Below are positions 1 to 64,000 of a stretch of DNA of 64,000 nt, in pieces. The translations under genes and the position numbers were made by a program. Positions within the stretch are counted from its first letter, which is position 1, and every line of letters begins with the position of its first letter. Location of the stretch: assembly GCA_022072055.1 (NCBI GenBank), contig JAJVIK010000017.1:124001-188000 (forward strand), written 5' to 3'. The stretch comes from a bacterium (GTDB taxonomy: Bacteria; Hinthialibacterota; Hinthialibacteria; OLB16). The notes under the pieces were generated by a model that was not told the DNA's origin, did not search any database, and saw only the letters and a program-made list of their open reading frames with translations.

Positions 1-1100
1 TCGTAAAAGGCCGCCTGGTAATAGGGGTAGTTCATGTGCGCGGAGCAGAATCCCAGCCCGAGGAGCGGATGGTGTTTCATCATCACCAGGCCCAGGGTCC
101 AAAGGCGCGCGCGGGTGTCCACCATCAGGAATTGGGGGTTGAAGGTGCGCAGTCGGTCCACGATGTTGCGCGCCAGGTTGGGGTTGTATTCCCCCGCGAT
201 GGAGCCGCCGCGCAGGGCCATCACCGAACCCGCCACCACCAATCCGACCAGGGCGGCAAGCCCCAAGGCCAGCGCCCATTTCGCGCTCGCGCGCAAGGCC
301 CGCTCGGCGGCCTGTCTCCGGCGCGAAAGCAGCGGCCAGAGATTGAGCAGGATCAGGGTCATCCCCCCGAAGATCAGCCCCAGCATGGTGGAGCGGGTGA
401 GGAAGAAGAACAGGATCAGCACCCACATCGCCACCGCGAAGGCGGCATATGCGAGGCGCATCGAGCGAACCTTCGAGGCCGCCAGGGCCGATAGCGCGAG
501 AAACGAGGTGACCAGCACGGTCGGCGCGACCCCGTTGTTGTGCCCGATGGTGAGGCTCAGCCGTGTGCGCGGGTTGCCTCCGCGAACGCGCAGCAGGCCA
601 TCCAGCGAAACCCCATTGATTTGAAAGGCGGCGAGCGCCAGCAGGATCGTGGCCACCACGAGCGCCATGTTGCGGTAAGCGGCGCGGAAATGGGCGGCCT
701 TGCCGAAATCGAACAGCGGCGGGAAGAACAGCAGCAACGAGAGCAACACCACCCAGTTCTGAAAGGCCAGCTCCTTCCCGAGTGTCCACAGGATCGACAG
801 CAGGCAGTACAGGCAGAGGTAGAACAGCGGGCGTGCGAGTGGGTTTGGCAAGCTCCGGTCCGGTTGCCCCGGGCGCGCGACGACCCCGCGCGAGGCCCAC
901 CAGCACAGGAAGGCGAGCAGCCCGGTGGCCTCGATGAACATCTCCTTGATGACCAGCGGGAAGAAGTAAGCGTCATAGAAGGCGAACACCGCCATGGGTG
1001 GCGCGGCGAGGCATAGGACGCGGGAAGCCAGACGGAGCAGACGGGCGAGGGCCACGCTTGTGGGGTCCTTGTGGGCGAGATTGCCGATGGATGGTAGCAC
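1..1100 (-). CDS. O-antigen ligase/polymerase-like membrane protein (3' end cut by window)
   Basis: The minus strand has one frame open from about 1100 to the left edge, about 366 codons, rich in hydrophobic segments (for example LLFFPPLF and VLILFFFLTRSTMLGLIFGG). Near the edge it reads W-T-L-G-L-V-M-M-K-H-H-P-L-L-G-L-G-F, then MNYPYY. This is the pattern of the Wzy_C region of O-antigen ligases and polymerases (W..A..MI..HPLLGVG..NF..YP.Y). That family works in the inner membrane, joining or polymerising lipid-linked surface polysaccharide. I chose a GTG at 1100 as start; an ATG at 995 is also possible, since neither has a clear ribosome binding site. The C-terminus lies outside the window. 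The gene lies downstream of the prenyl synthase on the same strand, separated by the repeat at 1161-1289. A related polymerase or a bicarbonate-transporter-like O-antigen protein cannot be separated from a ligase here. Confidence 0.65.
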   Translation of the reverse strand, partial: MLPSIGNLAHKDPTSVALARLLRLASRVLCLAAPPMAVFAFYDAYFFPLVIKEMFIEATGLLAFLCWWASRGVVARPGQPDRSLPNPLARPLFYLCLYCLLSILWTLGKELAFQNWVVLLSLLLFFPPLFDFGKAAHFRAAYRNMALVVATILLALAAFQINGVSLDGLLRVRGGNPRTRLSLTIGHNNGVAPTVLVTSFLALSALAASKVRSMRLAYAAFAVAMWVLILFFFLTRSTMLGLIFGGMTLILLNLWPLLSRRRQAAERALRASAKWALALGLAALVGLVVAGSVMALRGGSIAGEYNPNLARNIVDRLRTFNPQFLMVDTRARLWTLGLVMMKHHPLLGLGFCSAHMNYPYYQAAFY

Positions 1101-1160
1101 TGCGGAGTGAAGCGGCGGAAGCTCCGAAAGGCTAGAGGGATTAACGTGGTCGCGAAGCGC

Positions 1161-1289
1161 GCTGGAGGGCCACGCTCAGTCGTGGCCGGGTCGGCGGGGC
1201 CACGCTCAGTCGTGGCCGGGTCGGCGGGGCCACGGGACGCGACGAAGCGCGTCCCTCCAACGCTACTCATTCGAGTGAGAAATGCTCTA
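1161..1289 (-). repeat. Palindromic intergenic repeat, copy 1, with internal 30-bp tandem duplication
   Basis: The element begins at the stop codon of the prenyl synthase gene (TAG at 1287-1289) and runs away from it. It holds a perfect 8-bp stem (1234-1241 with 1248-1255, loop ACGAAG) and a second hairpin module, GGCCACG-N6-CGTGGCC. The second module lies in a 30-bp unit repeated exactly in tandem (1168-1197 and 1198-1227). Copies 2 and 3 of the same family are at 10495-10589 and 24926-25011. No open frame crosses it convincingly. It could act as a terminator or 3' stabiliser, but no U-tract follows the stems. Confidence 0.75.
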
Positions 1290-2198
1290 GTGGTCGCGCT
1301 TGAGGATCAGGTCCGCCACGCCGCGCAGCGCCTCCGCCGAAGGGCCGAAGAGCCCCAAGCTGGCCTCGGCGCGCTCGGTGAGCTCCATCGCCTTGCGGCG
1401 CGACTCCTCGATTCCGAAGGCCGCCGGGTAGGTCATCTTGTTCTGCTCGGCATCCTTATGCGAGCGCTTGCCGAGCTGCTCGGTGGTTTGTTCGAGGTCG
1501 AGGAGGTCATCCACGATCTGGAAGGCCAACCCCATATCGGCGCCGAAGGAGGACAGCGCGCGCTCCTGTTCTTGGTCCGCGTCGGCGGCCAAGCCCCCGG
1601 CCAGGACACAGGCGCGTAGAAAGGCCCCGGTCTTGTTGCGGTGGATGGTTTCGACCCGCTCGGGCGTGGGGTCCCGGGAGACCGACTCAAGGTCGAGCAC
1701 TTGCCCGGTAACCATCCCGCCCAGACCCGTGGCATCCCCGATCACCCGCGCGGCGCGAGCGCTGGGGAGGCCATGCAGCTCGATATTCTCGATCAGGATC
1801 TGGAAGCCCAGGTTGAGGAGCGCATCCCCGGCCAGGATCGCCGTGGCCTCATCGAACGCTTTGTGACAGGTTGGTTTGCCGCGACGCAGGTCATCGTTAT
1901 CCATGGCGGGCAGGTCATCATGGACCAGGGAGTAGGTGTGGATGCACTCGACCGCCGCGGCGACCAGGGTTTCGGGGGCGGGCAGTAGCGTGGGCGCGGG
2001 GAGTCCGCGCCGGCCGCGCACGGCCTCGGCGGCGGCATAGACCAGCAGCGGACGGATGCGCTTGCCGCCGCTGAAGAGGCTGTAGCGCATGGCCTCCACC
2101 AGGCGCGGCGCGCCCCCGCCGGAGGCGGACAGCCGCCGGTCGAGGAAGGCCTCCACCTGGTCCTTCACGCGGGCGGAATAATCGGCAAGGTCAAACAT
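1287..2198 (-). CDS. ispA: Polyprenyl (farnesyl/geranylgeranyl) diphosphate synthase
   Basis: Class I trans-isoprenyl diphosphate synthase of 303 aa, the usual length. It condenses isopentenyl diphosphate with allylic diphosphates in the cytoplasm to supply quinone, carrier-lipid or other isoprenoid chains. The first Asp-rich motif is DDLPAMD at residues 94-100, the bacterial type with two extra residues. The second is DDLLD at 230-234, with the upstream Q of FQIVDD. GGKRIRP at 44-50 and the late NKMTYP motif are also present. Start ATG at 2198 gives MFDLADY, normal for the family. Product chain length cannot be read safely from sequence; the bacterial FARM form favours FPP (IspA) but GGPP is possible. 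The O-antigen-type gene follows on the same strand after a 186-nt gap filled by the repeat. Confidence 0.93.
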   Translation of the reverse strand: MFDLADYSARVKDQVEAFLDRRLSASGGGAPRLVEAMRYSLFSGGKRIRPLLVYAAAEAVRGRRGLPAPTLLPAPETLVAAAVECIHTYSLVHDDLPAMDNDDLRRGKPTCHKAFDEATAILAGDALLNLGFQILIENIELHGLPSARAARVIGDATGLGGMVTGQVLDLESVSRDPTPERVETIHRNKTGAFLRACVLAGGLAADADQEQERALSSFGADMGLAFQIVDDLLDLEQTTEQLGKRSHKDAEQNKMTYPAAFGIEESRRKAMELTERAEASLGLFGPSAEALRGVADLILKRDH

Positions 2199-2456
2199 GG
2201 ACCCAAGAGTTTAGCACACGGCGGGGGGAAAGGAGGGGGAGCGGGTTGATGTGGAGATTGGCTTCAGCGAACCATTTGTTTCCACCGGCATGGTCTTGAT
2301 CGATTTGGGCTGCGGGTTTAACACTAGGGGATGGTTATCCGGCCTACGTTGGACTGGCTGTTCTACCTTTGGGCCCTCAGTGGAATGGTTTACCTTTCAT
2401 CGGTTGCTTTCTCCTCGGGGAAGCTCTAACATTCGTCATCTGTCAGAGTAGGCGAA
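2199..2456. other. Intergenic region, divergent promoter area
   Basis: 258 nt between the divergently oriented prenyl synthase and FG-GAP genes. It is visibly richer in A+T than its surroundings and presumably holds both promoters. I see a weak candidate (TTGATC, 17 nt, TAACAC) for the plus-strand gene but nothing strong, and no RNA gene or repeat. Confidence 0.4.
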
Positions 2457-4583
2457 ATGACTTCCCACGGATTCCTTGTGGAAAGGACGGCCAACCAGAT
2501 GCACACTTTCTACTGTCAAAGAAAACCAAATTGGAAGCACGGGTGGTCATGGGCCGTGTACCTCCCTTTGATCCCGATGGTGTTGGGATTTCAAGCAACG
2601 GCGCAGGTATTCACCCTTCAACATGCCTTCATCAATCCGCGCTCGTCCATCGCCAACTTCGGTGCGCGTCCCTTCGTCATCGGGGATGACATCGCCATCG
2701 GCTCAATATTTGAAGAGAGCAGCGGGCAGACGAGTGGAGGGGTCTACCTCTACGATGGGGCAACCTTCGACTACAAGCACACTTTTTTTAGCCCAAACGC
2801 ACATACGGGTGATCGGTTTGGAATTTCGACTGTTGCGGTTGGCAGTCTGATCGTTATCGGGAGTCTTAACGATAGCACTGCGGCCTCCTCTGGAGGCGCC
2901 GCGTATGTCTACGACCTCGGCACCCGACAGTATTTGAGAACGCTTACGAGTCCGCACCCAACCAGTTCGGGGAATTTCTCCCAGATGATGGCACCCTATG
3001 GGAACCATGTCCTGGTGGGCGCGCCCGGGGACCGAGTGAATGGCGTGTCAGGAGGTGCGGCATACCGTTTTGACCCTCTTTTAGGTCAGGTGGTGCGCGA
3101 ATACCATAATCCTTTCCCGAATCAGGGAGACTCTTTTGGTTATTGGGTGGCGGCCGCTGGGGATTATGTTTTGGTCGGGGCGCGTGGGGATGACCTTGAT
3201 GAAACGGATGCTGGCGCGGCGTTCCTGTTTGACGCGGACACGGGCGCGCTCCAGAAGATTCTTCACAATCCCTCCCCTAATCGGGGAGATGATTTCGGGA
3301 TTACTGTTGCCGGTCTGCCTGGGTTCGCCCTCGTGGGAGCGATGTCCGATGACACCAGGGGGAGGGACGCCGGCGCGGCATTTCTCTTTAACACGGAAAC
3401 TGGGGAGCTTATCCATTCTCTTTATAGCCCGTCTCCCAGTTCGGATGGATTCTTCGGAACTGTCTCCGCCTCCGATGGCCGCCTTCTTATCGGAGCACCC
3501 GGGGATGGACCGCAAAGCGAAGGGGCCGCATATCTCTTTGATGCAGTGTCGGGACAACACATCTTTACTTTCCAGAACCCAACTCCTGGTACACTGGACG
3601 GGTTTGGCAACCGACTCGACATCGTTGGAACAAGTGTCCTCATCGGTTCTCCGAGAGACAATACCGCTGGTTCAAACGCGGGCGCGGCTTATCTTTTCCG
3701 ACCCGCCAACTTCCCCCCCAATCCCCCCACGGTCACACTCAGCCCCGAATCCCCATTCACACTTGACAACCTCCTCTGCGCCGCGGCGGGGAGCACGGAC
3801 CCCGAAGGGGCAAGCGTGACCTATGAGTACAAATGGTACCGCGATGATGTCCTGATCACCGGAGATGGCCTCAACTCGGTCACCGGCCCCACCCTCAGCC
3901 ACCTCTACACCTCCCGCGGGGATGCCATCCGCTGCACTGTCCGCGCCACCGATGGGGTCACCTTCTCCACCCCCACAAGCGACTCCGTGGTGATCCTCAA
4001 CACGCCGCCGCCCAGACCCGAAGTCCGCATCCTGCCCGAAAACCCGACCCCCGATGATGGCCTCGCGGTCCTCCTGGAAAACCCCGATCCGGTGGACCCG
4101 GATGGGGATGTGATCCTGCCGCTCTTCAGCTGGTATCAGTCGGTCAACGCCTCGGCGTGGATTCGGCGTCCCGAACTCTCCGGCAGCCTGTTCCCCAACT
4201 TCTACCCCGGACAGCCGGAGATCTCCGCGCTCTACACCCAGGCCGCCGAGTATTGGCGAGTGGATGTGACCTTTGTGGACTTTGAAAACGAACTGGCGGC
4301 CCAAGCCGCGCTCCACGGAAAGAGCCTCTTCGATCCCGAGAAGGATGTGAGCGACACGGACACCTATGTGACCTTCATCCTGCCCGACATCGACGGAGAC
4401 AACCAAGTGGGTGCGAGCGACCTGCTCCTGATGCGCTCCTTCTGGCTGAACACCCAGAGCGAGATTCCCATCCGCTACCGCCCGGCGTTCTTCGAGCCGA
4501 GCGATTCCCCCGAAAAACGGATCGGAGTGGAGAACCTGCTGGGCCTTGCCGGGCCGGGCTGGCATCGCGGCGCGGGGAATTGA
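2457..4583 (+). CDS. Secreted FG-GAP repeat protein with Ig-like domains and C-terminal dockerin-like motif
   Basis: 708 aa. A hydrophobic segment near residues 33-48 ending in ATAQ looks like a Sec signal peptide. The start may be the ATG at 2502 (residue 16), which has GGAAAGGA upstream. Residues about 50-415 are seven or so repeats of the type G-D-x-F-G ... V-L-V-G-A-x-x-D ... G-A-A-Y-L-F-D, an integrin-like FG-GAP beta-propeller. Residues about 420-600 hold two Ig/PKD-like modules starting PPNPPTVTLSPESP and PPPRPEVRILPENP. Near residue 643 comes DIDGDNQVGASDLLLM, a type-I dockerin-like calcium loop. The protein is probably extracellular or surface-attached. Codons in the propeller half are more T-rich than in the Ig/dockerin half, which looks like local gene style. 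Function unknown. Confidence 0.8.
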   Translation: MTSHGFLVERTANQMHTFYCQRKPNWKHGWSWAVYLPLIPMVLGFQATAQVFTLQHAFINPRSSIANFGARPFVIGDDIAIGSIFEESSGQTSGGVYLYDGATFDYKHTFFSPNAHTGDRFGISTVAVGSLIVIGSLNDSTAASSGGAAYVYDLGTRQYLRTLTSPHPTSSGNFSQMMAPYGNHVLVGAPGDRVNGVSGGAAYRFDPLLGQVVREYHNPFPNQGDSFGYWVAAAGDYVLVGARGDDLDETDAGAAFLFDADTGALQKILHNPSPNRGDDFGITVAGLPGFALVGAMSDDTRGRDAGAAFLFNTETGELIHSLYSPSPSSDGFFGTVSASDGRLLIGAPGDGPQSEGAAYLFDAVSGQHIFTFQNPTPGTLDGFGNRLDIVGTSVLIGSPRDNTAGSNAGAAYLFRPANFPPNPPTVTLSPESPFTLDNLLCAAAGSTDPEGASVTYEYKWYRDDVLITGDGLNSVTGPTLSHLYTSRGDAIRCTVRATDGVTFSTPTSDSVVILNTPPPRPEVRILPENPTPDDGLAVLLENPDPVDPDGDVILPLFSWYQSVNASAWIRRPELSGSLFPNFYPGQPEISALYTQAAEYWRVDVTFVDFENELAAQAALHGKSLFDPEKDVSDTDTYVTFILPDIDGDNQVGASDLLLMRSFWLNTQSEIPIRYRPAFFEPSDSPEKRIGVENLLGLAGPGWHRGAGN

Positions 4584-4681
4584 GCGCCCGGACCGGCATG
4601 CAGGGATTGGCGAGTGAACGCGCTCGCCGTATACTGAGTGAGAAGGCGTGAGAGTGGACAGACTCCGCGCCTCGCCGCGCC

Positions 4682-5128
4682 ATGCCGGTTATCGTCAACT
4701 CACCCACTCGCCCCGGCGACTACGACGGGGTGGTTCGTCGTCACCAAGCCTGGAGCGAGGAGCAGGGCAAACTCCAGCACGCCCTGCTCTTGCGACGGGG
4801 ACAGTACCATGTGGACTGCGCGAATCTTGACACCGCCGCGCGGAGACTCCATCAGGTTCTCTCTCGCACCCACACCCAGGCGGAGCTCACCCCTCGTGTT
4901 CAACGCTTTCTCAACGCTCTGAATGTCACCCTTGGCCACGCGATTGAAGTAGGCGAGGAGGCGATCACCTTCCGGCATGAGCTTCTCTCTCTCGCGCGCC
5001 GTCTTTATGCGGTCCATAGCAACCTCACGGTCACCGGGAGCCACACGGACCGTGAGATCCAATCGTTGCGAAAGATCCTGCGCGAATACTTCGCCTTGCG
5101 GCGAATTCCGAATTACCGGAAGGCCTGA
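4682..5128 (+). CDS. Hypothetical helical protein, 148 aa
   Basis: I do not recognise the family. The translation is polar and mostly helical with no membrane segment or signal peptide, and cytoplasmic by inference. It is rich in Arg, Leu, Gln and His, with a run such as LHQVLSRTHTQAELTPRVQR and a basic C-terminus (REYFALRRIPNYRKA). Codon use resembles confirmed neighbours, which favours a real gene over the overlapping minus-strand frame at 4700-5062. There is no clear ribosome binding site before the ATG. It precedes the GH67N-like gene by 43 nt on the same strand and could be co-transcribed with it. Confidence 0.55.
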   Translation: MPVIVNSPTRPGDYDGVVRRHQAWSEEQGKLQHALLLRRGQYHVDCANLDTAARRLHQVLSRTHTQAELTPRVQRFLNALNVTLGHAIEVGEEAITFRHELLSLARRLYAVHSNLTVTGSHTDREIQSLRKILREYFALRRIPNYRKA

Positions 5129-5171
5129 GTTCCAGCTTCCCCCACCCCAGCCGGTTCCTTAGAATTGCCGC

Positions 5172-6770
5172 ATGTCCACCCTGAGTCTCAGCGCTGGGGA
5201 CAGCTTGGTGTTGTGGGTTCCGGAGCGTGGTTGTCTGGCCCCGGGCGCTCCGCTTTCGGACCTTCGTCAGGCGCTGAACGACGTGGGTTTCGCGTGCGAC
5301 ACGCGACTCGATCCCTCCCTTCCGAGCGATTCCGCGTTCCTTGCCTTGGGATTGCCGCCGACCTCTTCCGAGAAGGCTTCCAAGCCGCCGGTCGCAGATG
5401 GTTTCGAATTGGACTGGAGCGCCGCGGGCGTTCGTCTCGTGGGGGGAGGTCCCCGCGGGCTTTCGTTCGCGGTGTGGGAATTCTTGGAACGCTTGGGCTG
5501 GGCCTGGCCCACCCCTCAGATCGAGCGCGAGCCGGAGGCGCGCGAGTGGACCTTTCCCATCCGAATCGAAAAGCATGCCCCGGCTCTCAAGCACCGTGTC
5601 TTTTTCGCCGAACAGGTGGAGATCACCCCCGCGCTGATCCGCTGGCTCTCGCGCCTTCGCCTCAACACGCTCTTTCCCAGCAACCCCGCCCGTTTTGAAG
5701 ATCCCGAGTCCCAGTTTCCGCCGGAGAGCTTGGCGATGGCGGAGACTCTGGGGTTCGACCTGATTGCCGGCGGAGATTCCGCGCGGTGGCTCCTCGGGCC
5801 ACTGGGGGACGAAAGCCTTACGTGGGATACGCTCCCCAAGCGTAAGACCAAGCGGGCGCTGGAGGCCATTCTGGAGCTGTGGCGTGAGATGGGCGAACCC
5901 TCTCCGAGGCTTTCCATCTGGGCCGAAGACAGCGAAATCGAGCCGGTGGCGCGCATCCTGGCCGGCGCGCTGGAGGCCGTTCCGGAATTGCTCGTGGAAA
6001 CAGGCGTGAACGTTTCCATTCCGGAGCCTTGTGCCGGGCGAACCTTGTTTCATCTTTCCGACAGGGGACTCTCCCCGCTCGCCGAGCGCGAGGACGATGA
6101 AGCGCGGCTCCTGGAGGGGCTGAAAGGGATATCGGGCCGGGAGGTTTATCTTCTGCTCGATCCGCTGGGCTGGGATGTGTCTCTTGGGAACCCCATTTCA
6201 CCGGCGCTGTGGCGAGTGCTTGTGCGACGAATCGCGCTGGCGGGTCAGGTTGGGTGCGCCGGCGCGGGGCTTTCACTCGCGCGGGTCGATGCCCGCTCGT
6301 TCCTCGAACGCGCCGGATTCGCGTACTCCCTCGCGGCCAGGGCCATGTGGTCAGGGGAGGCGGAGGTTTCCGAGCCGGAGGCGCGGCGGATCCTGGAAGC
6401 TCAGTTCGACAGCGGCGCCGAGGCGGCGGCGACTTTGCTCGCCGACCTAGAGCGATGGCTGCGACGCGACTGCCCGCGAGGGGTTCGCGGGTTTGCCGAG
6501 GCGCACTCCGCGCTGCTCAGCGAGGGGGTTCGCGACAAACTCGACCAACGCATTTCCGAGATTCAGGAAAGCGCCCCCAACGAGGCCTGCATGGAACTGG
6601 CCCGCTCGCTTTCCACTCTGGTCGGCCTTTATGACCTGGAGGAGTGCCCGGATGTCCATGAATCGCGGGCGTTGGCCCGAACCCTTTGGAGCGGGGCGCG
6701 GATCGACAGCTGGCCCGCCTGGCTGCAAGCGAAATCACCCCTGGCGGAGCGTCTGCGCGGGCGCCTTTAG
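5172..6770 (+). CDS. Protein with alpha-glucuronidase N-terminal-like (GH67N/DUF4838-type) domain
   Basis: 532 aa without an obvious signal peptide. Residues about 76-118 read GFELDWSAAGVRLVGGGPRG followed by a W-E-F-L-E-R-L-G-W-A-W-P-T-P stretch. This matches the non-catalytic N-terminal fold of GH67 and DUF4838 proteins (G..I..G....I.GG..RG..YGVYEFLER.G.R...P). After it I cannot find a known catalytic signature. The middle contains a TIM-barrel-like stretch (FDLIAGGDS, LSIWAEDSEIEP) and the end is helical. A carbohydrate-related role is inference from the domain only. The start at 5172 has no strong ribosome binding site. It ends 12 nt before the convergent ndk stop. Confidence 0.6.
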   Translation: MSTLSLSAGDSLVLWVPERGCLAPGAPLSDLRQALNDVGFACDTRLDPSLPSDSAFLALGLPPTSSEKASKPPVADGFELDWSAAGVRLVGGGPRGLSFAVWEFLERLGWAWPTPQIEREPEAREWTFPIRIEKHAPALKHRVFFAEQVEITPALIRWLSRLRLNTLFPSNPARFEDPESQFPPESLAMAETLGFDLIAGGDSARWLLGPLGDESLTWDTLPKRKTKRALEAILELWREMGEPSPRLSIWAEDSEIEPVARILAGALEAVPELLVETGVNVSIPEPCAGRTLFHLSDRGLSPLAEREDDEARLLEGLKGISGREVYLLLDPLGWDVSLGNPISPALWRVLVRRIALAGQVGCAGAGLSLARVDARSFLERAGFAYSLAARAMWSGEAEVSEPEARRILEAQFDSGAEAAATLLADLERWLRRDCPRGVRGFAEAHSALLSEGVRDKLDQRISEIQESAPNEACMELARSLSTLVGLYDLEECPDVHESRALARTLWSGARIDSWPAWLQAKSPLAERLRGRL

Positions 6771-6781
6771 CTCGCCCGGCA

Positions 6782-7207
6782 CTAGACCAAATCGGACTCC
6801 TCGAAGTAGATTGGGATCTCGTATTGCGCCGACTCCACGCTGTCGCTGCCGTGGACAATGTTCTGGCGGGTCTGATTGGCGAAATCGCCGCGGATCGTTC
6901 CGATTTCGGCGTCATGCGGACGGGTCGCGCCCATCACTTTCCGCGCGATCGCCACCGCCCCCGGTCCCTCCAAGACCATCGCCACCAACGGCCCGGAGGT
7001 GATGAATTCAATCAGCTCGTCATAGAAGGCCTTCCCTTTGTGGACCGCGTAGTGGCGCTCCGCCTTTTCACGGGTGAGCTTCATCATCTTGAGGCCGCGG
7101 ATCTGGTATCCCTTCATCTCGAAGCGGTGAATCACCTCGCCCACCAGCGCGCGTCGGACGCCATCCGGCTTGACCAAGATGAGAGTTCTTTGAATCGATT
7201 CAGGCAC
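6782..7207 (-). CDS. ndk: Nucleoside diphosphate kinase
   Basis: 141 aa, full length. It transfers the gamma phosphate of ATP to other NDPs through a phospho-histidine in the cytoplasm. The N-terminus has the family start (TLILVKPDGVRR), and the catalytic His119 sits in NIVHGSDS. FEMKGYQIRGLKMMKL and the C-terminal E-x-P-I-Y-F-E-E-S-D are also conserved. It lies 109 nt downstream of the FAD oxidoreductase on the same strand, so it may end that transcript, but it is a housekeeping gene and the link may be accidental. Confidence 0.97.
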   Translation of the reverse strand: MPESIQRTLILVKPDGVRRALVGEVIHRFEMKGYQIRGLKMMKLTREKAERHYAVHKGKAFYDELIEFITSGPLVAMVLEGPGAVAIARKVMGATRPHDAEIGTIRGDFANQTRQNIVHGSDSVESAQYEIPIYFEESDLV

Positions 7208-7316
7208 TGCGTTTCTCCTTCAAAGCAAAAATGGACCGGGGATTGTGAGGCAACCGCGCGGGTAACTCAACCGGCACGGTCCCCACGAGCTCGCGGGCGG
7301 ATTCCGGGAGCGGCCC

Positions 7317-9023
7317 TCACACCTCCGGCCAGCAAATCGGGATCCCCTCTTTCGCGATTTGGGACTGAAACTCCTTGAGTTGCTCCTTGTCGGAATGGAC
7401 TTGCTGAGGGTCCAAGCCGCGGGTCCGGCACCAGGAGGCGAGCAGCCCCGCCGCCTCGCCGATGTTCCACTCCACCGGATGGAGCCTATAGCAACCGTTG
7501 GTGATGTGGGTGGTCCCGATGTTCTTGCAGGCGGCGAGCAGGTTGCGCGCTCGGACAGGGATCAAGGCTCCGAGCGGGATTTGGAAACGAAGCGAGTCGA
7601 TGTCGATGTAGTTGTCTCCGCCGCTGCTGGGATGCAGGTCGATGCGGTAATACCCCACGCCGATGGAATCCTCGAAATCGGCGGCCGTGACCTGATCCGG
7701 GGCGGCGCCGGTCGCCTTCGCGCGCGCCTCCTTGCCGACATCCTGTTCCCGCACGGTCACCAGCGCGCGTATTCTCCTCGATTCCCGGATGTAGGGGTGT
7801 TTCGCCAGCCCATCCTCGGTCCCGACAATGTCGCCGCGCGGCCGCAAGCCTTTCCAGCCCAGACCCCCATCCGCGCGCGGCGCCTCGGTCTGGAGCCAGT
7901 AGAGGAGGGAAAGGCTGAGCTGCTTCCCGCGCCGAAGGTGCTCGGCGGCCTGTTCCGGCGAATTCCCAATCAAGTTCCCCAACCAGTAATCGTTCATCGG
8001 CCAGTTCACCAGGCAGATGTCGGATTGCGCGAACCCCTCCCGATGATGTCCGGCGAAGAAGATGCGGCGGTACCGCCAAAGCCCGGCGATCTCGTTCTTG
8101 CTTTCGCGCGGAGGATCGAAAACATAATCGCGCGGCTGGAGAGTGACCGGGTGTGTTGCGCGTAGGGCCAGTTGTGGTCCGGTCCAGGGCGGGGTCAACT
8201 CCGGAATGTAAGCCCGCCAGAAGTCATAATCGGAGGGACGGTCTATCGAGTGGTCCTCGCCCGGAAGATGGTCCATCGCGAAACAGACCGTGAAAGCCTG
8301 ATGGTTGTCCGGAAGCGCCTTGTCGGGGGCGTGAAGTTCGCCGGTTTCCGCCTTGGACTCCGCCCCGGTTACATGTTCGACTCCGGCCAAGGGAAGGAGA
8401 TCGCCCAGCTCGGTGGCATCCAAGAAGTAATCCGACGCCACTTCGCGCGCGCCTCCCTCCAGAGTATCCTCCAGAAGCACGGAGCGGATTCGGTCGCCCT
8501 CCATGTTTGCGCGCGTGGGACGGTGCCCAAGAAGAACCACAAGCCGTCCGGCGCTTCGATACGGCGCAAGCATCTCCTCAAGCGCCGCGAGCACCACTCT
8601 CGGCTCCGCGCAGATTCGCGACACCGATCCAAATCCCGGATTCAGCGTGGGATTACCTGCGGCGGCCTCGGTGAGCGGGTAGTTCCTGCGATAGTATCCC
8701 CGGATGTTTTCGACCAAGCGGGCATAGGAAGGGTTGACCACTTTCTCAATCCACTTGTGCTCGTCGAACGGAACCGCTTGCGAGGTGGATTGGCCGCCGA
8801 TCCAGTCCGTTGGTTCCGAAAGGACCACGCGCTGGCCAGACCGCAGCGCGGCCAGCGCAGCGGCGCAGCCTCCGAGGCCCCCACCGATTACCGCCACATC
8901 CGCCTGGAGGCCTTTTCCCTTGGGAGAGGGAAACTGGGCCAGCGCGTCAAGCCCGATTGCGCCAGACAGCAGCATCGGTGCGGAAGCGCCGGTCTTGAGC
9001 AGGGTCCTGCGGGTGAGTTTCAA
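7317..9023 (-). CDS. Tat-exported FAD-dependent oxidoreductase
   Basis: 568 aa. The N-terminus TRRTLLKTGASA plus a hydrophobic stretch to DALAQ is a twin-arginine signal, so export after folding with bound FAD is expected. VAVIGGGLGGCAAALAALRS (about residues 44-63) is the dinucleotide-binding GxGxxG. WIGGQSTSQAVP and DATELGDLLPLAG are characteristic of the FAD_oxidored (PF12831) group found in Planctomycetes-like genomes. The C-terminal NIGTTHITNGCYRLHPVEWN also belongs to this family. Substrate unknown; these genes often sit among polysaccharide utilisation genes, as here with the fucosidase-like gene 24 nt upstream. Confidence 0.88.
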   Translation of the reverse strand: MKLTRRTLLKTGASAPMLLSGAIGLDALAQFPSPKGKGLQADVAVIGGGLGGCAAALAALRSGQRVVLSEPTDWIGGQSTSQAVPFDEHKWIEKVVNPSYARLVENIRGYYRRNYPLTEAAAGNPTLNPGFGSVSRICAEPRVVLAALEEMLAPYRSAGRLVVLLGHRPTRANMEGDRIRSVLLEDTLEGGAREVASDYFLDATELGDLLPLAGVEHVTGAESKAETGELHAPDKALPDNHQAFTVCFAMDHLPGEDHSIDRPSDYDFWRAYIPELTPPWTGPQLALRATHPVTLQPRDYVFDPPRESKNEIAGLWRYRRIFFAGHHREGFAQSDICLVNWPMNDYWLGNLIGNSPEQAAEHLRRGKQLSLSLLYWLQTEAPRADGGLGWKGLRPRGDIVGTEDGLAKHPYIRESRRIRALVTVREQDVGKEARAKATGAAPDQVTAADFEDSIGVGYYRIDLHPSSGGDNYIDIDSLRFQIPLGALIPVRARNLLAACKNIGTTHITNGCYRLHPVEWNIGEAAGLLASWCRTRGLDPQQVHSDKEQLKEFQSQIAKEGIPICWPEV

Positions 9024-9047
9024 GACGGTTCTCCTTCCCTGGGGGGC

Positions 9048-10088
9048 TTATAGGTTGGCGTTCTTTCGAAGGCGCATCAGGGCCTCTACGGTCTGCTTGG
9101 GGATGAGTCCATGTTGATCGGGCGGTACATCGAGGAGCAGGTTTACTCGCCGCTGCCGGCAAGCTGTGAAGATACTCAAAAGCTCCTCGTCGGAACGAGG
9201 TTGATCAGCCTCGACCCAGAACCAGTCTTTGCCAATGGGATCACACACCTCGCCCGGCATGTAGTAGTCCTTACCCTCAATGGAGCGCCATTTTTTATGA
9301 CCGCTATCGGGTGGGAGACGTCGCTCAATGGCAATCAAGTCCGAAGGCCAAGCGTACTCGATGTCGTAACTCTCTCCGGTGGCAATCCCGCTGTTCATCA
9401 TGATGATTGTGCTGGGCTGTAGAGACGCGACATGGTCATAGAGGAAGCTCCGATAGCCGCGCCCTAGAATTCCCGGGGTGTCGATCCACACCTCGGCGAT
9501 CGGTCCATAGTGGGTCAAGAGCTCCGTGATCTGGTTGGTCTGGAAGGTCTGGTAAATGGAACTGGTGAAGGCGGGAAGATCTCCCTTGGGGTCTGAGGGT
9601 GTCCTGCTTCCGAAGCGGTTGTGGTTGTCCCAGGAGCAATAGTAGAAGCCGGGGAGGATTCCATGCTTCTCACACGCGCGGACAAAGGCCTCGACCACAT
9701 CAGTCTTATTCCCACTCCGAGCCACGGTATAGTCGCTGAACGCGCTGGGCCAGAGGCAGTGCCCCGCCACATGCTTTGTGGTCAGGACCGCGTACCTCAT
9801 CCCAGCGTCTCGAGCAACCTGAATCCATTGATCCACATTCAACTGATCGGGAGCGTAGAGCGACGCGGGCGAATTCCCTTTGGAAAGCTCATCGCCATCA
9901 AAGGTGCTCATCCCAAAGTGGATGAACATGCCATACTCCAGGGATTCCCACCTCTGAAGTTGTTCCAAGGTCAATCGCTGGGAGCCGGATTGACCGGCGA
10001 CTTCACCCTGCGCGGGAGCAGCCGACACACCGGCGCTCGCAACAAGAGTCCCACCCGCACCAGCGGCAAGAAATCGGCGTCGGTTCAC
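9048..10088 (-). CDS. GH29 alpha-L-fucosidase-like protein, Tat signal
   Basis: 346 aa, short for GH29, with no C-terminal beta-sandwich. A GTG start at 10088 is supported by GAAGGAGGA five bases upstream. MNRRRFLAAGAGG is a twin-arginine signal. The barrel begins WESLEYGMFIHFG (His58), then TTKHVAGHCLWPS at 103-115. The nucleophile-type Asp203 is in EVWID. Typical fucosidases have KHHDGF at the second motif; here the second His and the Asp are replaced (KHVAGH), so substrate specificity may differ. The likely role is periplasmic or extracellular removal of fucose-like residues from glycans. The FAD oxidoreductase follows after 24 nt, which indicates an operon. Confidence 0.85.
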   Translation of the reverse strand: MNRRRFLAAGAGGTLVASAGVSAAPAQGEVAGQSGSQRLTLEQLQRWESLEYGMFIHFGMSTFDGDELSKGNSPASLYAPDQLNVDQWIQVARDAGMRYAVLTTKHVAGHCLWPSAFSDYTVARSGNKTDVVEAFVRACEKHGILPGFYYCSWDNHNRFGSRTPSDPKGDLPAFTSSIYQTFQTNQITELLTHYGPIAEVWIDTPGILGRGYRSFLYDHVASLQPSTIIMMNSGIATGESYDIEYAWPSDLIAIERRLPPDSGHKKWRSIEGKDYYMPGEVCDPIGKDWFWVEADQPRSDEELLSIFTACRQRRVNLLLDVPPDQHGLIPKQTVEALMRLRKNANL

Positions 10089-10494
10089 TCAGATCCTCCT
10101 TCCCCATCCTCGGAAGATACTCCGCCAACATCCCGCCCCTCTTGCATCGAGTCAAGGGAGAGTATCTCGAAAAAACACATCATCGGGTCCACCGCAGGCC
10201 AGAAACTCCCGCCCCTACTGAAGGCTGTGAAACCGTTGTTGGAAAAGTCACCGAATTCTCCACGTGTCCACAACCGCCGTCCCGCCAGCCACATCATACC
10301 TGAAAAGGTGAAAGGATCCGGCACGTTTCCCACAGGTTTTTCAGGCTCCTAACTGAAGGAGAGTCAGGGGGTTGAAGTACATTTGAGCCTTTTCCCCAGG
10401 AATAATAATAAGAGTAATAAGAAGAATATACTCCTCATACTCTCACTACTCTTTTCCGAGTGTCTAGAAGGGTTGACCCTAGCGTATAGCGCCG
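10089..10494. other. Intergenic region with AT-rich block
   Basis: About 400 nt between the ROK gene's 3' repeat and the fucosidase start, expected to hold the fucosidase promoter. Positions about 10395-10460 are strikingly A+T-rich with near-repeats of ata/agtaata and an inverted pair GAGTA...TACTC. A frame of 82 codons on the minus strand (10085-10333) overlaps the fucosidase start but has no recognisable content, so I do not call it. I see no RNA gene. Confidence 0.4.
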
Positions 10495-10589
10495 CAATGG
10501 GCCACGCTCCGTCATGGCCAGTATTACAGGGTCATGGGACGCGACGGAGCACGCCCCTCCCATTCCGCATTCGCGTGAGAAGCGCTCTA
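10495..10589 (-). repeat. Palindromic intergenic repeat, copy 2
   Basis: Starts at the TAG stop (10587-10589) of the ROK gene, like copy 1 at its own gene. The stop-proximal segment is AGAGCGCTTCTCACGCGAATG when read on the minus strand, against AGAGCATTTCTCACTCGAATG in copy 1. It then carries a GGGACGCG-type degenerate stem (10536-10557 region) and the GGCCACG...TGGCC hairpin (10500-10519), here present once. Same orientation as the other copies. Confidence 0.72.
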
Positions 10590-11576
10590 ACGACCGCCGT
10601 TTTCGATCAGGCGCTGGCGGGCATACAGCGCCCCCCCGAGCGCCCCGGCATCGTCCCCAAGAGAGGCGACCTCAATACGGGAGTGATTGCGATTGGATTC
10701 AAGGGCGATTTCCATCGCAACGCGTTTGGCTGTCGGATAGATTGCTTCAGGCATGGCTTCCATTACTCCACCCCCAAGAACAACGACATCGGGAGCGAGG
10801 AGGTTGATCAATGAGCCAATTGTAACGCCAACAAATTCAGCCGTTTGTTCAAAAGTCTTCCGAACCACGGAATCGCCCGCATGGTAGGCGTCCGCCAGAT
10901 CAGAGCTGCGGATTCGCTTTCCGGACTTGAGAAGCTCCTCAAGCGCGCATTTTTTTCCTTTTTTAATTTCTTTTTTGATCCGGTTGACAATTGCGGTTCG
11001 ACTGGTCAGACCCTCGACAGAGCCACGCAGATTAAAGGGTCCTGGTGGGCCGCCATGTTGGATAATCACATGGCCAAGTTCTCCGGCTGTCCCTGTGGTA
11101 CCGTGATAGATATGCCCGTTCAGGATGATTCCGCCGCCGACCCCGGTGCCGAGAAACATCCCCACAACATTATCAGACCCCTTCCCCGCGCCGAGGACTG
11201 CCTCGCCAAAAGTTCCCAGGTTTACATCATTATCTATGAACACAGGGCACCCGAGAAACTGGGAGGCCTCATCGGCGAGTGGGAACTGGTTCCAGGCAGG
11301 GAGGTTGGTGGCCTGGAGGATGATACCGGTCTTAGGGTCAAGCGGACCGGGAAAGCCGATTCCCGCGCAGCGGAGGTTCTTCCGATCCACCCCGGCCTCA
11401 TCAAGCGCCTGGCCCACCGAGGCCATCATCCGGCCAAGGAGAGATTCCGGGCTGCCATCGCCGGTTTTTTTCTTTCCTCGACCCAAGATGACGTTGTTCT
11501 CGTCCAAGATCAGAGAATAAATCTTGGTGCCGCCGACATCGATTCCCAGGGAACATCCACGGAATTTTGGGGGCAT
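10587..11576 (-). CDS. ROK-family sugar kinase (glucokinase-like) lacking the zinc motif
   Basis: 329 aa from the ATG at 11576; upstream in-frame starts precede the family start and are unlikely. GIDVGGTK (11-18) is the ATP phosphate-binding motif. FIDNDVN places the catalytic base at Asp117. FLGTGVGGGIILNG and the C-terminal VVVLGGGVMEAMP are typical of ROK. The hallmark zinc motif CxCGxxGCxE is absent: residues 179-188 read GPFNLRGSVE, while the preceding GELGH His169 is kept. The likely reaction is ATP-dependent phosphorylation of glucose or another hexose in the cytoplasm. There is no N-terminal HTH, so it is not a repressor-type ROK. It is upstream of the fucosidase/oxidoreductase genes but separated by 500 nt. 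Confidence 0.88.
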   Translation of the reverse strand: MPPKFRGCSLGIDVGGTKIYSLILDENNVILGRGKKKTGDGSPESLLGRMMASVGQALDEAGVDRKNLRCAGIGFPGPLDPKTGIILQATNLPAWNQFPLADEASQFLGCPVFIDNDVNLGTFGEAVLGAGKGSDNVVGMFLGTGVGGGIILNGHIYHGTTGTAGELGHVIIQHGGPPGPFNLRGSVEGLTSRTAIVNRIKKEIKKGKKCALEELLKSGKRIRSSDLADAYHAGDSVVRKTFEQTAEFVGVTIGSLINLLAPDVVVLGGGVMEAMPEAIYPTAKRVAMEIALESNRNHSRIEVASLGDDAGALGGALYARQRLIENGGR

Positions 11577-11798
11577 CGGATTTCTCTCTTTACAGACTTG
11601 AAGAAAAGCCGGTTGCAGCATACCAGAGAGCGGCTCCGGAACGAAGTCATTTTTGCCGGAGGGGAGCCTCGTCAAGCGGAAGAAATCAGTCGAAGCGGCA
11701 AACTTTACCCGCGCGCGGGACCCTGCTCACTTTCAAGAAACCCATCATAACCTACTGAAAACTAAGAGATTAGCTCCAGGCCAATAGGGAGAATGAGG

Positions 11799-11815
11799 TT
11801 GGTACAGCCGCTGCT
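11799..11815 (+). promoter_or_regulatory. Sigma-54-type (-24/-12) promoter before flgB
   Basis: TTGGTACAGCCGCTGCT carries GG at 11801-11802 and GC at 11813-11814 with exactly ten bases between. It differs from the consensus TTGGCACGNNNNTTGCW at three positions. It ends 34 nt before the flgB start, giving a short leader. Flagellar basal-body operons are often RpoN-dependent, which supports the call. No activator site was identified. Confidence 0.5.
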
Positions 11816-11848
11816 TTAGGAGCACTCCAGTAGGAGTGGACTCAAACC

Positions 11849-12241
11849 GTGATCGTCAACCCATTCTTCGACAGCAGCAAGAGCAACAGGATCCTCCAGG
11901 CCTCCCTGGATGCGCACGGGATCCGTCAACGCGCATTAGTCCACAACATCGCCAATGTCGACACCCCGGGCTACCGCAGAATCCGGGTGGACTTTGAGGA
12001 GCAGCTCCAGAAAGCGAGTGAGCAGCTCGCCCGTGGCGTGGATCGCGTGCCGGCCTTTGCCGGAGTGGTCCCCACGATGGAAATGGACATGTCGCGTCCG
12101 CTCCGAGCCGATGGAAGCAATGTGAGCATTGAACGCGAGATGGCGGATCTGTCCCAGAATGCCTCGAAGATCACACAGATGACCGAGCTCTTGATACGCA
12201 ACTACAGGGATCTCAAGGCCGCGATTAACGGCAGGAGTTGA
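11849..12241 (+). CDS. flgB: Flagellar basal-body rod protein FlgB
   Basis: 130 aa, normal length. It forms the proximal rod with FlgC, FlgF and FliE across the periplasm and is exported by the flagellar type III system. HGIRQRALVHNIANVDTPGY is the rod-family N-terminal motif, and the C-terminal heptad helix (MTELLIRNYRDLKAAING) is present. The start is GTG at 11849 with AGGAG about 12 nt upstream. First gene of the flagellar operon; flgC follows 11 nt after the stop. Confidence 0.95.
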   Translation: MIVNPFFDSSKSNRILQASLDAHGIRQRALVHNIANVDTPGYRRIRVDFEEQLQKASEQLARGVDRVPAFAGVVPTMEMDMSRPLRADGSNVSIEREMADLSQNASKITQMTELLIRNYRDLKAAINGRS

Positions 12242-12252
12242 GGGAATCGACC

Positions 12253-12699
12253 ATGAGTTTTGAGGTTTCGGCGTCAGCCCTTGAAGCGCAACGCATCCGC
12301 ATGGATGTGATCGCCAACAACATCGCCAACGCCCAGAGCACGCGAACCGAGGATGGCGGGCCGTACCGGCGTCGCGCGGTGGTTTTCGAGGCGGTCGGTG
12401 GGGGTGGGAACCGTTTTCGACGGATGCTGGAGTCGGCGGAAATGGACCGCGTGGCGGGTTCAGGGGTCCGTGTGGCGCGAATTGTCGAGGCCCAAGGCCC
12501 TGAAGCCTTTATTGAGGTCTATGACCCCACGAATCCGGACGCCGATTCCGAGGGGATTGTCCGGAAACCGAACATCCGCGTGGTGGATGAGATGGTGAAC
12601 CTGATTGACGCCTCGCGGGCCTATGAGGCAAATATCACCGCCCTCAACACCACCCGCCAGATCAACAACAAGACCCTTGAGATCGGGCGGACCGCCTAG
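12253..12699 (+). CDS. flgC: Flagellar basal-body rod protein FlgC
   Basis: 148 aa from the ATG at 12253 with GAGGGA eight bases upstream; an earlier in-frame TTG at 12238 overlaps flgB and is less likely. RMDVIANNIANAQSTRTEDG is the rod-protein N-terminal signature. The C-terminal helix (YEANITALNTTRQINNKTLE) forms the conserved coiled core. Proximal rod component exported by the flagellar type III apparatus. It stands between flgB and fliE as in most flagellar operons. Confidence 0.95.
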   Translation: MSFEVSASALEAQRIRMDVIANNIANAQSTRTEDGGPYRRRAVVFEAVGGGGNRFRRMLESAEMDRVAGSGVRVARIVEAQGPEAFIEVYDPTNPDADSEGIVRKPNIRVVDEMVNLIDASRAYEANITALNTTRQINNKTLEIGRTA

Positions 12700-12778
12700 C
12701 GGCATGTCCCGAAAAAAAAATGCTGTCGGGTGAAGATTACCCCTGGAAATGTTTCTCGCGTTGGGATAGGATCGAGCA

Positions 12779-13090
12779 ATGGTTAATCCGGTTTCGCTAA
12801 CTCAAGTCGGGACAGTGAGTACGGATAACCAGACGACACGGGGGTTGGGGACCCCTGAGTCGGCGGGGAAAGCGTCGTTTCGAGACCTGCTCGAGAAGTC
12901 GCTGGGGGAAATCAACGATCTGCAGTCGGTCGCTGAGGAGAAGATCCGCAAGTTCGCCACCGGGGAAGTGACGGACCTGCGGGAGGTGATGGTGGCGGTC
13001 GAGGAAGCCAACCTCGCGTTCCAATTCACCCTCCAAATGCGCAATAAGATTGTCGAAGCCTACCAGGAAATCTCTCGTCTTCAGGTCTGA
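12779..13090 (+). CDS. fliE: Flagellar hook-basal body protein FliE
   Basis: 103 aa, the usual size. FliE joins the MS ring to the rod. The C-terminal half is diagnostic (VMVAVEEANLAFQFTLQMRN, then KIVEAYQEI-type ending). The N-terminal third is polar and variable as in other FliE proteins. ATG at 12779 lies 79 nt after flgC, and the order flgB-flgC-fliE is classical. Confidence 0.94.
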   Translation: MVNPVSLTQVGTVSTDNQTTRGLGTPESAGKASFRDLLEKSLGEINDLQSVAEEKIRKFATGEVTDLREVMVAVEEANLAFQFTLQMRNKIVEAYQEISRLQV

Positions 13091-13350
13091 TCCAAGCGCC
13101 TTTCCCAAGTGAGAAAGAGGGGATGGTTCGCGGTCGGAGAGGGGAATCCGTCCGTGAGCGAGGGGGAGTGCAGCGCGTTGAGCAGACCGTCAGAAAACCA
13201 CCACTGGTTTCGTGTTCGGGGTTCCCGCGCCAGCGGGAACGTCAACTGACCGGCGCCGGACTTCTTCTCCTCGTGAAAGCCCCTCGTGTGTGAGTTTCGC
13301 GGTGTGTCCAAGACGCGCCTGCCCCAATTCACACTCAAAGGGGAGAAAGC
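13091..13350. other. Intergenic region with two hairpins
   Basis: 260 nt between fliE and the FliF-like gene. It holds two stem-loops: AAACCA-CCAC-TGGTTT at 13195-13210 and GTTCCCGC-GCCA-GCGGGAAC at 13221-13240 (perfect 8-bp stem). Neither is followed by a T-run, so I do not call a terminator. They may attenuate or process the mRNA. No credible gene. Confidence 0.45.
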
Positions 13351-13950
13351 ATGCGGAGGTTCACCACAGAGGGGGTTGTAGGGATTATCGGGTGCCTGAT
13401 GGGGTTTGGGATTCTAGCGGGGGTTTCCGGGCGCTCGGAGGCGTTCTGGTTCAGCGAACCGGAGGAGCGGATTCTGGTGGTCGGGGTGCCGAGCGAATTC
13501 CAGCCATACTTGGCGAAGTTTCTCGCTGAAGAGGGGGTGCCCTACCGGTTGGACGCCAGGACGCGCACCTTTTATGTCACGGCGGAGCCCATTGGGATTC
13601 TGGAGAAGGCCCAGAAGGTCCGCCCGATTGATACAATCGCGCGCCGGGGCCTCCTGGAGCGCCGACTGGAAAAGGAGTTCCGCCGCCGCTGGCCGAAGGT
13701 TGAGGATCCGAGGGTTTGCCTAGCGTTCCCGGATTACATTCGGGACAAGCAGCCGGATGCCGAGCCGATTGCCTTCATCCTAGCACGCGGACTATCGAAG
13801 AGCGCTGCCGAGGAGGCGAAGTTGCTGGTGGCGGAGACTGTGAGCGGGCTGCCGCTCAAGAATATCGCTGTGGTGGGCGCCGATTGGCGGCCGGGGCCGG
13901 CGTATGGCTCAGGCGGCGAGGGCCGGACTCGGATCGCGAGGCGAGATTAG
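13351..13950 (+). CDS. Exported FliF-like protein (ring-building motifs RBM1 and RBM2 only)
   Basis: 199 aa. Residues about 9-30 are a hydrophobic signal or anchor (VVGIIGCLMGFGILAGVSG). Residues 40-85 (ILVVGVPSEFQPYLAKFLAE, then EGVPYRLD...FYV) line up with the start of the neighbouring FliF (LLFTDLTESEIREAVRFLKG, then NGVRYSVRD...IYVYE). Residues 105-178 (RRLEKEF ... PRVCLAFPD ... AFILARGLSKSAAEEAKLLV ... GLPLKNIAVVGADW) match FliF RBM2 (EEELADTI ... ARVHITE ... VVAKELPPEVVMGIQSVVAS ... SLKPADVVVTDQN). The beta-collar and C-terminal membrane/FliG-binding parts of FliF are absent. It lies between fliE and fliF with fliF 151 nt downstream. By inference it is a periplasmic partner or modulator of the MS ring. 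A type III secretion SctJ-like protein is an alternative, but there is no lipobox. Confidence 0.65.
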   Translation: MRRFTTEGVVGIIGCLMGFGILAGVSGRSEAFWFSEPEERILVVGVPSEFQPYLAKFLAEEGVPYRLDARTRTFYVTAEPIGILEKAQKVRPIDTIARRGLLERRLEKEFRRRWPKVEDPRVCLAFPDYIRDKQPDAEPIAFILARGLSKSAAEEAKLLVAETVSGLPLKNIAVVGADWRPGPAYGSGGEGRTRIARRD

Positions 13951-13951
13951 T

Positions 13952-13985
13952 CTCAAACAGGCGCGGCCGGCCTGTCCTTTTTGAG
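13952..13985 (+). terminator. Possible intrinsic terminator or attenuator before fliF
   Basis: ACAGGC (13957-13962), seven-base loop, GCCTGT (13970-13975), then CCTTTTT. The T-run also pairs with CTCAAA at 13952-13957, so the hairpin may extend. It sits directly after the FliF-like gene's stop. If it works, fliF onward is partly uncoupled from flgBC-fliE. A second hairpin, CGTGGGG-N8-CCCCACG, follows at 14010-14031. Confidence 0.45.
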
Positions 13986-14101
13986 TGAGCCGTAAAGGCT
14001 CCATGCGTGCGTGGGGAGAATCCACCCCACGTTGGATGCGGTGGCTTTGGTTTGCGATGGCCCTTGGAAGAGGGTGAAAGGACGGCTTCATTGAACCAAC
14101 C

Positions 14102-15709
14102 ATGCCCGATTGGTTTTCGCGCCTAGGAGGAGACCTCGGTCGAGTTTGGGAACAGCTTTCAGCCGCCCAGAAATGGCTGGTCGGGGGGATCACCGGGGCC
14201 TTGATCGCGGGCCTGGTGGGGGTCGCCATCTCGGTCTATTTTGTCCCCTCCGGGCAACTGCTCTTCACGGACCTGACAGAATCCGAAATCCGGGAGGCGG
14301 TGCGTTTCCTCAAGGGAAACGGGGTCCGCTATTCGGTTCGCGACAGCGACATCTATGTCTATGAGGACCGTGACAAGGTGCTCATGGACTACTCCATCGC
14401 CCACAGCGACAAGCCGCTGGGGGGCAGACGGTACCTCAAGGAATTCAGTCTCAGCCGGACCAACGCGGAATTCAACGAGCTGCGCATGCGCGCGCTGGAG
14501 GAGGAGCTCGCGGACACGATCCAAGCTCGCTCCGACCTGGTGGACTGGGCGCGGGTCCACATCACCGAGGGGAAGGAAGGGCTGTTCCGCTCGACCGACA
14601 AGAAGCCCACCGCCTCGGTGAAAGTCGGCGTGGTGGCCAAGGAGCTCCCCCCGGAAGTGGTGATGGGGATTCAGAGCGTGGTGGCCAGCGCGGTGCCCAG
14701 CCTGAAACCGGCGGATGTGGTGGTCACCGACCAAAACAGCCGGATTCTGGCCGGTTTCGTGGAATTGACCGAGGAAGAGCAGCTTTCCACGGAAAAGCAG
14801 AAGGCCGAGGTCCGCGAGCGCGAGAAACGTCTGCAAGCGGTCAACGAGATCCTGACCCCTTGGGTGGGTGAAGGGAATTTCCGGGTCTCGGCGATCGTGA
14901 AGCTTAACTTCGACCGCAAGGAGATCAAGGAGACCTTCCGGGACTCCAACAGCCCGTTCCTGGTGGAGCAGGAGTCCGAGGAAACCAACGAGGAATCCAA
15001 GGAATCCGGTGGAATCCCCGGGACGCCGAGCAACAACCCGGATGACAACCAGATCCAGGGCGAGGCCTCCAAAGGCCAAGCAACCACCAACACCAGTGAA
15101 AGCCAACGGCGCAAGTACGAGCCGGGAACGCTGCGGGAGACCCACACCGAGGTGGCCCTCGGGAAGCTGGAGGAACAGTGGATCTCCATCGTGGTGAACC
15201 AGATTCCCTCGGATGAAGGAGGAAAGCGAACCTATCAGGCGCGCACGGAGCAGGAAATGACCGAGATGGCCAACCTGCTCAAGCCCGCGGTGGCGCACAT
15301 AGAGGATGGGAGCCACCACTTTGTCCTCACCCAGGCCCCGTTCGACATCAGCGTGGCGGTGCGCGCCGAGGAGACCGTGCGCACTCGGGCGATCCGCCAG
15401 AATGTGGAGAGCGCCGCTTTTCTCATCGCCGCGCTGTTTTCCATTATCGTGTTCCTGTACTTCCTGAGGAAAGTGTTCACCGCGCCCACTCCGGAGCGCG
15501 AGCCGGAACCGGAGCTGGAGGAGGAGCGTCCCATGGAGGTCCTGCATCAGCTCGGGTTACGTGAGCTCGGATTGAAGACCATCGGCGATGTGGCCGGTCT
15601 TTCGCCCGAGGAGCAGAAGATTAGAATGATTCGCGAGCAGATCGAGTCCTACGCCAAGGGCGACGCCTCGAAGTTCGCGGGCATCCTTAAGAACTGGCTG
15701 GCGGAGTAG
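14102..15709 (+). CDS. fliF: Flagellar MS-ring protein FliF
   Basis: 535 aa, normal. Forms the MS ring in the inner membrane. N-terminal membrane helix at about 25-50 (WLVGGITGALIAGLVGVAIS), then RBM1 (LLFTDLTESEI), RBM2 (ARVHITEGKEGLF ... SVVASAVPSLKPADVVV) and RBM3/collar. A Gln/Asn/Ser-rich insert lies near 290-340. The second membrane helix is at about 437-458, and the C-terminal cytoplasmic tail is the FliG-binding part. ATG at 14102. fliG follows after 6 nt, so the two are almost certainly translated from one mRNA. Confidence 0.96.
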   Translation: MPDWFSRLGGDLGRVWEQLSAAQKWLVGGITGALIAGLVGVAISVYFVPSGQLLFTDLTESEIREAVRFLKGNGVRYSVRDSDIYVYEDRDKVLMDYSIAHSDKPLGGRRYLKEFSLSRTNAEFNELRMRALEEELADTIQARSDLVDWARVHITEGKEGLFRSTDKKPTASVKVGVVAKELPPEVVMGIQSVVASAVPSLKPADVVVTDQNSRILAGFVELTEEEQLSTEKQKAEVREREKRLQAVNEILTPWVGEGNFRVSAIVKLNFDRKEIKETFRDSNSPFLVEQESEETNEESKESGGIPGTPSNNPDDNQIQGEASKGQATTNTSESQRRKYEPGTLRETHTEVALGKLEEQWISIVVNQIPSDEGGKRTYQARTEQEMTEMANLLKPAVAHIEDGSHHFVLTQAPFDISVAVRAEETVRTRAIRQNVESAAFLIAALFSIIVFLYFLRKVFTAPTPEREPEPELEEERPMEVLHQLGLRELGLKTIGDVAGLSPEEQKIRMIREQIESYAKGDASKFAGILKNWLAE

Positions 15710-15715
15710 GAGACC

Positions 15716-16741
15716 ATGGTCAGGAGAGCCAAGACGGAGGGACCCTCGGAGCTCACCGGGCGCCGCAAGGCGGCGATCCTGCTGGTTTCCCTCGGACCGG
15801 AAATCGCCGCCGAGATCTACCGCAACCTGAGCGACCAGGAGATCGAGCAGGTCACCGTGGAGATCGCGAGCCTGGGGAACCTGAGTCCGGATGCCATCAA
15901 CTCGGTGCTCGAGGAGTTCTATCACACCGCGCTGGCCCAACAGTTCCTGAACACCGGAGGCATTGACGCCGCCCGATCGATTCTGGAAAAGGCGCTGGGA
16001 TCGAAGCGCGCGGTGGAGGTCATGAGCCGGTTGCAGGGAGTCCTCCAGGTCAGTCCCTTTGATTTCGTGAAGCGGGTCGAGCCGGAGCACTTGCTCTCCT
16101 TCATCCAGGGAGAGCATCCGCAGACCATCGCGTTGATCCTCTCGCACCTGTCGCCCGAACAGGCCGCCCCGATCATCAGTTCCCTGCCCCCGGATCACCA
16201 AGCCGAGGTCGCGCTCCGCATCGCCACCATGGACCAGACCACTCCGGAAATCACCCGCGAGGTCGAGCGCGTGCTGGAGCGCAAGATCGCGACCGTGCTC
16301 TCGCAGGAATTCACCATGGTGGGCGGCGTGGAGGCCCTCGCGGAGCTGCTTAACCGAGTGGACCGCAGCACCGAGCGCGCGATCATGGAGACCCTGGAGG
16401 CCGAGAACGCGGAGCTCGCGGACGCGGTCAAGAAGCTGATGTTTGTGTTCGAGGATATTGTGCTGCTCGATGATCGCGCGATTCAGCAAGTGCTCAAGGA
16501 GATCGACCAGCGCGAGCTGGCGATGCTTCTCAAGGGGGCCTCGGATCAGGTCAAGTCGAAGATACTCTCGAACATGTCGCAGCGCGCCGCCGAAATCGTG
16601 AAGGAGGACATGGAGTTCATGGGCCCGGTGCGCGTGCGCCAGGTGGAGGAGGCGCAGCAACGCTTTGTGGCGGTGATCCGCCGACTCGAAGAGGCCGGAG
16701 AGATCACCATTTCGCGCTCCGAGGAAGACCTGATCGCCTGA
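15716..16741 (+). CDS. fliG: Flagellar motor switch protein FliG
   Basis: 341 aa, full length. FliG binds the FliF tail and carries the charged torque helix that interacts with the stator. RRKAAILLVSLGPEIAAEIY is the N-domain, EHPQTIALILSHL the middle-domain motif, and MFVFEDIVLLDDRAIQQVLK the conserved linker/C-domain. The C-terminal R/E/D residues (SNMSQRAAEIVKEDMEFMG) match the torque helix. AGGAG stands five to six bases before the ATG. Tightly spaced between fliF and fliH. Confidence 0.97.
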   Translation: MVRRAKTEGPSELTGRRKAAILLVSLGPEIAAEIYRNLSDQEIEQVTVEIASLGNLSPDAINSVLEEFYHTALAQQFLNTGGIDAARSILEKALGSKRAVEVMSRLQGVLQVSPFDFVKRVEPEHLLSFIQGEHPQTIALILSHLSPEQAAPIISSLPPDHQAEVALRIATMDQTTPEITREVERVLERKIATVLSQEFTMVGGVEALAELLNRVDRSTERAIMETLEAENAELADAVKKLMFVFEDIVLLDDRAIQQVLKEIDQRELAMLLKGASDQVKSKILSNMSQRAAEIVKEDMEFMGPVRVRQVEEAQQRFVAVIRRLEEAGEITISRSEEDLIA

Positions 16742-16744
16742 GCG

Positions 16745-17506
16745 GTGAACGGCATGACAGCGACAAGCGGAAAGGTGTTCAAGGTGGTCCTCGAGGAAAG
16801 CCCTGTCCTGGTTCGTTCGGGGGAGCGGCGCGCGTTGCTGGCGCGAGAGGAGGCGGATCGGCTTCTGTCCGAGGCCGAGGAAGCCAGCGAGCGACTTCGT
16901 CGAAGCGCGGTTCAGGCCGCGGAGCGTGAGCGGCATGGGGCCCGTCTTGAGGCGCAGAGGATCGCCCGCGAGGCTGAAATGCAGCGGGAGGCGGTCTTCT
17001 CGGCTGCGCGGGAAGAGGCGCGCGAGCAGGCCCGGGCCGAGGTGATGGCGGAGTTCCGTCCGCGGATCGAGGAAGCGGTGAGCGCGTTCGAAACCGTTGT
17101 GCGCGACGCGGAACGAGCCTTCAACGAGTGCCTGGAGCATCACAAAGGGGAAATTGTGGGCCTCGCCTTGGGGATTGCGCGGAAAGTGGTCCGCCGGGTT
17201 TCGGAGGAGGATGCCGCGTTGGTTGTTCGGACCGCCGAAGCCGCGATTCGCCTGGCGCGTGACCGCTCTTCGCTGGCGCTGCGGATCCATCCCAGCGACA
17301 TAGCGATTCTGCGCGAGTTTGAGGAGGACCTGCTCGCGCGTTTCGGCTCGCTGGAGCGCCTCAAGATCGAAACGGATGAGCGCATCGCGCGCGGGGGGGT
17401 CTGGATTGAAACCCCTTCCGGGTTTGTGGATGCGCGCATCGAGACCCAAATCGAGGAGATCATTCGAGCGGTGGCCCCGGATGTGCGCGGGGGAGAGATC
17501 GGCTGA
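16745..17506 (+). CDS. fliH: Flagellar assembly protein FliH
   Basis: 253 aa. FliH is the regulatory/peripheral-stalk subunit of the FliI ATPase. Residues about 35-130 are a long charged coiled coil (EEADRLLSEAEEASERLRRS). The C-terminal domain has GLALGIARKVVRR, LRIHPSDIAILREFEEDLLA and a GGVWIETPSGFVDARIETQI ending, typical of FliH/HrpE. The start is GTG at 16745; an ATG at 16754 is equally plausible. It begins 3 nt after fliG and ends 17 nt before fliI. Confidence 0.9.
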   Translation: MNGMTATSGKVFKVVLEESPVLVRSGERRALLAREEADRLLSEAEEASERLRRSAVQAAERERHGARLEAQRIAREAEMQREAVFSAAREEAREQARAEVMAEFRPRIEEAVSAFETVVRDAERAFNECLEHHKGEIVGLALGIARKVVRRVSEEDAALVVRTAEAAIRLARDRSSLALRIHPSDIAILREFEEDLLARFGSLERLKIETDERIARGGVWIETPSGFVDARIETQIEEIIRAVAPDVRGGEIG

Positions 17507-17523
17507 GGCCGAGAGGGGAGCGT

Positions 17524-18879
17524 ATGCCGCCGGTCATCGATGTGCCCGAGGTGGAATGGGGTTACTACCAAAAGCGCGCCTCGGAATGTGAGCCGATTCG
17601 CGAGGCCGGGCGCGTGGAGGAGGTCATTGGACTGGTGATTGCCGCGCATGGTCCGGGCGGGAGCATCGGGGATGTTTGCGAGATCCGCTCGGAGCGTCTC
17701 GCGGAGCCGGTGCGAGTGGAGATTGTGGGGTTCCGGAAGGGCAGGACCTTGCTCATGCCGCTCGGAATGCTAGCCGGAGTGGCCCCTGGCGATGAGGTGA
17801 TCTCGCTCGGGAGCGAGAACCAGGCGGCGGTTGGTCCGGGGCTTTTGGGGCGAGTGATTGATGGGTTGGGCAAGCCGATGGATGGCAAGGGCCCGATCCT
17901 CTTCAGCGCGCGCGCGCCGTTGCACCGTGAACCGACGGATGCGATGGCCCGTCGGCGCGTGGAGCAGGCGCTGGCGACCGGAATCAAGTCGATCGATGGA
18001 CTGATCACGCTCGGCGAGGGGCAACGCGTGGGGATCTTCGCCGGCAGCGGAGTTGGGAAGAGCACCCTGCTTGGGATGATTGCGCGGTACTGCACGGCGG
18101 ATGTGAACGTGGTCGCGCTGGTGGGGGAGCGCTCGAGAGAGGTGCGAGAATTCATTGAACGGGATTTGGGAGAGGCGGGGCTGGCGCGGAGCGTGCTTGT
18201 GATCGCCACCAGCGACCGTCCCGCGCTGGTTCGCATCCGCGCGGCGTTGCTCTCGATGACCATAGCCGAGTGGTTTCGCGATCAGGGCCGGCGCGTGATG
18301 TACATGATGGACTCAGTCACACGGCTGGCGCTGGCGCAACGGGAGATCGGCCTTTCAGTGGGAGAACCCCCAACCTCGCGGGGTTTCACCCCTTCCGTGT
18401 TCACTCTCCTTCCCCGGTTTCTGGAGCGCTGCGGGACTTCAGCGGGTAGAGGCAGCATCACCGGGCTGATCTCGGTCTTGGTGGAGGGGGACGACCTGAA
18501 CGAGCCGATCAGCGATGCGGTGCGAGGGATTTTGGATGGGCACATTGTTCTTTCGCGGCGGTTCGCGGACCGCAACCAGTATCCGGCGGTGGATCCGCTG
18601 CGGAGTGTTTCACGTGTCATGAGCGATATCGTGGATGCACGGCAACGCGCGGCCGCGGCAATCGTGAGGGGAAGAATGGCTACCTACGAAGAGATGGAAG
18701 ACCTGATCAACCTTGGGGCCTACCGCAAAGGCGCGAATGCCGAAGTGGACCTGGCGATCGAAAAGCGCCCGGAAACGGAGCGGTTTTTACGCCAGGAGAT
18801 CGAGCGCGGCTACGAGTTCGAGCAAACCCGGTCGCAGCTCCTGGCCCTGGCGGGGGCCGTAAACGAGGGAAGCGGATGA
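17524..18879 (+). CDS. fliI: Flagellum-specific ATPase FliI
   Basis: 451 aa. Hexameric F1-beta-like ATPase of the flagellar type III export apparatus. Walker A AGSGVGKST is at 173-181, Walker B is VMYMMDSVTR, and ALAQREIGLSVGEPPTSRGF is the FliI/T3SS ATPase signature. ILDGHIVLSRRFADRNQYPA is also family-specific. There is no truncation. Its stop overlaps the next gene by the ATGA arrangement (18876-18879), so FliJ-MotE is translationally coupled to it, as expected for partners. Confidence 0.97.
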   Translation: MPPVIDVPEVEWGYYQKRASECEPIREAGRVEEVIGLVIAAHGPGGSIGDVCEIRSERLAEPVRVEIVGFRKGRTLLMPLGMLAGVAPGDEVISLGSENQAAVGPGLLGRVIDGLGKPMDGKGPILFSARAPLHREPTDAMARRRVEQALATGIKSIDGLITLGEGQRVGIFAGSGVGKSTLLGMIARYCTADVNVVALVGERSREVREFIERDLGEAGLARSVLVIATSDRPALVRIRAALLSMTIAEWFRDQGRRVMYMMDSVTRLALAQREIGLSVGEPPTSRGFTPSVFTLLPRFLERCGTSAGRGSITGLISVLVEGDDLNEPISDAVRGILDGHIVLSRRFADRNQYPAVDPLRSVSRVMSDIVDARQRAAAAIVRGRMATYEEMEDLINLGAYRKGANAEVDLAIEKRPETERFLRQEIERGYEFEQTRSQLLALAGAVNEGSG

Positions 18880-20129
18880 GGGCCTTTCGCTTTCGGCTGG
18901 AGAAGCTCTTGCGATTTCGGGAGCACCTCGAGGACCTTCAACGAATCGAGGCCGAGGAGCAGCGGCGCAAGTTGGAGGAGACCATGGGATTCCGTGACCG
19001 TTTGTATGGCATCCATGATCAGATCCGTGAAGACTTGTCTCCAGAAGTCGGGCGACAGTGGAAGGGAATCGAGCAGCACGAGCGCTACCGGTACCTCTTA
19101 AGGCTCAACCAGGAGTGTTCTTCAGCTGGGAAGGCTGTCCAGGATGAGACCCAAGAGCTGGTCCGCAAGCGGCAGTCCCTGATTGAGCGTTCACGGGACC
19201 GGAAGGTCCTGGAGAGGCTGCGGGACCGTCGCCTGGAGCACTGGCGTGGGGATCGGGAGCGAGAAAGCCAGCTGGAACTCGATGAAGTGGGCCAGACCCG
19301 GAGAGCGGGAGGGTCTTCCGAAAGTGGGAGAGCCGCATTGCTCATCTTGCTCCTGGTTCTTTGCCTGGCGGGCGGTGTGGGGTGTTATCTGGTGTGGAGC
19401 GGGTGGCTGTCGGGGGGGGGTGTCCCATTCCCGATCCTGAGGAAGCCGTTTGACCAGATGGCGCAGCGTCACGTGGAGCAAGAGATCACGCGATACGAGG
19501 ATCAACAGCGTGCCAGGAGGGCCAAGCGAGAGGAGCGGTTCCTTCAAGCGGGGGGTCCCGAAGCGGCGGCGCTGGCGGGAACCAAGGAAGATGAGGGATA
19601 TCGAAGGACCGCCCAGTTGATCCGTCAGCGTGAAGAAGCGCTCAAGAAGAAGGAAGAGGACCTGGATTCGCGGGAGAGCATGCTGAGGGTTGCGGAAGAT
19701 GAGTTCAAGCGGGAGGTGACCCGGAACAACAATCTTCTGCGGAGGATCGGGGAGCAGCTGGAGGAGCTCAAGGCGATTGAGGCTCGGCGCAAGCAGGAAA
19801 TGGGCGCGGAGCGGGAGGCGAAGCTGACGGACTTGATGGAATCGATCAAGTCGATGACCGAGAAGGGGGCGGCAAAGCTGCTCATTGCGGTGGCGTTTCC
19901 GAATCTTGCGGGGGGCGCGCCTCCGGCCCTTCCGGTTGGGCAAGATCTGGAGGGGTTGGAGCTTGTGGTCGAGATCCTTCATCGCACCCCGGACCGTCAA
20001 CGCGCCGCCATCCTGGATGCGATGGTGAAGACCAACCCCAAGGAGGCGGGAATCCTGTTCGATAGGCTCGACAACATCCGCACGGGCCTTGAGGAAGACC
20101 GCTTTTTCGAGAAACCCACCGGTTCGTGA
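18876..20129 (+). CDS. fliJ: FliJ fused to MotE/YlxF-type membrane protein
   Basis: 417 aa, about three times the length of FliJ. Residues 1-145 are FliJ: FRFRLEKLLRFREHLEDLQR followed by a long charged antiparallel coiled coil. Residues 152-174 are one strong membrane helix (AALLILLLVLCLAGGVGCYL) preceded by TRR. Residues 244-330 form a second coiled coil. Residues about 318-400 (MESIKSMTEKGAAKLLIAVA ... LVVEILHRTP ... ILDAMVKTNPKEAGILFDRL) match the MgtE_N-like end of MotE/YlxF proteins. Predicted topology is FliJ in the cytoplasm and MotE part in the periplasm. The canonical order is fliI-fliJ-ylxF, so this is a fusion of two adjacent genes. It overlaps fliI by 4 nt. No frameshift is seen; the frame is continuous through the join. 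Confidence 0.82.
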   Translation: MRAFRFRLEKLLRFREHLEDLQRIEAEEQRRKLEETMGFRDRLYGIHDQIREDLSPEVGRQWKGIEQHERYRYLLRLNQECSSAGKAVQDETQELVRKRQSLIERSRDRKVLERLRDRRLEHWRGDRERESQLELDEVGQTRRAGGSSESGRAALLILLLVLCLAGGVGCYLVWSGWLSGGGVPFPILRKPFDQMAQRHVEQEITRYEDQQRARRAKREERFLQAGGPEAAALAGTKEDEGYRRTAQLIRQREEALKKKEEDLDSRESMLRVAEDEFKREVTRNNNLLRRIGEQLEELKAIEARRKQEMGAEREAKLTDLMESIKSMTEKGAAKLLIAVAFPNLAGGAPPALPVGQDLEGLELVVEILHRTPDRQRAAILDAMVKTNPKEAGILFDRLDNIRTGLEEDRFFEKPTGS

Positions 20130-20153
20130 GCGGGATGGCGCGCTTGTGTCCGA

Positions 20154-20169
20154 TGTTCCACGTGGAACA
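20154..20169. promoter_or_regulatory. parS centromere site
   Basis: TGTTCCACGTGGAACA is a perfect 16-bp palindrome and differs from the classical bacterial parS TGTTTCACGTGAAACA only at the symmetric fifth and twelfth positions. It lies 59 nt before parA. ParB spreads from such sites after CTP-dependent clamp loading. It is six bases upstream of the -35 box of the parA promoter, so ParB bound here could also repress the operon. Confidence 0.9.
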
Positions 20170-20175
20170 TCCGGC

Positions 20176-20204
20176 TTGAAATCACTCCTCAAGACGACTA
20201 TCGT
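20176..20204 (+). promoter_or_regulatory. parAB promoter (sigma-70 type)
   Basis: TTGAAA at 20176-20181, exactly 17 bases, then TATCGT at 20199-20204. This predicts a start near 20211 and a leader of under 20 nt before the parA TTG codon. It adjoins parS. Confidence 0.5.
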
Positions 20205-20228
20205 ACGCCCCACTGGGAGGGGGGCGAG

Positions 20229-21035
20229 TTGACCGAGGGCACGGCGCATCGGGGTCTGGCGGGTGGGACGCGGGTCATCGCGGTCGCCAACCAAAAGGGG
20301 GGAGTGGGGAAGACCACCACGGTCATTAACCTCGCCGCCTGCCTGGCCGCATCCCACAAATCCACCCTGATTGTGGACATTGATCCGCAGTGCAACGCCA
20401 CCAGCGGGATTGGGTTCGAACCCCAGGAAAACCCGACCCTCTTGGAGCAGCTTCTGGACCCCCAGCTGACACCGAATCCGATTCCCCACCCCACCATCCC
20501 CGGTTTGGAGCTTCTGACCGGGTGCCCTGAACTGGTTGCCTCTGAAAAAGTCCTCTCGTCAAGGCCCGATCCGGCCCATTCGGTGGCGCGTCTGCTCCAG
20601 AGGCTTCCCCGCGAGGGGGAGGGCTATTCGTACATCTTCCTGGACTGCCCCCCTTCCCTGAACCTTCTCACCCTCAACGCCCTTTCCGCGGCGACCCACC
20701 TCCTCGTTCCTGTTCAGGCCGAGTATTTCGCACTGGAGGGGCTTACGGATATCCTTGAATCGTTTCAATTTGCGCGCGAAAACACGAATTCGGAACTGAC
20801 CCTCTTAGGGCTGGTTCTGACCATGGTGGACATCCGCACCAATCTCTCCCAAGAGGTGGAGACCGAACTCCGCAAACACTACGGAAACAAGGTCTTTCGG
20901 ACCACCGTCCCACGCAATGTCCGCCTCAGTGAGGCCCCCAGTCATGGGATGCCGATCATCCTGTATGACCTCTGGTCGCGCGGCGCGAAGGCGTATATGG
21001 AACTCACAAAGGAGATTCTCAATCATGGTGCGTAA
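20229..21035 (+). CDS. parA: Chromosome partitioning ATPase ParA/Soj
   Basis: 268 aa. Deviant Walker A ANQKGGVGKTTT is at residues 20-31, IVDIDPQCNATSG and IFLDCPPSL are the Walker A'/B motifs, and PVQAEYFALEGL and VPRNVRLSEAPSHG are hallmarks of chromosomal ParA/Soj. It binds DNA nonspecifically as an ATP dimer and moves ParB-parS complexes. The TTG start at 20229 has GGGAGGGGGG just upstream. It overlaps parB by 11 nt. Although it follows the flagellar operon directly, it has its own promoter and is not FlhG/MinD-like. Confidence 0.95.
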   Translation: MTEGTAHRGLAGGTRVIAVANQKGGVGKTTTVINLAACLAASHKSTLIVDIDPQCNATSGIGFEPQENPTLLEQLLDPQLTPNPIPHPTIPGLELLTGCPELVASEKVLSSRPDPAHSVARLLQRLPREGEGYSYIFLDCPPSLNLLTLNALSAATHLLVPVQAEYFALEGLTDILESFQFARENTNSELTLLGLVLTMVDIRTNLSQEVETELRKHYGNKVFRTTVPRNVRLSEAPSHGMPIILYDLWSRGAKAYMELTKEILNHGA

Positions 21036-21984
21036 GGGACTTGGGCGTGGCCTTTCGACCCTGCTGGGCGACCGATCCCCCGTTGAGGGCGAGGAAATCG
21101 AGAATTCGACAGGACTTCCCCACCCCGAAGCCCCCTTTGTCCCCGCCGGTCGGGGGCTGGTGGAGATTCCAGTCGGGGCAATTGAATCGAATCCGTTTCA
21201 ACCGCGGCTCGAAATGGATCCGGCACAACTGGAGGAGCTCGCGCAGTCCATCCGCCAACAGGGGCTGCTGGAACCCCTTCTGGTGCGCACCCATCCCACG
21301 GTTTCCGGACAATACCAGTTGATTGCCGGAGAACGTCGCCTACGGGCCTCGCAGATTGCGGGTCTCGGGCAAGTTCCGGCCCAGGTCCGGGAAGCCTCCG
21401 AGGCGGAAATGCTGGAAATCGCCCTGGTGGAGAATGTCCAGCGCGAGAATCTGAATCCGATTGAGGAAGCCAAAGGCTACCGGATGATCCTGGATGGGAG
21501 CCTTCCGGGCGCGGTCCCGATCACCCAGGAAGACCTGGCGGAAAGGGTAGGGAAGAGCCGTCCGGCCATTGCGAACCTCCTGAGATTGCTGGACTTACCG
21601 GAGAATGTCCAAGCCAGCATCCAGGCTGGCCGTCTCTCGCAGGGGCATGGGAAGGTGCTTGCCGGGCTATCACCGGAACTGCTCCAAAGCGCGTGGGAGT
21701 ATGCGGTTCGCGAGCAGGCCTCGGTCCGGGCGCTGGAGGGTTTTGTCAAGAAGGCCAGCCGAGCCGGCGCCCCACCTAAGGCCAAGGCGAGCGCCCGAAA
21801 GGCCACGGATCCCGCCGCGGGCGCCGATCCCCATTGGACAGCCATTGAAGAGGCCCTTCAGGAGCGACTGCGCACCAAGGTTCATGTGCGCCGGGGAGCG
21901 GATGGTTCGGGGGTGATTGAGGTCTCTTTCTTCAACCACGAGGACCTGGACCGTCTCTTGGAGTGCCTCGATATCGAATTGTGA
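21025..21984 (+). CDS. parB: Chromosome partitioning protein ParB/Spo0J
   Basis: 319 aa from the ATG at 21025 (AAGGAG nine bases upstream), giving the classical start MVRKGLGRGLSTLLG. The N-terminal CTPase domain shows NPFQPR, QGLLEPLLV, GERRLRAS and ENVQRENLNPIEEA. The HTH follows (ITQEDLAERVGKSRPAIANL, then LRLLDLP). The C-terminus is a dimerisation domain after a linker rich in Ala/Lys. It binds parS at 20154-20169. An in-frame start exists upstream inside parA but has no support. Confidence 0.95.
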   Translation: MVRKGLGRGLSTLLGDRSPVEGEEIENSTGLPHPEAPFVPAGRGLVEIPVGAIESNPFQPRLEMDPAQLEELAQSIRQQGLLEPLLVRTHPTVSGQYQLIAGERRLRASQIAGLGQVPAQVREASEAEMLEIALVENVQRENLNPIEEAKGYRMILDGSLPGAVPITQEDLAERVGKSRPAIANLLRLLDLPENVQASIQAGRLSQGHGKVLAGLSPELLQSAWEYAVREQASVRALEGFVKKASRAGAPPKAKASARKATDPAAGADPHWTAIEEALQERLRTKVHVRRGADGSGVIEVSFFNHEDLDRLLECLDIEL

Positions 21985-21995
21985 GGTGAGGGAAC

Positions 21996-23030
21996 ATGGT
22001 GGACATCTTCGGTCGGAGGCAAACACGCAGGGCGCTGCTGGAGCGTGTGTCGGACATGCGCCAGCTGGGGGGCATCCGTCGCCTCGAACAGACCGATGGA
22101 CCCGGGAAGGGGAGTGGAATCGCGCGCCTTGAAACCGGCTCCGGATTCAGCTTTGATGTTCTCTTGGATCGTGGGATGGATGTGGGCGCGGCGAGCTACC
22201 GTGGCGCGAGCTTGGTCTGGCTCTCGCCCGCCGGCTACGCGCACCCAGCGCGCTTTGATGACAAGGGGATCGGGTGGCTGCGCACCTTTCCGGCGGGCCT
22301 CATCACAACTTGTGGTCTCACCCAGACCGGGGCCGCGTGCCGCGACGGAAACGAGGAGCTGGGGATCCACGGGCGCTACACCAGCCTCCCGGCCGGTCGC
22401 CTGTCGGAGTCGTGCGCCTGGGAGGGGGATGAGTATGTGATGCGCCTGTCGGGCGAGATGCGCGAGGCGGTCTTGTTCGGGGAGAACCTGGTTCTTCATC
22501 GAACCATCGAGGCCCGTCTCGGTTTTCCCGGACTCATTCTCACCGATGTGGTGACCAACGAGGGACCGCGCCCCTCTCCGCACATGATTCTGTATCACTG
22601 TAATTTCGGGTATCCGCTTCTCTCGGAGGCCTCGGAACTCATAACATCAAGCAAGCGCATCGAACCGCGCGACTCGGAGGCCGCGGCGGGGCTTGAGCGC
22701 GCTTGCTGTTTCGATCCCCCGCGCGCCGGGTATCGTGAAAAAGTCTATTTCCATCATCTGAAGGCGGATCGCAAGGGTTCGGTCCTGATCCGGCTCCGCA
22801 ACCCGGAGCTCTTCGGCGGAGTGACCCTGAACATGCGTTATCGTTTGGAGGAGCTGCCCTACTTCACTCAGTGGAAGATGCTCGGAAAGACTGAGTATGT
22901 GTGCGGTCTGGAGCCGGGGAACGCGCTGGTGATGGGGCGAGTGGAGGAGCGCAAGGCGGGTCGCCTGGCTGTCCTCCAACCCGGGGAGCGCCGAACCTAT
23001 CGGTTGGAGCTATTCATCACCACGCCGTAG
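21996..23030 (+). CDS. DUF4432 / aldose-1-epimerase-fold protein
   Basis: 344 aa, starting 11 nt after parB with GAGGTGAGGG upstream. The sequence (FDVLLDRGMDVGAASYRG, LTQTGAACRDGNEELGIHGR, HMILYHCNFGYPLL, GLEPGNALVMGR) matches the galactose-mutarotase-like DUF4432 family. Members have a beta-sandwich sugar-binding fold; catalytic His residues may correspond to the GIHGR and YHCNFG positions. It probably acts on a free or phosphorylated sugar in the cytoplasm, but the substrate is unknown. It may share the parAB transcript. Confidence 0.85.
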   Translation: MVDIFGRRQTRRALLERVSDMRQLGGIRRLEQTDGPGKGSGIARLETGSGFSFDVLLDRGMDVGAASYRGASLVWLSPAGYAHPARFDDKGIGWLRTFPAGLITTCGLTQTGAACRDGNEELGIHGRYTSLPAGRLSESCAWEGDEYVMRLSGEMREAVLFGENLVLHRTIEARLGFPGLILTDVVTNEGPRPSPHMILYHCNFGYPLLSEASELITSSKRIEPRDSEAAAGLERACCFDPPRAGYREKVYFHHLKADRKGSVLIRLRNPELFGGVTLNMRYRLEELPYFTQWKMLGKTEYVCGLEPGNALVMGRVEERKAGRLAVLQPGERRTYRLELFITTP

Positions 23031-23052
23031 TGCGGGGCGGCGCGCCCATGTC

Positions 23053-24696
23053 CTACCCGCCTTGAACCTCGATCTCCAGGCGCCGTCCGAGAGCCTTGGC
23101 CAGCAAGTTGCCCTTGAGGTTGGCCTCCTGGACCTCCAGGTGAATTGATCCGCGGGCCGAAAGGCGCAGCCTCACCCGCTCGGGATCGGTTTCCACCTCG
23201 ACATCGCTCACCAGGCCCTGATGCGTGAAATCGAGGGCGTCGGCGATGCGCAGAATCCCCGCCATCAAATCAACTTTGCGTCGCATCCCCTCCGGAAGGG
23301 CCATGTACTCGGAATCCTGCGCTCCGGGAAGCTCGCGACTGTGATAGCGCGCGAGGCAGGCGATCGCGCGGATTTCCATCTGGTGGAACCCTTCCATCTC
23401 GCTGTGAAGGATCAGGTATTGAGAATGGTGGTGGTGACGGGTTGAGTTGATGTAATAACCGATGTCGTGCAACAGCGCCGCGGCTTGGAGGTAAAAGCGG
23501 TCCTCCTCGCCCAGCAGGTAAAGCGACTCAAGCCCTTCAAACAACAAGTCCGCGAGCTCCATCACGCGATTGCAGTGGTCCTGATCATAACCATAGCGCC
23601 GCGCGAGCTTTACAATATTATGAGCGCGGATATCCGGAATGGTTTCAGAAAGCGCGGGGTTGCGCGAGAGTTGCACCAGACGTTGGCTGTGGTCGCGCGG
23701 GGTTGAGCGAATGCTATGCTCGATATAATCGAGCACAATGCCCGTACGGAGGGCCTTGCAGCCGGTGATCATGCGCTCGATGCCGAGTTCCTCGAGGACG
23801 GTGAGGAAGATCGCGCCGCCGGAGAGGATGGTGTCGGCGCGCTCCGCGAAAGCGCCCAGCCACTCGCGGCGTCGCGCGAGGTCCATCTCGGCCAGGCGCT
23901 CCAGCAGGTTCTTGAGCGCGGCGCGGAAGACCACTCGGATCTCCAGGGCGGTGGCCGCGCGGTCGCGCGTGCCGCAAAGCTCGCCCAGGCACACGGCGGT
24001 CCCGCTCGTGGCCAGGGTCCAGTCGGGAACTCCGAGCTTGGCTCGCAGGACCGGACCGATGGCCTTTCGAGTGAGCACGCGGAGCTCCTCCAGGCCCGAG
24101 TCGCCCGGCGGGTCCGTGAGGGACACTTGGCCGAGGAGCCGCACGGGGGCATGCTGCAGGCTCCACAGATGGACCGGCGCGTCGTCCTCAAGCCAGGCAA
24201 GTTCGGTGGTCCCTCCGCCGACATCGATCACCAGCACCTTGCCGGAGCGGATTCCAACCGAATCGGTGGCCGCGCGGGCGGTGAGGCGCGCCTCCTCGCG
24301 TCCGGGGATGACATACACCTCCAGGCCGGTCTCGGCCTTGATCCGGTCGACCACCTCGGCGGCGTTCGCGGCTTCACGAAGCGGGCTGGTTCCGACCAGG
24401 AGGATGCGGTCGGCGGCTTGATTGCGGCAAATCGCGATGAATTTCTGCAACGCCGCGAGCGCGATGGATTCCGTGTGCGGGTCGATGACCCCCTTCTCAA
24501 AAACCGGGGCGCCCAGTCGCACCTGAGTTCGCTCCTGATGGAGGACCGTGTACGAACCATCCTCCCAAACCTGGAAGATCATCAGGTGGACACTATTGGA
24601 GCCGAGGTCAATCACCCCCAGTTTCAAGGGCAAACGGGGGGGTTTGAGGTCGCTGAGCGCGATCACGGGGGGGTGCTTTGGCGCGGAACTGGTCAT
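23053..24696 (-). CDS. ppx: Ppx/GppA phosphatase with C-terminal HD domain
   Basis: 547 aa from the ATG at 24696 (an in-frame ATG at 24720 is the alternative). Exopolyphosphatase/guanosine pentaphosphate phosphohydrolase family, degrading polyphosphate or pppGpp in the cytoplasm. GVIDLGSNSVHLMIF is the P-loop-like ASKHA start, then GTSPLREAANA, VIDVGGGTTELAW and LSGGAIFLTVLEELG. The C-terminal third is an HD-type metal domain (AALLHDIGYYINSTRHHHHS). The Gly-rich motif is GGGTTE where most have GGGSTE. Convergent with DUF4432 and followed upstream by tRNA-Glu. Confidence 0.92.
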   Translation of the reverse strand: MTSSAPKHPPVIALSDLKPPRLPLKLGVIDLGSNSVHLMIFQVWEDGSYTVLHQERTQVRLGAPVFEKGVIDPHTESIALAALQKFIAICRNQAADRILLVGTSPLREAANAAEVVDRIKAETGLEVYVIPGREEARLTARAATDSVGIRSGKVLVIDVGGGTTELAWLEDDAPVHLWSLQHAPVRLLGQVSLTDPPGDSGLEELRVLTRKAIGPVLRAKLGVPDWTLATSGTAVCLGELCGTRDRAATALEIRVVFRAALKNLLERLAEMDLARRREWLGAFAERADTILSGGAIFLTVLEELGIERMITGCKALRTGIVLDYIEHSIRSTPRDHSQRLVQLSRNPALSETIPDIRAHNIVKLARRYGYDQDHCNRVMELADLLFEGLESLYLLGEEDRFYLQAAALLHDIGYYINSTRHHHHSQYLILHSEMEGFHQMEIRAIACLARYHSRELPGAQDSEYMALPEGMRRKVDLMAGILRIADALDFTHQGLVSDVEVETDPERVRLRLSARGSIHLEVQEANLKGNLLAKALGRRLEIEVQGG

Positions 24697-24787
24697 GGCG
24701 TTGCCCTCGCCGTCAGGCAAGTTTTCAGATTCGGGCCGGAAACGCCCTTGGGAAGGGCGGCGAGGGCGGTTTCCGAGAAATGCAAAG

Positions 24788-24861
24788 TGACCCCTACGGG
24801 ATTCGAACCCGTGTTGGCGGAATGAAAATCCGCTGTCCTAGGCCGTCTAGACGAAGGGGTC
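24788..24861 (-). tRNA. tRNA-Glu (anticodon TTC)
   Basis: Read on the minus strand it starts GACCCCT and ends AGGGGTC plus discriminator A, a perfect 7-bp acceptor stem. The anticodon stem GCGGA/TCCGC encloses loop TTTTCAT with anticodon TTC. The T arm is CGGGTTCGAATCCCG. CCA is not encoded. About 90 nt upstream of the ppx gene on the same strand. Confidence 0.96.
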
Positions 24862-24925
24862 ACGGAAAGGTCTTGAACGACCCTTGTTCCTACCACACCG
24901 TGCAACCCCACGCAAGCTTAACGCA

Positions 24926-25011
24926 CCTGGAGGGAAACGCTTGGTCGTGTCCGGGCGCGAGGGACCGCGTCCTTCCAACGACGAACGCCGCAACCCCATG
25001 AGAGGCGCTCA
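24926..25011 (-). repeat. Palindromic intergenic repeat, copy 3
   Basis: Ends at the TGA stop (25009-25011) of the methyltransferase gene. The plus-strand segment CTGGAGGGAAACGCTTGGTC (from 24927) aligns with CTGGAGGGCCACGCTCAGTC of copy 1 (from 1162). Next comes a 7-bp stem GGGCGCG/CGCGTCC allowing one G-T pair (24953-24972), then TCCAACG as in copy 1. It finishes with GAGAGGCGCTCA beside the stop codon, matching GAGAAGCGCTCT of copy 2. Confidence 0.65.
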
Positions 25012-25722
25012 GAAAGGTCTTCGGGCTTTGAGCGCGAGGAAATGCGCATGGCGAGGATCGAACCTTCCAAGGGGCGCGGGGAGCGGGAAGTACCCGGACC
25101 CGAGCACTCGCTCCACTCGCAGGCCATGGCCCTCCAAGAGCTCCACCAACCCGCGATAGGCAAACACGCGTAGGTGCAGCCAGCTCGTGTATTGGGTTGA
25201 TTGCCCTCGGTTGATTGCGAGCGGATTGCCGATGCCCAACCGGGAGGCGCTCACATTGGTGAGGCTGAAAGGCTGCCAACCGAGCGCGAGGGAAGCGAGG
25301 TTGCACCAGCTCGCCAGGTTCTCGGTGGAGAGCACACAGTATCCGCCGGGCTTGAGGATGCGCACGATCTCGGCCAGGAAACGGTCCGTGTCGGCGAGGT
25401 GCTCGATCACCTGGTTGGTGTGGACCCCATCGAAGCTTGAGTCCGCGAAGGGGAGGATTCCATTCAGGTCGCCTTGATGCGTTTGGATCCCGCGCCGCGC
25501 GGCCTCTTCAAGACGTTCCCCGACCACATCCAGGCCGTGAAGGTCCGCGGTCCCGATCCGCTTCCCCAATGCAAGGGTCCAGTCTCCATTGTCGCAGCCG
25601 AGATCGAGCAGGGCGGCGTTGGAATTGGGTTCGAGGAGTTCGAGGATCTGCTCCCGGTTGAGCCGGTCGGCGCGCGAGCGCATGCGATGGAACCAGGAAC
25701 GGAGCATGGGGGAGTGTGGCAT
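25009..25722 (-). CDS. SAM-dependent class I methyltransferase
   Basis: About 237 aa. LLDLGCDNGDWTLALGKRIG is motif I, LHGLDVVGERLEEA motif II, GDLNGILPFADSSFDGVHTN motifs III/IV, and HLADTDRFLAEIVRILKPGG is the Methyltransf_11 pattern. The C-terminus (WLHLRVFAYRGLVELLEGHG) is often seen in methyltransferases near glycan or lipid genes. The substrate cannot be told. The start is uncertain: 25722 or 25707 fit the domain, neither has a ribosome binding site, and a longer frame reaches 25926. Its stop abuts repeat copy 3. Confidence 0.85.
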   Translation of the reverse strand: MPHSPMLRSWFHRMRSRADRLNREQILELLEPNSNAALLDLGCDNGDWTLALGKRIGTADLHGLDVVGERLEEAARRGIQTHQGDLNGILPFADSSFDGVHTNQVIEHLADTDRFLAEIVRILKPGGYCVLSTENLASWCNLASLALGWQPFSLTNVSASRLGIGNPLAINRGQSTQYTSWLHLRVFAYRGLVELLEGHGLRVERVLGSGYFPLPAPLGRFDPRHAHFLALKARRPF

Positions 25723-25898
25723 AGGGGGGGAGGCCAGTTGAGCCTGTTGAGTAAACCATGAGCTCCTCAATCTGGAAGCGACCGTGAGGGATACGGGTGG
25801 GGGATGCGACAAGCGGAGCGCACAACTCACTCCAGCGCGGACCGTCAAAGTGCTGCGCACTTCTCCGTCCACTGACTTCAAGCGTGATTCCGCAGACA

Positions 25899-26237
25899 TT
25901 ACGCCGGGGGGTGGGTCTTGAGCCAATCGCGTAGCGCCGCGTTCATTCGCGTTTGCCAGCCTGGGCCAGCCGCACGGAAGGCCGCGAGAATATCGCGGTC
26001 GAATCGAATCGTGGTTGACTCTTTGTCGCTTCCCGCAGGGCGCCCGCGTTGCTTCCGGTACGCCTCAACTCCTGCCTGCATTTCCTCGCGTGTCAGCGGC
26101 CGTTCATCCTCGGTCTTTCCGTCCCAAACATACGGTGCGTTGGCGCGTACTTTCGCCACATCCGTCCGACTCTCGCCGCGCTTGCGCGCGGCGCTCATTT
26201 TGTCAGTGGTCGTTAAAGTCATTTTCGAGCCAGCCAT
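25899..26237 (-). CDS. brnA: BrnA-type antitoxin
   Basis: 112 aa from the ATG at 26237, chosen because AAAGGAG lies eight bases upstream. The C-terminal half is the BrnA ribbon-helix-helix: GRPAGSDKESTTIRFDRDIL, then AAFRAAGPGWQTRMNAALRDWLK. It binds and neutralises BrnT and represses the operon. The N-terminal half (KRGESRTDVAKVRANAPYVW) is the toxin-wrapping part. It overlaps brnT by 35 nt, an overlap typical of toxin-antitoxin pairs with the toxin gene first. Confidence 0.9.
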   Translation of the reverse strand: MAGSKMTLTTTDKMSAARKRGESRTDVAKVRANAPYVWDGKTEDERPLTREEMQAGVEAYRKQRGRPAGSDKESTTIRFDRDILAAFRAAGPGWQTRMNAALRDWLKTHPPA

Positions 26238-26502
26238 GGTAGGCGCTCCTTTCGTCTTCGCTTGCTGGCCGGAAGCTAACGATCCGCAGGGTTTCGTCAC
26301 GGGTTACATGCACAACCGTCAGCACTGCCAGCACATCAAACACGTAGGCGAACAACTGCGTCCGCTTCTCTTCGTCCCGCACACTCTCAACGTCCAGACG
26401 ATACGGGCTTTCGAGCACCATCACTGCGTCAATGAAGTCCAACCCGTGCTTGTCGAGGTTGGCTTGCCGCTTCGTTTCGTCCCAGAAAATGGGCTTGGCC
26501 AT
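26203..26502 (-). CDS. brnT: BrnT-type toxin (RelE-fold ribonuclease)
   Basis: 99 aa from the ATG at 26502 (MAKPIFWDETKRQANLDKHG). The W-D-E-x-K-x-x-x-N-x-x-K-H-G start is the BrnT signature. LRIVSFRPASEDERSAY near the C-terminus carries the conserved Arg/Ser/Tyr pattern of the nuclease site. BrnT cleaves RNA and slows growth when BrnA is lost. Transcribed together with brnA. There is no leader: the predicted transcription start falls at or next to the ATG. Confidence 0.92.
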   Translation of the reverse strand: MAKPIFWDETKRQANLDKHGLDFIDAVMVLESPYRLDVESVRDEEKRTQLFAYVFDVLAVLTVVHVTRDETLRIVSFRPASEDERSAYHGWLENDFNDH

Positions 26503-26509
26503 TAGATTT

Positions 26510-26538
26510 ATTGTGGTAACATTAATTCGGGGAGTCAA
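26510..26538 (-). promoter_or_regulatory. brnTA promoter and likely BrnA operator
   Basis: On the minus strand TTGACT (26538-26533), 17 bases, then CACAAT (26515-26510). The imperfect inverted repeat TTAATGTTA...TTGTGG spans the spacer and -10 and could bind BrnA. Only seven bases separate the -10 from the brnT ATG, which suggests a leaderless mRNA. Confidence 0.5.
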
Positions 26539-26849
26539 GAAGAGGCGGTTGCGCGCCTGTAGCGAAATCCAGGAGCTGATGAAGGACGGGGGAAATGGGC
26601 GCCCATTGGAGTTTCCTCTACCCCAGACCGCATCCGTGTATTCACTGAATTCGAGTCCCATCGATCGCAGAACGCGAAATTCCACCCCAGGGCGACTCGA
26701 CCTCAGTCTGGGAGATAGCCCCGGGCCGACACACTCGCTCCCTCACGGTCGCGGTACAGCATGGAGTGAGAAACCGCCTTCGCGCATTGGCCGAGACGGT
26801 GTACCCTTCCGCGGATCAAAGACAATTCCCAGTCGAGGAGGTTCTCCCC
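26539..26849. other. Intergenic region before pseudopilin gene
   Basis: About 310 nt. I see no gene: several frames are open but unrecognisable. The segment around 26720-26752 contains ACACTCGCTCCCTCACGGTC, a style seen in dispersed repeats of such genomes, and the part next to the toxin is lower in GC. The pseudopilin promoter must lie here but is not obvious. Confidence 0.35.
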
Positions 26850-27572
26850 ATGAGCCTCAAGTCCCAAACCCCGCGCCGCGGCGCGTCCGGATTCACGCTC
26901 ATTGAGCTGCTGATCGTGATCGCGATCATCCTGATCCTGATCGCCATCGCCCTGCCGAACTTCCTTGAGGCGCAGATTCGCGCCAAGGCGGTCCGCTCGG
27001 CGGGCGAGTCCCGCTCGCTTGGCCTTGCGGTGGAATCGTTGCGCGTGGACCGCAACACCCTCTTGATCGACATCTGGGATGATGATTCGGTTCTGGGAGT
27101 CCAGCGGCTGCTCCAATTCTTCGGCGGGATCGCCAACACCAACAAGGCCACGCGCCTCCAGCGCGATGTGATGGCCCCGCTCACCACTCCGGTGAAATAC
27201 ATCGTCTCGATTCCCCAAGACCCGTTCCTGAAAGATCCCAAGACAGTCGCCACCAGCGAGACCTGGACCGGGCAGCTCGACACCTACACTTACTTCGACC
27301 GGGACCCGGCGATCCCGGATGTGGCCGACGGCAAAGCGGGGGTGGGCAAGAACTCCTGGCCGGATGACCACAATATCCAGGGGTATCACGCCGCCAACAC
27401 CGCCATCTCCCAGGTGCGTCGCCTGGCCGATGGAGAGTTCGCGCTGATTGGCTCCGGTCCCGACGGACAAGTTGTCCAGAACGGTTTCCGAGGGGTTCCC
27501 TACAGCCCGACCAACGGCACGCGGAGCAACGGAAACATCACCTGGAGGTCCGCCGGAACCCTGAACCGCTGA
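26850..27572 (+). CDS. Type II secretion/type IV pilin-like pseudopilin
   Basis: 240 aa from the ATG at 26850 with GAGGAGG eight bases upstream. GASG/FTLIELL is a prepilin peptidase site with Gly14 before the cleavage, Phe15 at +1 and Glu19 at +5. A single hydrophobic helix follows, ending ALPNFLEAQIRAK. The globular part is Gly/Asp-rich, with LVSI/PQDPF and a C-terminal PYSPTNGTRSNGN motif. Such proteins are often numerous in Planctomycetes, Sumerlaeota and Hydrogenedentota and are not confined to pilus operons. Role (secretion pseudopilus or surface filament) unknown. A second one is at 51821-52582. Confidence 0.88.
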   Translation: MSLKSQTPRRGASGFTLIELLIVIAIILILIAIALPNFLEAQIRAKAVRSAGESRSLGLAVESLRVDRNTLLIDIWDDDSVLGVQRLLQFFGGIANTNKATRLQRDVMAPLTTPVKYIVSIPQDPFLKDPKTVATSETWTGQLDTYTYFDRDPAIPDVADGKAGVGKNSWPDDHNIQGYHAANTAISQVRRLADGEFALIGSGPDGQVVQNGFRGVPYSPTNGTRSNGNITWRSAGTLNR

Positions 27573-27687
27573 GGGCTTCCGTAGACAGGGAGGGGACCTC
27601 CCGATATGATCAGCCTGTGGCTCTTGCGGGACCCCACGACCCTCCCGGAGCGCCCCAAACCCGAACCATTTCCCGCTGGAGGGATTG

Positions 27688-29142
27688 ATGAAGACAATCT
27701 TCCGCTTCTTCCTGGTGACCGGGCTGCTCATGGCCAGTTGCCTGAGCATCACCCTCGGTGTCCAGAAATCGGTCTACGCCCTGGACCATCTGCGCAACTC
27801 CAACGAGGAGATGCGCCAATTCATCCATGTTTACGATGAGGTCCTGAAGAACTATGTCGAGGTCAAGGAGGCCACCCCCTCCAGCCTGATGGAAGGCGCG
27901 ATCTTCGGGATGCTCCAGACCCTGGATCCCTACAGCCAGTACTTCCCTCCCCAGGAATACAAGAAATTCAACGAGGCCACCCAGGGAGAGTTCGGCGGGC
28001 TGGGGATTCGCATCAACCTCGCGCGCCCGGATGCCATCTGGCTGCCCGGTTGGCTTTCGGTGGTCGAGCCGATCAAGAACACCCCCTCCACTCGCTGCAA
28101 GGCGGTTTTGGACGGCAAGGAGTATGTCGGTTTGCAGCCGGATGACCGGATTGTGAAGATCGGACCGGAATCCACCCGCGCGATGTCCCAAGACCAAGCG
28201 GTCGATAAACTCAAGGGGCCGCCGGGAACCACGGTCACCATCCAGATCGCGCGCCGTCTGCCGGAGGGCAACGCGGTCCTGCTCGATTTCACCATTGAGC
28301 GCGGTTTGATCTCGGTGCCCCCGATCGAGGATGACGACATCAAGATGATCGATGATGACCTCGGCTATATCTGGCTGAAGGATTTCACCAGCCACGCGCA
28401 CGAGGCCATGGAGGCCGCGATCAAGAACCTCAAGGGGCAGGGGATGAAGGGGCTGATCTTCGACCTGCGCGACAACACCGGGGGGCTGCTGCCGGTGGCG
28501 ATTGAGATCTGCGAGATGTTCGTCAAACGCGGGGAAGTGGTGCTGTATGTCGATTCCCGGAACGACCGCGACGATGAGACTTACTACTCGCGCGAGGACC
28601 CGCTCACCGATATCCCGCTCGCGGTGTTGGTCAACAACAACTCCGCCAGCGCCTCGGAGATTGTGGCCGGCTGCATTCAGGATCACGACCGCGGGCTGAT
28701 TGTGGGGCCGGAGCCGGGAGTGAACACTTACGGCAAAGGGTCGGTGCAGACCGTGATCAAGATGGAGGACGGCTCCGGGCTCAAGCTCACCACCGCGCTG
28801 TGGTTCACCCCGAGCCGCCAGAAGATTCACAAGAACGGGATCACCCCCAACGCCTGGTCGGATGTGAATTGGGAGTATTGGCTGAACCTTCGTCAGGCGG
28901 ACAAGGTCGGATACCTCAAGCCGAAGATGCTCCGCAGCCAGCACACCCAGGAGCCGGATGGTAAGAACACCGATGTGACGGTCGAGGAGCTGCTTGGCAA
29001 ACCCTCCAAGGAGGACCAGACCAAGGACCTCTATGACAAGCAGTTGTTCCTCGCGGCGCAACTCCTGCACGCCAAGCTTTCCGACCAGGAAGCCGGCGCT
29101 GCCGCGGCCACGGCGGACGCCAAAAGCGGCGCGAAGAAGTAA
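27688..29142 (+). CDS. ctpA: C-terminal processing (S41) peptidase with PDZ domain
   Basis: 484 aa from the ATG at 27688 (GGAGGG six bases upstream). Signal or anchor at 5-25 (IFRFFLVTGLLMASCLSITL), so it acts in the periplasm. PDZ domain residues about 95-190 (GGLGIRI ... LQPDDRIVKIG ... VDKLKGPPGT). The S41 core follows (GYIWLKDF, LIFDLRDNTGG). Catalytic Ser is in NNNSASASEI and Lys in YGKGSVQT. It cleaves protein C-termini or substrates targeted by them. The tail is Ala/Lys-rich and disordered. tsaD starts 1 nt after the stop, so they form one operon. Confidence 0.93.
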   Translation: MKTIFRFFLVTGLLMASCLSITLGVQKSVYALDHLRNSNEEMRQFIHVYDEVLKNYVEVKEATPSSLMEGAIFGMLQTLDPYSQYFPPQEYKKFNEATQGEFGGLGIRINLARPDAIWLPGWLSVVEPIKNTPSTRCKAVLDGKEYVGLQPDDRIVKIGPESTRAMSQDQAVDKLKGPPGTTVTIQIARRLPEGNAVLLDFTIERGLISVPPIEDDDIKMIDDDLGYIWLKDFTSHAHEAMEAAIKNLKGQGMKGLIFDLRDNTGGLLPVAIEICEMFVKRGEVVLYVDSRNDRDDETYYSREDPLTDIPLAVLVNNNSASASEIVAGCIQDHDRGLIVGPEPGVNTYGKGSVQTVIKMEDGSGLKLTTALWFTPSRQKIHKNGITPNAWSDVNWEYWLNLRQADKVGYLKPKMLRSQHTQEPDGKNTDVTVEELLGKPSKEDQTKDLYDKQLFLAAQLLHAKLSDQEAGAAAATADAKSGAKK

Positions 29143-29143
29143 G

Positions 29144-30151
29144 GTGCGGCTGCTCGCGATTGAGACCTCCTGTGATGAGACTGCGGTGGCGCTCATCCAG
29201 GATCGTGGGCGAGTGGAGGTCTCGTATGTCAATTCCCAGGTCCACCTGCACCGTCCATTCGGCGGGGTGGTGCCGGAGGTGGCCTCGCGCGCTCATCAGG
29301 AGTGGCTGCCCCTGCTGGTCAAGCGCGCCCTGCTGGAAAGCGGGCGAGAGCCATCCGATTTGGATGGAATCGCGGTGACCCGCGGCCCCGGTCTGATTGG
29401 GGCGCTGCTTGTGGGGGTCTCCTTCGCCAAGGCGCTTTCCTTGGGCTGGGGGATCCCCTGGATCGGAATCAACCACCTCGAAGGCCATCTTGCCTCGCTC
29501 GATCTGGCCGACCCGCCCTTTGATCCTCCGTATGTGGCGCTGCTTGTCTCCGGCGGGCACACGGAATACCTCGATGTCTCGGAGGACTGGAGCATTCGTT
29601 ACCTGGGCGGAACCCATGATGACGCCGCCGGGGAGGCCTTCGACAAGGTTGCCTCGATCCTCGAACTCGGCTACCCCGGCGGTCCGGCGATTGAGAAGGC
29701 GGCGCGGGAATACTCGGGAGGGCTTCACCCGTTCCCACGTCCCATGAAGGGGCGCGAGGGGTGCGACATCAGTTTCAGCGGGCTCAAGACCGCCGTGCTG
29801 CTCGCGGTTCAAGCCGAAGGGGGCTTGCCGGCCAATGGGGACACTTCCCGTTGGGCCGCCTCCTTCCAGCAAGCGGCGGTGGAGGCGCTCACCGACAAGC
29901 TCCAGGCGGCCGCCGACATGGCCGGAAGAAACCGAATCGCATTGGTGGGCGGGGTGGCCGCGAATGGCGCGCTGCGCGAGTCGGTCCGGGCGCTCGCCAA
30001 GCGCCGTGGCTGGGCCCATGGAGTCTGCCCGCTCAAGTATTGCGGGGACAACGCGGCGATGATCGGCGCCGCCGCTTTCCGGGCCCTCCCGCGCGAGAGT
30101 TGGTCGCCGATGGAACTCGAGGCCGACCCGAGGCTCTCGCTATGTCCCTGA
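29144..30151 (+). CDS. tsaD: tRNA N6-adenosine threonylcarbamoyltransferase TsaD
   Basis: 335 aa from the GTG at 29144 (VRLLAIETSCDETAVALI). Transfers threonylcarbamoyl to A37 of ANN-decoding tRNAs with TsaB/TsaE, in the cytoplasm. The metal motif HLEGHLAS, SGGHTEYLDV and GEAFDKVASILELGYPGGP are all present, as are FSGLKTAV and the C-terminal YCGDNAAMIG. Full length. An upstream in-frame ATG inside ctpA is rejected because the family starts here. It overlaps the heme gene by 10 nt. Confidence 0.97.
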   Translation: MRLLAIETSCDETAVALIQDRGRVEVSYVNSQVHLHRPFGGVVPEVASRAHQEWLPLLVKRALLESGREPSDLDGIAVTRGPGLIGALLVGVSFAKALSLGWGIPWIGINHLEGHLASLDLADPPFDPPYVALLVSGGHTEYLDVSEDWSIRYLGGTHDDAAGEAFDKVASILELGYPGGPAIEKAAREYSGGLHPFPRPMKGREGCDISFSGLKTAVLLAVQAEGGLPANGDTSRWAASFQQAAVEALTDKLQAAADMAGRNRIALVGGVAANGALRESVRALAKRRGWAHGVCPLKYCGDNAAMIGAAAFRALPRESWSPMELEADPRLSLCP

Positions 30152-31524
30152 ACGCCACGCATGAGGCGGTGGTGATCGGCGCCGGAGTCAGCGGCCTCGC
30201 GCTGGCGCATGACCTCCATCGAGCGGGGCTGGAGGCGCTGGTCCTTGAGAAAGGCTCGGAGCCGGGAGGGTGCGCCCGCACCCACTCGGAATCCGGGTTT
30301 CTGTTCGAGCGTGGACCCTTCAACCTGCTGGTCCGAAACCCGCTTTTTGAGAGCCTTCTCGGAGACCTCAATGACCGCGTGGAGGTGGTCCCACCCAGTC
30401 CGAGCGCCAAGCGGCGTGAGATTCTTCTCGGCGGCATGCGTCGCAAGGTCCCGATGTCGCTCCCGGATGCCTTAGCCACCCCGCTGCTCTCTCCCGCCCA
30501 GAAGCTGCGCGCGCTCGCGGAGCCGCTTCTGGGACATCGCCCCACCTCCGCGGACCCGACTCTCGGCGACCTGATTCGGCGTCGCTTTGGGAACGGCATC
30601 GCGGATCGTGTGGTGAGCGCGGTGGTCGCGGGAGTTTTCGGCGGGGACCTGGACCAGCTCAGCGCCAGGTCCTGCTTTCCGCTCCTTTGGGAGGTGGACC
30701 AATCATCTTCCAGCCTGATCCTGGGGCTGATCCGGAAAGGGTTTCAGTCCCGCAAAAATCCACGCCGGAAATGGAAGGGGATGATCTCCTTCCGGGATGG
30801 AGTGGGCGGCTTTTGTCGGGCCATGGCCTCAGTCTTGGGGGAGAGGCTTCATCTCAACACCGGGGTGGAGTCCATCGAGCGGATCGAGGGGGGCTATCGG
30901 GTGAATGTCCGCTCCAGTCACGGCGAGAGCGGGGAGATCCGCACCGCAAGGCTCATTCTTGGAACCGACCTTCCAGCGGCGCGCGGGCTGCTTTCCCCCT
31001 GGGCGCGCCCGGTGGCGGAGCTGCTCGAGCCGATTGAGAGCGTGTCGCTCGCGGTGGTCAACGCCGGATTCGGGCCGGAGGCTTTTCCCACGGCCCCGGA
31101 GGGGTTCGGATTCCTGGTCCCGAAGGTCGAAAAAGGGGTTTCGATCCTTGGAGCGCTGTTCGCCTCTTCGGTTTTTCCGCATCAGGCGCCGGAAGGCTGC
31201 CACTCGATCCGCATCTTCATCGGCGGGACTCGCTCACCGGGGTGGGTCCGGTTTGGGGATGAGGAGCTGGTCGAGCGCGCGCTCGCCGAACTCGCGCGCT
31301 TTCTACCGATCAAAGCCAAGCCGCGCGCGCTTGCGGTCTCCAAGTGGCCCGATTCGGTTCCGCAGATGAAGCCGGGCCATTTTGAGCGCATCGCGGAGGT
31401 CGAGGGCTTGCTTGAGCGCGAGTATCCCGGCCTTCACCTGGTTGGGAACTATCTCCACGGGGTTTCCGTGAATGACTGTGTGGTGCATGCCCGGACCACG
31501 GCGGCGCGTCTGCTCGCGGGGTAG
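30142..31524 (+). CDS. hemG: Protoporphyrinogen/coproporphyrinogen oxidase (HemY/HemG type)
   Basis: 460 aa from the ATG at 30142. FAD amine-oxidase fold: VVIGAGVSGLALAHDLHRAG, VLEKGSEPGGCARTHSESGF, RFGNGIADRVVSAVVAGVFG (the PPO-type GDLDQLS region), and HLVGNYLHGVSVNDCV at the C-terminus. It oxidises protoporphyrinogen IX (or coproporphyrinogen III) in heme synthesis at the membrane. The VVAGVFGGD and GNYLHGVS motifs separate it from other amine oxidases. The start overlaps tsaD by 10 nt, so the two are coupled although functionally unrelated. Confidence 0.92.
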   Translation: MSLNATHEAVVIGAGVSGLALAHDLHRAGLEALVLEKGSEPGGCARTHSESGFLFERGPFNLLVRNPLFESLLGDLNDRVEVVPPSPSAKRREILLGGMRRKVPMSLPDALATPLLSPAQKLRALAEPLLGHRPTSADPTLGDLIRRRFGNGIADRVVSAVVAGVFGGDLDQLSARSCFPLLWEVDQSSSSLILGLIRKGFQSRKNPRRKWKGMISFRDGVGGFCRAMASVLGERLHLNTGVESIERIEGGYRVNVRSSHGESGEIRTARLILGTDLPAARGLLSPWARPVAELLEPIESVSLAVVNAGFGPEAFPTAPEGFGFLVPKVEKGVSILGALFASSVFPHQAPEGCHSIRIFIGGTRSPGWVRFGDEELVERALAELARFLPIKAKPRALAVSKWPDSVPQMKPGHFERIAEVEGLLEREYPGLHLVGNYLHGVSVNDCVVHARTTAARLLAG

Positions 31525-31554
31525 GGCGAATGCCACAGTCGCGCCGGAGGGGCG

Positions 31555-32664
31555 CTACGCTTTCAAGCCCAATCCCAATTTCTCCTTGCAGAAGCGGATG
31601 CTCTGCTCCAGGTCGAAGAGTTGCTGCTGTTTCTGGACCTCCGGACCTTCGCCGCTGGGCCTGCCGGGGGGGGCGACCGCCGGTCTCCCGCGCTTGGCGA
31701 GGGCCACAAAGCGCGCAAGGTCCGCGGCGCGCCCTCGAGGGTAGGTGTCCCAGAATGCGGGTTCCAGATAATGGAATTCCTGCGGACCACCCGAAATGAT
31801 CTCCAAGATGAAGGGGATTCCCGGGCAAAGCTCGGCGAACCGGTTCACATAGACCTCCCAATCCACTGCCCCATCCCCCATGTTGGTCCATTGGACCGCC
31901 GCGCCTGTTTCGATTTCCCACACCGCGCTGTCGCGCATCCCGGAGGCCGCCGCGAGGGGACCGAGGATCTCCAGGCTCGCCAGCGGGTCCTCGACCGTCC
32001 AGGTGGCGTTGCCGGAGTCCAGGGTGACCCCGACAAAATCCTTTCCGGCGGCTTCGACCAAGCCCGCGAGCTCCCATGCCTGCATGTCGCCCGCGTGGTT
32101 CTCGATGGCGATCTTGACCCCAGTCTCCAGCGCCACCGAGCGCACGCCGCGGCAGACCTTCACGGTCTCCTCGATGTGCGGGTATATGTTCCCCTCCGAC
32201 TTGCGGTCGCCACGGTGCCCGAGGTAACAGCGGAAGGCCTTCGCGCCCAAAGTCTTGGCGATACGCAACCCCAGGGTGAGCAGCTCTTGGGGTGAGCCAT
32301 ATTTCGGGTCCCAGGCGCCGGAGGTGGGGCAAATGCTGTTGGTACCGGGGATGATCTGGACCCCGAGGCGGTCCGCCTTCTCCTTGAGGCCCGCCAGATA
32401 GCTCTCCTCAAAGCTGGTGTAGACCCCCAGGTTCGAAAGCATCAGCACATCGACCCCCACTTGTCCGGCGTAATCGAGGAGCTGCTCGGCATTCCACCCC
32501 AGCGAGCGGATCGAAAAGTTGTCGAACCCAAGCGGGATGTCTCGCTTGGGGGGAGCGGACGCGACAGGCTCCTCCGCGCGGCTGGGGCGGGATAGGGCGA
32601 GCGCCGCGCCGGCGGCTCCGGCCAGGAAGGCGCGGCGAGTGGGGGTGAATGGGTTGTTGTCCAT
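31555..32664 (-). CDS. Tat-exported sugar phosphate isomerase/epimerase-like TIM-barrel protein
   Basis: 369 aa from the ATG at 32664 with GGAGGT four bases upstream. TRRAFLAGAAGAALALS is a twin-arginine signal. The AP-endonuclease-2/xylose isomerase-like barrel shows a metal-ligand set: Glu in IAIENHAGD, Asp in GVTLDSGNA and Glu in FILEIISGG. The probable role is periplasmic isomerisation or epimerisation of a sugar or polyol. It stands alone on the minus strand, convergent with hemG, after the TPR/DUF6263 gene. Confidence 0.87.
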   Translation of the reverse strand: MDNNPFTPTRRAFLAGAAGAALALSRPSRAEEPVASAPPKRDIPLGFDNFSIRSLGWNAEQLLDYAGQVGVDVLMLSNLGVYTSFEESYLAGLKEKADRLGVQIIPGTNSICPTSGAWDPKYGSPQELLTLGLRIAKTLGAKAFRCYLGHRGDRKSEGNIYPHIEETVKVCRGVRSVALETGVKIAIENHAGDMQAWELAGLVEAAGKDFVGVTLDSGNATWTVEDPLASLEILGPLAAASGMRDSAVWEIETGAAVQWTNMGDGAVDWEVYVNRFAELCPGIPFILEIISGGPQEFHYLEPAFWDTYPRGRAADLARFVALAKRGRPAVAPPGRPSGEGPEVQKQQQLFDLEQSIRFCKEKLGLGLKA

Positions 32665-32687
32665 CTGGACCTCCGTGGAAAGGCGAA

Positions 32688-32709
32688 GAGCGGGCCTCCC
32701 AGCCCGCTC
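32688..32709. terminator. Strong hairpin between minus-strand genes
   Basis: GAGCGGGC-CTCCCA-GCCCGCTC, perfect 8-bp stem. It lies 66 nt past the stop of the TPR/DUF6263 gene and just upstream of the isomerase start. Only a weak TTCGCCTTT follows on the minus strand, so it may be a terminator or a processing site. Confidence 0.45.
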
Positions 32710-32774
32710 GAAGCGGGGAGGGTAACCCATTTCGGCCCATCGCGCAGCAGGCGAACTGGGAAAGACCACGCGGT

Positions 32775-34163
32775 CTACAATCGCTCCAGCTTGCTCTGAA
32801 TTCTCACCGAAGCCTTCAGGTTCATCTTCGGAAGCGCGGGCATGCCGGGCGGGGGAGCGCCGCCACCCATCATCGCCGCCATGTCGAGCTCGGTGGAAAA
32901 GCTCAGGTCGTAGTCTTGGGTGTTCGACAAGAGATGCCCCGGGTCCTTGGAGAAGAGCAGCTTCCCGGTCCCTTGAGACTTTTCCACATTCAGTTTGAGA
33001 TCCTTCGGGATCGGCATCGGTCCCGCGCCCGGTCCGCTGGGCGCAAGAGTGAGATGGTGCTCGGAACTCGAGACAATCTGAAGGCAATCCACCCCGCCCA
33101 CATTCTCGCTCGGCCCCACGCCGCTCGTGGTCCGGGTGGACACCTTTCCGAAACCGGGGATGGGTTGCTCGGTGGCGGTCTCCCAGCTTCCATCCACCGC
33201 CACCGGGGCGGTGGGCAGTCCGCCATAGAGGGGCTCCAGAAGCTTCCGAAGGTCCTCCTGCTTAAGCTCCGAGCCGAGTCCTCCCGGCGGCGCGCCGGGC
33301 GGGGTGTCCTTCGCGATGTCCTCCAGAAGCGCCTCCATCCCTTTCACCTCCCGGACCTGGCCATGTTTATCCACTCGGACCGTAAGGGGCTTGGTGGAAA
33401 GGTCCGGCGCGCCGGGCGCGGCGGCGGTGGAGGAGAACGAGGTCTGCATCGGCGGGGGACCATTGAATTGAAACTCATAGGACTCGACGGCGAGCTCCAG
33501 AGTGGCGGTTCCCTCCGCGTCCACTTCCTTGACAGTCTCGCGGAACACCGCCGAGCCGCGGGCGTTACCGGACATGGGAGGCGGTCCGCCCGGCGGCGCG
33601 GATGGCCCCCCCGGAGGGGCCGCCATCGCCATTTCCACTTTGCCCTCTCCGGAGAGGTTCAGTCGATACTTGGAAACCTCCCCCGCTTTCCATTCCCACT
33701 CAAAGGAGACCATCTCCTTGCGGAGAAAAGGATAGGAATTCGGGTTGGAGACCATGTCGAAGCCCAGGGCCGCAAGCCCCAGCGCCGCCACCGCCGCGAT
33801 GGCGCGGTAGAGGTTTTTCGGGGGGGCTTTGCGCCTGGAGCGTGTCGGCGCGGCCTCCGCGCCCGGGGTCACGGTTTCCCCGGAGAACAGGGGGTCCGCC
33901 GCGGGCGCGGCGGGGGTCACTTGCGCGAGATACTTGTCCAAGTGGGGGTGGTTCGGGGCGAGCTCGCGGACCTTGAGAAAGTCCGCGCGCGCCTGATCGA
34001 GGCTCCCCAGCTTGTAGTGGCACCCGCCGCGCATGAAAAGGGATTCGACATCGGAGGGGCTGTCGGAGAGGATCCGGTCAAAGAGGGCCAAGGCTTCCCT
34101 GTGATTCCCGCCCCGGGCGAGGGCTCTGGCCTGTTCCCGGCGAGCTGCAAGGTCATCCATCAT
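32775..34163 (-). CDS. TPR protein with membrane anchor and DUF6263-like domain
   Basis: About 462 aa from the ATG at 34163 (AGGAGG directly upstream; a second ATG is three bases later). Residues 1-80 are TPR units (ALALFDRILSDSPSDVESLF, then GSLDQARADFLKVRELAPNH). A hydrophobic anchor is near 115-135 (LYRAIAAVAALGLAALGFDM). The rest is an exported beta-rich domain (VSKYRLNLSGEGKVEMAM, VKEVDAEGTATLELAVES, LTVRVDKHGQVREVKG) resembling DUF6263. Pro/Gly-rich inserts (PPGGPSAPPGGPPP) are notable. TPR inside and beta-domain outside is inferred. Function unknown. Confidence 0.75.
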   Translation of the reverse strand: MMDDLAARREQARALARGGNHREALALFDRILSDSPSDVESLFMRGGCHYKLGSLDQARADFLKVRELAPNHPHLDKYLAQVTPAAPAADPLFSGETVTPGAEAAPTRSRRKAPPKNLYRAIAAVAALGLAALGFDMVSNPNSYPFLRKEMVSFEWEWKAGEVSKYRLNLSGEGKVEMAMAAPPGGPSAPPGGPPPMSGNARGSAVFRETVKEVDAEGTATLELAVESYEFQFNGPPPMQTSFSSTAAAPGAPDLSTKPLTVRVDKHGQVREVKGMEALLEDIAKDTPPGAPPGGLGSELKQEDLRKLLEPLYGGLPTAPVAVDGSWETATEQPIPGFGKVSTRTTSGVGPSENVGGVDCLQIVSSSEHHLTLAPSGPGAGPMPIPKDLKLNVEKSQGTGKLLFSKDPGHLLSNTQDYDLSFSTELDMAAMMGGGAPPPGMPALPKMNLKASVRIQSKLERL

Positions 34164-34223
34164 GGACCTCCTAGCTGGTGGAGGACAAATCTCATACAAA
34201 TGTCGTCGAAAATCAAGGCGCAA

Positions 34224-34252
34224 TTGCTTTCGGGGGCGCGCTCCTCTAGCAT
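34224..34252 (+). promoter_or_regulatory. Candidate promoter for radical SAM gene
   Basis: TTGCTT (34224-34229), 17 bases, TAGCAT (34247-34252). Predicted start near 34259, 32 nt before the ATG at 34291. The same TTGCTT hexamer is used in the promoter at 55516. Confidence 0.4.
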
Positions 34253-34290
34253 AAGGGCGCACACGGCGAGAGCCGCCTCACACGAAAACC

Positions 34291-35721
34291 ATGCGCGTCC
34301 TGTTCCTCAATCCTCCCCTTCCCGATGGGGACATCTACATGAAAGAGCTCGGCCGCTGTGGGCGACGGAGCGTAGGGGGGGAGACCTGGCCGCAAACCGG
34401 GCTGTCGTATTTGGCCGCGGTGGTTCTCGCGGAGGGACATGAGGCCGCGATTGTGGATGGGATGGCCGAGGGGCTCACCCAGGCCCAGACCGAGGCGCGC
34501 ATCGGCGCCTGGAAACCGGACTGGGTGATCGCCGGAACCACCACCCCGACCTTCCGTCAGGATGCGGCCTATCTGAAGGGCTTGAAGGCTCGTCACGGCT
34601 ACACCATCGGCTTTACCGGAACCCATGTCACCGCGCTGCCGAAGGAGTCCCTGACCGAGGCGGAAGCCGATTTTGTGCTGGTGGCCGAGGCCGAGCTCAC
34701 CATCCGGCGGTTGCTCTCCCGTCCCCGCTCGGAGTGGAGCGAGGTCCCGGGAGCGTGCGTCAATGTCGCGGGGGAAGCGGTCTTGGGGCCGCCCACCGAG
34801 CTGGTCAAGAACCTGGATGACCTGCCCTACCCGGCCCGTCACCTCACTCCTTACCAGCTCTACAAGATGCCGTTCAGCCGAGGGGAGCCGTTCGCCACGG
34901 TCATCCCCTCGCGCGGGTGCCCGTACCCTTGCACCTTCTGTCGCGCGGGGACCGTGTGGGGCACCGGAATCCGCACCCGCTCGGTGGACAACCTGCTCGG
35001 CGAGCTGCTCCAGATGCGCGAGAAGCTCGGAATCAACTTCTTCGCCTTCATGACCGACACCTTCACCCTGCGGCGCTCGTGGGTCAAACAGGTGATGCAG
35101 GGGATGCGCCCGCACGGTTTCCGCTGGGTGTGCAATTCGCGCGTGGACACCATCGATTATGATTTGGCCCGCGAGATGAAGGCCTCCGGGTGCGAGCTGA
35201 TTTCGTTTGGGGTGGAATCCGGGAACCAGAGGATTCTTGAAAGCTCCAAAAAGGGGATCACCCTCGATCAGATCCGCGAGGGGATCGCGGCCACCAAGCG
35301 CGCGGGGATTCTCACCTTCGCCTATTTCATCATCGGGTTGCCGGGGGAGACCGAGGAGACCATTGAGGACACGATCCGCTTCGCCCGGGAGCTGGATCCC
35401 GACTACTGCAATTTCCATGTGGCGACCCCCTTCCCTGGGACCGAGTTGTATGAGCAGGCCAAGAAGAACGGCTGGCTGGTCCATGAGGACTGGGAACGGT
35501 ATGAAGAGATGGGATCGGCGGTGATGCGGACCTCGCTGCTATCGCCGGAGGCGGCCATGCAGGCGCAACGGCGCGCCACACGGAGTGTTTATCTGCGTCC
35601 CAAGCGCATCCTCAAGGAGCTGGGCCGTCTCCGCTCGTGGGGGGACCTTCGTCTCCGGGCGGGCGCGGCGCTGCGTCTCTTGGGGGTGACCCAACCCAAA
35701 TCGACCACGTTGGTGGACTAG
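34291..35721 (+). CDS. B12-binding-domain radical SAM protein
   Basis: 476 aa. Residues 1-140 are a cobalamin-binding-like Rossmann domain (MRVLFLNPPLPDGDIYMKEL, TTTPTFRQDAAYLKGLKARH) without the usual DxHxxG triad. The radical SAM cluster Cys residues are C210, C214 and C217 in SRGCPYPCTFC. YFIIGLPGETEETIEDTIRF is the typical barrel motif, and FHVATPFPGTELYEQA follows. Relatives methylate or remodel lipids, hopanoids or natural products. No partner genes here tell the substrate. Full length. Confidence 0.92.
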   Translation: MRVLFLNPPLPDGDIYMKELGRCGRRSVGGETWPQTGLSYLAAVVLAEGHEAAIVDGMAEGLTQAQTEARIGAWKPDWVIAGTTTPTFRQDAAYLKGLKARHGYTIGFTGTHVTALPKESLTEAEADFVLVAEAELTIRRLLSRPRSEWSEVPGACVNVAGEAVLGPPTELVKNLDDLPYPARHLTPYQLYKMPFSRGEPFATVIPSRGCPYPCTFCRAGTVWGTGIRTRSVDNLLGELLQMREKLGINFFAFMTDTFTLRRSWVKQVMQGMRPHGFRWVCNSRVDTIDYDLAREMKASGCELISFGVESGNQRILESSKKGITLDQIREGIAATKRAGILTFAYFIIGLPGETEETIEDTIRFARELDPDYCNFHVATPFPGTELYEQAKKNGWLVHEDWERYEEMGSAVMRTSLLSPEAAMQAQRRATRSVYLRPKRILKELGRLRSWGDLRLRAGAALRLLGVTQPKSTTLVD

Positions 35722-35806
35722 CTTCCGGGGTCGGCACGCCTGTCCGACTGATTTCGTTTGGCCTACGCTCCCATGGAATCATCGAAGGAAGGAGTTGTCG
35801 CGCGCG

Positions 35807-37030
35807 ATGGAGCCGGTCGGACTTGCGCTGGCGCTGGCGTTTGGATTCTGTCTTGGATTCGGAGCGGCTTGGCTTCTGCGAATCTTGCATGCCCGCGCGG
35901 GGCGGGAGCTGGCCGAGGAGCTCTTCCGGGAGAGCGAGGAGCGCCGACGAGCCCAGGTGGAAAGTGTCCTTAGCGAGCTGAAGGCGACCTTTGGGAATCT
36001 CTCGCTGGATGCCCTCTCGCGCTCCACCGAGGAGTTTCTGAAGCTCGCGCACGAGCGTTTCGAGGGGCAGCGGGCCGCCACGGGGCGTGAGCTCGAGACC
36101 AAGAAGGAGCTCATCGACCAACAGCTCGAGCGCATGCGTTCCGAGCTGGAGAATGTCGGCAAATTGGTCAAGGAGCTCGAGAAGGACCGTGAGGCCAAGT
36201 TCGGCAAGCTCACCCAGCAGCTTTCTCATTCGGTGGAGCAGACCGCCGGGCTGATCGCCACGACCAACGCCCTACGCGAGGCGCTCGCAAGCACCCGGGC
36301 GCGCGGGCAATGGGGCGAGCGCATGGCTGAGGATGTGCTGCGCGCGGCGGGGTTCCAGGAGGCGGTGAACTACTTCAAGCAGCAGACCATTCCCGGCGCG
36401 GGCCGTCGCCCCGATTTCACCTTCCCGCTTCCCAAGGGCCTCAAGCTCCACATGGATGTCAAATTCCCGCTGGAGAACTACATCCGCTACCTGGAATCCC
36501 CCTCGGAAGCCGACCGGAAGGGGTTTCGCGACCAGTTCCTCAAGGATGTCCGCAGGCAGATCAAGGAGGTCAGCGGGCGCGATTATATCAATCCGGAGGA
36601 CAACACGGTCGATTGCGTGCTGCTGTTCATTCCCAACGAACCGCTGTACGCCTTCATCCACGAGAATGATCCGAGCATCCTGGATGAAGGACTGCGCAGC
36701 CATGTGATTTTCTGTTCGCCGCTGACCCTTTTCGCGATCCTCGCGGTGATCCGTCAGGCGGTGGAGAGCTTCGCGCTGGAGCAGACTTCCAACCAGATCC
36801 TGTCCCTGCTTGGGGCGTTCAAGAAGCAGTGGTTGGAGTTTGTGAAGAAACTGGAGACCATGGGCAAACGGATCGAGGATGCGCGCAAGGAGTATGAAGC
36901 CCTGGTGACCACAAGGCGCCGTCAGCTGGAGCGGCCCCTGGACAAGCTCGATGCCCTGCGAGTGGACAAGGGGCTGGAGAGCGCGGAGGCTGAAGCGCTG
37001 GAGATCGAATCCGTGGTCGAGGACTCTTAA
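35807..37030 (+). CDS. rmuC: DNA recombination protein RmuC homologue
   Basis: 407 aa from the ATG at 35807. N-terminal membrane anchor (LALALAFGFCLGFGAAWLLR), then a coiled coil, then the RmuC nuclease-like core: ARGQWGERMAEDVLRAAGFQ, RPDFTFPLPKGLKLHMDVKF, FIPNEPLYAFIHENDP and HVIFCSPLTLFAILAVIRQA. RmuC limits inversions at short inverted repeats and may act against foreign DNA. It is 85 nt after the radical SAM gene on the same strand. Confidence 0.95.
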   Translation: MEPVGLALALAFGFCLGFGAAWLLRILHARAGRELAEELFRESEERRRAQVESVLSELKATFGNLSLDALSRSTEEFLKLAHERFEGQRAATGRELETKKELIDQQLERMRSELENVGKLVKELEKDREAKFGKLTQQLSHSVEQTAGLIATTNALREALASTRARGQWGERMAEDVLRAAGFQEAVNYFKQQTIPGAGRRPDFTFPLPKGLKLHMDVKFPLENYIRYLESPSEADRKGFRDQFLKDVRRQIKEVSGRDYINPEDNTVDCVLLFIPNEPLYAFIHENDPSILDEGLRSHVIFCSPLTLFAILAVIRQAVESFALEQTSNQILSLLGAFKKQWLEFVKKLETMGKRIEDARKEYEALVTTRRRQLERPLDKLDALRVDKGLESAEAEALEIESVVEDS

Positions 37031-37048
37031 ACCGGGCCATTCCGATTA

Positions 37049-37077
37049 TTGACAGCCATTCTGCCCTCCCATAAGGT
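37049..37077 (+). promoter_or_regulatory. Candidate promoter for S55 protease operon
   Basis: Perfect TTGACA (37049-37054), 17 bases, TAAGGT (37072-37077). The start codon at 37084 is only six bases after the -10, so the mRNA would be nearly leaderless. Alternatively AAGG inside the -10 is the ribosome binding site of a longer transcript. Confidence 0.4.
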
Positions 37078-37083
37078 AACGAC

Positions 37084-39126
37084 ATGATCCGATCTGTACC
37101 CCCTTTATTCACCTCGGGAACAACCCAGACCCTCGCGAAAAACCGCACCCTTGCCCGCCCCGTCCTGAGTGGCGTGTGCGGGCTTGCGCTGATCCTGGCG
37201 TGTCCCGCCTTTTCCGGCGCGGAGAAGGTCCCCTCGCCCCGATTTGACCCGGCCAAGTTCTGGCGCTCCGCCGATCTCAAGGAGGGCATGACCGGATATG
37301 GGCTGACTGTTTTTCAAGGGGTCCAGATCGAGAAATTCGAGATTCAGGTCCTGGGCGTGCTGAGGAACGAATACTCCGAAACCGACTTGGTTCTGGCCAA
37401 ATGCTCCGGCGGCCCTTTGGCCAAGACCGGGGTGATCGCCGGGATGAGCGGCAGCCCGATCTACATCGACAACAAGTTGGTGGGAGCGCTGGCCTACGCT
37501 TGGCCGTACTCGACCGAGGCCATCGCGGGGATCACTCCGATTGAAAACATGCTCCCGGTGATGGACTACCCGGCCTCGGAGCGCGCGCCGAGCGCCACCC
37601 TGGGCGGTGGGTCGCTTGGGGCGTCGGCCTCTCCGGAGACCAACTCCACTCCCGCCGACTGGTCCGAACGGTTCGCCTCCTTTGTGCGGAAAGATTACCT
37701 CGGGGCGCTTAGCGGAGCCTCGGTGAAAGCCTCCCATCCGGAAGGCGCGCGGGTTCTTCGCCCCGATGAGGTCTGGACCGAGTGGTGGAGTGAGCCGCTC
37801 GGCGGCCCGCTCCGGATCGGATCGCTGGGGGGTTGGAGTCCGCTGACAATCCCGCTTTCGATGAGCGGCGCGCCCGGGATGGTGAGCGAGCGGCTTTCGG
37901 GGTGGCTTGCGCCGATGGGCTTTGCCCCGGTGGTGGGGGGGGCGCCGGGCGCCGAGGCGGGGATTCAGGCCAAACTCGAGCCGGGCGCGGCCCTGGGGGT
38001 GGCGATGGTCACCGGGGATTTGAACCTGACCGGTATCGGCACGGTCACTTACACGGATGGGGATCGGGTGATCGGATTCGGCCACCCGATGTTCATGGAT
38101 GGTCCCACCGACCTCCCGCTCACCACCGCCTACATCAACACAATCCTCCCCTCCAGCCGTCTTTCCACCAAGGTCGGGGGGTTTATCGACATCGTGGGCG
38201 CCCTCGAACAGGACCGTCAACCGGCGGTGGGCGGGCTGATCGGGGGAAAGCCGGCGACTGTCCCGTTCAACGTGCGCATCTGGAACCCCGCGGCCGGGAT
38301 CGACCGCCAGTTCCACTATGAGCTCGCGCACCACCGTTTCTTCACCTCGCGGTTTGGGATGCTGTGCGTGCTGGATGCCTTTGATGTGTCCGCGCGTTCG
38401 TTCAGGGACTCCACGGCCAACTACACACTGAGCGTGAAACTGAAGGGGCTCCCCGAGGTGGTGGTCCGGGATGAGGTTTCCTCCGCGATGGGCAACTCCT
38501 TCGACCTGGCCATGACCCTTTCGGCGGTGCTCGATCTACTCCTTCGGAATCCCTATAAGACGGTGCAGGTGGAGAGCATCCGCCTGGAGGTCGAAGTCGT
38601 GGACCTTCTTCGACAGGGAACCCTTGAATGGGTGCGGGTGGACAATCCGGATGTGCGCCCCGGCGACACCCTCCAGGTCAGCGTGGGGATCCAGCCCTTC
38701 CTTGGGGAGCTCCAGGTGGTCCGTCATTCCCTCAAGCTCCCCAAGGAGATGGAGTCCGGCATGCATCAGCTGGTGGTCACAGACGCTCAGGGGTACATCT
38801 TCGAGCTGCTCGGACGCAATCCCGACCGTTACCGCAGCCGCGGGCTGGAGCACATGATCTCGCTGATGAACGAGGTCTATCGCAACGATCAGCTGTACTT
38901 CTCCCTTTCCTCGATTGCGCCGGGGGCCTCGTTCAACGGCAAGGAGATGCCGGACCTGCCGACCTCGGTCTTGCGGGTGATGGCGGACTCCTCGGAGCGT
39001 GGAACCGGGATGTTTGTGCTCCTGCAGCCCGTCGTGGAGAGCCGGATCGACTTTGACAACCCGCTTACCGGAAGATTTCCCATCCTGGTGAATGTCCAGC
39101 CCCGCCAGGACCGCCGCATCAACTAA
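37084..39126 (+). CDS. SpoIVB/S55-type serine peptidase domain protein
   Basis: 680 aa, exported: hydrophobic segment at 28-46 (SGVCGLALILACPAFSGA). Residues 66-160 hold LKEGMTGYGLTVFQGVQIEK and AGMSGSPIYIDNKLVGALAY, the S55 serine motif around 120-128. Near residue 325-340 TVTYTDGDRVIGFGHPMFMD supplies the His motif. This order (Ser motif before His motif) is opposite to sporulation SpoIVB but usual for the SpoIVB_S55 proteins of Acidobacteria and Deltaproteobacteria. The C-terminal 250 residues are beta-rich with a PGDTLQVSVG domain. Likely role is periplasmic proteolysis or signalling. Starts a four-gene envelope run. Confidence 0.85.
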   Translation: MIRSVPPLFTSGTTQTLAKNRTLARPVLSGVCGLALILACPAFSGAEKVPSPRFDPAKFWRSADLKEGMTGYGLTVFQGVQIEKFEIQVLGVLRNEYSETDLVLAKCSGGPLAKTGVIAGMSGSPIYIDNKLVGALAYAWPYSTEAIAGITPIENMLPVMDYPASERAPSATLGGGSLGASASPETNSTPADWSERFASFVRKDYLGALSGASVKASHPEGARVLRPDEVWTEWWSEPLGGPLRIGSLGGWSPLTIPLSMSGAPGMVSERLSGWLAPMGFAPVVGGAPGAEAGIQAKLEPGAALGVAMVTGDLNLTGIGTVTYTDGDRVIGFGHPMFMDGPTDLPLTTAYINTILPSSRLSTKVGGFIDIVGALEQDRQPAVGGLIGGKPATVPFNVRIWNPAAGIDRQFHYELAHHRFFTSRFGMLCVLDAFDVSARSFRDSTANYTLSVKLKGLPEVVVRDEVSSAMGNSFDLAMTLSAVLDLLLRNPYKTVQVESIRLEVEVVDLLRQGTLEWVRVDNPDVRPGDTLQVSVGIQPFLGELQVVRHSLKLPKEMESGMHQLVVTDAQGYIFELLGRNPDRYRSRGLEHMISLMNEVYRNDQLYFSLSSIAPGASFNGKEMPDLPTSVLRVMADSSERGTGMFVLLQPVVESRIDFDNPLTGRFPILVNVQPRQDRRIN

Positions 39127-39152
39127 GAACTCATTGAAATGGGGTGTTCTCG

Positions 39153-41318
39153 ATGAACCCATCTTGCGCCGCAACCGCTTTTCCTCAGCAGGGGGTCCGG
39201 AGGGCGGTCTTCGCCCTCTTGCTCGCCGGGCTGATGCTTCCCGGAGTCGCCTTCGCGGTCTCCCCCGAGTCCTGGCGGATCAGCTCCTACTCGGATTTCT
39301 CACAAGGCGAGAGCGAGCGAGTGTCGATTGTGAACCCGGGCGAGATTCGCCTGTCGCCCTCGCACCAAGTCTTCTCCGTGATCCGCGATCCCTCGGTGTG
39401 GAGCCTCGCGGAGTCGCCCGATGGGAGCACGTTGTATGTAGGCACCGGGAATTCCGCCAAGGTCTATAAGGTGGCGACCGGGGGATCCTCCGCAACCGCC
39501 GAGGCCAAGCTCTTCGCCGATCTCGACGGCAACGCGGTCTACACCCTGCTGCCGGGCAAGCAGGGGGAGCTTTACGCCGGGGTGTCCCCGGAGGGGAAGG
39601 TCTTCAAGATCGCCCCGGATGGTTCGGTCACATTGATCGGCGAGAGCGATGAGGACTACATCTGGGCGATGGTCTTCGATGCCACCGGGGACTTGATCCT
39701 GGCCACCGGCGGCAAGGGGCTGATCAAGAAGATGACCCTGGAGGGCAAGACCAAGACCCTGGTCAAGACCGAGGAGAAACACATCCTTTCGCTCGCGGCC
39801 GATCCCACGGGCAAGATTTACTTCGGAACCGCCCCCAACGGTTGGGTCGGGGTGCTGGAGAACCAGAAGGATTTCCGGGTGTTGCACGACTCCGAGCTCA
39901 GCGAGGTCAAGGCGCTCGCCCTCGACTCCGAGGGGAGCCTCTACGCCGGGATAATCCCCTCGCTTCAGGTTGAGCAGAAACGAGATGTCCCTCAGCCTCC
40001 CCAGGGCGGCGGGGGTCCGAAAACCGACAAGTCCTCGGAGCTGGTGAAGATTTCCCCGAATGGCCTGGCGCGCTCCCTCGGGAAAACCGCCAACGCCGCG
40101 ATCAATACCCTGAACGCCGGACCGTTCGGCATCCTGGTCGGGACCGGGGATGAAGGCAAACTCTTTCAGATCGGGTTCCGCGAGGACCTCGACCTGGTGG
40201 CCGACTTCGAGAAAAACGACCTGCTCGCGATTATTCCGCGCAAGGCCGGGGGACTCTGGATCGGCACGGGCAATCCGGGATCGGTGATCGCCTTCCCGAT
40301 GGGAACCAACAAGGGGGGGGTGTACGCCTCCAAGGCGCTGGATGCGGAAACTCCCAGCCAGTGGGGGCGGATGAGCTGGGTGGCCTCGATTCCCGAAGGG
40401 GTGACATTGGCCTTCGAGACCCGCTCGGGCAACACCAAGGAGCCGGATGACACCTGGAGCGATTGGTCGGAGCCGCTGAACGCGCCCGGCAAAGCGAGCA
40501 GCCCGGTGGCGCGTTTCCTCCAGTGGCGGGCCAAGTTCGGCGGCTCTCCGGACGGGAAATCGGCCACGGTGGAAGAGGTCGAGATCATCCACCAGAGCCT
40601 CAATCAACCGCCGCGGATCGAGTCGGTCCAGTTTGGAGATCAGTCCGCGACCAGCGGGAACGGCGGGGCCGCGGGCGCGCAAGCCGCCAAATCGGACAGC
40701 GCCGGGGCAAAGACCTCCTCCTCCAAGTCCGCGCAGAGCGAGGGCGGCTCGACCGCCGCCAATCCCAATCTGGTTCAGCTTTCCTGGCAGGCCACCGATC
40801 CGAACGGCGACACCCTGATCTATGACCTCCACTATCGCCGTGTCTCCGAGAATCTGTGGAAGGAGATCGAAACCGATCTCAAGACCGCCAAGCACCCTTG
40901 GAATGTCCTGGCGCTGCCGGATGGGGACTACGAGGTTCGCTTGATCGCCTCGGACCGGCTGGCCAACCCGCCCGATCAGGCCGCAAGCGACCGCTGGCGC
41001 TCGGAGCCGATCCGTGTGGACAAGACCGCTCCGGAAGTCGTGGAATGGCTCACCCCCACCGCCGGCGCGGGGACCTACGATGTCGAGGCGCGAGTGGTGG
41101 ATGCCACCTCGCGATTGGTGGGGGCCGAGGCGATCCTGGATGGGGATGAGGACAAGCCGATTCCGCTCGTGCCCAAGGATGGCATCGCCGACACGAACGA
41201 GGAAACCTACAAGATTCATGTCGAGGGGCTGGTCTCCGGCGAGCATTCGCTGGTGGTCCGCGCCAAGGATGAGAAAGGCAACATCGGCTCCGGGGCGCAC
41301 CGGTTCACCCTTCCATGA
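39153..41318 (+). CDS. Secreted beta-propeller protein with fibronectin-like C-terminus
   Basis: 721 aa from the ATG at 39153 (an in-frame GTG is at 39144). Signal peptide through LPGVAFA. Residues about 75-400 are seven-bladed-like repeats (WSLAESPDGSTLYVGTGNSA, VYTLLPGKQGELYAGVSPEG, ILSLAADPTGKIYFGTAPNG). A low-complexity Ala/Ser/Gly linker lies near 505-540. Then an Fn3/cadherin-like stretch (LSWQATDPNGDTLIYDLHYR) and a final beta domain. Binding or scaffold role outside the cytoplasm is inferred. Its stop overlaps the next start as ATGA. Confidence 0.85.
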   Translation: MNPSCAATAFPQQGVRRAVFALLLAGLMLPGVAFAVSPESWRISSYSDFSQGESERVSIVNPGEIRLSPSHQVFSVIRDPSVWSLAESPDGSTLYVGTGNSAKVYKVATGGSSATAEAKLFADLDGNAVYTLLPGKQGELYAGVSPEGKVFKIAPDGSVTLIGESDEDYIWAMVFDATGDLILATGGKGLIKKMTLEGKTKTLVKTEEKHILSLAADPTGKIYFGTAPNGWVGVLENQKDFRVLHDSELSEVKALALDSEGSLYAGIIPSLQVEQKRDVPQPPQGGGGPKTDKSSELVKISPNGLARSLGKTANAAINTLNAGPFGILVGTGDEGKLFQIGFREDLDLVADFEKNDLLAIIPRKAGGLWIGTGNPGSVIAFPMGTNKGGVYASKALDAETPSQWGRMSWVASIPEGVTLAFETRSGNTKEPDDTWSDWSEPLNAPGKASSPVARFLQWRAKFGGSPDGKSATVEEVEIIHQSLNQPPRIESVQFGDQSATSGNGGAAGAQAAKSDSAGAKTSSSKSAQSEGGSTAANPNLVQLSWQATDPNGDTLIYDLHYRRVSENLWKEIETDLKTAKHPWNVLALPDGDYEVRLIASDRLANPPDQAASDRWRSEPIRVDKTAPEVVEWLTPTAGAGTYDVEARVVDATSRLVGAEAILDGDEDKPIPLVPKDGIADTNEETYKIHVEGLVSGEHSLVVRAKDEKGNIGSGAHRFTLP

Positions 41319-41965
41319 ACGGATCCGAACAGGCCACTTCAGTTGAAATCTACGGACTCCCGGTCGGGCCGCTGGAGGTGAACTGTTACCTGGTGGTCGA
41401 TCCCGCCACGCGCAAGGCGCTGCTGGTCGATCCGGGGGCGCAGGCGGAGCGGATTTTCGAGTGGTGCGCGCTTCACCGCGCCGAGGTCCGTTTGATCCTC
41501 AACACCCACGGCCATGGCGACCACATCGGCGCGAACGGGCCTCTCAAGGAATGGTTCAATGTTCCCCTGGCGATTCATCCCGAGGACGCCGACTGCCTGC
41601 TCGACCCCTTCGTGAATCTGAGCGCGTATTTCGAGCCGGTGACCTCTCCTCCCGCGGACATTCTGCTCGAACCGGGATCGCAAGTGGATTGGGAGGGACC
41701 CCCGGTCGAGATTCTCCACACGCCGGGTCACAGCCCCGGCTCGGTGAGCTTTCATGGGGACGGTTGGGTCATTTCCGGAGATGTGCTCTTCCAAGGCTCG
41801 ATTGGGCGAACCGATTTCCCGCGCTGCGACCTGATCACCCTTCAGACCAGCATCCGGGAGCAGCTCCTGTCCCTGCCGGAAGAGACCGTGGTCTACCCCG
41901 GGCATGGCCCCTCGACCACCATCGGCCATGAGAAGCGGACCAACCCGTTTCTGCACCTCGGCTGA
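41315..41965 (+). CDS. MBL-fold hydrolase (glyoxalase II-like)
   Basis: 216 aa, no signal peptide. The metal-binding motif THGHGDHIG supplies H-x-H-x-D-H, and further ligands are in HTPGHSPGS, SGDVLFQGSIGRTD and YPGHGP. This is the hydroxyacylglutathione hydrolase-like branch that cleaves thioesters such as S-lactoylglutathione, though the substrate is not certain. Translation-coupled to the propeller gene (ATGA) and 26 nt ahead of the VKOR-DsbA gene. Confidence 0.93.
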   Translation: MNGSEQATSVEIYGLPVGPLEVNCYLVVDPATRKALLVDPGAQAERIFEWCALHRAEVRLILNTHGHGDHIGANGPLKEWFNVPLAIHPEDADCLLDPFVNLSAYFEPVTSPPADILLEPGSQVDWEGPPVEILHTPGHSPGSVSFHGDGWVISGDVLFQGSIGRTDFPRCDLITLQTSIREQLLSLPEETVVYPGHGPSTTIGHEKRTNPFLHLG

Positions 41966-41991
41966 GAATCCCACGCCCGCGTCCCGCCACC

Positions 41992-43224
41992 ATGATGAAG
42001 CGTAAGATCGGGCGACGAGCATTGTGGGTTGCCGCCGCGCTGGGGCTGCTTGGACTGGTTCTCGCGGTCGAATCTTACCGTCAGTTTCACAGCGCGCTCG
42101 CGGGGGAAGGAACCTGGTGCTCGTTCGGGGAGATCTCCAGCTGTGAAAAAGCCTTCCAGAGCGAGTATTCGACCCTTTTCGGCCGTCCCATCGCGCTCTA
42201 TGGCGGGGTGGCCTACTTCCTTGTGGCGGCCATTGCGCTGGTGGGCCTGCTCAATGGTGGGCCGTATGTGCTCGCCTCGCTGTTCCACCTCGCGCTGCTG
42301 TCCATCCCGCTGCTGATCGCCACGCTCTACTTCGGCTGGGCGCTTTTCTTCCAGGTCAAGACCTTGTGTGTCCTGTGTGTCACCGACTACCTCATCAACC
42401 TCGCCGCCATGGTGGTGGTGTGGCGCGCCTGCTGGAAGCTCCGCCCCCCTTACCTCTCCCTGCTGCGCTGGGACATCCGTTCGATGTTCGGCACCGCCAA
42501 GGATGCCGGTCGGACCCTTTTGATGGTGGTTCTGCTGGTAATCCTGGGATTCATGGTGGTTCGGGTGGAGCACTGGTATTACCTTTTCAAGCGCGGTTTC
42601 AATCAGGTCCTGTCGGGGGAGGTGGAACGTCTGGACACCCCCTGGGCCACTCGTTTCCCGACCAAGGGTCCCGAAAACGCCCCGATCCAGGTGGTCATGT
42701 TCGGGGATTATGAATGCCCCTTCTGCGGGATGATGAAATACACCTGGAACAAGGTCATGGAGGAATACCCGGACCTTGTTCGCTTCACCTCGGTGGCGCA
42801 TCCGATGAACTCGGACTGCAATCCGATGAGCGCCAACAATACGAATCACCCCTTCGCCTGCAAGGCCGCCCAGCTCGCCAAGTTCGTGCTCCAGAAGAAA
42901 GGCCCCGAGGCCTTCTGGAGGATCAGCGACAATCTGTATTGGGCCGGGCAGGGTTTCAGCGAGGAGGTGTTGGTGGGCTTCGGAATGCAAGAGGGCCTGG
43001 TGGAGGATGACTTCCATGAGATCTGGCGCCGGAGCAAGACCCAGGAGGGGCTGGAACTGGATTTCCGGATCGCCAAAGCCCTGGGCCTCGCGGGCCTCCC
43101 CGGAACCCTCCTGAATGGGATCTACATCCAGGGATATGTGGAGGAATGGGCGCTTTACAGGATGATCGATGCTGAGCTGGAACGTAAGGGCCTCTCTCGC
43201 AAGAGATTCCGGAAAAACGGCTAA
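41992..43224 (+). CDS. Vitamin K epoxide reductase (VKOR) fused to DsbA-like thioredoxin domain
   Basis: 410 aa. Residues 1-150 form the four-helix VKOR bundle: loop Cys43 and Cys51 (WCSFGEISSC) and active-site pair Cys126-Cys129 (CVLC). Another membrane helix at 176-192, then a periplasmic thioredoxin-fold domain from about 215 with CPFC at 242-245 and a late GLPGTLLNG. The fusion would pass electrons from substrate cysteines through DsbA and VKOR to quinone, forming disulfides in exported proteins. Such fusions replace DsbA/DsbB in several phyla. Downstream of exported proteins that may be its clients. Confidence 0.93.
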   Translation: MMKRKIGRRALWVAAALGLLGLVLAVESYRQFHSALAGEGTWCSFGEISSCEKAFQSEYSTLFGRPIALYGGVAYFLVAAIALVGLLNGGPYVLASLFHLALLSIPLLIATLYFGWALFFQVKTLCVLCVTDYLINLAAMVVVWRACWKLRPPYLSLLRWDIRSMFGTAKDAGRTLLMVVLLVILGFMVVRVEHWYYLFKRGFNQVLSGEVERLDTPWATRFPTKGPENAPIQVVMFGDYECPFCGMMKYTWNKVMEEYPDLVRFTSVAHPMNSDCNPMSANNTNHPFACKAAQLAKFVLQKKGPEAFWRISDNLYWAGQGFSEEVLVGFGMQEGLVEDDFHEIWRRSKTQEGLELDFRIAKALGLAGLPGTLLNGIYIQGYVEEWALYRMIDAELERKGLSRKRFRKNG

Positions 43225-43232
43225 CAACGCCG

Positions 43233-43250
43233 GGCGCGAGTGATCGCGCC
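43233..43250. terminator. Bidirectional terminator-like hairpin
   Basis: GGCGCGA-GTGA-TCGCGCC, 7-bp stem with a GNRA loop, followed on the plus strand by TTTCC. It lies in the 31-nt gap between the convergent VKOR-DsbA and GH16-like genes. Confidence 0.5.
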
Positions 43251-43255
43251 TTTCC

Positions 43256-44443
43256 TCACCTTTCCGGGGTGAACCGAAATCCGGTCAGCACAAATTCAGC
43301 ATCCGTTCCATTGGTGGGCGAGTGTCCGAGGTGCAGCCAATAATTGACACGGACTTTCTCGCGGTCCGGTTCGGGAACTTGCGCGCCGGTGTAGGTCTTT
43401 TCGTGGATCAACTGTTCCACGGGGGGCGCGGAGTCGAGGTGTTTCCCCAGATACGAGCGAAAGGTCACTGTCCCTGGGGCCCACTCCATGAAATGGGTCA
43501 TCTCGCTCGCCTCTTCGGATAGGGTCGCCAGGAAACGGTCGCAGCGCTCCGCGCCGCAGCCGGGGCACATGCCGCAGGGCTGGATCACAAACTGGGCGTT
43601 GTCGGGGTTTAGGGGGTCTCCCCAGCGGGTGAACTCGATATCGAGTTCCCGGTCTCCGGGAATCGGGGAGTCCATCTCATAGGTGAAGAGGCCCGCCACC
43701 AGGTTCGGATCCTGAACATCCAATCTCCCGCCGGTTCCAAACACATAAGTCCCATAACCCAGGCTCTCGGTGAGGACCACCTCGGTGCAATACCACTTCT
43801 CATCCCGCTGAGTGACAGTGAGGTGCAACCCTTCACTATCCACAAAGACATCCTGTTGGCGGTCGGAGAAATAGTTCGGCCCGGGCCCGGAAGGGGTGTC
43901 GCGACGCTTCACCCGCCAGTCCCTTCCATCGAAGCGGAGGATGCGCTCTCGATCCACATGGATAAAAGCCGCCGCCGAAAGCGGCGCGGGCCGCTCAAAG
44001 CAGGGAGCGCAGATCGGCGGGGAACTCTCCGAAGGGATCACAAACGCCAGGATTTCGGTCGCAAGTTCATCAATTCCCCCGGTGGTGATGTCGGCGGTCC
44101 AGGTTCCATCCGGCTGGATCGGGACTGTGGGCAGCTCCGCGCTGGGTTTGGACCACCACCCATCCCCGACCAGAATGTAGACCGCGACGACATGGGATGC
44201 GGGATCGGCCTGCTCGACCTTGCCCTGGAGGTCCTCGAACGAGCCGATTTCGGGGACCTGGGTGAACGAGATCTGAGCGGTAGGCTGGTTCACCGAACCC
44301 CAGGCGGCCTGCAACAGGACCAAGTCCTCCGGACCGATGGACCCATTTCCGTTCAGGTCCGCGCTGGGAGTGGGGTTTTGGGCAAGAGCGGTCCCCCAGA
44401 GGATGGGGACCATCACAACTCGAAGCATTCTCCCGACAGGCAT
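43256..44443 (-). CDS. Secreted GH16-like glucanase/lectin with N-terminal dockerin-like motif
   Basis: 395 aa; ATG at 44443 is preferred over 44464 because AAGGAG lies nine bases upstream of it. Signal peptide to LAQ. Residues 28-49 read ADLNGNGSIGPEDLVLLQAA, a dockerin-like calcium loop at the N-terminus. Next comes a beta domain with VAVYILVGDGWWSKP, then a concanavalin-like fold. GDRELDIEFTRWGDP resembles the GH16 E-x-D-x-x-E site, and the end is HLGHSPTNGTDAEFVLTGFR. Activity on a beta-glucan is possible but the catalytic motif is not perfect. Confidence 0.72.
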   Translation of the reverse strand: MPVGRMLRVVMVPILWGTALAQNPTPSADLNGNGSIGPEDLVLLQAAWGSVNQPTAQISFTQVPEIGSFEDLQGKVEQADPASHVVAVYILVGDGWWSKPSAELPTVPIQPDGTWTADITTGGIDELATEILAFVIPSESSPPICAPCFERPAPLSAAAFIHVDRERILRFDGRDWRVKRRDTPSGPGPNYFSDRQQDVFVDSEGLHLTVTQRDEKWYCTEVVLTESLGYGTYVFGTGGRLDVQDPNLVAGLFTYEMDSPIPGDRELDIEFTRWGDPLNPDNAQFVIQPCGMCPGCGAERCDRFLATLSEEASEMTHFMEWAPGTVTFRSYLGKHLDSAPPVEQLIHEKTYTGAQVPEPDREKVRVNYWLHLGHSPTNGTDAEFVLTGFRFTPER

Positions 44444-44492
44444 GCGCTGTTTCTCCTTCCTCATTCTGAGGCCTATCTCTATCGCGCGGGTG

Positions 44493-45494
44493 TCATCCGC
44501 CGCCGAAGCGGTATTCCTGTTCCGGCTTGAACCGATAATCCAGCACCGGCCATCCGAACGGAGGCCGCTCGCGAGGGAAATCCAGCCAGCGGGATGGGTC
44601 TGTTTGGAATGAAACGATCACATGGAGAGCGAGGGTCGCCAAGTTGGTGTTCGGATGGTAACGCAATTCGATCCCGAACGCGGGAATGGCGGGATACGGC
44701 TCCTCGTTCGGAAGCGGACCAAACGGAAGGACTCGAAACCAGGCGCGTTTCTCCAGCACTCCCTGTTCCTTGCCATCCCAAAGCGCCACCTCTTGGATGG
44801 TGTCGGCAAGGCCGGCGCCCGCCCAAGGTCGGCACCCGAAGCGGAAGCGGGATTCTCCCAGGTCGAGGATCCATCGCATCGCTTCCCCCTCGGTCTGATC
44901 GGTGGACTCCGGGACACTCTCCGGCGCGGCCTCCGAGGGGAGCAGCAGCCCGAGACGCGCCAGATAGGTCTCAATCTCGCCGGTCGAAACCACGGGACCG
45001 AGAGAGATCTCGTTGGCGTCCTGGTGCCAGCTCCCCTTCCTGTCGAAGATCGAGAGTTCGCCCTCGCGACGGTTCCAAACCCGATAGAGTCCCAGATCGG
45101 CGGCGCGCTGATGCAATTCCGAGCGGTCCTCCACCAGTGAAAACGCCCCGCCAAAGACCACCCGGGCTTTCCGCTCCACCACGTGGGCGAGGGTCTCGAT
45201 GCTCGCGCCCGATAGACGCGCCTCGGCGAACAGAGCCGCGGTTTCCTGGAGGAGCTGTTCCCCTTGCTCATAGCTTGCCGAGGTGGTCCCGCCTTGAACA
45301 TCATAGCGACTGGTCTTCAGTTCAAGCTCAAAGCGAGCCAGGGCCTCGCGCTGTTTGGCGAGACAGGCGAGCCAGGGAGCGGGGGGAAGGGTCTTCTCCG
45401 CGCGCGCCGGGCACGCCACAATCAAGAGCAAGCAAGCCGGGGGCAGAATCCGCCCCAAGCGCGCCCAGAAGCCAAATCGTGGGAGGAACCTCAT
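44493..45494 (-). CDS. Hypothetical secreted protein
   Basis: 333 aa from the ATG at 45494. The N-terminus has a Sec signal (LGRILPPACLLLIVACPARA/E), with a possible lipobox-like VACPA that is not canonical. The mature part is mixed alpha/beta (CLAKQREALARFELELKTSR, WILDLGESRFRFGCRPWAGA, FGIELRYHPNTNLATLALHV). I do not recognise a family. The start is head-to-head with the DUF2330-like gene: the two start codons are separated by one base. In-frame ATG at 45533 is an alternative without ribosome binding site. Confidence 0.6.
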   Translation of the reverse strand: MRFLPRFGFWARLGRILPPACLLLIVACPARAEKTLPPAPWLACLAKQREALARFELELKTSRYDVQGGTTSASYEQGEQLLQETAALFAEARLSGASIETLAHVVERKARVVFGGAFSLVEDRSELHQRAADLGLYRVWNRREGELSIFDRKGSWHQDANEISLGPVVSTGEIETYLARLGLLLPSEAAPESVPESTDQTEGEAMRWILDLGESRFRFGCRPWAGAGLADTIQEVALWDGKEQGVLEKRAWFRVLPFGPLPNEEPYPAIPAFGIELRYHPNTNLATLALHVIVSFQTDPSRWLDFPRERPPFGWPVLDYRFKPEQEYRFGGG

Positions 45495-45495
45495 C

Positions 45496-46623
45496 TTGTT
45501 TCCACTCTCAATCCTGCTCTCCAAAAACTCCATCCGACACGTTTCGCGCGCGGTTGCGCGGGCAGTGACGGCGCTCGCCTTGTGCGTGGGAGGAGTGGCC
45601 ACGGCCCAGATCCTCACCCCCCAAGGCTATCCCGGCCAGTGCCGGTTGGCGCACCAGGAGGCTCTGGCGATCCAGCATGATGGCAAACAGTCCCTGGTGC
45701 TGGAAGCTCGCTACGAGTTTGTGACCCCCCAACGTCCGAGGACCACGCAAGCTTACCGCGCGCGCGCCCCGCGCGAACCGCAAGTGGAGCTCCAACCCCC
45801 CGACAAGCTGGTGTGGGTGCTGCCGGTTCCGCCCGGCTGCGCCAGCCTGGATGCCCCCAGCGACACGCTCTTCGAGGAGCTCTACGACTGGCTCCATCCC
45901 TCGATCAAGGCCAACTATGGTCTTCGCACCGGGCGCCCCACCGCGTTCAGCCGTTTCGGCGGAAGCCTCTTCAGCCCGGCGGCAGCGGCGGCCCCGCGCG
46001 GGCATGCTCCGGCGTGGATGGTGTTCCCCACCAGCGGCGAGGCCGCGCTGACCTCCCTGGTGGAGTGGTGTTCATCCAACGGGATGCAGGGATTGGACAC
46101 GGAGAGCGCGCGGGATTACGCCCGGCGCGGCTGGACCTTCGCCATTGGGACTGTCGAAACGCCCGGGCTTTCAGGGACACTGGGTCCCACGCATCTGGTG
46201 TTTCCGACTCCGGAGATTGTCTTCCCGCTCCGCTTTCAGGCGCGCGCGGGGACTCAGGATTTCACCTTTTACGCGGTCACCGCCAAGGACCTTTCCACTC
46301 GCGGACTGTACACCCTGCGCCTGAGTCCGCTCCGAGGGATCACCCGCCTTTCGCGCGAGGGCCAATCGCGCGGGTATGTGACCCTGGCGAGCCTTGCGGT
46401 TCCCGGCGCGCTCCAGGCGCATCTGGACTCGGTGCGGAGTGGGGGGCTTCCCGGCTTGCCCGCCGACAGCATTCGCCTGTACGCCTGGAAGGCCGGTTCA
46501 ATTCCCACTCCGAGCCGCCGGACCTCGACCCCCGCCCCTGACCTGGTCATCCCGGAGAAGGTCGCGCCCGCGCCACGGGCCGGCGCCGCACCCCGCTCCA
46601 CCGGGACCTATCGAAGACGTTAG
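45496..46623 (+). CDS. Secreted DUF2330-like protein
   Basis: 375 aa from a TTG at 45496 with GGGAGGA ten bases upstream. Signal peptide ends near LCVGGVATAQ. DGKQSLVLEARYEFVTPQRP, DKLVWVLPVPPGCASLDAPS and TLFEELYDWLHP match DUF2330 (predicted periplasmic proteins with the V-W-V-L-P-V-P motif). The C-terminal 60 residues are Pro/Arg-rich. Its ribosome binding site lies inside the opposite gene's coding start, so the two promoters must lie inside each other's genes. dus follows after 11 nt. Confidence 0.72.
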   Translation: MFPLSILLSKNSIRHVSRAVARAVTALALCVGGVATAQILTPQGYPGQCRLAHQEALAIQHDGKQSLVLEARYEFVTPQRPRTTQAYRARAPREPQVELQPPDKLVWVLPVPPGCASLDAPSDTLFEELYDWLHPSIKANYGLRTGRPTAFSRFGGSLFSPAAAAAPRGHAPAWMVFPTSGEAALTSLVEWCSSNGMQGLDTESARDYARRGWTFAIGTVETPGLSGTLGPTHLVFPTPEIVFPLRFQARAGTQDFTFYAVTAKDLSTRGLYTLRLSPLRGITRLSREGQSRGYVTLASLAVPGALQAHLDSVRSGGLPGLPADSIRLYAWKAGSIPTPSRRTSTPAPDLVIPEKVAPAPRAGAAPRSTGTYRRR

Positions 46624-46634
46624 AACCCACCCCC

Positions 46635-47630
46635 ATGAGTGTTCCCTCCGCCAATGTGTTCGAGGACCTGCGCCGGCAGTCGCCGGTGGTCCTCGCGCCT
46701 CTTTCGGGCATCACGGATGCCGCCTTTCGCGAGGTCTGCCGCCGTTCGGGGTGCCGCTTTGTGTACGCCGAGATGACCAGCTCCGAGGCGCTCGCGCGCG
46801 GGAACGACAAGGCCCAGGGGCGGATTCGTGGGCTGGATGCCCCGATCCCGACCGTGGCGCAGCTTTTGGGGAATAGTCCGGAGGTGATGGCCGAGGCCGC
46901 CGAGATGTGTGTGGAGATGGGCGCGGACGCGGTGGACATCAACCTGGGTTGCCCCGCGCGACAGATTGTCCGCGGCGGCGGAGGCTCCGCCCTGATGCGC
47001 GAGCCGGAAACGGTCGCCGCCTTGGTCCACGCGATGACCGCGCGCATCTCCAAACCGGTCAGTGTTAAAATGCGCGCCGGCTGGGATGACAACTGCCGCA
47101 ACGCGGTCGATATCGCGCGCATTGCCGAAGGCGAGGGGGCGAAAGCCATCACGGTTCATCCCCGAACGCGCGCGCAAGCTTTCAAAGGCGCCGCCAACTG
47201 GGAGGTCATCGCGCGTGTCAAGGAGGCGGTTTCGGTCCCGGTGATCGGCAACGGCGATGTGAGGACCCGCGAGGACATGCTGCGGATGCTGGAGTCCACC
47301 CGCTGCGATGCGGTGATGGTGGGGCGCTCGGCGCTTGGGCAACCCTGGATCTTCCGGAAGCTCGAAGACCCCACGTTCATCGATCCGGATTACGAAACCC
47401 GGATTGAGGTTGCGATCGAGCATCTGCGCCTGCTCGGGCAGGACAAGGGCGACCATCGCGGCGCGGTGGAGTTCCGCAAACACCTTGCCTGCTATCTCAA
47501 GTCGATGCCGGACAACAAGTTTGTGCGCGAGAAGATGAATCGGATGGATTCGGTCGAGGAAGTGGTGAGCGTGCTGCGGGAGTACGCCGAGGGTATCCTC
47601 GCGCGCAAACGTCCGATGGCCGCGAGCTGA
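46635..47630 (+). CDS. dus: tRNA-dihydrouridine synthase
   Basis: 331 aa. FMN enzyme that reduces uridine in the tRNA D-loop using NADPH. VVLAPLSGITDAAFR is the start, and the catalytic Cys lies in DINLGCPARQIVRGGGGSAL. VSVKMRAGW, ITVHPRTRAQ, PVIGNGDV and DAVMVGRSALGQPWIF complete the DusB-type set. Full length. Plus-strand, following the DUF2330-like gene by 11 nt. Confidence 0.95.
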   Translation: MSVPSANVFEDLRRQSPVVLAPLSGITDAAFREVCRRSGCRFVYAEMTSSEALARGNDKAQGRIRGLDAPIPTVAQLLGNSPEVMAEAAEMCVEMGADAVDINLGCPARQIVRGGGGSALMREPETVAALVHAMTARISKPVSVKMRAGWDDNCRNAVDIARIAEGEGAKAITVHPRTRAQAFKGAANWEVIARVKEAVSVPVIGNGDVRTREDMLRMLESTRCDAVMVGRSALGQPWIFRKLEDPTFIDPDYETRIEVAIEHLRLLGQDKGDHRGAVEFRKHLACYLKSMPDNKFVREKMNRMDSVEEVVSVLREYAEGILARKRPMAAS

Positions 47631-47693
47631 GGGCTCCCGCTCGCCCATGAGTTGCACTCCCCCAAGGGCTTGTTGCCATGGAGCGGTCCGCGT

Positions 47694-47720
47694 TCGAGGC
47701 GGAGTTCAACTCCGCCTCGA
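47694..47720. terminator. Long perfect hairpin between convergent genes
   Basis: A 12-bp perfect stem with a three-base loop: TCGAGGCGGAGT-TCA-ACTCCGCCTCGA. It sits between the dus stop (47630) and the GT39 stop (47749). There is no T-run; a run of six A lies at 47741-47746. It may terminate both transcripts. Confidence 0.55.
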
Positions 47721-47748
47721 GCAGTGAGAGGCAAACGGAAAAAACGCC

Positions 47749-49275
47749 CTACTTCTCCGAGCGGTAGAGTCGCCACGCGGAGAGCATCTCCTCGTTCTCC
47801 GGCGCGGGCGAAAGCTCTTTCCACCACGGCGGGCGACGGATTTCTCCGGGCCGGATCAGAAACAGCTTGCAGTCGGAATAGGCCAATGGATTGAGGGGCG
47901 TTCCGGTCTTCTCAAAGCGATAGCCGCCAAGCGGTTTCCCGGACTGGATGTCGGTGGGGTCCGGCAGGGTGACAAACTCGACCATCGCCTCCGGAAACTC
48001 GATCAGCCCTGAAACCGCGCAGACCTCCCCCTCCTTGCGGTTGGCCTCCACGCTCCGGATCGCCTCCAAATACCCGGCCTCCCAATACGGGGCTGACTTC
48101 TCGGCATAGACCGTGCGGAAGAGATAGAGACTCACGCACGCCTGGATTCCCCACGCCGCGATCAGAGCGGCGGCCACGACTTGCTTCGGGAGATTCGGAG
48201 CGCACTTGGCGGCCTCGGCGAGAGCGATCCCCCCCAGCAGGGCGAAGGCCGGAACGATCATGAGGGTCCGGAGGGAGTGCGGGAGACCCTCCTGGGTGAT
48301 CGAGCCGGGCAGCGGAGAAAGCAGCAGCCACGCGAGGAGCATTCCCCGCCACGCGCCCTTTGTCTTCCACAGCGCGTAGACCCCCGCCAGGCAAGCCAGC
48401 CCCTCCAAGGGAGCCAGCTGCCCTTGCCCGCTCACATGGTGGCGTGGATTCGCATCCCCCGACCACAGCAAGTACAGCGGGTTCCAATGCAGGAGGTAGT
48501 TCTTGAGGAGGAGAAGCGGGGTGAGCGTCTCCTGGCCGGAAATGGTTTCAAGGCGCGCGCGGGCGAGCTCCCAGTCACGGAGGATCGCCACGACAAAGGG
48601 GGAGATCAGCAGCAGGGTTCCCATTCCAATCCCGAACACCACGAGCGCTTGCCGAGAGCGCCAACCCTCTCGAAAAAGGGACAGGAAAATCAGTGTGAAC
48701 AGCAACGCCGGGACAAAGACCCGCGCGGGTTCATAGGCGATCCACGAGAGCGCCCAGAAAACAGCCGAGGGAATCGCCCACCTCCAGCACGGGCTTTGTC
48801 CGCCTTCCAGCGCGCGCCAAGTAAGCCAGAGCGCGAGCGGAATAAAGGCGGTCATCAGGATGCCCTGATTGGCCCAGCGGCTGAACAGCAGGTGCCAAGG
48901 AGAGACCGCGAGCAGCGCGGCGGCCCACAGCCCCGCGTTCCGGCTCACCCAGTCCCGGCCGAGAAGGTACACCCCCCAGCAAGCCAGAGTCCCCGCCAGC
49001 GCCGCCGATAGACGCGCGGCAAACACGCTCATCCCCAGGGTTCCCAAGATCGGAAGCGAGAGCCAGTGATAGATCGGGGTGGTGTAGGCGTTGAACTCCT
49101 TGATCTGCAGCGGCCAGTCGCGACCGGTGAGGTCTTTCCCGGTCTTCAGGAGCGAGTAGGTCGAATAAGCCTTGCGCGCCTCATCCCGGAAGAAGCCGGG
49201 CGGGTTGGATTCAAGCCCAATCAGCCGGAGAAGGAGGGCCAGGAGGAGGATCGCGAGAAGGGCCCAGGGGCGCAT
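47749..49275 (-). CDS. GT39/ArnT-like membrane glycosyltransferase
   Basis: 508 aa, with about ten or more membrane helices over the first 380 residues. GLESNPPGFFRDEARKAYST early has the D-E acid pair of GT-C glycosyltransferases, and WHLLFSRWANQGILMTAFIP and GSITQEGLPHSLRTLMIVPA are typical of the PMT/ArnT group. It transfers a sugar from a lipid-phosphate donor in the periplasm; acceptor unknown. The C-terminal 110 residues are a soluble periplasmic tail. The start is 6 nt after the stop of the PDZ gene, so it is the second gene of an operon. Confidence 0.9.
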   Translation of the reverse strand: MRPWALLAILLLALLLRLIGLESNPPGFFRDEARKAYSTYSLLKTGKDLTGRDWPLQIKEFNAYTTPIYHWLSLPILGTLGMSVFAARLSAALAGTLACWGVYLLGRDWVSRNAGLWAAALLAVSPWHLLFSRWANQGILMTAFIPLALWLTWRALEGGQSPCWRWAIPSAVFWALSWIAYEPARVFVPALLFTLIFLSLFREGWRSRQALVVFGIGMGTLLLISPFVVAILRDWELARARLETISGQETLTPLLLLKNYLLHWNPLYLLWSGDANPRHHVSGQGQLAPLEGLACLAGVYALWKTKGAWRGMLLAWLLLSPLPGSITQEGLPHSLRTLMIVPAFALLGGIALAEAAKCAPNLPKQVVAAALIAAWGIQACVSLYLFRTVYAEKSAPYWEAGYLEAIRSVEANRKEGEVCAVSGLIEFPEAMVEFVTLPDPTDIQSGKPLGGYRFEKTGTPLNPLAYSDCKLFLIRPGEIRRPPWWKELSPAPENEEMLSAWRLYRSEK

Positions 49276-49281
49276 GAGGGG

Positions 49282-50211
49282 TCAATCATACCCGATCGCG
49301 CGCAGAGCCTCCACCGATTCGAGCATGATTTCGAACACATCCTGATTCTTCTCCAGGCGCGCGCGCTCCTCCGGGGAAAGGTTGGGATCGATTTCACGCG
49401 CGGGTCTCGTACCCGGAGAGGCGATCCGCGCGGCGGCCTCGAACCGAATCTTCTTCGGCTCCCCATTCTCGACCACCGAAAGGGTCACCTGCTCCCCGAC
49501 TTGGATCCCCGAGATCATGCCGCGGAAGTCGGCGGCGGAGTAGATTTCGCGGTCGTTGATGGCGACCAGCTCCTGTCCTTCGCGAATCCCGGCTGAAAAG
49601 GCGTTGGACTCCTCATCCACGCGGCTGATCCGAATGCTGGGGATCTCAATCCCATTTTCATCGAGGAGGAGGGTCTCCTCCACCGCGAGCCCCAAACGCG
49701 CCTTGGGCAGGTCCCCCAAGGTCTCCACGAGTCCAAGGGGAGTGGGAGCCTCGCGGTTGGTCGCCACCTCATAGGCATACCCGGAAACCATGTCGGTGAT
49801 GCGTGTCGGCTCCCGAATGGCCGAGGTGGCCACATACATCGGCTGGATGCCAAGGTTGCCATGCGCGCTGAAGAGGCCCTTCTTCCCCGCCCCTCCATGC
49901 CATTCCAGGACAAAGGGGCCGAAGGCCACCAACGCCCGACCGCGAATCTGGCGCACCTCCATGGTCCCGCCGCGAACATCGGGAGTGGCCAGGCTCTTGG
50001 CTTTCTCCGCCGGGAGGAGCCAGCGGTACACCAGACGATCCTTCTTGGGTTCGATGATCTCCACCCGCAGGGCCCCATACTGGGTCCCCTTCTCATCCCG
50101 AACCAGGAGGACTTCACCTTGGGAGACCACCTTGGTGACCGCCCATAGAGGCGCCCCGGAGGTCAGGGCGATCAAACCCAAGAGGATGGGAAGCGAGAAT
50201 CGGATGGACAT
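49282..50211 (-). CDS. Secreted PDZ-domain protein
   Basis: 309 aa from the ATG at 50211 (AAGGAG upstream). Sec signal ending APLWA. The first 180 residues are beta-rich and unassigned (SQGEVLLVRDEKGTQYGALR, GRALVAFGPFVLEWHGGAGK). Residues about 190-270 are a PDZ domain (IRISRVDEESNAFSAGIREG, QELVAINDREIYSAADFRG). The C-terminus is helical and acidic. It lacks a protease triad. Probably periplasmic with an adaptor or sensing role. Confidence 0.8.
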   Translation of the reverse strand: MSIRFSLPILLGLIALTSGAPLWAVTKVVSQGEVLLVRDEKGTQYGALRVEIIEPKKDRLVYRWLLPAEKAKSLATPDVRGGTMEVRQIRGRALVAFGPFVLEWHGGAGKKGLFSAHGNLGIQPMYVATSAIREPTRITDMVSGYAYEVATNREAPTPLGLVETLGDLPKARLGLAVEETLLLDENGIEIPSIRISRVDEESNAFSAGIREGQELVAINDREIYSAADFRGMISGIQVGEQVTLSVVENGEPKKIRFEAAARIASPGTRPAREIDPNLSPEERARLEKNQDVFEIMLESVEALRAIGYD

Positions 50212-50243
50212 GGGCCGCTCCTTCGATCCGGAATGCGCCCACT

Positions 50244-50280
50244 CCTCCCTCTCCCTCGTGGGAGAGGGTTGGGGTGAGGG
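50244..50280. repeat. REP-like palindrome (CCCTCTCCC family)
   Basis: CCCTCTCCC (50248-50256), TCGT, GGGAGAGGG (50261-50269... including the first G of the right arm), then TTGGGGTGAGGG. The right part is the widespread GAGAGGGTTGGGGTGAGGG sequence found in intergenic repeats of many bacteria. Located between the Gfo/Idh stop (50297, minus strand) and the PDZ gene start, so it lies inside the putative shared transcript. Confidence 0.65.
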
Positions 50281-50296
50281 GGATCTCCCCTTAAAT

Positions 50297-51340
50297 CTAT
50301 CGCAAAACCACCCGCTTGCCAGTTCGCGCCGATTCCTGCTCCGCGAGACACAGGGCCAGGGAGGCTTGTCCCGCCGCGCCCAGCAAGTTGCCCGGCTGGA
50401 CCCCTTCCGCAAGAGGTTGGATCACGGCTTTGATTTCGGCCACGAAACCATCCTCGGTCGGGAGTTTCGGCTCGACCTTACCGCCCTTGTGATCGAGCAG
50501 GGTCAAGGGACGGTCGCTGGAGTTGTAGAGGATGGTCCCCTTCTCAAAGTAAGCCTCGAAGGATTGCTCGAAGGGCAGGCCCTGAGCCGCGATCCAGCCC
50601 CCTTCCGAGGTCACCGCCGGGCCATTGCGCCCGAAATCGTACTGCGTGGTGATGTAGTCGAAGGTTCCCGCGCGGGCGGGCACCCCGCGCGAGTCCACCG
50701 CTTTGGGTTTGCCGAGGAGGTGCAGGACATAGTCGGCGTCGTGGATGTGCAGGTCGATCACCGCGCCGCCGCTCTTCTTGGGATCGTTGAACCAGTTCAG
50801 CCCTCCGGTGGGCCAGTTTGGACGGGCGATGATGCGCCTGAAGCGCGCGGCCAGGAGTTTCCCAAGCCGCCCGGAGGAGCAGACTTGTTTGAGGTAACGG
50901 TATTGGGGGAAGTAGCGCAGGACATGCCCAACAAAGAGGTGACGCTTGGCCTTTTTCGCGGCTTGGAGCATCGAATCGGCATCCGCAAGGGAGAGCGCGA
51001 TCGGTTTCTCAAGCAGCACATGCTTGCCGGCTTGGAGGCAGGTGATGGCCGCTTTGGCGTGCGCGGGGGTGGGGAGACAGATGTCGATGAGGTCGAGGTC
51101 GGGGTCGCGGGCCATGTCGGCGTAGTCGGCGTAGACTCGGAGTTTGCTCACATCCACTTGGCCGCCCCCGGATCCGAAGTTCCCTCGGACCCCGGACCAG
51201 TCCCCGGTTCGTTTGATCGGGTCCTCTTCGGCGATGGCCTCAACCTTCGCGCCGCGAATCGCCTTGTAGGCGTTGAAGTGAGTCACCCCCATGAAGCCGA
51301 TGCCGGCCAATCCCACCCGAATCTTCGCTCCGCTCGGCAC
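50297..51340 (-). CDS. Gfo/Idh/MocA-family oxidoreductase
   Basis: 347 aa from a GTG at 51340, chosen because AAAGGAG is seven bases upstream and the Rossmann fold begins at once (IRVGLAGIGFMGVTHFNAY). NAD(P)-dependent dehydrogenase of sugars or inositols. The E-K-P motif is in LLEKPIALSLADAD and the catalytic His in DLHIHDADYVLHLLG. The second domain is the beta-sheet GFO_IDH_C. Substrate unknown; neighbours involved in sugar handling fit a sugar role. Confidence 0.93.
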   Translation of the reverse strand: MPSGAKIRVGLAGIGFMGVTHFNAYKAIRGAKVEAIAEEDPIKRTGDWSGVRGNFGSGGGQVDVSKLRVYADYADMARDPDLDLIDICLPTPAHAKAAITCLQAGKHVLLEKPIALSLADADSMLQAAKKAKRHLFVGHVLRYFPQYRYLKQVCSSGRLGKLLAARFRRIIARPNWPTGGLNWFNDPKKSGGAVIDLHIHDADYVLHLLGKPKAVDSRGVPARAGTFDYITTQYDFGRNGPAVTSEGGWIAAQGLPFEQSFEAYFEKGTILYNSSDRPLTLLDHKGGKVEPKLPTEDGFVAEIKAVIQPLAEGVQPGNLLGAAGQASLALCLAEQESARTGKRVVLR

Positions 51341-51495
51341 GGTTGTTCTCCTTTCGGCGCTGCCCGGAAGAATGATCGGTCCCTGTCTCAAGACCGGAGA
51401 GACAGTACAACGCGCCCGCCGGGGCGGGAAGGGTAAGCCCCGAATGTGGGCTGCTCAACCGACCTCTCGTTTGTTACAATGGCAACGAGGCGACC

Positions 51496-51804
51496 ATGCT
51501 CAAGGACATCCAGGATAAGCGTGAGAGAATGGCGGAGATCTGCGCTCGGCGTGGAGTCAAACGACTGCGTTTGTTTGGTTCGGCAAACGGTGAGTCTTTT
51601 GACCCCAGCACAAGCGACCTCGACTTCCTCGTGGCTTTCGAGCCTTTGGGACTGGGGACAAGCGCGGATGCATTTTTCGGACTGAAAGAGGACCTTGAGG
51701 CCCTCTTTGGGAGACAGGTGGATTTGGTCATGGAGTCCGCCATCAGGAATCGCTATTTCAAGAAGTCCGCGGACTCCTCGGCCATTCTCCTCTATGCGGC
51801 TTGA
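51496..51804 (+). CDS. MNT-type minimal nucleotidyltransferase (orphan)
   Basis: 102 aa. LRLFGSANGESFDPSTSDLD is the polymerase-beta superfamily motif: Gly28-Ser29 and the Asp41/Asp43 pair of SDLDFLV; the third acidic residue is likely Asp75 of VDLVME. In MNT/HEPN systems this protein AMPylates and silences a HEPN RNase. Here no HEPN gene flanks it: upstream is Gfo/Idh and downstream the opposite-strand pseudopilin, 16 nt away. It may be a leftover of a pair or have another role. Confidence 0.82.
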   Translation: MLKDIQDKRERMAEICARRGVKRLRLFGSANGESFDPSTSDLDFLVAFEPLGLGTSADAFFGLKEDLEALFGRQVDLVMESAIRNRYFKKSADSSAILLYAA

Positions 51805-51820
51805 AACGAGAAAGCTCCTC

Positions 51821-52582
51821 TCACGGTCCCAGTCGGTAAATGTCCCCCTCGCTCTTGATCCCATTGGTGGGGCTGTAAGCCAGGAAACGAAGCTCCTGGG
51901 CAATCAGCGACCGTGGCGCCTCGCCGGGAAACCCGGTGTCATCCGAACCGGGGTGCGCCGCGCGCTCGTTGATGTCGCCATGCCTTCCGCCCACCCCGGC
52001 ATCCAGCTTCGGAAGCAGCGCGGTGCGCGGAGTCGCCGACCCGGTCTTTCCGACATTCTGAAACTCATCCATATCCGGTCCGAAGCTCGATAGAATCCAG
52101 CCGTGCAGCGGCTTGGCGCGATCCTCACGATAGGAATAGGTCAGGAAATCCGGGAGCGTGGTGAAGGGATCGGTGGGAACCCGTGTGAGGTATTGGACCG
52201 GGGAGGTCAGGCCCGGAACGACTCCCACCGGAGTCCCGGCGGGCAGATTGTAGAACCCGAGTGTCTCCGCCGAACTCCCCGAGAAAACAGTCCGGAAGGT
52301 ATAGAACCCGTAGGCTCCGGCCTGCTCGAAATGAGTCTTGACCTCGACCGGGACCGCCGCCGGATCATCGGTTCCAATCGGATAGTGGGAATGTTCGGTC
52401 CGGAAGAATTCGATGGCTGTGGCCAGCTCGCGCATCTCCGCTTCGGCTCGGGCCACTTTGGCCCGAATCTGCGCCGAAAGAAAGTTAGGAAGCGCGATGG
52501 CGATCAGGATCAGAATGATGGCAATCACAATCAAGAGCTCGATGAGGGTGAACCCGGTGTGGGGGCGGTCCTTGTGAATCAC
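51821..52582 (-). CDS. Pseudopilin (second copy type)
   Basis: 253 aa from a GTG at 52582 with AAGGAG and GAAGGA upstream. HTG/FTLIELL: Gly10 precedes the cleavage, Phe11 is +1, Glu15 is +5. The helix is nearly identical to that of the pseudopilin at 26850. Then AKVARAEAEMRELATAIEFF and YPIGTDDP, the usual ExYxxDxxxYP-like start of the globular part. The C-terminus again has LAYSPTNGIKSEGDIYRLG. It has its own promoter and palindromic operator. Role in pseudopilus or surface filament unknown. Confidence 0.9.
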   Translation of the reverse strand: MIHKDRPHTGFTLIELLIVIAIILILIAIALPNFLSAQIRAKVARAEAEMRELATAIEFFRTEHSHYPIGTDDPAAVPVEVKTHFEQAGAYGFYTFRTVFSGSSAETLGFYNLPAGTPVGVVPGLTSPVQYLTRVPTDPFTTLPDFLTYSYREDRAKPLHGWILSSFGPDMDEFQNVGKTGSATPRTALLPKLDAGVGGRHGDINERAAHPGSDDTGFPGEAPRSLIAQELRFLAYSPTNGIKSEGDIYRLGP

Positions 52583-52638
52583 GGTATTCCTTCTCCTTTG
52601 GACTTTCAGTTCCAATCGACTTGCTCACGCGGCCCATA

Positions 52639-52676
52639 TGCCGCATCTGTTAGGTATACCATACAGTCATGCGGCA
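52639..52676. promoter_or_regulatory. Nested palindrome, probable operator of pseudopilin promoter
   Basis: Outer arms TGCCGCAT (52639-52646) and ATGCGGCA (52669-52676) flank an inner near-perfect palindrome CTGTTAGGTATACCATACAG centred on GGTATACC (52653-52660). GGTATACC cores are seen in operators of FadR-type GntR repressors. It covers the -10 box of the minus-strand promoter at 52658-52686. Confidence 0.6.
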
Positions 52677-52686
52677 TGCATGTCAA
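52658..52686 (-). promoter_or_regulatory. Pseudopilin promoter (sigma-70 type)
   Basis: On the minus strand TTGACA (52686-52681) is a perfect -35, then 17 bases, then TATGGT (52663-52658). The predicted start lies near 52651, about 70 nt before the GTG codon. The nested palindrome overlaps the -10, as expected for repression. Confidence 0.6.
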
Positions 52687-52788
52687 GGGGTCGGCAACAC
52701 AGAAATAATTCTCAGGAAAAAGCCTTGAAACTGGAGAGCTCCGGGTTGAAACTCCCCCGATTTGCTAGCCGCATGAAAGGAGGGTTCC

Positions 52789-54288
52789 ATGTCTTGGGAC
52801 TTGTTCCGTAGGGTGTGTTTGGGGGGCGTGCTGTTGGTTTCCTGGGGGATTCACCGTGTCTGTGCCGGTCCGCTTGATGATCTCACCCGACTGCGAAATG
52901 AGACCTCATGGCGCGCTTCCAGTTCGGGAGAGCCCTGGCAGACATCGAATGGAGACTGCCGACCGATTCCCCCTGGCGAGACCCTGGTGTTGGCGGACCT
53001 GGAAGGCCCTGGTGAGGTCCGTCACATCTGGTTTACGGTGAGCGCCGAGGATGAATTCTATCCGCGCTCGATGGTGCTTCGTGTCTACTACGATGACCGC
53101 GCCGAACCGGGGGTGGAGTCGCCGCTCGGAGACTTCTTCGGAGTGGGGCATGGGCTGCGTAAGGACTATCAAAGCCTGCCGCTGGAAATCTCCTCGGAAG
53201 GTCGCGCGCTCAATTGCTTTTGGAGGATGCCGTTCGGGAAGCGCATTCGGATCGAGATGACCAACGAGTCCGACCGGCCGGTGCGCTGCCTGTACTCGTA
53301 CATCGACTGGGTCGCGCTCCCTTCGCTGCCGCATGGCACGGCCTACTTCCACGCGCAGTACCGCCAGGAAAGACCCTGCCGCGCGGGCGAGCGCTACTTG
53401 ATTTTGGACACGGAGGGCCGCGGGCACTATGTGGGGACAGTCCTCTCCGTGCTGCATTCCGAAGCCTCCTGGTTCGGCGAGGGGGATGACTTCATCTACA
53501 TCGATGGCGCCGCCGAGCCGACTCTCAAGGGGACCGGCACGGAGGATTACTTCTGCGACGCTTGGGGATTCCGGGAGTTCCAGCAGCTCAATCATGGGGT
53601 GACCATCTGGGAGGGGTATGACGCGGGAGACCGTGGAACCGCCTACCGCTGGCACATTCAAGATCCGATCCGCTTCTCGAAATCGATTCGCTTTGAGATC
53701 GAGCACATGGGGGCTCGGGTCAATCCGGACGGCACGTTTGTGTCGGGTTTCATCGAGCGCGCGGATGACTACGCCTCGGTGGCGTTCTGGTATCAGGAGG
53801 GGTTGCCGAAACGGTTCGCGCCCCTTCCTCCGCTTTCGGAGCGAGTCCGCCCCACTCAACTGTTCGAGGCCGAGGCGAGCCGCGCCGGCATCGTTCACTC
53901 CACCGGCGAGATACAGGTCCAGGAGGGGGACTACAGCGGCGGCAAGCAGGTCTTGTTCGTGGCGGGGACCTCGGATGCCACCCTCTCCCTCCCCTTTGTG
54001 GTTGAAAAAGCCGCCAAGGGCATCTTGCGGGTGGACCTCACCACCTCCTGGGATTACGGGACCTACGAGGTCCGTCTGGATGACGGCGCCGCGAGCGGTC
54101 CGCATGATTTCTATTCGGCTTCGATCAAGAACCGCGCGGTCAAGTTCCCGGTGAGCGAGCTCTCTAGCGGTCCGCACCAGCTGCATTTCAAGTGTCTCGG
54201 ATCAAACTCCGCCTCCAAGTTCAAGGGGTCGGACCGCCAGGGGTTCAATCTTGGAATCGACTCCATCGAGTTGATCGAAACGCCTTGA
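52789..54288 (+). CDS. DUF2961 (GH172-type) secreted protein
   Basis: 499 aa, AAAGGAGG six bases upstream of the ATG. Signal peptide ends RVCA. The DUF2961 core spans about 40-345: HIWFTVSAEDE, LGDFFGVGHG, FWRMPFGKRIRIEMTNES and IDGAAEPTLKGTGTEDYF. In characterised GH172 enzymes (fructofuranosidase or D-arabinofuranosidase types) acidic residues in GTGTEDYF take part in catalysis. The last 140 residues are a carbohydrate-binding-like beta-sandwich (FEAEAS, DLTTSWDYGTYEVRLDDG). The likely role is hydrolysis of an arabinofuranose- or fructofuranose-containing glycan outside the cytoplasm. Confidence 0.9.
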   Translation: MSWDLFRRVCLGGVLLVSWGIHRVCAGPLDDLTRLRNETSWRASSSGEPWQTSNGDCRPIPPGETLVLADLEGPGEVRHIWFTVSAEDEFYPRSMVLRVYYDDRAEPGVESPLGDFFGVGHGLRKDYQSLPLEISSEGRALNCFWRMPFGKRIRIEMTNESDRPVRCLYSYIDWVALPSLPHGTAYFHAQYRQERPCRAGERYLILDTEGRGHYVGTVLSVLHSEASWFGEGDDFIYIDGAAEPTLKGTGTEDYFCDAWGFREFQQLNHGVTIWEGYDAGDRGTAYRWHIQDPIRFSKSIRFEIEHMGARVNPDGTFVSGFIERADDYASVAFWYQEGLPKRFAPLPPLSERVRPTQLFEAEASRAGIVHSTGEIQVQEGDYSGGKQVLFVAGTSDATLSLPFVVEKAAKGILRVDLTTSWDYGTYEVRLDDGAASGPHDFYSASIKNRAVKFPVSELSSGPHQLHFKCLGSNSASKFKGSDRQGFNLGIDSIELIETP

Positions 54289-54354
54289 CCGATTTCTCCG
54301 GGGGAACGATATTCGCGCCATGAAATCGGTCAGGCCAACGGGGAGGTCACGCGG

Positions 54355-55455
54355 GTGAAGAAGGAGCTGCCGTTCCTTGTGCGCTCCCGCGCGCCGGTGC
54401 GGATTGATCTGGCCGGGGGCTGGACCGATGTCGCCGAGTTTTGCGGGAAGACGCCCGGCGCGGTGGTCAACGTGGCGATTGATTTGGCCTCCACGGTCAC
54501 GGTTCTGGCCCGCGCCACGGAGGTCCAGAGAGGCGAGTTTGGATGGACCTTTCGGCGACGTCTTGAGGATCAGTCGGTCGAGATCTATTCCGCCGATTTC
54601 GACATCTCGATCGAGGCCAAGCGGGTCGCCGACCTGGAATACGACGGCAACATCGACTTGGTGAAGGCGGCGATCATGGAGATGGAGCTCCCCGGCGGGT
54701 TCACCCTGATCACGGAAAGCACCGCGCCGCCGGGAAGCGGACTCGGCACCAGCGCCTCGCTCGGAGTCGCGCTCCTCGGCGCGCTCGCCAATTATGCGGG
54801 AAAGCCGTTCCTTCCCGCCGAGCTCGCGGAGCTTGCGAGCTCCATCGAGCGCAACCGTTTGGGGATTCGCGGCGGCAAACAGGATCACTACGCGAGCGCC
54901 TTGGGCGGCCTTGAGTTCATGGAATTCCGCGGGCACGATGTGAAACCCGCGCGACTGGTCACCTCTCGAAGCGCATTGCGCGAGCTCGAGAGCAATCTGG
55001 TGTTGATCTACACCGGGAAGTCCCGTCTCTCCGGCGATATCCATCAGCGCGTGAGCGAGGCGTATCATTCGGGTCGAGGCGCGACGCACGACGCCATCGA
55101 GGAAATGAAGCGTGTCGCGGTGGAGATGAAGGAGTCGTTGATTCTCGGGGACCTCGACGCGATCGGTCCCTTGATGAGTCGCAACTGGGAATGTCAGAAG
55201 GCGCTGCACCCGGATGTGACCAACGCCCAGATCGATAGTCTTTTCGAGCTCGCGCAGGCCTACGGCGCCACGGGTGGGAAGGCTTGCGGGGCGGGAGGCG
55301 GGGGTTGCCTGGTGTTTATCTGTGGGCCGCACGACACACACCGTCTCAAGCGCGCCCTCCGGAAGGTGGAGGGGGTGCAGGTGCTTCCGATCCGGATCGA
55401 CTCGCGAGGACTGGAGCAGTGGACCCCGCCGATACCCGAGAGTTTTGGCAGGTAG
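54355..55455 (+). CDS. GHMP-family sugar kinase (heptose/fucose kinase-like)
   Basis: 366 aa from the GTG at 54355 (GGGAGGT eight bases upstream). SRAPVRIDLAGGWTDV is the N-terminal motif of HddA/fucokinase-type kinases. The phosphate loop is PPGSGLGTSASLGVALLGAL, then GIRGGKQDHYASALGG, and the third motif is GATGGKACGAGGGGCLVF. It phosphorylates a sugar at C1 or C7 in the cytoplasm; D-glycero-D-manno-heptose 7-phosphate or L-fucose are possible substrates. It is 66 nt downstream of the GH172-type gene on the same strand. Confidence 0.92.
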   Translation: MKKELPFLVRSRAPVRIDLAGGWTDVAEFCGKTPGAVVNVAIDLASTVTVLARATEVQRGEFGWTFRRRLEDQSVEIYSADFDISIEAKRVADLEYDGNIDLVKAAIMEMELPGGFTLITESTAPPGSGLGTSASLGVALLGALANYAGKPFLPAELAELASSIERNRLGIRGGKQDHYASALGGLEFMEFRGHDVKPARLVTSRSALRELESNLVLIYTGKSRLSGDIHQRVSEAYHSGRGATHDAIEEMKRVAVEMKESLILGDLDAIGPLMSRNWECQKALHPDVTNAQIDSLFELAQAYGATGGKACGAGGGGCLVFICGPHDTHRLKRALRKVEGVQVLPIRIDSRGLEQWTPPIPESFGR

Positions 55456-55515
55456 GGGGGGTCCAAGGGGGCTTGAAGGGGGTTGATTTTTTACCTTCAA
55501 AGTATTTAGCAGGTA

Positions 55516-55544
55516 TTGCTTTCCGTGATTTGTTGGGGCATAAT
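55516..55544 (+). promoter_or_regulatory. Strong sigma-70-type promoter of the small RHH-like gene
   Basis: TTGCTT (55516-55521), 17 bases, CATAAT (55539-55544). The preceding 30 bases are A+T-rich (TTGATTTTTTACC, CAAAGTATTTAG), like an UP element. The predicted start is near 55551, giving a 40-nt leader with AAGGAGAGGAG before the ATG. Confidence 0.65.
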
Positions 55545-55590
55545 GCATCCGTAATCTTCGTAGCGCCACTAAGGAGAGGAGTTCTTGTCA

Positions 55591-55878
55591 ATGCCAAAGG
55601 CCACATGTCAGTTGAACCTCACGTTGGAAGTGCCTGTTGCGGAAACCGTGGAGCGGATCTCCCGCGATGCACACCTGCGTCCCAGCGGCGCGGGCCGTGT
55701 TTTGCTGGAGCAGCGCTTGGCCCTTGAGGCCGCGGGTTGGCGGCTCGAGGATCGCGAGCTGAGCACGATCCTCGAGGCGGTGTGCCGTCTCAAGGCCGAT
55801 CATCTGGAGGGCCTTAAGGGTTACCTCCGCGGGATCGTGTCGGAAGACATCCTTCCCAAGACCGGCTCCAGCCGCTGA
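55591..55878 (+). CDS. Small ribbon-helix-helix-like protein
   Basis: 95 aa from the ATG at 55591 (GAGGAG about ten bases upstream; an in-frame TTG is six bases earlier). The N-terminal 45 residues (CQLNLTLEVPVAETVERISR, then LRPSGAGRVLLEQRL) have the beta-strand plus two-helix pattern of MetJ/Arc-type DNA-binding proteins. The second half is a helix pair (STILEAVCRLKADHLEGLKG). No family name is certain. A strong promoter and a large hairpin after the stop suggest a well-expressed single gene. It lies upstream of the glycogen operon and might regulate it. Confidence 0.65.
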   Translation: MPKATCQLNLTLEVPVAETVERISRDAHLRPSGAGRVLLEQRLALEAAGWRLEDRELSTILEAVCRLKADHLEGLKGYLRGIVSEDILPKTGSSR

Positions 55879-56417
55879 GACCCGATTACGAGAGAGCGGG
55901 CGCGCATCGTTTCCCTCACGCTGCGCGCCCGACAGGGTCGCACACGCTCCCTTCCACCGGCCAAGCTGGGTGGGGGTGAGGTGCGTTTGTCGCGCTTCGA
56001 TCCGAGAGCGCTTTGTTGAGCGCTGTCCGACCCGCGCCGTCGGACCTTCCCGTGTTCCCAAAGGGGAGGGGAGTGGTCGCTTTTGCGGGGTGGCGCAAGT
56101 TCTTTTCCGGCTCGATCCTCCATCGGGAATGCGTTCACGTTTACAATGGCGTGAAGCGGGAGGATAAAGGATTCGTTTCGGCACCGGATAAGGACCCCAT
56201 AGGCGGAGGTTAGTCATCGTACCTCGATTACACGCGCTGAGTTTTCCTTGCTCTCTACCGGGATGGGGGCGGCGCTGGGGTCCGGGAGTCGGGCGCGGTT
56301 GATTCCCTCCCGCACGCCTTCCGCTGGTGCTATCCTACGGCGCGTCATTTCGTAACGGCGCGCGCGGGGGCGAATGCCGACGCGCCCACCTCCGATTCGG
56401 AGCTTGGGAGGGAACCC
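55879..56417. other. Long intergenic region with stem-loops before glgA
   Basis: About 540 nt without a convincing gene. A perfect 10-bp stem (CGGGCGCGCA at 55897-55906, TGCGCGCCCG at 55922-55931) follows the RHH-like gene and may end its transcript, though without a T-run. Another stem, GTCCGAC-N7-GTCGGAC, is at 56025-56045. The glgA promoter must be here but no clear boxes are seen (only TACAAT near 56140). An untranslated regulatory RNA or long leader is possible. Confidence 0.45.
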
Positions 56418-57878
56418 TTGAGAATCCTCTTTGTGGCGGCGGAAGCTTCCCCTTTCGCGAAAACCGGCGGCCTGGGCGATGTGACCGCCTCACTGGCCAA
56501 GGCGCTCACCCTTCGCGGCCACGAGGTCGCGGTGGTTCTTCCGAAGTATCTGATGGTGGATCGCGCGGGCCATCGGACCGAACCGATTGATCTGCCGCTC
56601 CTGTTCCGAATCGACAACGAGGAGCGCACGGGGTGGATTCATCGAGCCCAGTTTCCCGGTTCGGAGGTCGGGGCCTATTTCGTAGTCAACGACCACTATT
56701 ACAACCGCAACGGAATCTACCACGAGAACGGCAAGGATTACCCCGACAACCTCGCGCGCTTCACTTTCTTCTGCCGCGCGGTGATCCAGCTGCTTCGTTC
56801 GGACGAGTTCATGCCCGAGATCGTGCATTGCCACGACTGGCAGACCGCGCTGGTGCCCACATACCTCAAGACCGTTGACCGCGGAGACCCGGAGCTGGAT
56901 CGCCTCAAGACGGTTTTCACGATTCACAATCTGGCCTACCAGGGCTTCTTCCCGCGCGATCAGTTCATGGTCACCGGGCTGCCCTGGGGCCACTTCAATC
57001 CGGAGGAGCTCGAGTTTTACGGGGACCTGAACCTGCTCAAGGGGGGAATCATCTACTCCGATTTCATCACCACGGTGAGCGAGCGCTACGCGGCGGAGAT
57101 GATGACGCCTGAATATGGGTGCGGGATGGAGTCGATAGTCCACGCCAACCGTCACCGCATCGTGGGAATCCTCAACGGCGCCGATTACGATGTCTGGAAC
57201 CCCTCGACCGATGCCTATCTCCCTGAGCGCTACACCTCCGAGGACCTTTCGGGGAAAGCGGCCTGCAAGGCCGCGCTCCAGGCGGAGTTCGGGCTCCCGG
57301 TGAGCGCGAACACTCCGCTGCTGGGGACAGTGAGCCGCTTCGACGACCACAAGGGACTGGACCTGATCCATGAGGCGCTGGACCTGCTGCTCCTCGATGG
57401 CGAAATCCAATTTGTCATCCTGGGCGAGGGGAAACCCGAACTGGAGCGGATGTTCACCGAGATGCGGAGCCGTTTCCCGCGTCAGGTGGGAGTGTTCGTG
57501 GCCTATGACGAGGAAAAGGCGCATCGCATCCAGGCGGGCGCCGACATCTTCCTGATGCCCTCACGCTATGAGCCGTGCGGCCTTGCGCAGCTCCACGCGA
57601 TGAAATATGGGACTCCGCCGGTTGTGCGCCAGGCGGGCGGCTTGGCCGACACGGTGCGCGACTACAACGACGCCCAACGTGACGGTCACGGCTTTGTGTT
57701 CAGCCAGATGGAGCCGAAGGATTTCATGCAGGCGATCGGCCGGGCGTTGGCGCTGTACCGGGACAAGACCGCCTGGACCGCGCTCCAACGCCGCGCCATG
57801 GCCCGCGACTTCTCATGGACCCGCTCCGCCGAGAAATACGAGAATCTCTACCAAAGGGTCCTGGAGGGCTCGATTTGA
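56418..57878 (+). CDS. glgA: Glycogen synthase
   Basis: 486 aa from a TTG at 56418 with GGGAGGG upstream. GT5 enzyme that adds glucose from ADP-glucose to glycogen. FVAAEASPFAKTGGLGDVTA is the donor-site N-terminal motif (KTGGLGDV), with HCHDWQTALVPTYLKT, VFTIHNLAYQG and the C-domain E-x7-E region MPSRYEPCGLAQLHAMKYGT. Full length. The next gene's TTG overlaps the TGA stop, so both are coupled. Confidence 0.96.
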   Translation: MRILFVAAEASPFAKTGGLGDVTASLAKALTLRGHEVAVVLPKYLMVDRAGHRTEPIDLPLLFRIDNEERTGWIHRAQFPGSEVGAYFVVNDHYYNRNGIYHENGKDYPDNLARFTFFCRAVIQLLRSDEFMPEIVHCHDWQTALVPTYLKTVDRGDPELDRLKTVFTIHNLAYQGFFPRDQFMVTGLPWGHFNPEELEFYGDLNLLKGGIIYSDFITTVSERYAAEMMTPEYGCGMESIVHANRHRIVGILNGADYDVWNPSTDAYLPERYTSEDLSGKAACKAALQAEFGLPVSANTPLLGTVSRFDDHKGLDLIHEALDLLLLDGEIQFVILGEGKPELERMFTEMRSRFPRQVGVFVAYDEEKAHRIQAGADIFLMPSRYEPCGLAQLHAMKYGTPPVVRQAGGLADTVRDYNDAQRDGHGFVFSQMEPKDFMQAIGRALALYRDKTAWTALQRRAMARDFSWTRSAEKYENLYQRVLEGSI

Positions 57879-60073
57879 AGCCGCATTCGGATGGAATAGA
57901 TGTCCTCTTTGTCTGGCACATGCACCAACCGGATTACCGGGACCACGCCCGACGGAGGATCCTCATGCCCTGGGCGCGTCTGCACGCGCTCAAGGATTAT
58001 TACGACATGCCCGCCCGGCTCGCCAAGTTCGAGGGCGTCCATCAAACCTTCAACCTGGTTCCCTCGCTGATCGCGCAGATTGAGAGCTATCTCTCGGATT
58101 CCTGGCACGAGGATGAACTCCTGCTGTTCTCCCGGAGGGCCGAGGACCTGACCGCCGAGGAGAAGCATTCGATCCTGCATTCTTTTTTCCTCTGTCCCGA
58201 GGAGCGCCTGATACGGCCCTATCCGCGCTACGCCGCGCTGCTGCGCGACTCGCGTCTGCGCAATCCCGAGGACTTGCTCACCCGCTGGTCGGTGCAGGAG
58301 TGGAGGGACCTCCAATTCTGGCGACAACTGGCCTGGATCGATCCGTTCATCCGCCACCAGGACCCGGTCCTCGAGGACCTCTTTCGACAGGGTCAGAATT
58401 TTGATGAAGCGCAGAAGGAGGTTCTCCTGGAGAGGTGCAAGCATTGGCTGGGAGAGTCGTTGGGGATTTACCGGCGCATGCAGGACGCCGGCTTGATCGA
58501 GGTTTCGGTGTCGCCCTTCTATCACCCGATCCTGCCGCTCCTCGCGGACCCCGCGTCGGTCTTGGAGGCGATGCCGGACTGTCCGCTACCGGACCGCCAC
58601 GGGCGTCACCCGGAAGACGCGCGGGCGCAGCTTTCGTCGGCCATCGAGTTTTACGAGCAGCGATTCGGTCGCCCGCCCCGCGGGGTGTGGCCCTCCGAGG
58701 GATCGGTGAGCGAGGAAACGGCCGCGCTGCTCGGCGAATTGGGAGTGGGCTGGTTCGCCACGGATGAGGCGATTCTGGGTCGCTCCCTTGGAATTCCGAT
58801 TCGCCATGGCGAGGGTCGGATCGCCGCGGCGGAGCTCTACCAGCCCTATCGGTCGCTCGAAGGCGCCGGACCGGCGGTCATTTTCCGCGATCACCGTCTT
58901 TCCGACCTGATCGGGTTTCAGTACTCCTCTTGGGATCCGGAGGAGGCGGCGGCCAATCTGGTGGAGGAGATCCTCGCGATCCGGGATCGATGGAGCGGAC
59001 CTCAGCGCCCGCTGATTTCAATCATCCTGGATGGGGAGAACTGCTGGGAGTATTACGTTCAAGATGGCGGGCCGTTTCTGGACAGCCTCCACGGGCGGAT
59101 TCAGGACCATCCCGCGATTCGCTGCCTCACGGTCTCCGAGGCCCTCGCGGAGCGCGAGCCCACGCCGCTGGCGCGGCTCTCGGCGGGCTCTTGGATCAAT
59201 GGGGACTTTTACATCTGGATGGGGGAGGAGGCGGACCGTCGCGCCTGGACGGTCCTGGAGGAGACCCGCCAGGCCCTTGTGGAAGTCGGGGAGCGCGGAG
59301 ATCTGCCCCCGGAGCGTTTGCGTGAGGCCTGGGAGGAGCTCTATGTCGCCGAGGGGAGCGACTGGTTCTGGTGGTTCGGGGAGTCGCAGCAGTCGGGGCA
59401 GGATGCCCTGTTTGATGAGCTTTTCCGGCTGCACCTGCTGCGTGTCCATGAGCTGATCGGACGGACTCCGCCGCGCGCCCTGCTCGCGCCGATAGAGTCC
59501 CGCAAGGGGGATGGATTCCCGGTGGCCGATCCGCAGTTGCCGTGCCCGCCGACCATCGATGGGAGCGAAACCCACTACTACGAATGGCGCGCGGCGGCGC
59601 GCTTTGACCCGGTTCGATCCGGCGGGGCCATGCAGCAGGTTTCGAGAACCGGGGTGGAGCTGGTGTACTTCGGGGTCGACAAGGAGCGGTTCTATTTACG
59701 GGTGGATCCCAGCCGTCCCAAGCGGAGCGGCAAGGTGGACTGGCGCTGGGAGCTGCGAATCGCCGCGCCCACCCCCTTGCGCTTCCGGTTCACTCCACGC
59801 GGTGAGGGCTTTCGGATCGAGAGGCAAGCCGCGGGAGACGGAAGTCCGAGGGAATGGGAGGAGGTCCCGCGCGAGGAGGCCGATGCGGCGGAAGAGAGCG
59901 TCTTTGAGGCCGCGCTTTCCTGGAGTGTTCTTGAAACCGTGGGCGGAGAGACCTTATCCTTCTTCATCGGCAGTCCGGCGGGAAAGAACGAGGTGGAGTT
60001 GATTCCTCCGCTCTCTTCCCTGTGCGTCATCACCCCCGGCACGGGGCGTCCCGGAAGGCATTGGTTTCCATGA
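57875..60073 (+). CDS. GH57 glycoside hydrolase (alpha-amylase/amylopullulanase type)
   Basis: 732 aa from a TTG at 57875 (GGAGGG eight bases upstream, TTGA overlap with glgA); the longer ATG at 57815 lies well inside glgA. The five GH57 regions are visible: LFVWHMHQPDYR near 12-22, the nucleophile-type GVWPSEGSVSEETAAL near 270, SIILDGENCWEYY near 384 with the catalytic Asp, and WINGDFYIWMG near 440. The C-terminal 170 residues are a beta-sandwich. It likely trims or branches alpha-glucan in the cytoplasm beside GlgA. No signal peptide. Confidence 0.9.
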   Translation: MKPHSDGIDVLFVWHMHQPDYRDHARRRILMPWARLHALKDYYDMPARLAKFEGVHQTFNLVPSLIAQIESYLSDSWHEDELLLFSRRAEDLTAEEKHSILHSFFLCPEERLIRPYPRYAALLRDSRLRNPEDLLTRWSVQEWRDLQFWRQLAWIDPFIRHQDPVLEDLFRQGQNFDEAQKEVLLERCKHWLGESLGIYRRMQDAGLIEVSVSPFYHPILPLLADPASVLEAMPDCPLPDRHGRHPEDARAQLSSAIEFYEQRFGRPPRGVWPSEGSVSEETAALLGELGVGWFATDEAILGRSLGIPIRHGEGRIAAAELYQPYRSLEGAGPAVIFRDHRLSDLIGFQYSSWDPEEAAANLVEEILAIRDRWSGPQRPLISIILDGENCWEYYVQDGGPFLDSLHGRIQDHPAIRCLTVSEALAEREPTPLARLSAGSWINGDFYIWMGEEADRRAWTVLEETRQALVEVGERGDLPPERLREAWEELYVAEGSDWFWWFGESQQSGQDALFDELFRLHLLRVHELIGRTPPRALLAPIESRKGDGFPVADPQLPCPPTIDGSETHYYEWRAAARFDPVRSGGAMQQVSRTGVELVYFGVDKERFYLRVDPSRPKRSGKVDWRWELRIAAPTPLRFRFTPRGEGFRIERQAAGDGSPREWEEVPREEADAAEESVFEAALSWSVLETVGGETLSFFIGSPAGKNEVELIPPLSSLCVITPGTGRPGRHWFP

Positions 60074-60085
60074 GAGGAGGGGCCC

Positions 60086-61369
60086 ATGGCCCTCAACCTG
60101 GATCGCACCCTGGTGATGGTCTTGGCGGGCGGCAAGGGGAGTCGTCTGGAGCCACTCACCAGCATCCGCGCCAAGCCCGCGGTGACCTTCGGCGGCAAGT
60201 ATCGCATCATCGATTTCGTGCTCTCGAACCTGGTCAATTCGGGCCTTTTCAAGATCAAGGTTCTCACTCAGTTCAAGTCCAACTCCCTGAACAAGCATCT
60301 GTATGACGCCTGGTACATGAACCGGGCTTTCGGTCATTACATCGACCCGGTGCCGGCGCAGATGGCGACCGGCGAGGTTTGGTTCCAGGGGACCGCGGAC
60401 GCGATCTACCAGAACCTTAACCTGGTCTATGATGAAGACCCGGTCAGATTGTGCGTGTTCGGGGGCGATCACATCTACAAGATGGACATCCGACAGATGG
60501 TAGCCCGGCACTGCGAGAAGCAGGCCGACCTGACCATCTCCGCGATCCCCGTTCCCATCGAGAAGGCCGACCAGTTCGGCGTGATCGAGGTCAATGACGA
60601 CGGGCGCATCATCGGATGGGAGGAGAAACCATCCAGTCCCAAGCCGATTCCGGGGAACCCCTCAATGGCGCTGGCGTCGATGGGGAACTACATCTTCGAG
60701 ACCACGCCGCTGATCGAGGCGCTCGAGGAGGACCACATCGACTCCTCCAGTTCGCATGACTTCGGCAAGGACATCATCCCGAAGATGATCCGCTCGCACT
60801 CCGTGTACGCCTACGATTTTTCGACCAACGCGGTGGCCGGGCAGCACCCGCGCGAGCAGGGGTATTGGCGCGATGTCGGGACCATCACTTCTTATTACGA
60901 GTCGAACATGGATCTCCGCTCTGTGCATCCGATCTTCGACCTGTACAACCGTCACTGGCCGATCCGGACGGCCAACTACCACAATCCCCCCGCGAAATTC
61001 GTTTTCGACTGGGAATGGGAGATGCGGCGCGGAGTGGCGTACGATTCGCTGATCTCCTCCGGCTGCATCATTTCGGGCGCGCTGGTGCGAAGCAGCATCC
61101 TTTCCCCGGGAGTGTTCATTCACAGCTACACCGAGGTCCACGATTCGATTGTCATGCACGATGTGGAGATCGGGCGCGGAGCGCGCATCCGCAAGGCGAT
61201 CATCGACAAGTATGTGAAGATTCCCGAGGGGGAAACCATCGGCTACGACCTCGAAAAGGACCGTCAGAGATACTATGTCACCGATGACGGCATCGTGGTG
61301 ATCGCCAAGGTTCTTCCGGAGCACCGCTGGCATGATCCGCGGCAGTATGACCATGTGTTCGTGGAGTGA
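60086..61369 (+). CDS. glgC: Glucose-1-phosphate adenylyltransferase
   Basis: 427 aa, 12 nt after the GH57 gene with GAGAGGAGG upstream. Makes ADP-glucose from ATP and glucose-1-phosphate, the first step of glycogen synthesis. VLAGGKGSRLEPLTSIRAKP is the nucleotide motif; FGGKYRIIDFVLSN, GTADAIYQNLN, VFGGDHIYKMD, GVIEVNDDGRI and YWRDVGTITSYY are conserved. The C-terminal left-handed beta-helix (SGCIISGALVRSSILSPGVF) completes it. Enzymes of this class are allosteric (fructose-1,6-bisphosphate, AMP). Confidence 0.97.
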   Translation: MALNLDRTLVMVLAGGKGSRLEPLTSIRAKPAVTFGGKYRIIDFVLSNLVNSGLFKIKVLTQFKSNSLNKHLYDAWYMNRAFGHYIDPVPAQMATGEVWFQGTADAIYQNLNLVYDEDPVRLCVFGGDHIYKMDIRQMVARHCEKQADLTISAIPVPIEKADQFGVIEVNDDGRIIGWEEKPSSPKPIPGNPSMALASMGNYIFETTPLIEALEEDHIDSSSSHDFGKDIIPKMIRSHSVYAYDFSTNAVAGQHPREQGYWRDVGTITSYYESNMDLRSVHPIFDLYNRHWPIRTANYHNPPAKFVFDWEWEMRRGVAYDSLISSGCIISGALVRSSILSPGVFIHSYTEVHDSIVMHDVEIGRGARIRKAIIDKYVKIPEGETIGYDLEKDRQRYYVTDDGIVVIAKVLPEHRWHDPRQYDHVFVE

Positions 61370-61377
61370 GGCCTGGG

Positions 61378-61929
61378 ATGAATCCGATTCTGGTGGTGGA
61401 TGATGTCCGCTACAGCCTGCTGATCCTGGCCAAGACCCTGGAGAAGGAGGGTTACGCGGTCGAAACGGCATCCGACCCGGCCCATGCGCTCGAGCTCTTG
61501 AAGAAGCAGGATTTCAGCCTGGTCATCACCGACCTGAACATGCCGGGGATGGACGGCAAGGAGTTTTTCGCCGCGGCGAGGAACATCCGACCCACGCAGG
61601 AGGGACAACCGTTCCACTGTCCCCCGTTCATCCTGCTTTCGGCCTTCTCGGAGCGGACCGAGAAGGACCTGGAGGGGCTGGCGTCGCTGGGTTTCGCCGA
61701 CATCATCATGAAACCGGTGGACCGCGAGCGGTTGCGCGAGAGCATCCGGAAGATTCTCGACCCGGATCCGGGCGCGACCGCCGCGCGGGGGCAAGGGGCC
61801 AAGGGGATCACGCTGGATGCGGTGGTGGCCTTTCTTGAGGAGCGCCATCCGGGCGCGCGAAAGCGGATTCTTGAGCTTGCCGTGGTGGAGGAGGTGTGCC
61901 CCGAGGCGCGGGATAAACCCTCAGAATGA
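61378..61929 (+). CDS. Receiver-domain response regulator without output domain
   Basis: 183 aa from the ATG at 61378 (a GTG at 61366 overlaps the glgC stop). ILVVDD gives the acidic pair Asp8/Asp9. The phospho-acceptor is Asp52 in VITDLNMPGMDG, the Ser switch is in ILLSAFSERT and the Lys in IIMKPVDRE. After about residue 125 only a short helical tail (ITLDAVVAFLEERH) remains; no HTH, enzyme or HEPN-type output. It is the last gene of the glycogen operon and overlaps convergently with the TPR-RDD-Hsp20 gene by nine bases. Its kinase is not in the window. Confidence 0.88.
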   Translation: MNPILVVDDVRYSLLILAKTLEKEGYAVETASDPAHALELLKKQDFSLVITDLNMPGMDGKEFFAAARNIRPTQEGQPFHCPPFILLSAFSERTEKDLEGLASLGFADIIMKPVDRERLRESIRKILDPDPGATAARGQGAKGITLDAVVAFLEERHPGARKRILELAVVEEVCPEARDKPSE

Positions 61930-63036
61930 CTTCGGCACGGTGACAGTCAGAACTCCATCCAGATAGGAGTGCTGGACCCCCTCGGGGTCCGCGGAAGCCG
62001 ACATGGGGACCGCGTAGTGGAAATCCTGGGTCGCGCCGATGATCCTCCCGGAGACCATCACTTGGCCGTTTGTCCACTGCGAGTTGATGGAGGAGACATC
62101 CGCGCCGGGCAGGGGCATGGTGAAGACATAGGCTGACCCCTCATCCCGCATCTGGAAGAGTCCGGCTTGAACCGTGGCGCCGACCTGCTTGGGGGGGGTG
62201 ACAACCTCCGCGCCAGGCCTGGCTTGCCCCACTCTGACCGCCGGTTTCGGCGCTTCGACCAATCCGAGGCTGATCCCAAGCCAGATCGCCGAGGCCCCCC
62301 CCAGGGTGACCAGCGCCGCCTGCAAGGGGTGCTCCGCTCCCCTTCGAACCACCAAGGTCCCCGCCAGGCGATCGTGGAAGGTCTGGCGCTTTCGGGTGAA
62401 CAGCGCGAGCAGGTGGCCGAGCAGGAAGAAGAGGGTGGAGACCACCTTCCCCAGGAAACGCGCGGCGCCCCCCACCGGAGAGAGTCCGCCGCCATCTTCA
62501 TAGACCACCGCGATGCCCATGAGTCGCTTTCCGGGGGTGGCCCCCGCGCCGCTGGCCTCGAAGCCCGCGAAGTACAGCCAGGCAAGGAAGAACGCCGCCG
62601 CCGGATGGAGATACATCGCGACGTACACCCCCGCCGCCGCGAGCAGGACCGAGTCGATCAGAAACGCCCCCGCGCGCTGGAAGAGGCAACGCGGATCCAG
62701 GGGCTCCTCCTCTTCGTCCTCCTCATCAAACAGTTCCTCGGAGTCCGGAAGCTTCTCGCGCGGTTCGGTCTCCGCGGGAGTCAGATCAAACTCCAGCTTC
62801 GCGAGCCATTCCGAGGCGCGCTCGTGGTTGGGATCGATCGCGAGGGCCTTCCGCCAGAACCCGATGGCCTCTTCGGGCCGGCCGAGGGAGTGATGCAAGG
62901 CTCCGGCGAGAAACAGAACCTCGGGGTTGTCGGGGGCGTGACGGATCAGCTTGTCGCACAAGCCCAGGGCCTCATCGGAGCGCCCCTCACGGCCCAATTC
63001 ACGGATTCGATCAAGCGCCTGTTGGAAGGGATCCAC
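61921..63036 (-). CDS. TPR-RDD-Hsp20-like fusion membrane protein
   Basis: 371 aa. Residues 1-85 are TPR units (SDEALGLCDKLIRHAPDNPE, RPEEAIGFWRKALAIDPNHE). Residues 99-114 are an acidic stretch. Residues 118-233 are an RDD domain: FQRAGAFLIDSVLL, ATPGKRLMGIAVV, ARFLGKVVS and TFHDRLAGTLVVRR, with about three membrane helices and another near 240-260. Residues 286-371 look like an Hsp20/alpha-crystallin domain: YVFTMPLPGADVSSINSQW, then HSYLDGVLTVTVPKSF. The combination suggests a membrane-tethered chaperone. Function unknown. Confidence 0.8.
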   Translation of the reverse strand: MDPFQQALDRIRELGREGRSDEALGLCDKLIRHAPDNPEVLFLAGALHHSLGRPEEAIGFWRKALAIDPNHERASEWLAKLEFDLTPAETEPREKLPDSEELFDEEDEEEEPLDPRCLFQRAGAFLIDSVLLAAAGVYVAMYLHPAAAFFLAWLYFAGFEASGAGATPGKRLMGIAVVYEDGGGLSPVGGAARFLGKVVSTLFFLLGHLLALFTRKRQTFHDRLAGTLVVRRGAEHPLQAALVTLGGASAIWLGISLGLVEAPKPAVRVGQARPGAEVVTPPKQVGATVQAGLFQMRDEGSAYVFTMPLPGADVSSINSQWTNGQVMVSGRIIGATQDFHYAVPMSASADPEGVQHSYLDGVLTVTVPKSF

Positions 63037-63094
63037 GGAGGTATTCTCGCATCGGGGATCTTGCGCCGAAGGCTCCGCGTTTCGCGGAGACCGA

Positions 63095-63817
63095 TTACTT
63101 CTTTCCAGAGTTTGAGGGTTTTGGAGACTCCCCCACCAGATCGCGCTCGGCGCGACTCAGCGAGATCAGTTGCTGACGAGAGAGCACGCGGGTGAGGCCG
63201 ATGACAAGATAGGTGAGGAGCAGGAATAGGAGCCGCCGCGTGGTGTAGCCGGCGTGGTTGAAGACCACAATCACCGCCACCAGGGCGGGCATCAGGGCGA
63301 GGTGAAGGTTCGCGAGAAACTGGGCGAAGGGGAGGTAAAAATCCTCGATCCAGGAAAGCTGCGCGAACTTCTCGGGGGGGGCCTGAACCAACTTCTCCCG
63401 CCGGAGGACCTTCTCGAAACTCGGAGTCGCCAGGAACAGATACCCGTACTCGCGAATCAGGTCGATGGGCCACAGAATGATCTGGAGGAGGAGCGGGCGA
63501 TCATGCCAAGGGAGCTTCTCCAGACCGGGAAGCCGCTCCTGCTCCACTCGCTGCTCCAGACGCGCGAGCATCATCCAGGAGAGCCAGTGGAGCACAATAC
63601 CGAGACAGGTGGCGCCGACCAGGAAGCAGCCCAGCCAGATCGGCACGCGCGCCATGTTCTGGGCGTGGACCGCGAGATAATCCGCGAACCCCATGGGCTT
63701 GTTGTTCTCAATGATCTTGGCCCCGACCGAGATGAAAAAGAGAAAGAAGGTGCACAGGATGCCCGGCAGCACCTGAGCAAGCAAGAATCCGAAGACAAAG
63801 CGGCTCCAGAAATTCAT
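63095..63817 (-). CDS. Hypothetical integral membrane protein
   Basis: 240 aa from the ATG at 63817 with AAAGGTG upstream. Hydrophobic helices near 5-33 (WSRFVFGFLLAQVLPGILCT), 60-85 (VPIWLGCFLVGATCLGIVLH), 105-135 and two near 175-215 (FLANLHLALMPALVAVIVVF, LLFLLLTYLVIGLTRVL). The C-terminus is basic and polar (SGKK). I do not recognise a family. It is 58 nt upstream of the TPR-RDD-Hsp20 gene in the same direction, so they may be co-transcribed. Confidence 0.65.
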   Translation of the reverse strand: MNFWSRFVFGFLLAQVLPGILCTFFLFFISVGAKIIENNKPMGFADYLAVHAQNMARVPIWLGCFLVGATCLGIVLHWLSWMMLARLEQRVEQERLPGLEKLPWHDRPLLLQIILWPIDLIREYGYLFLATPSFEKVLRREKLVQAPPEKFAQLSWIEDFYLPFAQFLANLHLALMPALVAVIVVFNHAGYTTRRLLFLLLTYLVIGLTRVLSRQQLISLSRAERDLVGESPKPSNSGKK

Positions 63818-64000
63818 CCGCGTAACACCTTTGAATCGCAAACTCCAGGGCATGAGGATATGCCCGCGGGACGGTGGTGGCAACCTATGGCGCGGTTTGC
63901 GGCGGCGAGGCCTCTTTATGCACCCACAACCTCCTGGAAGCGGAGCCCCACAAGGCCAAACCACGCGGGGAAGGGAAGGGGGAGGTCCCACCCTTGAGAG
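63818..64000. other. Right-edge region, no gene seen
   Basis: 183 nt at the window edge. It contains the upstream region of the membrane protein gene; no coding region, RNA or repeat could be supported. Confidence 0.4.

Follow-up and report, generated by a model that had tools for sequence, protein, structure and literature searches.

The window (the whole stretch of 64,000 nucleotides that was analysed) carries a flagellar gene in which FliJ and a MotE-type E-ring protein are joined in one reading frame. That the fusion is real, and that its two halves are FliJ and a MotE-type E-ring protein, is practically certain. As judged from the genomes and loci compared, FliJ and the E-ring protein are separate in every other group checked, whereas in this phylum they appear to be one membrane-crossing protein.

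Gene and operon context

The fused gene and its neighbours are located as follows (window positions):

14102..15709, plus strand, fliF (profile search)
15716..16741, plus strand, fliG (aligned with other FliG, 53-84% identity)
16745..17506, plus strand, fliH (profile search)
17524..18879, plus strand, fliI, upstream of the fusion (Pfam ATP-synt_ab 1.2e-83, T3SS_ATPase_C 3.8e-23)
18876..20129, plus strand, fused fliJ-motE (flgY/ylxF) gene, 417 aa, ATG to TGA, with homologous fused ORFs in 12 other genomes
20229..21035, plus strand, parA-like gene directly 3' of the fusion (named from reading the sequence)

The operon order is flgB, flgC, fliE, a small YscJ/FliF-domain gene, fliF, fliG, fliH, fliI, the fused gene, parA and parB. 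The fused gene has the fliHI-operon location of a FliJ gene, its start overlapping the fliI stop by ATGA in the window ORF reading. Directly 3' of the fusion fliK is absent, and the parA-like gene is found there instead. In all three f1 genomes the flagellar operon continues straight into parA and parB (20229-21984 in the window). The gene between fliE and fliF (13351-13950) encodes a 199-aa protein that matches the YscJ/FliF domain weakly (20.9 bits, E=3.6e-4, below the cut-off of 24.4) and is 51% identical to the product of a gene at the equivalent place in G002; the fliE-fliF gap is also present in other families of the phylum. To judge from these matches, the product is possibly an extra small FliF-like ring component.

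The FliJ half

Two features define the first half:

18876..19313, plus strand, FliJ part, aa 1-146, an antiparallel two-helix hairpin with helices 9-53 and 65-146 (profiles, AF2 and Foldseek)
19278..19292, plus strand, LDEVG motif, aa 135-139, at the C-terminus of FliJ, its position being shared by the 12 full-length fusions and by the split FliJ described below

A sequence-only reading of this DNA had taken the N-terminal part for FliJ, which was borne out by profile comparison. TIGR02473 (FliJ) matched aa 1-152 with E=4.9e-11 over 138 of its 141 model positions, at 43.2 bits and thus below the NCBI cut-off of 50.45, and Pfam FliJ scored 28.3 bits on the excised aa 1-152 (cut-off 28.4); in the whole-genome search the Pfam model gave 29 bits, over the cut-off, only at the fused gene. 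An HMM built from 55 unfused fliJ of other phyla aligned with aa 1-144 at 70.5 bits, as compared with at most 10 bits for reversed decoys, and profile-profile comparison of the first half with unfused FliJ yielded 99.6%; the assignment of this half to FliJ by profile, with unfused genes of other phyla as reference, has E about 1e-20. The AF2 model of aa 1-190 shows the FliJ hairpin with pLDDT mostly 95-98, a 3-residue break and then a helix from about aa 150. Regarding the Foldseek matches of this half, the best was the YscO homologue 3k29 (probability 1.00), with CdsO 6wa9 and FliJ 3ajw also listed and none at E<0.001. No second fliJ, which would have spoken against the earlier reading, was found in a whole-genome profile search of the window genome.

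With the FliJ family (TIGR02473/PF02050; Salmonella FliJ 3ajw; YscO/CdsO of type III secretion) the window protein shares the whole two-helix hairpin, the N-terminal MxxFxFxL, the C-terminal LDE motif and the position of the gene right after fliI. The usual FliJ is soluble and 140-160 aa long, whereas in the window form a membrane helix and then a periplasmic protein follow in the same chain. Since its FliJ half runs on into the membrane helix and the solubility of a FliJ is thereby lost, the product is a fusion with FliJ, not a FliJ.

The MotE/YlxF/FlgY half

The periplasmic part is made up of three stretches:

19395..19559, plus strand, juxtamembrane periplasmic stretch, aa 174-228 (hydropathy, AF2)
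19560..19850, plus strand, long coiled-coil helix, aa 229-325, equivalent of the E-ring "spoke" (AF2 pLDDT 95-98 for most; MotE HMM alignment, aa 144-336)
19860..20084, plus strand, small helical head, aa 329-403, ARM/MgtE_N-like, equivalent of the E-ring "hub" (HMM, AF2, Foldseek)

As reference sequences served the genes that follow fliI in 67 named loci (from Bacillota, Spirochaetota, Armatimonadota and others), where fliJ and ylxF are separate neighbours, as the sequence-only reading had stated for ordinary operons. These loci provided the 55 separate fliJ and 47 separate genes with an N-terminal membrane helix for the HMMs; 27 of the 33 membrane-helix genes tested match MgtE_N.

The claim of an MgtE_N-like MotE/YlxF end stood as far as family and fold are concerned but not as a direct domain match: Pfam and NCBIfam, including MgtE_N, gave no match on aa 145-417 of the window protein, whereas comparison of the second half with the unfused MotE/YlxF profile (hhalign) yielded 98.9% with E=1.2e-17, and the split orthologue of G013 passes the Pfam MgtE_N cut-off. 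The crossed profile-profile pairs (first half with MotE, second half with FliJ) did not match. The HMM of unfused MotE aligned with aa 144-383 of the window protein at 20.8 bits and scored up to 40 bits in relatives, the best reversed decoy reaching 15 bits. The AF2 model of the second half, built from 34 sequences and with a mean pLDDT of 85.8, places helices 186-224 and 229-325 after the membrane helix and then a head (329-403) of short helices, in which about aa 341-357 form a Pro/Gly-rich insert. Its best Foldseek matches were FliG 4fhr/3ajc (probability 0.96/0.94), MgtE being also listed and none reaching E<0.001; the same FliG/MgtE-like resemblance has been reported for FlgY (PMC11870540).

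By these profiles and models, the second half is assigned to the MotE/YlxF/FlgY/FlbB family (COG3334), for which formation of the flagellar E-ring has recently been demonstrated and with which it shares one membrane helix before a long coil, a small ARM/MgtE_N-like head and a gene next to fliJ, to which it is here fused. Members of the family usually begin at the membrane helix or have a signal peptide there, and among the unfused genes examined the length of the cytoplasmic tail ranged from 0 to about 70 aa; in the window protein, the cytoplasmic part is a whole FliJ. No second full-length MotE or other E-ring gene was found in the genomes of the phylum.

Linker, membrane helix and topology

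The halves are connected by two short segments:

19293..19337, plus strand, linker, aa 140-154, 10-15 aa in all fusions and the least conserved stretch
19338..19394, plus strand, single membrane helix, hydropathy core aa 155-173, AF2 helix 149-174, preceded by positive residues, N-in/C-out

The strong membrane helix noted earlier was recovered both by hydropathy (KD 2.73 at aa 155-173) and in the AF2 model, and the protein has no other membrane-helix candidate. In all fusions the start of this helix follows the C-terminal LDExG of FliJ by 10-15 residues, a linker estimated to span about 5 nm at most if fully extended. Positive residues lie N-terminal of the helix in all fusions, and a cytoplasmic FliJ with a periplasmic remainder is therefore expected; by analogy with the unfused family, the chain would cross the inner membrane once, with the coil and head periplasmic.

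An internal translation start at the join was considered as a conserved device and rejected, as it is absent in G006, G007 and G009. Possible starts are a TTG with upstream GGGAG in the window and an ATG in G001 and f4; no start codon at the join is common to all fusions, which argues against separate translation of the halves.

Distribution of the fusion

The sample of the phylum comprised 14 genomes of five families. A single frame spans both halves in 13 of them (the window and 12 others), representing four families, so that the fusion expected in related genomes was indeed found. In the 14th genome (G013, L030) fliJ ends with TAA and is followed by one GTC codon and then by the separate ATG of a 232-aa motE, all in the same frame. 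These split genes agree with the fusions in gene order, in frame and in the spacing between LDExG and the membrane helix, and they differ in the TAA, the GTC codon and the separate ATG; the gene after motE was read as fliK. In G002 (L019) the first about 36 FliJ residues lie in another frame, away from the join, apparently by a local frameshift in the MAG or the gene.

Outside the phylum, 276 genomes were searched with the fusion profile; 85 matched one or both halves, and none had them in one frame. Candidate long open frames of G259, G058, G052 and G185 proved on reading to hold separate genes. The fusion was also absent from the 67 other named fliI-carrying loci, and a profile search of viral contigs with FliG gave no match. 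(Note that "unique to the phylum" applies to the genomes searched.) A literature search, with subscription papers outside its scope, returned no published report of a FliJ-MotE fusion.

In G001 a second fliI and a weak, unfused fliJ-like gene (8.6-9 bits with the HMM of unfused FliJ) lie at the end of another contig (L172, C590:7500-10339). The extra FliI does not group with the phylum, and the locus would thus be either a contaminant or a second export system.

FlhA was present in 13 and flagellin in all 14 genomes of the phylum, from which the cells should be flagellated. Families f3 and f4 (G004-G012, e.g. L178) are rich in flagellin genes, which lie in open frames of about 800-960 codons, as compared with about 620-660 in f1.

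Selection on the two halves

Within genus g11 (f4), the FliJ half has a dN/dS of 0.02-0.035, as compared with 0.05-0.07 in FliI; the values are 0.06-0.12 in the coil and head of the MotE half and 0.16-0.24 in the C-terminal tail. In f1 the linker has the lowest identity (21-33% vs 37-58% elsewhere), and the identity of the head (37-47%) is similar to that of the FliJ half (40-45%). Both halves are under strong purifying selection and hence are both needed. As no second FliJ was found in the window genome and no second full-length MotE in the genomes of the phylum, no gene other than the fusion is recognisable as a source of either.

Conflict with published motor models and possible arrangements

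Since stator scaffolds are built on the E-ring in some phyla, the earlier suggestion of a link of the fusion to the stator side is plausible by analogy. In the model of the Borrelia motor, FliJ has its termini inside the FliI hexamer and its middle directed toward FlhA, and the C-ring and the ATPase complex rotate together (PMC6248999). For the E-ring protein FlbB, 16 dimers surround the MS-ring, and it has been argued that they do not rotate (PMC11750108); the E-ring of C. jejuni has 17 dimers (PMC11870540, PMC13023049); architecture and copy number (32-34 copies) of the E-ring come from other phyla (PMC13023049, PMC11750108, PMC11870540). An intact chain cannot serve simultaneously as canonical stalk and as E-ring subunit, because orientation, copy number (1 vs 32-34) and rotation clash. 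Three solutions are conceivable: FliJ is tethered below the ring as a fringe, the chain is cleaved, or the motor is built differently.

The preferred explanation, with a probability of about one half, is an E-ring subunit that carries FliJ on its cytoplasmic face, the stalk FliJ being freed from a minority of the chains. As in the published E-rings, the periplasmic halves would dimerise and build the ring round the MS-ring, and the FliJ hairpins would hang below it as a cytoplasmic fringe, held by their putative FliI-binding end. Most copies would stay intact and offer membrane-side holding sites for FliI or export chaperones, beside the C-ring and the gate, and the single FliJ required within the FliI hexamer would come from a putative minority released at the flexible linker. 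Against the fringe, the FliI-contacting ends of the FliJ half are strongly constrained, a pattern of conservation that seems to fit a free FliJ better than a tethered one.

Cleavage is ranked second, as a possible though clearly less probable explanation. The polypeptide would be made and inserted as one chain and then efficiently cut at the linker into an ordinary FliJ and an ordinary E-ring protein, so that the fusion would matter only for co-translation and delivery. An intact chain could not occupy both published positions, that of the FliJ termini within FliI in a rotating hub (PMC6248999) and that in a static ring (PMC11750108); in addition, both halves are strongly conserved around a least conserved linker, and the FliJ half scores like unfused FliJ. 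However, no known cleavage site was seen by eye in the linker, no precedent was found in the literature searched, and such processing does not require the fixed linker of 10-15 residues that has been kept in 13 genomes without return of the stop.

That the intact fusion is itself functional, with about 32 FliJ hairpins fixed under a static E-ring and FliI held at the ring and not on a rotating axial stalk, is rather unlikely; no flagellum with such an organisation of the export ATPase has been described. The second half might also only anchor FliJ in the membrane, its E-ring building having been lost. This is quite improbable: Pfam MgtE_N misses the window protein and the head carries an insert, but coil and head are under purifying selection in f4, the identity of the head in f1 is like that of the FliJ half, and no other E-ring gene was found.

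The proposal of the sequence-only reading, in which the intact fusion would hold the central stalk of FliI at the inner membrane by a tether and have an arm in the periplasm, ranks low and is considered very improbable. In its favour, both halves are complete and conserved. However, the short linker and the near-continuous helix put the FliI-binding end of FliJ at the membrane, upside down with respect to PMC6248999, and a stalk present once in a rotating hub would be joined to a static ring of 16-17 dimers (PMC11750108, PMC13023049). An assembly or annotation artefact, for which a G9 run in the gene (19412-19420) could be held responsible, has a negligible probability, as the fusion is repeated in 12 independently assembled genomes, the run falls after the membrane helix with relatives aligned in frame on both sides, and codon-position GC and codon periodicity are continuous across the join; an assembly join or frameshift between the parts is thereby ruled out, and the uninterrupted 417-aa frame noted at first sight is a true fusion.

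Unless the chain is cut, current models of the position, copy number or rotation of FliJ fail in these bacteria. The natural 1:1 covalent link of a single-copy, rotor-side part to a stator-side ring of roughly 32 copies represents a built-in experiment, and it provides fusion-based support for the placement of MotE/YlxF near the export ATPase.

Origin of the fusion

Comparison with the split genes of G013 suggests that the fusion probably arose by loss of the stop codon between two adjacent genes in the same frame. RpoB, FliI and FliG, analysed together with outgroups, gave a tree without a firm position for G013, and monophyly of the fused genomes cost 5.8 log units and was not rejected (AU p=0.39); the tree is therefore compatible with one fusion after G013 had branched off and with one fusion followed by a split. 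Outside the phylum, a single stop codon separates fliJ from motE in G185 (L176), where both share a frame; the fusion, one mutation away, was not seen there. Among the rpoB loci (L121-L136; G000:C2:38846-43234), the open frames that hold RpoB of f1 are 1396-1632 aa long, and several hundred bases separate the profile positions about 1103 and 1100, which from the alignment reads as a lineage-specific insertion.
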